Position numbers and translations under genes: made by a program. The notes below the pieces were generated by a model. That model searched no databases, was not told the origin of the DNA, and worked only from the letters and a program-made list of their open reading frames with translations. Positions 1 through 26,291 of a stretch of 26,291 nucleotides of DNA are shown piece by piece. This DNA comes from a virus. The stretch is from positions 1 through 26,291 of IMG/VR virus record IMGVR_UViG_3300010354_000542, one strand, 5' to 3'. Numbering within the stretch: the stretch's first letter is position 1; each line of letters opens with the position of its first letter.

Positions 1-169
1 ACTAATGAGCTCTGGCGTTGTGCTAGATCCAGCAACCTTTGAACCAGTCGTTGGTTTCCTAACACGCTACGGTTACGTAGAGTTGACCAACACTGCTTCA
101 TCACTAGGCAATGCTGCTGACTACCTCGGTAAGGTTTCAATCGTTACCGCAAACGTCAGCTTCAAGTAA
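1..169 (+). CDS. 23: Major capsid protein gp23, C-terminal fragment
   Basis: This is the last 55 codons of a gene that begins outside the window, read in the frame starting at base 2 and ending in TAA at 167-169. The visible peptide contains LDPATFEPVVGFLTRYGYVE, which matches the conserved C-terminal region of T4-family gp23, where a GFKTRYG-like motif is followed by a short strand leading to the end of the protein. gp23 forms the hexameric capsid lattice after prohead proteolysis. A strong intrinsic terminator follows at once, as expected for a very highly expressed late gene. The final residues (VSIVTANVSFK) differ from the Tyr/Arg-rich ending of classical T4 gp23, so this is a divergent member. 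That it is coding is nearly certain; the gp23 identity rests on one short motif. Confidence 0.75.
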   Translation, partial: LMSSGVVLDPATFEPVVGFLTRYGYVELTNTASSLGNAADYLGKVSIVTANVSFK

Positions 170-191
170 TAAACTACTTGATAGTGAAATG

Positions 192-221
192 GAAACCCGC
201 CGCAAGGCGGGTTTTCTTTTT
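192..221 (+). terminator. Strong intrinsic terminator after gp23
   Basis: A nine-pair GC-rich stem (AAACCCGCC at 193-201 with GGCGGGTTT at 206-214) is closed by a GCAA tetraloop. The run that follows, to about base 221, is almost all T. This is a textbook Rho-independent terminator 22 bases after the capsid stop codon, and it separates the capsid gene from the next unit, which has its own late box. Confidence 0.93.
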
Positions 222-229
222 GTAAGAGA

Positions 230-236
230 GTAAATA
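230..236 (+). promoter_or_regulatory. Late-promoter-like box (GTAAATA)
   Basis: GTAAATA differs at its first base from the ATAAATA core of T4-type late promoters. It sits just after the capsid terminator and ends only 4 bases before the GTG start of the peptidase-like gene. With T4 geometry, transcription would start at or next to the start codon. Confidence 0.5.
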
Positions 237-240
237 CAAA

Positions 241-822
241 GTGAACTTAACACAACTATTTGAAACAAGAACAGAAAATAAAGACTTAATAGATTTAAGT
301 AAAATAATTCTGTCCAAATATAAAAATAAACCTCAAAGAGAGTTGTCTCTGCAAGGACTATACAGCGCAGACGAACCTGCTATAGCCAACTTGGTACAAA
401 CAGTTAAAGTAAAAATTGATTCAAAATTTGATAGATCACTATATAATCCAAAAACAAAAGAAGTGTTACTACGATTGCAGACAAATTTAGGTCAGATGCA
501 ATCTGAATTGGTTCACGAACTGCAACATGCGCTGGACGATCTTAAAAGTCAAGGAAAGTTTAGAAACGAAAAGGGAGATTACTACGGAAGGCAAAGTGAA
601 GTCAACGCTAGACTCACCCAAGCAATCAACGATGTAGAAAGTGCTCTGTCTAAAATTAAAATGAAAAATCCAGATTTTTCAAACCCTGTTATACGAAACA
701 ATGTAGAAAAACTTATCCATAACTATCTAAGAATACATAAACTTACAGATCAATACGGCCTAGACAACAAAAGATATAGAAGATTGGTAAGTAGAATATA
801 CCAATACGTGGTAAATCGCTAA
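241..822 (+). CDS. HExxH zinc metallopeptidase-like protein
   Basis: A 193-residue, Lys/Asn/Gln-rich soluble protein with no signal peptide or membrane segment. Residues 92-96 read HELQH, a zincin HExxH motif preceded by a hydrophobic run (SELV). A Glu at about residue 120 (QSEVNAR) is a reasonable third zinc ligand 24 residues after the motif. The rest looks alpha-helical. It has its own late-type box and sits between gp23 and a structural gene, so a role in late infection or assembly is plausible but unproven; it is not the T4 prohead protease gp21, which is a serine protease. The GTG start is the first in the frame. The only Shine-Dalgarno candidate is a weak AGAGAG ten bases upstream. The substrate is unknown. 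Confidence 0.7.
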   Translation: MNLTQLFETRTENKDLIDLSKIILSKYKNKPQRELSLQGLYSADEPAIANLVQTVKVKIDSKFDRSLYNPKTKEVLLRLQTNLGQMQSELVHELQHALDDLKSQGKFRNEKGDYYGRQSEVNARLTQAINDVESALSKIKMKNPDFSNPVIRNNVEKLIHNYLRIHKLTDQYGLDNKRYRRLVSRIYQYVVNR

Positions 823-828
823 CAGCTA

Positions 829-856
829 ATAAATACTTTGTCGCTCATAAGTATTT
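829..856 (+). promoter_or_regulatory. Late promoter box with overlapping inverted repeat
   Basis: ATAAATA at 829-835 matches the T4 late core. AAATACTT (831-838), overlapping it, is repeated in inverted orientation as AAGTATTT (849-856), a perfect 8-base arm with a 10-base spacer. The start codon lies 74 bases downstream behind a strong ribosome site, so this promoter would give a real 5' leader, unlike most others in the window. The inverted repeat could form a hairpin near the 5' end of that leader or be a protein-binding site. Confidence 0.6.
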
Positions 857-909
857 TATGCAGTTCCCGCTGCGTAGATCATCGAACGATCATATAAAGG
901 AGAAAACAA

Positions 910-1770
910 ATGGGAAGACCGATTAAGAAAACATATTTTGGAAACCTCAACACACCACCAATTGGCGGTGAAGGTGTTTCCTCAACAATCACTGTTACCA
1001 GTACAGGTACAGGTTATTCACAAGGTGCTGTTGCTGTATTCAGCGCACCACAACTACCAGGCGGTGGAACCGCTGCAGGTACTGCAACTAAAACAGCCAA
1101 CGGTGTAGGAACTTTTGGAGTAAGTGCTATTGCTCTAACTTCAGCAGGTTCTGGTTATACCAGTACTGCTACAGTTAACATCACCACAGCTTCTGCTGTA
1201 TCAGTTGCGGGCGTGGGCACAGGTACAGAAACACTTATCCATTGCACCACTACCGGCATTTATGCTGGAATGGGTGTTAGCGGTACAGGTGTAGGCGCAT
1301 CAGCACAAGTGGCTTCAGTCGCTACAGGTGTGGTCACTGTCACTGTTGCTAACGCAAGTACAGTAACAGGCACATTGGTTTTTGCTGACTATGGATCAGG
1401 ATTCCAAGCAATTACTGCTCTAACCGCGTCAACAACCAATGCTATTGCAGTGTCAGCTTACCTTTCAACAGGCACAAGCGCACTAGCATCAGACATTGTG
1501 AAGCAGGAAGCAAGCCGTAGATATCTTGTTAAAAATGCCGAAGGTGTTGGTCAGTGTAAGTTAGTTACAGCAGCACCAGGTGCAGGTGAAATGACAATAG
1601 AAGCTACTGACAGTAACGGTAGCACATACTATGTCAAAAAACTAACCATGTCAAGAGCAGTGCTCGTACAGAAGACCATGGTTGGTAGCTATGAATACGT
1701 CAATAACCAAGCAGCAGGCTGGACATTAGCTGCAGCATCTACTGGTATTGTAAGTATTGCATCAAACTAA
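910..1770 (+). CDS. Virion structural protein (MGRPIKK family)
   Basis: A 286-residue protein that is very rich in Gly, Thr, Ser, Ala and Val. It opens with MGRPIKKTYFGNLN and then GGEGVSS, an N-terminus I recall from abundant structural proteins of marine T4-like phages. The middle (about 22-190) is low-complexity and beta-rich, with SGSGYTS-like loops. The C-terminal third (about 200-275) is less repetitive, with YLVKNAEGVGQCKLVTAAP followed by a TDSNGSTYYVKKL stretch. AAGGAG at 897-902 is a strong Shine-Dalgarno sequence that fixes the ATG start, and a double terminator follows. A strong ribosome site, its own late box and its own terminator suggest high late expression. A capsid decoration or tail role is possible, but the exact location in the virion is inferred, not shown. 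Confidence 0.75.
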   Translation: MGRPIKKTYFGNLNTPPIGGEGVSSTITVTSTGTGYSQGAVAVFSAPQLPGGGTAAGTATKTANGVGTFGVSAIALTSAGSGYTSTATVNITTASAVSVAGVGTGTETLIHCTTTGIYAGMGVSGTGVGASAQVASVATGVVTVTVANASTVTGTLVFADYGSGFQAITALTASTTNAIAVSAYLSTGTSALASDIVKQEASRRYLVKNAEGVGQCKLVTAAPGAGEMTIEATDSNGSTYYVKKLTMSRAVLVQKTMVGSYEYVNNQAAGWTLAAASTGIVSIASN

Positions 1771-1824
1771 TCTATAATTAAAAAATTATAGACAAGAGAA
1801 AAGGACCGTAACTGGTCCTTTTTT
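1771..1824 (+). terminator. Tandem hairpin terminator
   Basis: Two hairpins stand in a row directly after the stop codon. The first is AT-rich and perfect (TCTATAATT 1771-1779 with AATTATAGA 1784-1792, AAAA loop). The second (GGACC 1803-1807 with GGTCC 1814-1818) is flanked by AAAA on the left and six Ts on the right, making it a Rho-independent terminator. Base symmetry would let the second also work weakly on the other strand, but no minus-strand gene ends here. Confidence 0.88.
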
Positions 1825-1832
1825 CTTTATTA

Positions 1833-1839
1833 ATAAATA
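1833..1839 (+). promoter_or_regulatory. Late promoter box (ATAAATA)
   Basis: A perfect ATAAATA core immediately after a terminator and five bases before an ATG. No Shine-Dalgarno sequence lies between terminator and start codon. T4 geometry would place the first transcribed base at about the A of the ATG. Confidence 0.7.
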
Positions 1840-1844
1840 TAGAT

Positions 1845-2369
1845 ATGCCTACTGCTTGGACATATCCTTCTACCGTTGTACAATTTTGTGAAAGTGGCGC
1901 AGAACAGGTCGATATTGCTTGGGACGATTCTAAATCTTTTGTCGAATTGAAAGATTTTGACGGCAGATTGCTGCCTAGTATAGGAACTCTATACCATATA
2001 GCGAGATCACCTAAGCCAGACATAAAAAACAAGACATGGTTTTTACGTTTAACTAATTTTAGTTTTCAAAATTTACCCGCTGTTCTCAGCGGAATTGAAG
2101 TAAAAGTAGATGCAAGAAGATACGGAAGAGCACAGGATGAAACAGTACAACTCTGTTTGAACGGCAACTATATAGGCGATAATTTTGCAAGCCCTGATGT
2201 TGCTCCGCAAAAAGTTTACGGCGGTCAAACTGAGCTGTGGAACAGCGGCATAGATATAGCAGCAATAAGCAACTCAACGTTTGGCATTACTTTGCGTTTC
2301 CAAGCACATAAAAGTTGGCCTCACAAAGACCCTATATTATTGGACAGCGTTCAAATACGAATTTGGTAA
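1845..2369 (+). CDS. Phage structural protein, beta-sandwich-like
   Basis: A 174-residue protein with alternating hydrophobic and polar residues typical of beta sheets and no membrane segment. The C-terminal half has features I recall from small phage virion proteins: a KVYGGQTELW motif (about residues 125-134), an ISNSTFGITLRFQ strand (about 143-155), and an ending of LLDSVQIRIW. It starts the large fibre block and lies just before the giant structural gene, which points to a tail or fibre-attachment role. Translation probably starts at ATG 1845 without a Shine-Dalgarno sequence. Its function has not been assigned to any named T4 gene. Confidence 0.65.
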   Translation: MPTAWTYPSTVVQFCESGAEQVDIAWDDSKSFVELKDFDGRLLPSIGTLYHIARSPKPDIKNKTWFLRLTNFSFQNLPAVLSGIEVKVDARRYGRAQDETVQLCLNGNYIGDNFASPDVAPQKVYGGQTELWNSGIDIAAISNSTFGITLRFQAHKSWPHKDPILLDSVQIRIW

Positions 2370-2373
2370 TACG

Positions 2374-2380
2374 ATAAATA
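2374..2380 (+). promoter_or_regulatory. Late promoter box (ATAAATA)
   Basis: A perfect ATAAATA four bases after the previous stop codon and 18 bases before the ATG of the giant structural gene. The six genes from 2399 to 15802 follow at gaps of 17 bases or less (the last two overlap by one base) with no clear terminator, so this box could drive a 13.4-kb late operon. Confidence 0.65.
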
Positions 2381-2398
2381 CTCTATACGAGAACTTAA

Positions 2399-5300
2399 AT
2401 GGCAAGAAAAACCGGTACAAGAAACGTAACATCTAACGATTTTCAGCGTATAAGTGCGGATACCGCAGTCAAAGTTACCTCTCCGGGTAGCGTAGAATTA
2501 GATGCCGGTAATCAGGTAATTTTAAACGAAGGTGGCGCCGACACACAGATCAATCCAAACGGCGGTAATGTTCAAATAAATCAAACCGGAGGCGGCAACA
2601 CTGAGATTAATGACGGTGGTGGCGACGTATTCATTAACGCTGGTGGCGGCACTACTGAAATTAATTCAGGTGGCGGCGACTTAACAGTTGGTGCAAAAAC
2701 AGAATTCACTGACGGCAGTAATCCTACAAATCTTCTCGGCATTCCGTTAACAATAGACCAAAGTGAATTTAGTAATACTGCAGGTAGACAAGCTGCATCT
2801 GTATATTTTGCAGGTGGTGTAGGCATAGAAAAAGACCTCGCTGTTGGCGGTACAATCTTTGGAAGAATAGCACAAGCTCTTACCTCAACAAATATCCAGG
2901 TCACAGCCACAAACACCAATATAGAATTTTATCCAATTTTTGCGCAGACTCTAACAGCAACAAACGGAACTACTCTGTTTGGCGACCCGGATGACACAGA
3001 TATCGATACAACTTCTACAATTTTTAGATACAATCCAAGTATAGGTCGTTTAAGAATCAGCAAGGTCGAAGTTAAAAATACTGAAACATCAACCTCTACA
3101 GACACTGGTGCATTGAAAGTTACCGGTGGTGCATCAGTAGCAAAAGATTTAACCATCGGTGGCGTGGTCTACGGATATAACAATTTTACAACACAATATC
3201 TAGAAACCGTTTATGACAAATATTTAGGACTACAAGCACCTCAAAGTAAAATGGTTTTAGCCGCAGGCGCTACAGATATCTTTGGCGAGATTCAAGTTAG
3301 AGGCAAGAATCCAATTGGCACCGCTCCGGTTGTGACCAATGTGTTGTATGTAACAGTTGATGGAAACGATACCAACGACGGTCGCGCTCAAGACCCAAGT
3401 CGTGCCTGTCGTACCATTGGTGGTGCATTAAGAAGTCCCTATTACCAATCAGGTACACAGATTAGAGTAAGTGCTGGTCTCTATTTAGAAAATAATCCGT
3501 TGCGTTTGAAACCATATACCAGCATCATGGGATCAGACATTCGTACAACATTTATTGAACCAATCAATAAGACACAGGATCTCTTCCATGTTGAAAGTGG
3601 ATGTTATATTGCTTTCTGTACCTTCTTAAATGGAAGAAGCGGAAAATTAGCAGGCGACTATGCACCAGGCACAAATAGAGGAGCATATGCTACAGCGTTT
3701 CCTCCCCAGACAGGCAATGATAGAATAGATTTATTCCATTCTCCCTATATTCAAAATTGTACAAATCAGTCTGGTCCTTGGTTGAGAGACGGAACAATGT
3801 TTATTCCATCTCAGACCGTTCAAATTCCATCGGCAGTTGGAACCGGAACATGGGCATCAAATACAACATCGATTGTTGTCACTCTGTCAACCGGCACCGT
3901 AGAAGTTGGTCAATATATCAATGCTGGACAACAGAATCCAGGATTCTTCAATGCTAGAACTTTATTACTTGCAAACAAACCTTTCTTGCAAGGACAGGTA
4001 GTTGCATTTGTTGACACAACTTTTAACAGCGGATCGTTTACATATAATCAAGCCAAGTGCGAAAGAGATACTGCACTTATTCTCAATGCTATTGGCATTG
4101 ACATGTTATATGATAGCACTAGCGACAGTACATTTGCTGGTTTACAATACTGGAATCAAGGTTCTTACACCGGCGATATTCCAAATGAAATAACAGCAAC
4201 TATCGCTGCCATTACATATCTTAAAGGCATCGCCGCAACATATGTTGATGCTTCTGTAACAGCAACAGTTGATACACTGTTTACCACTGTAACAAATATT
4301 CTTTCTAACGGCGTAGCAGGAGTGAGCGACTGGGTAGTATACGGTGGATTACCAACAACTGCAACCTTAGTCGTATCATCTTATAACGGACTACAAACAA
4401 ATAGAACATCAATGCAGCATGCTGTATTGACTTATATCGATACTACCTATCCATCCCTAGTCTATAATACCAGCACTTGTTTTAGAGATGTTGGATATAT
4501 TATTGACAGTGTAAGTTTTGACTTACTGCATTCTGGTAATGTTCAAAGTATTAAGAGTGGTGTATACTACTATACTTACAGCACAACTTCAACCGCTATA
4601 CCTAACGAAGTGCCGCAAACAACTGCAGCATACAATTATATCAAGAGCATTTTACCTTACATTGTTACAAAAACTGCACTGCCTACCACTTATCAAACAG
4701 CAACGTCACAGGTGCTTGTTGGTAATGCCGGCAATGAATACGATGCAGAAGTGCTAGAATCAAAACTAGATATTATTACTGAAATTATTAGAAACGGACC
4801 AGCTGTAGCCACAGACAAAACACCAATTTCTTTGACTCTTAACACAGCAACATCAGCGTTGAATGCATATGCTTTGTTGATGACTAACACAAACTTCATC
4901 AAGGCAGAAGTCATTGCTTACATTGATGCCACAATGAACAACTTCAGTTATAACAGACAGAAATGTTATAGAGACGTTGCAATACTTGTTGAAAATATGG
5001 CTTACGATATGACCTTTGGTGGTAATCAAAAGAGTATTGAAAGCGGATTAGCATACTACGACGGTGTAGTCAGTGTAATTGCAGGCCAAGAAACACAAAC
5101 AATTAGTGCAATCGATTATCTAGCAGAACTTTGTAAAAAGATTGTTGTGAATACAACCTGTACAGTATTGCCATTGAACACTACATCAACAGGTTTAGTA
5201 TCATATCCTCAAGTGTTTAATACAGTGTTAACTGGCGGAGAGATTGCTATTGAACCAATTGAAAATTTATTCAATATCACTGTGGGAATCATTGAAGACG

Positions 5301-8300
5301 GTCCAAGTGCTGCTCCAACAGTATATGCAAGTCCTGGCCCAGATGCAGCCTTTGTAAGTGCAGAAATTCTGTTGCAAGCTAATAGAACTTTTGTTCAAGA
5401 GCAAACGCTAAATTACATCAATCATGTTCTTTGCATACCACCAAAGACTCTAGCATACAATCAAATCAAATGCCGCAGAGATGCCGGAGTGGTCCTTGAT
5501 AGCATTGCATCTGACATGTATTTTGATGGCTTTAGCCAATCAACTTTTGCTGGCAGACAATATTATGCCATAGATGGTTACACAGGTAGTATAGTAACAG
5601 AGATTCAACCAACAATTCGTGCAGTTAGATATCTCAGAGACATGTCATTAAAAGTTGTACAGAGCATTACAACTACTACAGACGCACAGGCCGGTGTAAC
5701 GAGATACAGCACAGGCACACAGTTTACTTCAACAAACATCGCCAGCAGCGATGCTATTGATGACATTGAACTGAAATTTAACACAATACTCAGCATTCTA
5801 AACGGTAATACAACAGGTTGGACTGATAATATTATTCCTAACAGCGGTGAAGGAACGTTATTACCAGGATACAATAATGCTATCGACTTACTACAACAAA
5901 ACAAGACCTATCTCAAACAAGAAATTCTAGCCTATATTACAGCAACTAACGAGGGATTTGTATTTGATACGGTAACTTGTGAAAGAGATATTGGATACAT
6001 GGTTGATGCGGTAACCTACGACATTAAGTTCGGCGGAAACAGAATGTCAGTACAATCTGGTTTAGGTTATTACGACAATGTAGGAACCACTAACGTCGTT
6101 GAAGGAGAAGTTACAGCAACCGTTGCAGCATTTAACTACATGGTAAGTGTTGCTGCTGCACTAATTACCGGTACCAATTACGTTCCTTTACAGACAGTAC
6201 ATAAACCTGTTACAAATCTAAGCACAGGAACATCTGCTGACGTAGAAAAATTACAAACAGCATTAAACACTGTAACTAATATTTTGTTAAACGGTCCTTC
6301 AGTAGCAGGGGCACAGTACCCATCTGCTATTACTCCTGTAGCAACTACTTCAACAAAGAATGCATTTGATATTATTAAAGCCAATAGAACATTCTTAACA
6401 GCAGAAACTATCGCCTACATTGATAATACATATAATCCAAATTCATTTAACTACGATCAAGATTTGTGTTATAGAGACACAGGTTTAATTCTAGATGCAG
6501 TGAGCCAAGACATCTTATTAGGTGGAAATCAAAAATCTCTCGAAGCAGGCAAATCATATTGGAACAAAGGATATAACTATGTATCCGGTCAGGTATCAAC
6601 AACTACCGCAGCAATTAACTACGCAAGAGATATTAGTTTACAAATTATCGCAAACAACACTGTAACTGTAGTAACCGGCACTGTTGCTACTCAAGTGATC
6701 AATAATTTCTTTGAGTACGGTAGTAATTACATGCCTCAAGAAGCAGTAACAAGAAATTACAATATTGTAACTAATATTATTGAAAACGGAGTCGCAGCAG
6801 CACCTCCTCTATACGCAGGTGGCGGTTTATTTGCATTAACCGGCCTAAACGGTTCAGATGTTCTACCCCCAGCAAAAGTTACAAGAGTAGATCTTGTAAC
6901 AGCAACCACTTATCGAATTGGATTGAGCACATCTACAATTGGATTTGGTGTGAATTCTAGTCTGTACTTTGGTGACGTTTGGGTATTTCCTTTACAGGAC
7001 GATCAAGTTGAAGAATTATCCTTAGAATATACAGGCAGTACTTCAACTTGGAATCAAAGAAAAGTTGATCCTATCGGTTCAATGGGTGGTAGCCTCGTTG
7101 ACGGTGCTGTTATAAGCGATCGATCTCCAATTCAATCATTTGTTTATGACGCATTCACCCAGGTCAATCAGGGCGGCATAGGAATTCATATCACCAACAA
7201 CGGTTATGCTCAATTGGTGTCGGTGTTTACAATTTTCTGTAGCATTGGTGTATTGGCAGACAATGGTGGCATTGCATCAATTACAAACTCAAACTGTAAC
7301 TTTGGCGATATCAGCATTCTGTCAAAGGGTTATGGGCCAAGAAAATTCAGCGGTACAGTTTTCAATCCTGCCTATAGAGCCTATCCGTTCAGTCCGCAAG
7401 GAACTGAACCTGGTAGCGGAGATCCTCTGCCATATCTAGATCAATTCTATCCAACAGGCTATTTCCCAAACCTAGGAAGAGTAAACATATTTGTGCCTGA
7501 TGAAGACGACAGACCACACATTGGACTAGTAATGGAAGTAGAGCCACCAGACGGCCATCTTAATGAACAAAGCTTCCCAGGATTCTTAAATTCACAGCCA
7601 AGTACCAGTACTTTGCACACTGGTACAATTGTGCTAAACAATATTTCTACAGACGATATTGCGATTGGCAACACAGTATTCATTAGAGATCAGTTTGGTA
7701 AACAATATGATGATTTCTATTACCTACATGATCCCGATGGAAACCCCGTTGACGCTGCTGGTAACAGATTAAATGATCCTGCCGCAGCCCCTGCCAACCC
7801 AAATTACCTCAAGTGGTATGCTGCAACTGGTACCGTGGTAACCGATGTAAACTTTAATGCTATCACTTTGAATCAGGCATTGACTAACGGTGGCGGCGAT
7901 ATTACAAACCCGACTTACTTTACTCTATACTTCTGCGGTAACAGTTATTACACTGTTCAAACCAGTAGTGATGCTAACTCGCCATATGTACCAAATACAA
8001 ACAAATTGGCGGCAAATACCAATACAAATTATCAAGGATCTACCAGCAGTCAAATAGCAGCTCATATTGCATCCATCAATCACCTCAAATCTTGTGTAGG
8101 CGATATTGTATCCAATGTTGCGGTAACACCAACAACAGGTAATACTGCTACACAAATCATTAACACCACGGTGATAGGCGGCTCAGATGCTATTCCGTTC
8201 ATTGACTTAAGATTGGATTATATTACTTCTATAGTAGGCGCAGCAAATCTCACAGCGGCAAATGCAGTAGTACCAGCAAATCTAAGAGCAAGACAGGGAA

Positions 8301-8905
8301 TAGTGCCACCAGGCTCAGGTGCAGCAGTAACATTGATAGAGTTGAATATTGATTTCTTAGCTGCAGAAGTAGCAGCTTGGGCAATTGACAATTACGGATC
8401 GGAGCTAGGTTCTTCAACATCGTATCAACAAGCTAAGTGTGAAAGAGACGTCAAAATAATTCTACAAGCAATGATATATGATTTAGAAACTGGCGGCAAT
8501 TATAACAGCGTGTTTGCTGGATTGAGCTATTGGATGATACCAGGAACCTACCATATAGTCACCCTGGGCGAGGCAGTAAGACGACCTGATTTGTTCCCAG
8601 ATGGAGCAACTGTTAACTTCTATCAAAGAAGCTACATCAGTGCCTCTGGTTATCTGTTTGAATATGTAGGTGCTGGCACAAATTATGGAGCATTACCTCA
8701 AAGAGGTGTTGCCGATCCGGATCAATTAAAGGAAGTAGTTCAGTTAAATAATGGTAAAGTGTTCTTTACCAGCACTGATCAAAACGGTGACTTCCGCATA
8801 GGTCCGGGGTTAGTAATTGCACAGGCAACAGGTGTTCTCACTGGTAGAACATTTGTACAAAGTTTATACGCAAATATGACACCGTTTATATTGGCAATTG
8901 AATAA
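2399..8905 (+). CDS. Giant beta-helix structural/fibre protein with Cys-Arg-Asp repeats
   Basis: A 2168-residue virion protein, the largest gene here. From the N-terminus: a ladder of GGGxTxIN units (about 45-97); two GGVGI/GGASV beta modules (about 135-155 and 240-260); a pectate-lyase-like right-handed beta-helix start (about 318-480; VDGNDTNDGRAQDPSRACRT); six repeats of 140-170 residues, each with YNxxxCxRD (at about 549, 689, 851, 1020, 1189, 1352); a resumed beta-helix (about 1560-1680; SMGGSLVDGAVISDRSPI); a linker; a seventh Cys-Arg-Asp unit (about 2009); and a C-terminus with KVFFTSTDQNGDFRIGPG, an ending I recall from marine T4-like tail fibres. There is no signal peptide. A tail-fibre or baseplate-associated host-contact role is inferred. 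No glycosidase catalytic residues could be assigned with confidence. Confidence 0.82.
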   Translation: MARKTGTRNVTSNDFQRISADTAVKVTSPGSVELDAGNQVILNEGGADTQINPNGGNVQINQTGGGNTEINDGGGDVFINAGGGTTEINSGGGDLTVGAKTEFTDGSNPTNLLGIPLTIDQSEFSNTAGRQAASVYFAGGVGIEKDLAVGGTIFGRIAQALTSTNIQVTATNTNIEFYPIFAQTLTATNGTTLFGDPDDTDIDTTSTIFRYNPSIGRLRISKVEVKNTETSTSTDTGALKVTGGASVAKDLTIGGVVYGYNNFTTQYLETVYDKYLGLQAPQSKMVLAAGATDIFGEIQVRGKNPIGTAPVVTNVLYVTVDGNDTNDGRAQDPSRACRTIGGALRSPYYQSGTQIRVSAGLYLENNPLRLKPYTSIMGSDIRTTFIEPINKTQDLFHVESGCYIAFCTFLNGRSGKLAGDYAPGTNRGAYATAFPPQTGNDRIDLFHSPYIQNCTNQSGPWLRDGTMFIPSQTVQIPSAVGTGTWASNTTSIVVTLSTGTVEVGQYINAGQQNPGFFNARTLLLANKPFLQGQVVAFVDTTFNSGSFTYNQAKCERDTALILNAIGIDMLYDSTSDSTFAGLQYWNQGSYTGDIPNEITATIAAITYLKGIAATYVDASVTATVDTLFTTVTNILSNGVAGVSDWVVYGGLPTTATLVVSSYNGLQTNRTSMQHAVLTYIDTTYPSLVYNTSTCFRDVGYIIDSVSFDLLHSGNVQSIKSGVYYYTYSTTSTAIPNEVPQTTAAYNYIKSILPYIVTKTALPTTYQTATSQVLVGNAGNEYDAEVLESKLDIITEIIRNGPAVATDKTPISLTLNTATSALNAYALLMTNTNFIKAEVIAYIDATMNNFSYNRQKCYRDVAILVENMAYDMTFGGNQKSIESGLAYYDGVVSVIAGQETQTISAIDYLAELCKKIVVNTTCTVLPLNTTSTGLVSYPQVFNTVLTGGEIAIEPIENLFNITVGIIEDGPSAAPTVYASPGPDAAFVSAEILLQANRTFVQEQTLNYINHVLCIPPKTLAYNQIKCRRDAGVVLDSIASDMYFDGFSQSTFAGRQYYAIDGYTGSIVTEIQPTIRAVRYLRDMSLKVVQSITTTTDAQAGVTRYSTGTQFTSTNIASSDAIDDIELKFNTILSILNGNTTGWTDNIIPNSGEGTLLPGYNNAIDLLQQNKTYLKQEILAYITATNEGFVFDTVTCERDIGYMVDAVTYDIKFGGNRMSVQSGLGYYDNVGTTNVVEGEVTATVAAFNYMVSVAAALITGTNYVPLQTVHKPVTNLSTGTSADVEKLQTALNTVTNILLNGPSVAGAQYPSAITPVATTSTKNAFDIIKANRTFLTAETIAYIDNTYNPNSFNYDQDLCYRDTGLILDAVSQDILLGGNQKSLEAGKSYWNKGYNYVSGQVSTTTAAINYARDISLQIIANNTVTVVTGTVATQVINNFFEYGSNYMPQEAVTRNYNIVTNIIENGVAAAPPLYAGGGLFALTGLNGSDVLPPAKVTRVDLVTATTYRIGLSTSTIGFGVNSSLYFGDVWVFPLQDDQVEELSLEYTGSTSTWNQRKVDPIGSMGGSLVDGAVISDRSPIQSFVYDAFTQVNQGGIGIHITNNGYAQLVSVFTIFCSIGVLADNGGIASITNSNCNFGDISILSKGYGPRKFSGTVFNPAYRAYPFSPQGTEPGSGDPLPYLDQFYPTGYFPNLGRVNIFVPDEDDRPHIGLVMEVEPPDGHLNEQSFPGFLNSQPSTSTLHTGTIVLNNISTDDIAIGNTVFIRDQFGKQYDDFYYLHDPDGNPVDAAGNRLNDPAAAPANPNYLKWYAATGTVVTDVNFNAITLNQALTNGGGDITNPTYFTLYFCGNSYYTVQTSSDANSPYVPNTNKLAANTNTNYQGSTSSQIAAHIASINHLKSCVGDIVSNVAVTPTTGNTATQIINTTVIGGSDAIPFIDLRLDYITSIVGAANLTAANAVVPANLRARQGIVPPGSGAAVTLIELNIDFLAAEVAAWAIDNYGSELGSSTSYQQAKCERDVKIILQAMIYDLETGGNYNSVFAGLSYWMIPGTYHIVTLGEAVRRPDLFPDGATVNFYQRSYISASGYLFEYVGAGTNYGALPQRGVADPDQLKEVVQLNNGKVFFTSTDQNGDFRIGPGLVIAQATGVLTGRTFVQSLYANMTPFILAIE
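2531..2695 (+). repeat. GGGxTxIN coding repeat ladder
   Basis: Six successive units of 8-10 codons encode GG(G)-x-x-x-IN (GGADTQINPN, GGNVQINQT, GGGNTEIND, GGGDVFINA, GGGTTEINS, GGGDLTV). The Gly turns and alternating Ile/Asn suggest a short beta-roll or beta-solenoid at the N-terminus of the giant protein. Confidence 0.8.
3953..6826 (+). repeat. Six tandem Cys-Arg-Asp domain repeats
   Basis: Six diverged protein repeats lie head to tail. Each has a first part like LLxANRxFLxxExIAYID, then YNxxxCxRD, a GGNxxSxxAGxxYY-like part, a TAAxxYxxxI helix, and a closing xIxxNGxxAAPxxYA-like part. The Tyr/Phe codon that opens the motif falls at 4043, 4463, 4949, 5456, 5963 and 6452. They share protein motifs but little DNA identity, so they are old duplications. 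Confidence 0.85.
8341..8560 (+). repeat. Seventh, detached Cys-Arg-Asp repeat (first half)
   Basis: YQQAKCERDVKIILQAMIYD with a following TGGNYNSVFAGLSYW repeats the signature of the six-copy array about 2 kb further on (motif at 8423). A segment resembling the second half of a unit (AAHIASINHLKSCVGDIVSN) lies before it at about 8060-8120, so the halves appear in reversed order. Confidence 0.75.
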
Positions 8906-8922
8906 GATAGGAAATAGATAAA

Positions 8923-9306
8923 ATGGCAACATTACCGTTAAACACATTCTTAACAAAAACGGCGTTACTGACTACAAATACCACTGCGTCAGTTTACACC
9001 TCGCCAATTGGAGTCACTTCTATTGTTCTACTTGCGCAGGTTGCAAATTTAACAACTGTAACTCAAACAGTGTCACTTGCGCATTATAGATTTAGAACAG
9101 TGTTGCCCGATGCACAGGGATTTGGTGGTCAAACTGGTCAGACTCAAAGTTTGATGGTTAAAAACTTTGATGTACCTGCAGGTGACGCTGCTATTGTATT
9201 GGGAGGAAAAATGATTATTGAGGAGTTAGACAGTGTCCATGCATATTCACTTACCTCAGGCACCTGCCAATTAGTAATGAGTGTGTTACAGACCGCTAAC
9301 CAATAA
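8923..9306 (+). CDS. Small virion protein of the fibre operon
   Basis: A 127-residue beta-rich protein starting MATLPLNTFLTKTALLTT, with TSIVLLAQVANLTTVTQTVS at about residues 30-50, a VKNFDVPAGDAAIVLGGKMI segment (about 78-97) and LVMSVLQ near the end. I recall this family as a common neighbour of tail-fibre genes in marine T4-like phages. The FxVPxxDAAxxLxGK signature fits a jelly-roll-like trimerising or fibre-tip protein, but its fold and role are not established here. AGGAAA nine bases upstream supports the ATG. It follows the giant protein by 17 bases and precedes the next fibre by 11, so it is co-transcribed with both. Confidence 0.7.
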   Translation: MATLPLNTFLTKTALLTTNTTASVYTSPIGVTSIVLLAQVANLTTVTQTVSLAHYRFRTVLPDAQGFGGQTGQTQSLMVKNFDVPAGDAAIVLGGKMIIEELDSVHAYSLTSGTCQLVMSVLQTANQ

Positions 9307-9317
9307 GGACAAAGTAA

Positions 9318-11405
9318 ATGCCATCATTAATTAGCGGCTCAACACTTAGATCAGGAGGCAGCGGCGAGTTTTTAAAACTAGCTGATGCAATGCCTCAGCT
9401 GCCGCCAACACCCACCACTTCAACTGGTTACACGATTGTTACCAACGAAAAATTACAAACCTCATACAGATCAAGTTTAGGTAACATACAAATGCATCTT
9501 GGGGAGATGTATAGCAATCTTCCTAATCAAAATATACGCCTAATTGGCACAGGCACCTCAACCGTTGTGGTTACTGGCGGTGTTGCAAACACTAGTACAT
9601 CTACTGGTGTATTATTGATAGATGGTGGCATTGGTATTAGAGACGGTCTACATAGCGGCGAGGACATCTATGTAAACGGTCTGCGTATTGGTACAGGTTG
9701 GGAAGGTAAAAACAATGTTGTGGTAAGAGGTACGGCTGTACCGCAACCCGATGACAATGCTACAGGACAGGGAAGCATTGCAATTGGTTACGATACATTA
9801 CTAGGTTTACAAACTTCTTACGCTAATATTGCTATTGGTCGTTTGGCGGTAAGTTCAGGCACTGAACTAGTTAACACTATTGCAATTGGTGACCAAGCTC
9901 TTAAGGTAATAGGTGTATATCAATACGAATATAGATCAACAATAACAAATATTTCTCTAGCTAATCCTGTCGTAATTACATCGCCCTTCCATAATCTTTC
10001 AACAGGTACTTTAATTACGTTGAAAGACATTGGCGGCACAGTAGAATTAAACAATAATGAATATTATGTTAGATGGTTATCAACTAGTACATTTAGTTTA
10101 TACACTGACGTAAACGTAAACGATACTCTAAACGGCACAGGATTTACAGCATACACATCTAGCGGAACAGTAAATGTTAATACCGTAGACGATAATAATA
10201 TTGCTATTGGTGCAGATACTGCCTACAAATTAATAAACGGCAGAGAAAATCTCTTTATTGGTCATAAACTTGCAAAAAATCTAACCACAGGTTCCTATAA
10301 TATATTGTTAGGACATGACGTTGCTAATAATTTAACTAACGGCAGCGGAAATATTTCTATAGGCGGCGACAATCTCGTTGACGGCCTAAATGATCAAGTC
10401 AATATTGGTAGCTTGCTGTATTATAACGGCGGCGGCTATACACAAATGAATAGCGACCTAGGGCTAGGTCTTGGTACTTGGGCAACTGCAACTTATTTTA
10501 TAACCAATATAACCAACATTGAACAGACAAACCCTGTAAGAGTACATTTTACTGATACATTTGCTGTGGCAACTGGAACATATGTGTTGTTACAAAATGT
10601 TAGCGGCATGACTGAAATCACAACGCAAACATATTATGCCAGTTACGAAACTGCTACGTCAATCCTATTATATTATGATTATGATTTTACAATGCCGTTG
10701 GATGGAACAGCATTCAATACCTATACCGGCGGTGGCAAAATTCTCGCATTAGAACCCTACGGTGCACTATCGGTACTAGGTGGCGTTGGTATTTCTGGAA
10801 ATCTTATTGTAGCTAACGATCTTGATGTTTATGGAGATGTAGTATTTCACAAAACTGTTCTCCAGACAGTCAGCTCGTCTACAGTTGCATTAAATTTAGT
10901 AGGCGGTGCACAAGGAAGCATACCGTATCAAACTGCCACCGACCTAACAACCATGTTACCGATTGGTCCTTTCAATCATGTATTGTATAGTGACGGTACT
11001 GTACCTTCTTGGGTTCCGGTAAGTACGATTTCATCGGGAGGTACTGCAACAAATGTGTTAATCAACAGTACCGTATCTGATACTGTTTACTATCTAGCTT
11101 TAGATGAATTAATTGGTGATGCAGGACCAATCAGCAGCGATGTGGCATTCACCTTTGTTACCACAGCACAGAATACTTCTTCATATTATATATCAGGAAC
11201 AAGTGTATTGAACGTGCCTGGTAGTATATATTCAGTGGACGGTAACCCTGCTGAAAGCAATTTGTTATACACTCCAAGAACCTTTACTACCAGCACTTCG
11301 CCTGCGGCAGCAAGAGTAGGAGACATTTGGTTAGACAGCGATACCGGAGTAGTTTTACAATATTTTGATGACAATGGTACAAAACTTTGGGTAGAGCTAA
11401 CATGA
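9318..11405 (+). CDS. Tail fibre-like protein with YadA-type head repeats
   Basis: A 695-residue protein. The N-terminal region (about 1-85: MPSLISGSTLRSGGSGEFLK, then LPPTPTTSTGYTIV and SSLGNIQMHLGEMYSNLPNQ) resembles the attachment part of marine phage structural proteins. A GGIGI beta module follows (about 92-118). Residues about 152-190 and 294-350 contain NxAIG repeats like those of YadA trimeric autotransporter heads, the second group with an exact 17-residue period. Between and after the groups are two related segments with NPV and a following TGT(L/Y) (about 215-285 and 397-470). Near the end are another GGVGISG module (about 490) and one tile-type repeat (GGAQGSIPYQTATDLTTMLP). AAGGA at 9305-9309 overlaps the previous stop codon and sets the ATG. 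A trimeric, elongated fibre is inferred. Confidence 0.78.
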   Translation: MPSLISGSTLRSGGSGEFLKLADAMPQLPPTPTTSTGYTIVTNEKLQTSYRSSLGNIQMHLGEMYSNLPNQNIRLIGTGTSTVVVTGGVANTSTSTGVLLIDGGIGIRDGLHSGEDIYVNGLRIGTGWEGKNNVVVRGTAVPQPDDNATGQGSIAIGYDTLLGLQTSYANIAIGRLAVSSGTELVNTIAIGDQALKVIGVYQYEYRSTITNISLANPVVITSPFHNLSTGTLITLKDIGGTVELNNNEYYVRWLSTSTFSLYTDVNVNDTLNGTGFTAYTSSGTVNVNTVDDNNIAIGADTAYKLINGRENLFIGHKLAKNLTTGSYNILLGHDVANNLTNGSGNISIGGDNLVDGLNDQVNIGSLLYYNGGGYTQMNSDLGLGLGTWATATYFITNITNIEQTNPVRVHFTDTFAVATGTYVLLQNVSGMTEITTQTYYASYETATSILLYYDYDFTMPLDGTAFNTYTGGGKILALEPYGALSVLGGVGISGNLIVANDLDVYGDVVFHKTVLQTVSSSTVALNLVGGAQGSIPYQTATDLTTMLPIGPFNHVLYSDGTVPSWVPVSTISSGGTATNVLINSTVSDTVYYLALDELIGDAGPISSDVAFTFVTTAQNTSSYYISGTSVLNVPGSIYSVDGNPAESNLLYTPRTFTTSTSPAAARVGDIWLDSDTGVVLQYFDDNGTKLWVELT
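9768..10378 (+). repeat. YadA-head-like NxAIG repeats
   Basis: Seven codon-level repeats encode xxIAIGxxxL-like units: GSIAIGYDTL, ANIAIGRLAV and NTIAIGDQAL, then, after an insertion of roughly 100 residues, four with an exact 17-residue period (NNIAIGADTA, ENLFIGHKLA, YNILLGHDVA, GNISIGGDNL). This is the left-handed beta-roll signature of trimeric adhesin heads. Confidence 0.82.
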
Positions 11406-11418
11406 TTAGGATGACATT

Positions 11419-12252
11419 ATGGCAATAAATTTTCCACCAAGCCCTACAGTTGGTAGTTATTACCAAGTAGGAAAGAAAATTTGGCAATGGAATGGTGCTG
11501 CATGGATCAAATACGATCCAATAACATTATCCACCTCTACTGTATCCACAAGTACAGCAACTGGTGCTGTTGTTATTTCTGGAGGATTGGGAGTAAGTGG
11601 GGCTTTAAATGTTGCTAGTACTGCAACTATTGGAGGTTCCAACGTCTTAACCACTGCATCTATTTTAACATCTGGTGATATTTCTCTCACAGAAAGCGGT
11701 GGAACTATCACTCTAACATCGCTTAACACTTTGCAATCAGTTACCACTAACGGCTCTTCATCAACTAATGCAATTCAACTAACAAATTTAACCAATTCAA
11801 CAAGTACTGTAACAGGAGCATTGGTTGTATCTGGTGGTATAGGTGTAGGAAAAGATGTAACCGTAGCCGGTACGGTAACAGCAGAGCATCTAAGAATCCA
11901 AGATGCTGTGATGGATTCTCGTTACACAACCACTACTACCACAGCAACAGTTGTGATTGATCAATATCCTACAAACATTTACCGTAGTGCAAAATATCTT
12001 GTACAGGTTGAGGAAGATGTAGGGCCAACAAGTGAATTTCAATTAATTGAAATTCTATTACTGGTCACAAACAATAATGATGTATTAACTACAGATTACG
12101 GTTTAATAACTTCAAACGGAGAACTTGGGTCATTTTCGTCAGAAGTTGACACTGTTACTGACCCTAGCGATCCACAATTAAAACTTTATTTTAGTGCCTA
12201 TACCGCAACCAATAAGGTGATAACTGTATGTAGAACTGCTGTGACCAAGTAA
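11419..12252 (+). CDS. Short tail fibre-like protein
   Basis: A 277-residue protein. Residues 1-36 (MAINFPPSPTVGSYYQVGKK, then WQWNGAAWIKYDP) form a module that I recall at the start of many phage fibre proteins, with a Trp-rich beta hairpin. Two GALVVSGGIGVGKD-type beta modules follow (about 49-75 and 129-155). The C-terminal part (about 160-277) is a less repetitive domain with VMDSRYTTTTTTATVVIDQY and a beta-rich ending, possibly a receptor-binding or capping domain. AGGA at 11408-11411, seven bases before the ATG, supports the start. It lies in the fibre operon between two larger fibre genes. No chaperone domain is present, so folding may need a partner. The function is inferred from composition and context. 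Confidence 0.72.
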   Translation: MAINFPPSPTVGSYYQVGKKIWQWNGAAWIKYDPITLSTSTVSTSTATGAVVISGGLGVSGALNVASTATIGGSNVLTTASILTSGDISLTESGGTITLTSLNTLQSVTTNGSSSTNAIQLTNLTNSTSTVTGALVVSGGIGVGKDVTVAGTVTAEHLRIQDAVMDSRYTTTTTTATVVIDQYPTNIYRSAKYLVQVEEDVGPTSEFQLIEILLLVTNNNDVLTTDYGLITSNGELGSFSSEVDTVTDPSDPQLKLYFSAYTATNKVITVCRTAVTK

Positions 12253-12266
12253 ACTGGAGCAATTAG

Positions 12267-15200
12267 ATGTCGAATATTTCAAAAGACTTTGTAACAAAAA
12301 ATGGTATAATTCTAAAAGGTACCAGTCTTGTTACCGGTCTTACATCGCAGACAAACGCTCTACAGGTAGATAGCGGTGCAGCAATTGCAAAGAATTTAAT
12401 TGTAGGAAGTACTACAACAATTTACGGTGCTGTAACTATTGCAAATAATGCAGCATCAACAAGCACCACAACAGGTGCATTAATTATCGAAGGCGGAGTA
12501 GGCATTGGCGGCAACCTAAATGTTGCAGGCACTGTGTTTGGCGTGATTACCGGCGTGATCAGTACAGCGTCCAATCTCGCAGGCGGCACAGCAGGACAAC
12601 TAGTTTATCAATCTGCTCCGGGCCTTACCGCATATGCTGGTCCCGGTAGTTCAGGAGAGGTTTTAACATCTGGTGGAACTGGTGCTCCTGTTTATGTAAG
12701 TACAACTACGTTGTATGTAAACAGAGCTGTGTCAGCTGACAACGCATCGGGAACAGCATCTCAAGCAAACAGTCTCAATGGCGGAGTATTAGGTGAAATA
12801 CCCTATCAATCAGCAGCCAATACCACACTATTCATTGGTACCGGTACACAAGGTAGTCTATTGCAGATGGGTGCAAACACTGCATCCTTTGTATCAACTA
12901 CTAGTATACAAGTAAGTTTTGCAGCCAATCTTCTTGCTGGAGCAGGAGGTAGTTTACCCTATCAGTCAGCAGCAAATGCAACCGCAATGTTGCCACTATC
13001 TGCTACACTTGGTGCAGTTCTAACTGCTGGTGCAAGTGCACCTACCTATATTACGCAGGTAGTTGCTAGAAATGGTACCGGTAATACTACAACAGCTAGC
13101 GGACAGAGTCTATTGGTTAGTAGCGGTGGATTGGGCGTTATTGGCGACAGTCATTTTGCAGATAACGTATATATTGGCAAACAACTAACTGTTCAAGGTG
13201 CTACTACATTTGAAGATACTGTTACATTCAACGGTACTGCAACCTTTGTATTCAGTACTAACACTTACTATACAGACAACATTGTAAACATTCACACACC
13301 GCCCGGTGGTGTATTGAATACTTGGACCAGCAATGACGGTAAAGACATTGGTGTGGTGTTTCACAATTTTGTTGACGGCTACGATAATGATGCTTTCCTA
13401 GGTTATCATAACCAGTCAGGATATTTAGAGTGGTTTGACAAAGGATCTGAACTGTCAACCGGAACGTTTGTTCATACAAGATACGGAACATTTAAAACCG
13501 GCGCAGTATTATTAGATAATAATACAGGTGTACACGATTCAGTATCTGGAGCATTGCAGGTAAAAGGTGGAGTAGGCATAGCAGGCAATCTTTTCGTTGC
13601 AGGTGTAGTTACAGCAACTACATTTAACGGTGCCTTGAGTGGTACCGCGGCACTGGCCACTGACATTGCAGGCGGCACTGCCGGTCAACTATTGTACCAA
13701 AATGGCGCTAATGACACTGCTTTCGCCGGACCAGGAACGGCAGGACAGATTCTTGTAAGTGCCGGAGCAGCAGCACCAGTTTATACCAATACAAGCAGTA
13801 TCTATGTCAATAGTGCTGTCAATGCAGAAAAACTCTACGGCGGCACAGCAGGTCAATTGGTCTATCAAAGTTCTACTGGTACTACAGCATTTGCTGGTCC
13901 GGGAACCGCAGGAGAAGTTTTAGTAAGCAATGGAGCCAATGCTCCTTCATATGTAAGTACAACCTCTCTTTATGTTAACAGGGCAACAATTGCTGACAGT
14001 GCTGCAGGCGGAAGTGGACAGGTTGCTACAGAACGAAGTATAACAAATGCTGCTCATTTTATTACCTTTGTTGATAGTAACAATGCAACATCAACACCAG
14101 AAACTGTTTATACTACTAGTACCGTAACAGTAAATCCTGCTACGGGTGTAATTCAAGCTAATACTTTTTTAGGTACCGCTACTACAGCAACTAATATTGC
14201 TGCAGGAACAGCAGGTCAATTGATTTATCAATCTGCTCCAGGCGTAACAGCATTCGCAGGTCCAGGCAGTGCAGGACAGGTTTTGACCAGTAATGGTACT
14301 GGCGCACCGACTTATGTAGCAACGTCAACACTATATGTATTTAGAGCGACAGTAGCAGACAGTGCCGCAGGAAGTTCAGCACAGGCAAACAATTTAAATG
14401 GCGGTGCACTCGGCCAAATTCCTTATCAAGTTGCATCTGACACCACAGCATTCATTGGTACCGGTACCAACGGTAGCATACTACAAATGGGTGCGAACAC
14501 GGCAACATTTGTAGCTACAGCTAGTATCTATGTAAACAGTTCTGTTAACACTGAAAAAATATTTGGTGGCACAGCAGGTCAATTAGTCTATCAAAGTGCA
14601 GCCAATACCACAGCGTTTGCAGGTCCTGGTACAGCCGGACAGATATTGGTAAGTGCAGGTGCAAGCGCACCGGTATACACCAATACCAGTAGCATTTATA
14701 TTAATAGAGCAGTCACTGCGGATGCGGCTACTGTGTCAACAAACATCAGCGGCGGTGCCCTTGGAGAAATCCCATATCAGTTATCTGCAGGTAGTACAGC
14801 CTTTATTGGAACTGGCACAATTGGTAGCATGTTACAGATGGGTGCTAACACAGCTACATTTGTAGCCACCGCAACAATTTATGTAAACAGAGCGGTTATT
14901 TCAGACAACGACAGTGGCGGCAGTGCAGGAGGATTGAGATATCAGACCGGAGCAAATGCCAGCACGTTCTTAAACATTGGAAGTGCTGGACAATTATTGA
15001 GAGTAAACTCAGCAGGTACAGCCCCTGAGTGGGTAAACACCAGCAGTGTGTATGCTGCTGCTGCTGTCTCGTCACAAAACTTGTTTGGCGGAACAACGGG
15101 ACAACTTGTTTACCAAAGTGCTGCCGGTACCACAGCTTTCGCAGGACCTGGTACTGCAGGACAGCTTCTAGTCAGCGCTGGTGCAAGCGCACCAGTTTAT

Positions 15201-15587
15201 ACAAATACTGGTAGCATCTATGTTAACAGTGCCGTTAATGCGCAGACATTGTACGGCGGCACCGCTGGTCAGCTACATTATCAAAGTGGTGTTGGTGTAA
15301 CAGCATTTGCAGGACCAGGTACCACAGGTCAAATTTTAATAAGTGGCGGTACAGGTGCACCAAATTATCAAAGCACTCTCACAGTAGATGCCAATGTTGT
15401 TAATGTAAATTCTACAGTGGCATCAGTTTCAACTACTACAGGTGCATTGATTGTCGACGGTGGTGTTGGTGTTGCAGGTAGCGTATATGTCGGTAACAGA
15501 GTGGGATTTGTAAACGCATCAAATGTTAGCGCGGTATATCAAATCTATAATACTGTGACCAATAGTTTAGATACGGTATTTGCATAA
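12267..15587 (+). CDS. Long tail fibre protein with tile repeats
   Basis: An 1106-residue Gly/Thr/Ser/Ala-rich fibre. The N-terminus (MSNISKDFVTKNGIILKG) is a known style of fibre start. It carries 12 tile repeats of about 50 residues of the form GGTAGQLVYQxxxxxTAFAG followed by PGTAGQILVSAGxxAPxYxx, a DNIVNIHT/NDGKDIGVVFHNF domain (about 335-415), an HFITFVDSNNATSTPETVYT segment (about 597-620) and several GGVGIxG modules. It ends VYQIYNTVTNSLDTVF, a C-terminal cap I recall from marine phage fibres. No S74 domain is present. GGAG at 12256-12259 supports the ATG. The stop codon overlaps the next start by one base (TAATG), implying translational coupling to the 71-residue protein. A homotrimeric shaft that reaches the host surface is inferred. 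Confidence 0.8.
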   Translation: MSNISKDFVTKNGIILKGTSLVTGLTSQTNALQVDSGAAIAKNLIVGSTTTIYGAVTIANNAASTSTTTGALIIEGGVGIGGNLNVAGTVFGVITGVISTASNLAGGTAGQLVYQSAPGLTAYAGPGSSGEVLTSGGTGAPVYVSTTTLYVNRAVSADNASGTASQANSLNGGVLGEIPYQSAANTTLFIGTGTQGSLLQMGANTASFVSTTSIQVSFAANLLAGAGGSLPYQSAANATAMLPLSATLGAVLTAGASAPTYITQVVARNGTGNTTTASGQSLLVSSGGLGVIGDSHFADNVYIGKQLTVQGATTFEDTVTFNGTATFVFSTNTYYTDNIVNIHTPPGGVLNTWTSNDGKDIGVVFHNFVDGYDNDAFLGYHNQSGYLEWFDKGSELSTGTFVHTRYGTFKTGAVLLDNNTGVHDSVSGALQVKGGVGIAGNLFVAGVVTATTFNGALSGTAALATDIAGGTAGQLLYQNGANDTAFAGPGTAGQILVSAGAAAPVYTNTSSIYVNSAVNAEKLYGGTAGQLVYQSSTGTTAFAGPGTAGEVLVSNGANAPSYVSTTSLYVNRATIADSAAGGSGQVATERSITNAAHFITFVDSNNATSTPETVYTTSTVTVNPATGVIQANTFLGTATTATNIAAGTAGQLIYQSAPGVTAFAGPGSAGQVLTSNGTGAPTYVATSTLYVFRATVADSAAGSSAQANNLNGGALGQIPYQVASDTTAFIGTGTNGSILQMGANTATFVATASIYVNSSVNTEKIFGGTAGQLVYQSAANTTAFAGPGTAGQILVSAGASAPVYTNTSSIYINRAVTADAATVSTNISGGALGEIPYQLSAGSTAFIGTGTIGSMLQMGANTATFVATATIYVNRAVISDNDSGGSAGGLRYQTGANASTFLNIGSAGQLLRVNSAGTAPEWVNTSSVYAAAAVSSQNLFGGTTGQLVYQSAAGTTAFAGPGTAGQLLVSAGASAPVYTNTGSIYVNSAVNAQTLYGGTAGQLHYQSGVGVTAFAGPGTTGQILISGGTGAPNYQSTLTVDANVVNVNSTVASVSTTTGALIVDGGVGVAGSVYVGNRVGFVNASNVSAVYQIYNTVTNSLDTVFA
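12582..15372 (+). repeat. Twelve tile repeats in the 1106-residue fibre
   Basis: I count 12 units of four related types. Type A contains TAFAGPGTAGQILVS, type B FIGTGTxGSxLQMGANTATF, type C TFLxIGxAGQLLRVN, and type D ATAMLPL. Order by eye: A B D, inserted domain, A A, second inserted domain, A B A B C A A. Copies are similar in protein; those I compared differ mostly at third codon positions. Confidence 0.85.
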
Positions 15588-15802
15588 TGACCATAGCAAG
15601 AAGAATCAGTTCCACAGGAGATGTGTATATAAGCGGTGAATTTGATGAGGTAACTGCCGCTGATATAAAAATAACTGTGAATAATTATTTCTCTGCAGAA
15701 TTTGATGAAGTTACAAAGCCCGCTGGAGTTGCTGTGCGTGAAATGAACACTGGTGTAATTATGATTGCAGGCGAATTAGATGAAGTTAATAAGCCAAGCT
15801 AA
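15587..15802 (+). CDS. Small triple-repeat protein of the fibre operon
   Basis: A 71-residue protein starting MTIARRISSTGDVYISGEFD. It has three copies of an E-F/L-DEV motif (residues 18-22, 38-42 and 63-67), each after a short hydrophobic strand, suggesting a tiny repeated beta protein. I recall short proteins with this MxIARRIS start next to fibre genes in marine phages, often annotated as hypothetical. Its ATG overlaps the stop of the 1106-residue fibre in TAATG and there is no independent Shine-Dalgarno sequence, so translation is probably coupled and stoichiometry linked. It could be a fibre cap, connector or assembly factor; the function is unknown. Confidence 0.65.
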   Translation: MTIARRISSTGDVYISGEFDEVTAADIKITVNNYFSAEFDEVTKPAGVAVREMNTGVIMIAGELDEVNKPS

Positions 15803-15838
15803 AAATAGTGGACCAGAATAGATAGAAAATTTATAACG

Positions 15839-15845
15839 GTAAATA
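15839..15845 (+). promoter_or_regulatory. Late-promoter-like box (GTAAATA)
   Basis: GTAAATA, one base off the ATAAATA core, lies in the 50-base gap between the 71-residue gene and the S74 fibre, ending seven bases before the ATG. No strong Shine-Dalgarno sequence is present. Confidence 0.45.
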
Positions 15846-15852
15846 AAAGAAT

Positions 15853-18800
15853 ATGGCAAAATTACTTTCTAACACAAGAATTTACGGTACAGCCACAGTA
15901 GACACTCGTTTGTTTATCAACGGTGGATTGAGCGTACACTCAACAAATTCTGGTGTACTTCAAACACTAGGTGGTGTAGGAGTATGGGGAGGTATTTTTG
16001 CCAGCGGAGTTGTAACAGCAACAAGTTTTGTTGGCAATGTTACAGGAACAGCTAGCACAGCCACTACGTCAACGCAGGCCAATAATTTAAATGGCGGGAC
16101 AGCGGGTCAATTAGTCTATCAAAGTGCGGCCAATACTACAGCTTTTGCAGGTCCTGGCACCGCTGGACAGATTTTAGTTAGTGCCGGTACAAGCGCACCA
16201 ACATACACAAACACTTCAAGTATCTATGTTAATAGAGCAGTGACAGCAGATACGACACCATCCGCTACTGCAGCCACAAATCTTTCAGGTGGATTGCTAG
16301 GTCAGATACCTTATCAATTAGCAGCAGGCAGCACAGCATTTATTGGTACTGGCACTGCAGGCACAATACTGCAAATGGGCGCCAACACAGCAACATTTGT
16401 TGCAACATCCACAATATATGTAAACAGAGCTGTGCTTGCCGACAACGACGTAGGGGGTGCAGCTGGTGGATTGAGATATCAGACCGCGGCTAATGCCAGT
16501 ACCTTTCTGTCGATTGGCACTGCTGGACAAGTATTAACAGTAAACAGTGGTGCAACAGCACCACAGTGGACTACAACTGGTAGCATATACGCAGGGGCAG
16601 CAACCAGTGCAGTAAATTTATTTGGCGGGGCTGGCGGGAGCTTACCTTATCAAAGCGCAGCAAATGCCACAACAATGTTGAGCATTGGCTCAGCAAACTC
16701 TATTCTTGTTAGCAACGGTACTTCTCCAAGTTGGACAACCAGTCCTACCATCGGCGGTAATGTTACTATTGTAGGAAATTTAACCGTTCAAGGCACTACA
16801 GTCATCGTTGATAGCACAGTAACAAACATCAGCGATCCAATATTTGAAATTGGAACAGGGCCTAATGGTGCACTACCTTCCAGCGACGACGGCAAGGATA
16901 GAGGAATTGCATTTGATTGGCATAATGGTACGAGTGCAAGAACAGGTTTCTTTGGATTTGATAGAAGTACAGGATATTTTACATTCATTAGCAGTGCTTC
17001 AATTGTCAATGAAGTTGTATCTCCCGCTGGTGGAACTACAAGAGGAGCCCTTGATGTAAATCTTGCAGGAGGCACTTCCGGCCAATTAGTCTATCAAAGT
17101 GCTGCCAATACTACAGCATTTGCAGGACCAGGTACAGCCGGTCAACTTTTAGTCAGTGCCGGCACAAGTGCACCAACATATACAAATACCAGCAGTATCT
17201 ATGTTGGCTTTGCAAATCAGTCAAACCATTTGCTTGGCGGAGCAGCTGGCGGTATTCATTACCAAACAGGTGCAGGCGCCAGCACGTTCCTAGCAATTGG
17301 AACAGCAGGACAGATTCTACGTGTAAACGCAGGAGCAACAGCACCAGAATGGATTAGTACTTCATCGCTTTACAGTAATAGTGCAGTTAATGCTCAAACC
17401 TTGTTTGGTGGTACTGCAGGACAGTTAGTATATCAGAGCGGAGTTGGTGTTACCGCGTTTGCCGGTCCCGGCACAGCAGGTCAAATTTTAATCAGTGCTG
17501 GAACAAGTGCACCAACATATATAAACACCAGCAGTATCTATGTTGGCTTTTCAAACCAATCAAACCATTTACTTGGTGGAGCAGCTGGTGGTATTCATTA
17601 CCAAACAGGTGCAGGCGCCAGCACATTCCTATCAATTGGAACAGCAGGACAGGTACTTACAGTCAATGCAGGAGCAACAGCTCCGCAATGGAGTACCACA
17701 TCTTCGTTCTATGCGGGATTTGCAAATCAGTCAAATCATTTACTAGGCGGCACCGCCGGTCAGCTACATTATCAAACCGGTTCTGGTGCAAGTGCATTTG
17801 CAGGACCGGGTACAGCCGGACAGATCCTTGTAAGCGCAGGTACCAGCGCACCAACATACACAAACACTTCGAGCATATACGTAAACAGAGCTGTACTAGC
17901 AGATAATGATGTAGGCGGTGCAGCAGGCGGACTGCGTTATCAAACTGCAGCCAATGCAAGTACATTCTTGTCAATCGGCACTGCTGGCCAAATGCTGCGC
18001 GTAAACTCAGGCGCCACTGCACCTGAGTGGGTAGGAACTTCATCTATATACGTAAACAGAGCCGTGTTAGCAGATAGTGCTACCGGTAATGCAGGATCCG
18101 CTACAAATTTAGCTGGTGGAACGGCCGGACAGGTTCCTTATCAAACAGGAGCAGGAGCTACAAGTTTCTTTGGTCCTGGCACAGCAGGTCAAATTTTAGT
18201 CAGTGCTGGCACCAGCGCACCAACCTATACAAATACATCTAGCATTTATGTTAATGCTTCGGTAAGGGCAGATACTGTTTTAACAGTTGCTAGACCAAAC
18301 ACCGGACTACATTATCTAACATTTGTAGATAGCCACAACGCTAGCGCAACAGCTGAATCATTATATACAACCTCAACTATCAACTTAGATCCAAGAACTG
18401 GAAACGTCGCGTTAGGCACTACTGCAACATCAAACAAATTTGAAGTAGCCGGCTCTTATGGACAGTTGTTTAGTGTAGCCGATACTTTTACCGGTACCAT
18501 TTTTGCTGCTAGCGATATTTCAGGAATACCAAGTATAGAAGTATTAGATACAGGACTTGTAAAACTAGCTCAATACAACGGACAAGTTACTGTTAATACA
18601 GCAACTTCTATTTCTAGTAGCGGATTGACTGCATGGACAGCTACCTGGGTACGATCAATCATCGTAAATCAAAATGGCAGAATTGCCAGTTTAGGTGTAG
18701 GAACAGATGCTTCTGGAACGGCCGGTGAGATCCGCGCAACCAATGAAATTACAGCATATTATTCAGATCGTAGACTTAAAGATAATGTCAAGATAATCGA

Positions 18801-19116
18801 CAATCCGATAGACAAAATTTTATCTCTACATGGTATTACCTACACACCAAATGCTGTCGCAGCAAAATTTGGGTACGATCAAGGTAAGAAATTAGTGGGT
18901 GTATTTGCTGATGAGGTCGAAGCTGTTTTACCAGAAGCAGTTCGCCCAGCACCCTTCGATACAGATACTAACGGTACTAGCATTAGCGGTGATAACTATA
19001 AAACTGTTCAATACGAAAAACTAGTGCCTCTATTAATCGAAGCTGTAAAAGCACAGCAAAAATTAATTGAAAAATTAGAAAAAGATTTACAAACACTGAA
19101 ACAGGCGTTAAAATAA
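15853..19116 (+). CDS. Tail fibre with C-terminal S74 chaperone domain
   Basis: A 1087-residue fibre closely related to the 1106-residue one. It has a GGVGVWG module (about 36-56), 11 tile repeats, an inserted domain with DDGKDRGIAFDW and GFFGFDRSTGYFTFI (about 325-385), and an HYLTFVDSHNASATAESLYT segment (about 818-837). The C-terminus is an intramolecular chaperone of the endosialidase type (peptidase S74), about 969-1087, with the SDRRLK motif giving Ser971 and Lys976, spaced as in the self-cleaving Ser/Lys dyad of the family. A final Lys/Leu-rich coiled coil (about 1055-1087) should trimerise it. The family folds the trimeric fibre and is then usually cut off before the catalytic Ser, here releasing about 117 residues. 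A receptor-binding fibre is inferred. It has its own late-type box. Confidence 0.88.
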   Translation: MAKLLSNTRIYGTATVDTRLFINGGLSVHSTNSGVLQTLGGVGVWGGIFASGVVTATSFVGNVTGTASTATTSTQANNLNGGTAGQLVYQSAANTTAFAGPGTAGQILVSAGTSAPTYTNTSSIYVNRAVTADTTPSATAATNLSGGLLGQIPYQLAAGSTAFIGTGTAGTILQMGANTATFVATSTIYVNRAVLADNDVGGAAGGLRYQTAANASTFLSIGTAGQVLTVNSGATAPQWTTTGSIYAGAATSAVNLFGGAGGSLPYQSAANATTMLSIGSANSILVSNGTSPSWTTSPTIGGNVTIVGNLTVQGTTVIVDSTVTNISDPIFEIGTGPNGALPSSDDGKDRGIAFDWHNGTSARTGFFGFDRSTGYFTFISSASIVNEVVSPAGGTTRGALDVNLAGGTSGQLVYQSAANTTAFAGPGTAGQLLVSAGTSAPTYTNTSSIYVGFANQSNHLLGGAAGGIHYQTGAGASTFLAIGTAGQILRVNAGATAPEWISTSSLYSNSAVNAQTLFGGTAGQLVYQSGVGVTAFAGPGTAGQILISAGTSAPTYINTSSIYVGFSNQSNHLLGGAAGGIHYQTGAGASTFLSIGTAGQVLTVNAGATAPQWSTTSSFYAGFANQSNHLLGGTAGQLHYQTGSGASAFAGPGTAGQILVSAGTSAPTYTNTSSIYVNRAVLADNDVGGAAGGLRYQTAANASTFLSIGTAGQMLRVNSGATAPEWVGTSSIYVNRAVLADSATGNAGSATNLAGGTAGQVPYQTGAGATSFFGPGTAGQILVSAGTSAPTYTNTSSIYVNASVRADTVLTVARPNTGLHYLTFVDSHNASATAESLYTTSTINLDPRTGNVALGTTATSNKFEVAGSYGQLFSVADTFTGTIFAASDISGIPSIEVLDTGLVKLAQYNGQVTVNTATSISSSGLTAWTATWVRSIIVNQNGRIASLGVGTDASGTAGEIRATNEITAYYSDRRLKDNVKIIDNPIDKILSLHGITYTPNAVAAKFGYDQGKKLVGVFADEVEAVLPEAVRPAPFDTDTNGTSISGDNYKTVQYEKLVPLLIEAVKAQQKLIEKLEKDLQTLKQALK
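16093..18252 (+). repeat. Eleven tile repeats in the S74 fibre
   Basis: Eleven units of the same types as in the neighbouring fibre, in the order A B C D, inserted domain, A C A C A C A. The regular A-C alternation in the second half suggests duplication of an A+C pair. Confidence 0.85.
17191..17652 (+). repeat. Near-identical long direct repeat inside the S74 fibre
   Basis: Bases 17191-17313 and 17530-17652 are 123-base direct repeats offset by exactly 339 bases (113 codons). They encode the AGGIHYQTGAGASTFL unit and its upstream VGF(A/S)NQSNHLLGG linker with only a few base differences, far closer than other tile pairs. This indicates a recent in-frame duplication or gene conversion. Confidence 0.85.
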
Positions 19117-19170
19117 TGTTGTTGACTTTAGCAATAAATCAGTATTTAGAGATTGTGATTTTAACAATCA

Positions 19171-19177
19171 ATAAATA
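19171..19177 (+). promoter_or_regulatory. Late promoter box (ATAAATA)
   Basis: A perfect ATAAATA in the 83-base gap after the S74 fibre, 22 bases before the next ATG. A small hairpin (GATTGT 19151-19156 with ACAATC 19164-19169) lies just upstream; it has no T run, so it is not a convincing terminator. GGAG at about 19190-19193 gives the downstream gene a usable ribosome site. Confidence 0.62.
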
Positions 19178-19199
19178 TCTGCAGGTAACGGAGCCATAA

Positions 19200-19406
19200 A
19201 TGGGTACTTTACCTGCAACCGGATCTGCTATATCTTTTGGTAGAGTACAAAGTGCTTTCGACAACGGCGCCTACCCAAGATCAGCAGGCGCCAATATTAG
19301 ATTAGGTGGAACGCTCAATGTGCATATCGGTAGATCTACTACAGTTCAGACTTCGTTCTCCAGTGTGTTTGGCGGAAAAGACACGCCGTATACATATCCA
19401 ACTTAA
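19200..19406 (+). CDS. Small fibre-associated protein (LPxxGxxISF type)
   Basis: A 68-residue protein starting MGTLPATGSAISFGRVQSAF. The LPxxGxxISFxxVxxxF pattern resembles short phage proteins found beside tail-fibre and tape-measure genes, usually starting with LPxSGxISxxxI and ending in a Gly/Ser/Tyr-rich tail; here the tail is SSVFGGKDTPYTYP. It is likely a virion or fibre-associated component, but no activity is known to me. It follows a late box and lies 11 bases before an unrelated helical gene. The ATG is supported by GGAG six bases upstream. Confidence 0.6.
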   Translation: MGTLPATGSAISFGRVQSAFDNGAYPRSAGANIRLGGTLNVHIGRSTTVQTSFSSVFGGKDTPYTYPT

Positions 19407-19417
19407 CGGATTAAATT

Positions 19418-19894
19418 ATGAAACTCAAACTTAATGTTAATAAAATATTAGCAGCCGCATCTACGGCCCCATCTAAATGGTATCTCGATAATGTGGTTTA
19501 TCACGATAGAGGCACAGACCCTGCGGTGCTTACAGAATTCTTAAAAAGAATTAAGGCGTTGCAGGATCTCGGCACCAGTGCTGTTAAAGAAGAAAAAGAA
19601 GAATTAGCTATTCTAGTAGAACTTGCTAACGAAATGAATGAAAAAGAATGTGTGGAACTTCTTTCAAACAGTGATGAAAATGTTAGACAAAGATACATTG
19701 AATCAGTGGCAAGAAAAGCAGCCATTGAAGTTCTTTGTAACAATATAATCAAAGTAGAAACAATGGAAGAGCTGTGCAAACTAAGCCCAGAAGATTTTAT
19801 TCTTGCATCAAAGAGATCCCAGGATCTTATTAATGCAATTAAAGAATTAATTCTGCAAGGTGAAACTCTAAGTCAAGACGTTGCTGGTGCATGA
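19418..19894 (+). CDS. Unknown helical protein
   Basis: A 158-residue, Glu/Lys/Leu-rich protein that I do not recognise. It starts MKLKLNVNKILAAASTAPSK, then has a YLDNVVYHDRGT segment (about 22-33) followed by long amphipathic helices with clustered acidic and basic residues (about 55-150), consistent with a soluble helical bundle or partial coiled coil. It has no signal peptide, membrane segment or metal-binding motif. Its stop overlaps the glycosyltransferase start in ATGA, so the two are translationally coupled. Position after the fibre genes would fit a fibre assembly chaperone or an adaptor for the glycosyltransferase; both are guesses. Confidence 0.6.
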   Translation: MKLKLNVNKILAAASTAPSKWYLDNVVYHDRGTDPAVLTEFLKRIKALQDLGTSAVKEEKEELAILVELANEMNEKECVELLSNSDENVRQRYIESVARKAAIEVLCNNIIKVETMEELCKLSPEDFILASKRSQDLINAIKELILQGETLSQDVAGA

Positions 19895-20544
19895 AAAAAA
19901 GTGTTTTTACCTCCAGTCAATGGAGTTTGAAAAAAAGTAAACTAGCGGTTTTAATACCTTGCAGAGACATGTTGCATTCTGCTCATGCGCACTGTCTTGC
20001 TGCAATGGTCAAACTAAACACATCAAGCGGATTGGATACACACGTTGTAATGGATGCCAGCACGGTTCTGCTTACTCAGAGACAACGACTAGCCATTGAA
20101 GCTCAAAACATAGGCGCAGAATATATGTTATGGCTAGACAGCGACATCACGTTCCCAGCTACCACAGCACTGCGATTGCTTGCACACAACGAACCAGTTG
20201 TTGCAGCAAATTATATCAGACGCCAACTGCCAGCTAAAGGTGTTGCTTATAAAAAAATTGGTGATTGGGAAAATCCCCTACCATTTAAACCCAGCAATAA
20301 ACTAGCCACCATCGAAGGAATAGGTATGGGATGTATGTTGGTAAAGACCAGTATACTAGACGAAATGCCAAAGCCTTGGTTTGAATTTAAGTATACCCCA
20401 GAAAGCAACGATCATCTAGGCGAAGACATGGATTTCTGTATGAAGATTGCCAAGGCAGGCTATGAAATTAAAGTTGATACTAATCTAAGTATGGAGTTGA
20501 GACACTTAGGTACTTGGGCGTTTGGTCCAGATCTTATCAAATAA
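19891..20544 (+). CDS. GT-A fold glycosyltransferase
   Basis: A 217-residue protein resembling family-2-like, GT-A fold glycosyltransferases. After a basic N-terminus comes the strand LAVLIPCRDMLH (about 18-29). A DxD-type motif, DSD, at 83-85 (MLWLDSDITFP) would bind the metal and nucleotide-sugar. IEGIGMGCMLVK (about 141-152) is the acceptor-side strand. GEDMDFCMK (about 177-185) supplies the usual acidic catalytic region, and H205 (LRHLG) may be the third metal ligand. No membrane segment is present. The start overlaps the upstream gene by four bases. Its place at the end of the fibre block suggests glycosylation of virion proteins or of host surface sugars; the donor and acceptor are unknown. 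Confidence 0.8.
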   Translation: MKKSVFTSSQWSLKKSKLAVLIPCRDMLHSAHAHCLAAMVKLNTSSGLDTHVVMDASTVLLTQRQRLAIEAQNIGAEYMLWLDSDITFPATTALRLLAHNEPVVAANYIRRQLPAKGVAYKKIGDWENPLPFKPSNKLATIEGIGMGCMLVKTSILDEMPKPWFEFKYTPESNDHLGEDMDFCMKIAKAGYEIKVDTNLSMELRHLGTWAFGPDLIK

Positions 20545-20549
20545 GATCT
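20529..20549. terminator. Symmetric hairpin across two convergent stop codons
   Basis: A perfect inverted repeat, AGATCTTAT (20529-20537) and ATAAGATCT (20541-20549), with a CAA loop. It contains the TAA stop of the glycosyltransferase (20542-20544) and the TGA stop of the Nudix gene (20537-20539 on the minus strand). It is placed to act on both converging transcripts. Neither side has a strong T run, so it may stabilise 3' ends rather than terminate. Confidence 0.6.
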
Positions 20550-20968
20550 AATATTACTTCTAATTTTGTTTTGTTTGATTTATTATTCAAGCTAGTTTTG
20601 ACTGCTTGATGTAGCGGACGAGGCCAGTTGCCGTAGTTTACCCAAGCGTAACCTTGATGCTCTCCGTTGAGTACCGGAACAAATTCTTTTTCTACAATAA
20701 GGATATAAGTGTTATAGAAAAACTTTTCATCCTTAGAAATGTAAAGTTCTAAAGGAATTACTTTTTCTATATTTGCCACGCTACCAACTTCTTCGTTGAT
20801 TTCTCTGTTAAGAGTCTCAATGGGAGTTCGATCTATGCTTTCTCTTTGCCCGCCAACAAATCCCCAAACATCTTCTTTATTTCTTAATAAAAACAAAAAT
20901 CTTTTGGTATTTTTGGCAAGAATAATGCCACCGCTGCAGACTATATTGTTTAAAGTATCAGTCTCCAT
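20537..20968 (-). CDS. Nudix hydrolase
   Basis: A 143-residue protein of normal Nudix length. It has GG at 39-40 (VWGFVGGQRE) and the core REINEEVG at 55-62, the metal-binding part of the Nudix box that cleaves nucleoside diphosphates linked to another group. Relative to the usual GX5EX7REUXEEXGU box, the spacing from GG to RE is one residue longer and the first conserved Glu is not in register. The preceding strand CSGGIILAKNTKRFLFLLRN also fits. Substrates of phage Nudix enzymes range from NTPs and ADP-ribose to RNA caps; none can be chosen here. The ATG lies inside the end of gp15 (19-base overlap), so it is expressed with the gp14-gp15 unit. Confidence 0.85.
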   Translation of the reverse strand: METDTLNNIVCSGGIILAKNTKRFLFLLRNKEDVWGFVGGQRESIDRTPIETLNREINEEVGSVANIEKVIPLELYISKDEKFFYNTYILIVEKEFVPVLNGEHQGYAWVNYGNWPRPLHQAVKTSLNNKSNKTKLEVILDLI

Positions 20969-22344
20969 AACTCGCTGTCATAGACTCCGTCATAGCTCTT
21001 GCTCCACTCTCCGTCATCCCATTTGTATTGGATACCAGTATAAGCATTAGTTATGTATGTAACTTCTGTGACCTCTTGCGAATCGAATAGCACAGACCAA
21101 GCAGTGCCGTTCCATTCAATGATATCGTTGGCATTGGCTTGAAAATCACTGCCATCTGCATTTTTCCAAGCATCCGGACCATCGTAGCCGCCTGATCCAA
21201 ATTCATCGTTGACATTGATATTTTCTAAAATTAAATATCTTGTACCGTTCGTTTTGGTACTAGGATTAAAGGTTTCTGGATTAATAATTGCATCCACTGT
21301 GCCCCTACCTGATATAATTGTGTTTTCGGGAACAGTGTCAGAATCAATATTAAGGGCCATTTTAGTATCGTCTAAGGGATCTAAACTGATATACGCGACA
21401 ATTTCGTTCCCGTCACTCTTCTTTAATCTTAACTGACTTAATCCTGCTCTAAATGATCCAGGATAAAGATCTAAAATATTTCTCCAAGAATTATTAAAAT
21501 TTGGATTGTTTTTTTCTATTACCTGTTCTTGTTTAGTTCCTATTATTAATGTTGCAACGTTGTTTAACACTAAAAGATTAAAATTTCCAGGGACTGCGAC
21601 AACAGTGAATGCTTCACCACCGAGAGATTCTACAACTGCTTCTGCATCAGTATAAGCACTGGCGATCGCACCTTGAGGAGATACAAATGCACTGGCAATA
21701 ATTTTTGTTACTATTCCCATTTTCTTAACCTTTACAGGAGGTGTAATCCATGCATTGGTTTCAAAGATCATACTTAGAATGTCTATATCTTGTTCAAGAC
21801 CCTGCGGTACGTTTCTGCTGCTCCATGTCTGACTCTTAAGTCTAAGAGAGCTAATGCTGGTCCAGTCAATAAAATTGTCTGTAGTCTGTAGTTCTAAACT
21901 GGGAGTAAACAACACCACTATTTGCTCCCATATCTGTAGTTTTTGATCGGTGTTAGTGGTCCAAATATCTAAACCAAAGTCAATAGTATAGGGAGCAGGC
22001 ATCAGTCTTTCTATGGTGTAATTGGAGCCTTGTCTGTTCAAATACTCTTCACCGGATTCGTCAAACGCACGTTCTCTTACCTGTATCTTGCTGATAAATG
22101 ATGGATCCTGCATTCTAGTTTGATCAAACTGTAAATCTTTAATATAGCAAGCGATGAACGGAGCACTAGGCACTGTGTTTTCTGTATTCTTTTTAACTAT
22201 CTGCGCTACTTGTCTATTCATATCGCCATATGCAACAGGAATACGAGTTAGTTGTCCCTTAGCATCTTTATAACTAAAGTTACTCATTATTCTCATAAAT
22301 TGTGTAAGGTAACGTTTTACCTGTGCATCATAAAAGAAATCCAA
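20950..22344 (-). CDS. 15: Tail terminator / sheath-stabilising protein gp15
   Basis: A 464-residue homologue of T4 gp15, which forms a hexameric ring capping the tail and joining it to the neck. The N-terminal FFYDAQVKRYLTQFMRIMSN corresponds to the T4 gp15 start, FGYFYNSSFRRYATLMGDLF. Later parts also match: LTRIPVAYGD (about 32-41), MPAPYTIDFGLDIWTTNTDQ, and ETNAWITPPVKVKKMG (about 195-210; T4 has EVNGWMYPPV). T4 gp15 has 272 residues; this one has about 200 extra residues at the C-terminus, ending in Trp-rich repeats (IIEWNGTAWSVLF and IQYKWDDGEWSKSY). The start codon is TTG, supported by GGGAG six bases upstream and by the T4 alignment; later ATG codons would remove conserved residues. 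Confidence 0.88.
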   Translation of the reverse strand: MDFFYDAQVKRYLTQFMRIMSNFSYKDAKGQLTRIPVAYGDMNRQVAQIVKKNTENTVPSAPFIACYIKDLQFDQTRMQDPSFISKIQVRERAFDESGEEYLNRQGSNYTIERLMPAPYTIDFGLDIWTTNTDQKLQIWEQIVVLFTPSLELQTTDNFIDWTSISSLRLKSQTWSSRNVPQGLEQDIDILSMIFETNAWITPPVKVKKMGIVTKIIASAFVSPQGAIASAYTDAEAVVESLGGEAFTVVAVPGNFNLLVLNNVATLIIGTKQEQVIEKNNPNFNNSWRNILDLYPGSFRAGLSQLRLKKSDGNEIVAYISLDPLDDTKMALNIDSDTVPENTIISGRGTVDAIINPETFNPSTKTNGTRYLILENINVNDEFGSGGYDGPDAWKNADGSDFQANANDIIEWNGTAWSVLFDSQEVTEVTYITNAYTGIQYKWDDGEWSKSYDGVYDSELWRLIL

Positions 22345-22350
22345 TGTAGT

Positions 22351-22355
22351 CTCCC
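22351..22355 (-). promoter_or_regulatory. Shine-Dalgarno site fixing the TTG start of gp15
   Basis: On the minus strand GGGAG lies six bases before TTG (22342-22344), in the 12-base gap after gp14. It is one of the clearest ribosome sites in the window and supports this non-ATG start. Confidence 0.75.
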
Positions 22356-22356
22356 G

Positions 22357-23565
22357 TTAATTGTCTGCTCTTGGTTTTAAAACTTTGCTTAGTGCCTGCT
22401 TTTCTTTTACAACTTCATTGTTAATGGTAGCTGTATTCGTATTATTAATGAAGGAAGTTTTTTGAGTTTTTCTAATTTGTTCGCCAACAAATGGTGCTGA
22501 TGTAACATCCTGCTCACCAAAATTACTCAATTGCATGCGAACATTATCTTCAAACTTGACCCAATGTCTTCCATCATATCTGTATAATCTATTAGGTAGA
22601 TAATCTGTTCTCAAAAAGAACTCACCTAGAATAGCTGTGCTAGGAAACGTAATACCAAATCCGTAGGGTGCGCCATTGGGCGGTACAGCATCATCTGCAA
22701 GGTATTTTACATATAAATTCTTCTTTGGACTTTTCAATACCACGCTGGCATCCAATGCAGCATTTACTGCGCTGGCATCAACTTCAGTATTGCTGGCATC
22801 AGAAACATCTACTAATCCTGAATCAGTGGTAGGCAATACAAACAAATGATTTTGCGCATATCCGCTTTGCGGAGCGTCTAAATTAGCCTGCTCAATAATT
22901 TGATTGTTTCTGTCAATGCTGCTTTGATAGGTGCTTAACAAATCTCTTAAGGTACTGCCATCACCAGCTCCGCTGTCTGCATCTAAGATTTCCTTAAACT
23001 CTTGACTGTCTACTAATGGTACACATTTTGCTCTAACTAGATGCGGATACCATGTTGGGCTAAATCCGTTGGTTGGCCTAATAACATCTTGCACAACATA
23101 AAATCTTTTTAAAGCAACTAAACTAGTATCTAAGGCATATTCGTCTTTTAAGTGAGGTAGTTCTAAAACATCCCCCGCCATTATTTTTCTTCCTAATGTA
23201 TCAACACAGTTTTTAAGATGAAAATGTATTAGTGCAACGTCGTTTTGTAGAAATAAGCCAAACTGACTGAGATTGAAATCTAAGTCATTCATTTGGTAGA
23301 TACCACGCATTACGTACACGTCGGGATCATACTTCCTATCTCTATTCTCCATAAACACTAAATCTTGTATGCCAAGTTCTGGTATTTCTAAACCTGAAGA
23401 ATCAGGCATGGCAGGCGTAGCTTCACCAGCAGCAGGAGCTACTGGTCCTACATACTTGTGTACAAAGATGTCAGTGCCGCCTACTTGAAATTCTTCATTT
23501 ATAATTCTGTCTAAAAAGCGAAAATCCGCGCCTTTTTCAGGTTTATATAGAGATAGTCGTGGCAT
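22357..23565 (-). CDS. 14: Neck protein gp14
   Basis: A 402-residue homologue of T4 gp14, which with gp13 forms the neck that closes the packaged head before tail joining. The region FNLSQFGLFLQNDVALI (about 118-134) matches T4 FFSNFGLQVQDEVTL, and AGDVLELPH (about 153-161) matches the T4 GDLIYFP strand. The N-terminal FLDRIINEEFQVGGTDIFVH (about 16-35) aligns with the T4 helix preceding its FYIPRE motif. T4 gp14 has 256 residues; the extra length is mainly C-terminal, with an Asp/Ala/Val-rich segment and a VKFEDNVRMQLSNFGEQDV region. ATG 23565 (MPRLSLYKP) is preferred; a start 13 codons upstream would lie inside the divergent promoter region. It has no Shine-Dalgarno sequence. Confidence 0.82.
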   Translation of the reverse strand: MPRLSLYKPEKGADFRFLDRIINEEFQVGGTDIFVHKYVGPVAPAAGEATPAMPDSSGLEIPELGIQDLVFMENRDRKYDPDVYVMRGIYQMNDLDFNLSQFGLFLQNDVALIHFHLKNCVDTLGRKIMAGDVLELPHLKDEYALDTSLVALKRFYVVQDVIRPTNGFSPTWYPHLVRAKCVPLVDSQEFKEILDADSGAGDGSTLRDLLSTYQSSIDRNNQIIEQANLDAPQSGYAQNHLFVLPTTDSGLVDVSDASNTEVDASAVNAALDASVVLKSPKKNLYVKYLADDAVPPNGAPYGFGITFPSTAILGEFFLRTDYLPNRLYRYDGRHWVKFEDNVRMQLSNFGEQDVTSAPFVGEQIRKTQKTSFINNTNTATINNEVVKEKQALSKVLKPRADN

Positions 23566-23572
23566 AGTCAAG

Positions 23573-23579
23573 TATTTAT
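23573..23579 (-). promoter_or_regulatory. Late promoter box for gp14 (ATAAATA)
   Basis: A perfect ATAAATA on the minus strand ends seven bases before the gp14 ATG. Only two bases separate it from the plus-strand box that faces gp13. Confidence 0.7.
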
Positions 23580-23581
23580 TG

Positions 23582-23588
23582 CTAAATA
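23582..23588 (+). promoter_or_regulatory. Late-promoter-like box for gp13 (CTAAATA)
   Basis: CTAAATA, one base off the late core, ends five bases before the gp13 ATG at 23594. No Shine-Dalgarno sequence lies between. Together with the minus-strand box it fills the 28-base gap between the two start codons. Confidence 0.5.
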
Positions 23589-23593
23589 TTGAT

Positions 23594-24352
23594 ATGAGCG
23601 ACATACTAAACGAACGTCAAAAAGTCATTGATTACATTAAAGCAATGCTTGGTGACGGAATGATCGACGTTGAGCTTGATCCAATACATTACAATACTGC
23701 TATTGACAGAGCTCTGTCAAAATTCCGTCAACGCAGTAGTAATTCTACTGAAGAAAGCTATGGATTTTTAACTACACAGGTAGACACCAACGAGTATGTA
23801 ATGCCCAATGAAGTAATGAATGTGCGTCAGATTTTTAGACGTACAGTTGGATCAAGAACAGGCGGCGGAGATGGTGGTAGTTTGTTTGAACCATTCAATC
23901 TTGCTTACAGTAATACCTACTTACTGGCGAGTACGAACATGGGCGGTTTAGCTACTTACTTTGCATTTGCAAGTTATCAAAAACTAGTAGGTAAAATGTT
24001 TGGTAGTGAAATTAATTTTACTTTTAATCCCACTACTAAACTTTTAACTTTAATGCAGCGCCCTAGAGCTAATGAAGAAGTTTTATTATGGTTATATAAC
24101 TATAGACCAGATTTTAATTTACTACAGGATCCTCTTGCAGGGCAGTGGTTAAAGGATTATTCTTTGGCAACAGCTAAATTAATGTTAGGCGAGGCTAGAG
24201 AAAAGTTTGGCACCATAGCCAGTCCTCAGGGCGGTGTTAGCCTCAACGGCACAGCATTGAAAAATGAAGCAAAAACAGAAATGGAAATGCTGGAAGCTGA
24301 TCTAGTGAATTACAAGGAAGGCGGCACTCCGTTAACCTTTGTAATTGGTTAA
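23594..24352 (+). CDS. 13: Neck protein gp13
   Basis: A 252-residue homologue of T4 gp13, the head-completion protein that forms the neck with gp14. The start SDILNERQKVIDYIKAMLGD with the following IDVELDPIHYNTAIDRAL fits the gp13 family N-terminus (a helix, then VELTPxQxxxxIxRAL). The C-terminal part WLKDYSLATAKLMLGEAREK, GGVSLNGTAL and EMEMLEADL matches the family's W-x-K-x-Y, GGVxLNG and helical ending, finishing in a TFVIG-type tail. Length is near the usual. A longer reading from TTG at 23579 would begin inside the gp14 promoter, so the ATG is chosen. It is followed after two bases by the methyltransferase gene. Confidence 0.85.
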   Translation: MSDILNERQKVIDYIKAMLGDGMIDVELDPIHYNTAIDRALSKFRQRSSNSTEESYGFLTTQVDTNEYVMPNEVMNVRQIFRRTVGSRTGGGDGGSLFEPFNLAYSNTYLLASTNMGGLATYFAFASYQKLVGKMFGSEINFTFNPTTKLLTLMQRPRANEEVLLWLYNYRPDFNLLQDPLAGQWLKDYSLATAKLMLGEAREKFGTIASPQGGVSLNGTALKNEAKTEMEMLEADLVNYKEGGTPLTFVIG

Positions 24353-24354
24353 TT

Positions 24355-25068
24355 GTGGAAATTTTCAATCAACCTAAAGAATTTCTCTTGGATCAGCATA
24401 ATATTTTTGCTGAAAAGTTTACTAAACTAGAAAACGGTCAGACTATCGACCATCCTTGGTATCTTACAGGAGGAGGTGACTGGATGTATCCTTCCTTTAT
24501 AGATTCAATTCAACGCGCTGGCAAAGAAAAATATAATGTAGTATTTGAATGGTGCTTTGGGCACGGTAGGATTGGCTGGGAACTCTTAACTAAAAACTTT
24601 TGTAGACAATTGGTTTTTAATGACTGCTACGATTTAGCAGTTACAATAGGTGCAAAGAATGCAGAAAAATTAGGTTATAAACATGCCGTTAGGGGATATC
24701 ATACACCGACAATTTCTGCTATTCCCATAGCTGAAAAATTTGATTTAGTAATAGGAAATCCTCCGCACATATTCGATAAAGATCACATATACAAAATGTA
24801 TAAAAATCGTCCTCAGGAAATGATAGATCTAGCCTGTAGAACAACTGTGGATCAAGATTGGAAAATACATGAAGATTTTTTCAAATATATTGGAAATTAC
24901 CTAACAGACGATGCGGATATTTTTATTAACAATCACAGCACCATGAAACGCTATACTGAAAAGATGGCAGCTGAATACGGATTTCAGCTAATCAATAATT
25001 TTGAAAAAAACACTGCAGGGCAGGATCAATTTCCAATACTACATTTTAAAAAACTTGACTCCATGTAA
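24355..25068 (+). CDS. Class I SAM-dependent methyltransferase (NPPH type)
   Basis: A 237-residue protein with a Rossmann methyltransferase core. FEWCFGHGRIGWEL (about 64-77) is motif I, with the Glu and Gly turn that hold S-adenosylmethionine. FNDCYD (about 88-93) is the acidic end of strand 2. DLVIGNPPHIFD (about 130-141) carries an NPP(Y/H)-type catalytic motif like those of adenine-N6 and glutamine-N5 (HemK/PrmC) methyltransferases. It lacks a DNA-recognition domain, so the substrate could be DNA, RNA or a protein glutamine. The GTG start lies two bases after gp13 with no Shine-Dalgarno sequence, implying translational coupling. A role in marking phage DNA or modifying host translation are both open. 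Confidence 0.8.
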   Translation: MEIFNQPKEFLLDQHNIFAEKFTKLENGQTIDHPWYLTGGGDWMYPSFIDSIQRAGKEKYNVVFEWCFGHGRIGWELLTKNFCRQLVFNDCYDLAVTIGAKNAEKLGYKHAVRGYHTPTISAIPIAEKFDLVIGNPPHIFDKDHIYKMYKNRPQEMIDLACRTTVDQDWKIHEDFFKYIGNYLTDDADIFINNHSTMKRYTEKMAAEYGFQLINNFEKNTAGQDQFPILHFKKLDSM

Positions 25069-25076
25069 ATTTACAT
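25063..25076. promoter_or_regulatory. 14-base perfect palindrome before dNMP kinase
   Basis: ATGTAAATTTACAT is a perfect palindrome that includes the methyltransferase stop codon (25066-25068) and lies 13 bases before the dNMP kinase ATG. It could be an operator for a dimeric regulator, or chance in AT-rich DNA. There is no matching late box for this gene. Confidence 0.4.
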
Positions 25077-25089
25077 ATATACTAGGACT

Positions 25090-25779
25090 ATGATCATAGG
25101 CATCTGTGGATTTATTGGATCTGGAAAAGACACTGTAGCCGAGTATTTGGTTAACAACAAAGCTTTTGTAAGAGAAAGCTATGCTGGAACTCTTAAAGAC
25201 GCTGTAAGCAACGTTTTTGGCTGGAATAGAGAATGGCTAGAAGGCCTTACGCCCGACTCGAGAGAGTGGAGAGAGCAAGTAGATCCTTGGTGGGCGGAAC
25301 GTTTACGTATTCCGCATCTTACTCCCCGCTGGGTCCTGCAGCAGTGGGGCACTGACGTATGTCGCAAATCATTTCACAATGATATTTGGATAGCCAGTGT
25401 AGAAAACAAGCTTAGAGACAATAAGAATAACATTGTGATAAGCGATTGTCGCTTTCCAAACGAAATTACCAGTATTAAAAAACAAGGTGGTATAGTCATT
25501 TGGGTAAGACGGGGCGAACTTCCAGAATGGTACAACTGCGCACTTATAGAAAATACAACACCTGAAGACGAACAGTGGCTGCTTATGGATGCTGAACAGT
25601 TAATGGAGCAAAAATATCCGCATGTACATCCTAGCGAATGGGCGTGGATAGGCAGCAAGTTTAATGCTGTTTTTGAAAATAACAGCGATCTAGATTCTTT
25701 ATACACACAGATTGATACGCTGGTAAAAGATTACGAAAAGATAGATTTTGTAAGGCGTGTTGCTCTAGACGAAATTTAA
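25090..25779 (+). CDS. 1: Deoxynucleoside monophosphate kinase (T4 gp1-like)
   Basis: A 229-residue P-loop kinase of the T4 gene 1 family, which phosphorylates dNMPs to dNDPs and so feeds phage DNA synthesis. The Walker A motif GFIGSGKDT is at 7-15. PRWVLQQWGTDVCRKSFHND (about 79-98) matches the family region that binds the monophosphate. VISDCRFPNE (about 117-126) is the Walker B-like strand with the conserved Arg-Phe-Pro-Asn-Glu. Length is near that of T4 gp1 (241). In T4 this is an early/middle gene, yet here it sits among late structural genes. AGGA lies only two bases before the ATG, too close for a standard Shine-Dalgarno sequence. Its stop overlaps the convergent HNH gene by four bases. 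Confidence 0.9.
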   Translation: MIIGICGFIGSGKDTVAEYLVNNKAFVRESYAGTLKDAVSNVFGWNREWLEGLTPDSREWREQVDPWWAERLRIPHLTPRWVLQQWGTDVCRKSFHNDIWIASVENKLRDNKNNIVISDCRFPNEITSIKKQGGIVIWVRRGELPEWYNCALIENTTPEDEQWLLMDAEQLMEQKYPHVHPSEWAWIGSKFNAVFENNSDLDSLYTQIDTLVKDYEKIDFVRRVALDEI

Positions 25780-26111
25780 AAGTCAGCAGTTAAATCGCCT
25801 TGTTTCCATTTTGATCCTTCTTTGTGTAACACCCTCTGGCAGTTGGCACAGATTGTTTTTAGATTACTGTGCTTGCAATTTGTTAGTATGCCATCAACAT
25901 GGTATACGTTAAAAACTTCATTATGCTGTGATTTAAATCCGCATCTATCGCAGGCATTTTTCTTTCTATAATTGTTGAGCTCCCATAAAGGACGACTTTC
26001 TTCGTGTCCTCTACTGCAATGATCGCATTGGCTGCGATAGAACGCCTTGCCTTTCTTATAATAGTTAACGGCTCTAGGTCTAGTGTTGCATTTTACACAA
26101 AGTTTTCTCAT
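25776..26111 (-). CDS. HNH-type zinc-binding nuclease-like protein
   Basis: A 111-residue protein with four CxxC pairs: C5/C8, C29/C32, C54/C57 and C88/C91. The C-terminal half (C54 CDRCGF, H71-V-D73-G, N83-L-K, C88-AN-C91) fits an HNH nuclease fold, in which the second and last pairs hold zinc and His71 would be the catalytic base. The N-terminal half is a separate zinc ribbon (LCVKCNTRPRAVNYYKKGKA). I recall this two-part family from marine T4-like phages. It could be a homing-type nuclease, a packaging-associated nuclease or only a DNA-binding zinc protein; the final H of the HNH triad is not obvious (CQRVLH). AAAAGGG four bases before the ATG is a good ribosome site. It is transcribed against its neighbours on both sides. 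Confidence 0.75.
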   Translation of the reverse strand: MRKLCVKCNTRPRAVNYYKKGKAFYRSQCDHCSRGHEESRPLWELNNYRKKNACDRCGFKSQHNEVFNVYHVDGILTNCKHSNLKTICANCQRVLHKEGSKWKQGDLTADF

Positions 26112-26113
26112 AG

Positions 26114-26133
26114 TGCCCTTTTAATGCCCTTTT
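26114..26133 (-). repeat. Duplicated AAAAGGGCA before the HNH gene
   Basis: AAAAGGGCA occurs twice with an 11-base period (26114-26122 and 26125-26133, read on the minus strand) directly upstream of the HNH start. The nearer copy serves as a Shine-Dalgarno sequence; the second may be a duplicate or a ribosome standby site. Confidence 0.6.
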
Positions 26134-26140
26134 CCTATTG

Positions 26141-26147
26141 TATTTAA
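26141..26147 (-). promoter_or_regulatory. Possible late-like box for the HNH gene (TTAAATA)
   Basis: On the minus strand TTAAATA, one base off the late core, lies about 29 bases before the HNH start codon. It faces away from the gp18 promoter and would make a second divergent promoter pair in the window. It is weak. Confidence 0.3.
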
Positions 26148-26169
26148 CAGCTAAATTTTTGTTTTTGAG

Positions 26170-26177
26170 TATAAATA
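26170..26177 (+). promoter_or_regulatory. Consensus late promoter for gp18 (TATAAATA)
   Basis: This is the only full 8-base TATAAATA match among the boxes listed. It lies 30 bases before the sheath ATG and is followed by AGGAG at 26194-26198, nine bases before the start. This gives an ordinary leader with a Shine-Dalgarno sequence for a protein needed in many copies. Confidence 0.85.
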
Positions 26178-26207
26178 AAACAGTTAGTGATTTAGGAGAT
26201 CAACACA

Positions 26208-26291
26208 ATGGCCACAACATTAGGATCACCAGGTATTTCAGTAAGTGTAATTGACGAAAGTTTTTACACACCGGCTGCACCTGGCACAACA
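26208..26291 (+). CDS. 18: Tail sheath protein gp18, N-terminal fragment
   Basis: The first 28 codons of a gene cut by the window end. The peptide starts MATTLGSPGISVSVIDESFY, followed by TPAAPGTT. An N-terminus of the form SPGxxVxxxDxS is typical of contractile tail sheath proteins of myoviruses. The consensus late promoter and strong ribosome site fit a highly expressed virion protein, and nearby gp13, gp14 and gp15 fit a tail and neck cluster. Too little is visible to confirm domains, so the identity rests on the N-terminal pattern and context. Confidence 0.7.
   Translation, partial: MATTLGSPGISVSVIDESFYTPAAPGTT

Follow-up and report, generated by a model that had tools for sequence, protein, structure and literature searches.

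Phycobiliproteins attach bilin through a CxRD motif, which has this role in the self-assembling BBAG-1 and BBAG-3 as well (PMC10151467). BBAGs (bilin biosynthesis-associated globins) are related to phycobiliproteins but are found outside the phycobilisome; some of them have CxRD, bind bilins with no lyase, and are encoded alongside HO and FDBR genes (PMC10151467). T-type lyases act on the beta Cys153 position (PMC10452541). The phage bilin genes cpeT, pebS, pcyA/pcyX, and hemO have been described as auxiliary metabolic genes for host pigments, or their role as unresolved (PMC3037559, PMC11480375); cyanophage cpeT is one whose role has been called 'unresolved' (PMC3037559). Bilins are made by phages that infect Prochlorococcus and by others whose hosts are non-photosynthetic (PMC2984593, PMC11480375), and several cyanomyoviruses adsorb in a light-dependent manner (PMC2984593). 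In the open-access literature, we found neither a description of phycobilisome-like domains in phage fibres nor a proposal of a phage structural protein as bilin acceptor.

We analyzed a stretch of viral DNA of 26,291 nucleotides (IMG/VR record IMGVR_UViG_3300010354_000542; hereafter, the window). The ORF at 2399-8905 on the + strand, which carries every feature given below, is a giant tail fibre gene, and its product of 2168 aa falls in PHROG tail fibre families. Tblastn matches to the fibre protein were found in 172 phage records, cyanophages nearly throughout. A phmmer search of the whole protein against the PDB returned a single match, weak and irrelevant, and the PF13229 beta-helix profile matched nowhere in the window's record. 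C.RD was present at residues 554, 694, 856, 1025, 1194, 1357, and 2014. A domain HMM revealed six full units in one loop, with E-values from 1e-42 to 1e-58, well past chance: unit 1 (3914-4294, Cys554 at 4058, E 4e-44), unit 2 (4295-4798, Cys694 at 4478, E 2e-58), unit 3 (4799-5317, Cys856 at 4964, E 1e-51), unit 4 (5318-5806, Cys1025 at 5471, E 1e-42), unit 5 (5807-6304, Cys1194 at 5978, E 3e-54), and unit 6 (6305-6802, Cys1357 at 6467). The loop measured approximately 1117 aa, approximately 965 of them repeats. The initial annotation, which had described six Cys-Arg-Asp repeats of about 1000 residues within 3358-7370, was correct in count, size, and coordinates. A seventh, circularly permuted unit was located toward the C-terminus (8024-8548, residues 1876-2050, Cys2014); its C-half (1876-1961) preceded its N-half (1951-2050), matching HMM positions 101-184 and then 6-163. 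The fibre's conserved C-terminal domain followed at 8603-8902 (phrog_17885/3442 and a C-terminal-domain HMM). The initial annotation was silent on the permuted unit, on a split beta subdomain described below, and on the phycobiliprotein-like identity of the units.

The neck protein of the window phage was nearest to those of PA5oct/Atu_ph07, the PA5oct-like jumbo phages. psbA was found in 0/50 array-type contigs versus 13/14 cyanophage isolates, and HLIP in 0/36 versus 14/14. These observations ruled out a typical cyanophage, and the window phage looks like a PA5oct/Atu_ph07 relative.

We propose, with a probability of about 0.6, that the array consists of phycobiliprotein-like domains in one surface loop of a beta-helix, each binding a bilin via the CxRD cysteine. 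Among relatives, this loop contained 1, 2, 4, 5, 6, 8, 10, or 12-14 units, giving a copy number from 0 to 14; up to 18 matches were found further on and 44 in one record. Some homologues have units outside this loop, indicating that other insertion sites are also used. Among cyanophages, S-PM2 bears an array, and no unit was detected in S-CAM9. Unit number is free to change between phages, and the array may plausibly form an arm that protrudes, its reach set by copy number. The variable copy number and the several insertion sites also suit an explanation without pigment, in which the units descend from a bilin-binding globin, are now ligand-free, and form rigid extensible arms whose reach, tuned by copy number, spaces a receptor-binding tip away from the virion, the conserved CxRD, Asp, and Tyr being retained for folding or domain-domain contacts. 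We regard this explanation as unlikely, albeit the strongest competitor. The Asp and Tyr, conserved as strongly as the Cys, and the lack of an evident bilin source in most jumbo-like contigs agree with it. However, folding alone poorly explains a free Cys at 98% and an exact motif geometry, and the arrays are linked to cpeT and FDBR genes.

cpeT, of the bilin-lyase type, was located directly upstream of the giant array-bearing fibre gene in 13/13 cyanophages examined (9 by gene map with arrays confirmed, 4 by coordinates), and in Sf-CH3 pcyA was 38 bp ahead of the array gene. Arrays were present in all seven viral contigs of at least 100 kb selected by FDBR (bilin reductase), compared to none of four selected by RNR, and HO-FDBR pairs were present in the array-bearing contigs G044 and G051. 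HO or FDBR adjoining the array gene was not seen in jumbo-like contigs; HO, FDBR, and CpeT were not found in most array contigs, which are fragments. No unit was detected in P-SSM2, which has pebS and ho1, or in the pelagiphage Mosig, which has HO and FDBR. Shared ancestry may partly underlie the cpeT synteny and the FDBR association, as contigs G060 and G061 are near-identical. The gene context points to bilins as the ligand of a putative binding site.

Across approximately 700 aligned units, the motif residues C, R, and D were conserved at 98%, 98%, and 99%, respectively. An Asp at Cys+14 and a Tyr at Cys+30 showed equal conservation; as these are not a phycobiliprotein signature, a different binding site is possible. 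A second Cys, located ahead of the last helix or where that helix begins, was present in 39/70 units of cyanophage isolates and in 0/773 freshwater units; unit 5 of the window has Ser at this position. The second Cys is a candidate equivalent of Cys153, and the alignment of unit and phycocyanin profiles ends short of it. In cyanophage units it may be the site where T-type lyases such as CpeT act, which speaks against the ligand-free arm. The conserved first Cys might instead serve a disulfide, a metal, or another ligand such as haem or cobalamin. A disulfide could join the first and second Cys in many cyanophage units, and the globin-like fold would suit another ligand, photoglobins, which are globin relatives, having been tied to B12-binding proteins (PMC10151467). 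We consider this improbable, because the 773 freshwater units keep the first Cys and never show the second, leaving no conserved partner within the unit, and because the profile of the units has no conspicuous conserved His.

The relation of the units to phycobiliproteins was observed at the levels of sequence and predicted structure. Unit 6 (residues 1315-1440) matched PF00502 (Phycobilisome) with an E-value of 1e-5 and 26 bits, above the cut-off of 22.2. The cut-off was also passed in L016, and PF00502 support was marginal overall (11/70 units). In searches of the PDB, a mixed unit profile (A1) matched R-phycocyanin 1f99 best (1.8e-5), and phycobiliproteins made up nearly all 49 matches. A profile from freshwater contigs only (A3) had phycocyanin as the best match (2.1e-4), and one from cultured cyanophages only (A6), sharing no unit with A3, matched phycocyanin at 3.5e-4, with phycobiliproteins as almost all of 47 matches. 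The unit CxRD was aligned with KCARDIGYYLRM.. of phycocyanin. An AlphaFold2 model of unit 5 (pLDDT 91) had six helices, and its top 24 Foldseek matches were phycobiliproteins (probability 1.00, TM ~0.6), none of the PDB matches having E < 0.001. Phycobiliproteins were again the top Foldseek matches of an independent model, that of the one-unit relative L134. The unit 5 model opens with a helix pair preceding the CxRD helix, and the N-terminal elements missing from it are, we presume, the phycobiliprotein X-Y hairpin, which serves alpha/beta dimers and ring assembly. We therefore call the units phycobiliprotein-like rather than phycobiliproteins. By prediction and sequence relation, they belong to the phycobiliprotein-type globin fold. 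Genome-contig and plasmid scans, which reach close relatives only, revealed no cellular source. A bundle of six helices, one bearing CxRD, might merely resemble a phycobiliprotein by chance or convergence; the E-values are modest (1e-5 to 1e-3), the alignments end near profile position 60, and TM is ~0.6. However, two profiles from disjoint phages and a fold search picked one PDB family with the functional motif in register, making such a coincidence very improbable.

The array itself lies within a beta-helix, as the initial annotation had proposed. The N-terminal half of the helix (3338-3784, residues 314-462) was delimited by an HMM from the S-RIP2, B23, P-SSM2, and SynM01 homologues and by strands of the L134 model, and the C-terminal half (7076-7348, residues 1560-1650) by alignment A2, with 40-48% identity to uninterrupted homologues. 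The halves, ..SPYIQNCTN and MGGSLVDG..NNGYAQLVSV, are separated by the array in the window. The check set beforehand, an uninterrupted homologue at the same junction, was found in S-RIP2, P-SSM2, SynMITS9220M01, B23, and many IMG/VR homologues, where the loop is 2-65 aa. The L134 model (pLDDT 88, pTM 0.82) showed the order helix, unit, helix, and its Foldseek matches included pectin methylesterase 2nsp and the phage fibre 9rkv. The evidence for a continuous helix comes mainly from the homologues whose insertion site is empty. Transfer of L134-model strands by alignment suggests that the array splits a small beta subdomain in the window's fibre, the first part at 3800-3934 (residues ~468-512, model strands 175-207) and the second at 6860-7033 (residues ~1488-1545, model strands 384-417). 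These results support a single pectate-lyase-like parallel beta-helix with one loop holding the array. Two independent helices linked by the array, a reading that the several strands per half would allow, are the least probable alternative, as 37 homologous ORFs have contiguous halves with the same sequence at the junction flanks.

In the pigment-bearing reading, the CxRD Cys of each unit would hold a bilin by a thioether to ring A, and the Arg and Asp would grip the remainder of the chromophore. Bilins would be loaded as the infected cell produces the fibre, either attaching on their own or through a lyase, such as CpeT, encoded by host or phage. The pigmented arm, which would double as an arm of adjustable length, could serve light-dependent adsorption, receptor contact, or photoprotection. 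We counted against bilins the unit-free P-SSM2 and Mosig, the similarity restricted to about the first 60 profile positions, the marginal Pfam support, the missing X-Y hairpin, the many array contigs without HO, FDBR, or CpeT, and the PA5oct-like nature of the window phage. Together, our findings suggest that some phages bear bilin pigments on their fibres. A broader proposal, which we hold tentatively and at somewhat under even odds, is that virions carry covalent bilins on fibre and baseplate proteins, that phage cpeT, pcyA/X, and heme oxygenase at least partly pigment the virion and not the host antenna, and that the fibres could sense or use light. Were the units to bind bilins, some phages would have fibres that are coloured and may sense light; we found no description of such fibres in the literature. 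This would directly answer why cyanophages carry cpeT, why phages with Prochlorococcus or non-photosynthetic hosts synthesize bilins, and why several cyanomyoviruses adsorb light-dependently. Even without pigment, a domain lacking annotation has been identified in numerous giant proteins labelled 'tail fibre' or 'structural', gp7-annotated baseplate proteins included, in phages from both marine and freshwater habitats.

Compared to known systems, the units are best matched, by both sequence and fold, by the phycobiliproteins of PF00502 (phycocyanin, allophycocyanin, and phycoerythrin). Both have a globin-like helical fold with CxRD on a long helix following F/Y..KC, and then GG(N/T). The phage unit differs in having six helices without the X-Y hairpin, in its tandem arrangement in a virion fibre, in the invariant Asp (+14) and Tyr (+30), and in that its bilin is putative. 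BBAGs are cellular proteins from bilin-biosynthesis clusters, whereas the phage units are repeats of structural proteins. As to gene context, HO/FDBR genes occur on some array contigs; pcyA adjoins the array gene in Sf-CH3, but no such adjacency was seen in jumbo-like contigs. The phage bilin genes occur in the same phages as the arrays and, in cyanophages, often adjoin the array gene. Finally, the backbone of the window fibre is a helix like that of pectate-lyase-like beta-helix fibres, but one of its loops has ~1100 residues, mainly of a different fold.

The giant tail fibre of the window is encoded by the ORF at 2399-8905 (2168 residues), with C-x-R-D motifs at residues 554, 694, 856, 1025, 1194, 1357, and 2014. 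SPYIQNCTN closes the N-terminal half of its pectate-lyase-like beta-helix, and MGGSLVDG opens the C-terminal half approximately 1117 residues further on. A domain HMM revealed six complete tandem units in the loop between them (E 1e-42 to 1e-58); the Cys-Arg-Asp repeat array that the initial annotation had placed within the helix, at 3358-7370, is thus correct as stated. The HMM also detected a seventh unit at residues 1876-2050 in permuted order. This unit (8024-8548) is circularly permuted, with its C-terminal half ahead of its N-terminal half, as if left over from unequal recombination between two units. Two more long fibre-like ORFs (12267-15587 and 15853-19116) are packed with GGTAGQLVYQSAANTTAFAGPGTAGQ-type repeats, and the C-terminal end of the latter resembles an S74-type intramolecular chaperone (DRRLKDNV..).

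Homologues with an uninterrupted helix at the same junction were found: those of S-RIP2, P-SSM2, and SynMITS9220M01 cross it without units, and that of B23 has a whole helix with five units behind it. Among the loci fetched, 37 ORFs had both helix halves and the C-terminal domain with zero units; in others the loop held 1, 2, 4, 5, 6, 8, or 10-14 units, and as many as 18 unit matches lay behind the helix. The flanks were still recognisable in relatives with loops of 15-65 residues (e.g., SPYIQNCSNINGPW...GAGGGMLIDGD), and the units of Sf-CH5 and S-SCSM1 lie one stretch earlier, ahead of PYIRNC. Because empty, filled, and shifted sites occur among the homologues, the unit is a module that has been inserted at different loops of a single scaffold. 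In a relative with one unit, L134 (566 aa), the modelled structure (pLDDT 88, pTM 0.82) runs from beta-helix through a small beta subdomain, the helical unit, and the rest of the small subdomain back to beta-helix. These comparisons, mainly the empty-site homologues, indicate that the helix is continuous across the array. Downstream of the fibre, L132 (11709-15290), L133, and L125-L127 have separate ORFs that are made up mostly of CxRD units (6-7 matches) and lack a beta-helix.

To identify the units, we searched Pfam; Phycobilisome (PF00502) matched fibre residues 1315-1440 above the cut-off (E 1e-5) and matched again in one relative (L016), the remaining units being too divergent (11/70 at E<=0.1). 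Three unit profiles were compared with all PDB sequences, and matched phycobiliproteins almost exclusively: mixed (best E 1.8e-5), freshwater only (2.1e-4), and cultured cyanophages only (3.5e-4), the last two sharing no sequences. The alignments span the helices through and including the C-x-R-D helix (KCxRDIGYxxxxxxxxxxxGG). Across an alignment of approximately 700 units, conservation was 98%, 98%, and 99% for C, R, and D, 100% for Asp at +14, and 99.7% for Tyr at +30. In phycobiliproteins, CxRD is the chromophore motif: its Cys bonds to ring A, and the remainder of the chromophore is held by its Arg and Asp (Rockwell et al. 2023, PMC10151467). The AlphaFold2 model of unit 5 has six helices (pLDDT 91, pTM 0.86); in Foldseek, PDB ranks 1-24 were all phycobiliproteins (probability 1.00, TM about 0.6), and rank 25 was a globin sensor. 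Modelling a second, different protein led to the same family. Among viral predicted structures, the matches were unnamed, tail, or structural proteins, which came mostly from Synechococcus and uncultured phages.

A tblastn search with the array matched 208 of 50,697 phage records. Apart from one "marine virus", these were Synechococcus phages, Prochlorococcus phages, or named cyanophages; the matched proteins were annotated as tail fibre, short tail fibre, structural protein, or gp7 baseplate initiator. Scans of the plasmid collection and of cellular genome contigs, which detect close relatives, found none. Among the matches listed, the window's neck protein was closest to PA5oct, Atu_ph07, and other jumbo phages; neither these matches nor the tally's named groups included a cyanophage. 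psbA and HLIP occurred in 0/50 and 0/36 window-type array contigs and in 13/14 and 14/14 cyanophage isolates. The neck protein kinship and the absence of both genes from contigs of its kind contradict the view that the window's phage is a typical cyanophage.

All 70 phage records with cpeT (bilin-lyase type) were cyanophages or "marine virus". In nine gene maps, cpeT lay just upstream of a 10-13.5 kb fibre gene, often with tRNAs and a 2OG-Fe(II) oxygenase between them, and all nine fibre genes contained units. Coordinates indicated the same arrangement in ACG-2014j, S-H9-1, S-PM2, and S-WAM2; in Sf-CH3, 38 bp separate the end of pcyA from the array gene that follows it. Among isolates scanned for both, CpeT was present in 6/9 unit carriers versus 0/4 non-carriers (p about 0.05 by hand, lineage ignored). 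2OG oxygenases separate cpeT from the array gene in many cyanophages and occur in Pelagibacter phage Mosig (L440) too, where three of them stand in a row with heme oxygenase (HO) and bilin reductase (FDBR) genes, ahead of the neck genes. Cyanophage units often had a second Cys where the last helix begins (N.DP.SCADVQS.IDTL, strict pattern): 39/70, versus 0/773 freshwater units. In phycobiliproteins, beta Cys153 lies near the last helix, and the second Cys may be its equivalent. T-type lyases act on the beta Cys153 position (PMC10452541).

We also selected viral contigs solely by a PcyA/X-type reductase. All seven of at least 100 kb, two of them near-identical, carried arrays (8-44 unit matches each), versus 0/4 contigs selected by ribonucleotide reductase (p about 0.003 by hand, lineage ignored); at least one unit match occurred in 4/26 shorter reductase-selected contigs. 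Lineage is a real confounder of this association because contigs of the window's neck lineage carry arrays too (3/3 of at least 90 kb). Array contigs G044 and G051 have adjoining HO and FDBR genes. As exceptions to the link with bilin genes, no unit was detectable in P-SSM2 (pebS, ho1) or in pelagiphage Mosig (HO, FDBR). Curli genes adjoin the HO-FDBR pair in two large phage contigs: csgF and csgG in G044 (L190, 5757-6991) and a csgF-like ORF in G051 (L191, 37-516). Contig G082 (399,796 bases), which also carries an FDBR gene, has a 6682-residue open frame at about 104042-122812 with most of its 44 CxRD unit matches.

The insertion, the modular unit number, the fold (by prediction), the motif, and the association with bilin genes are observed. 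The proposed mechanism goes further: bilin would be attached to the units during fibre synthesis inside the infected cell, by the units themselves or by a lyase of phage or host, resulting in a pigmented arm on the fibre. In the chief alternative, the array would be an apo spacer with a reach set by copy number; this and the pigmented arm can both be true. A role of the putative pigmented arm in light-dependent adsorption is an attractive possibility because such adsorption has been reported for several marine cyanomyoviruses (PMC2984593).

Searches of the open-access literature found no earlier account of phycobiliprotein-like domains in the fibres of phages. What phage cpeT does "remains unresolved" (PMC3037559); for phage hemO-pcyA/X, a possible partner suggested by a 2024 study was a bilin-binding globin (PMC11480375). 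Bilin biosynthesis-associated globins with CxRD, which are phycobiliprotein relatives, take up bilins without a lyase (PMC10151467). The fold of the units is already known and its phage-fibre setting is new; a pigmented virion, if proven, would be categorically new.
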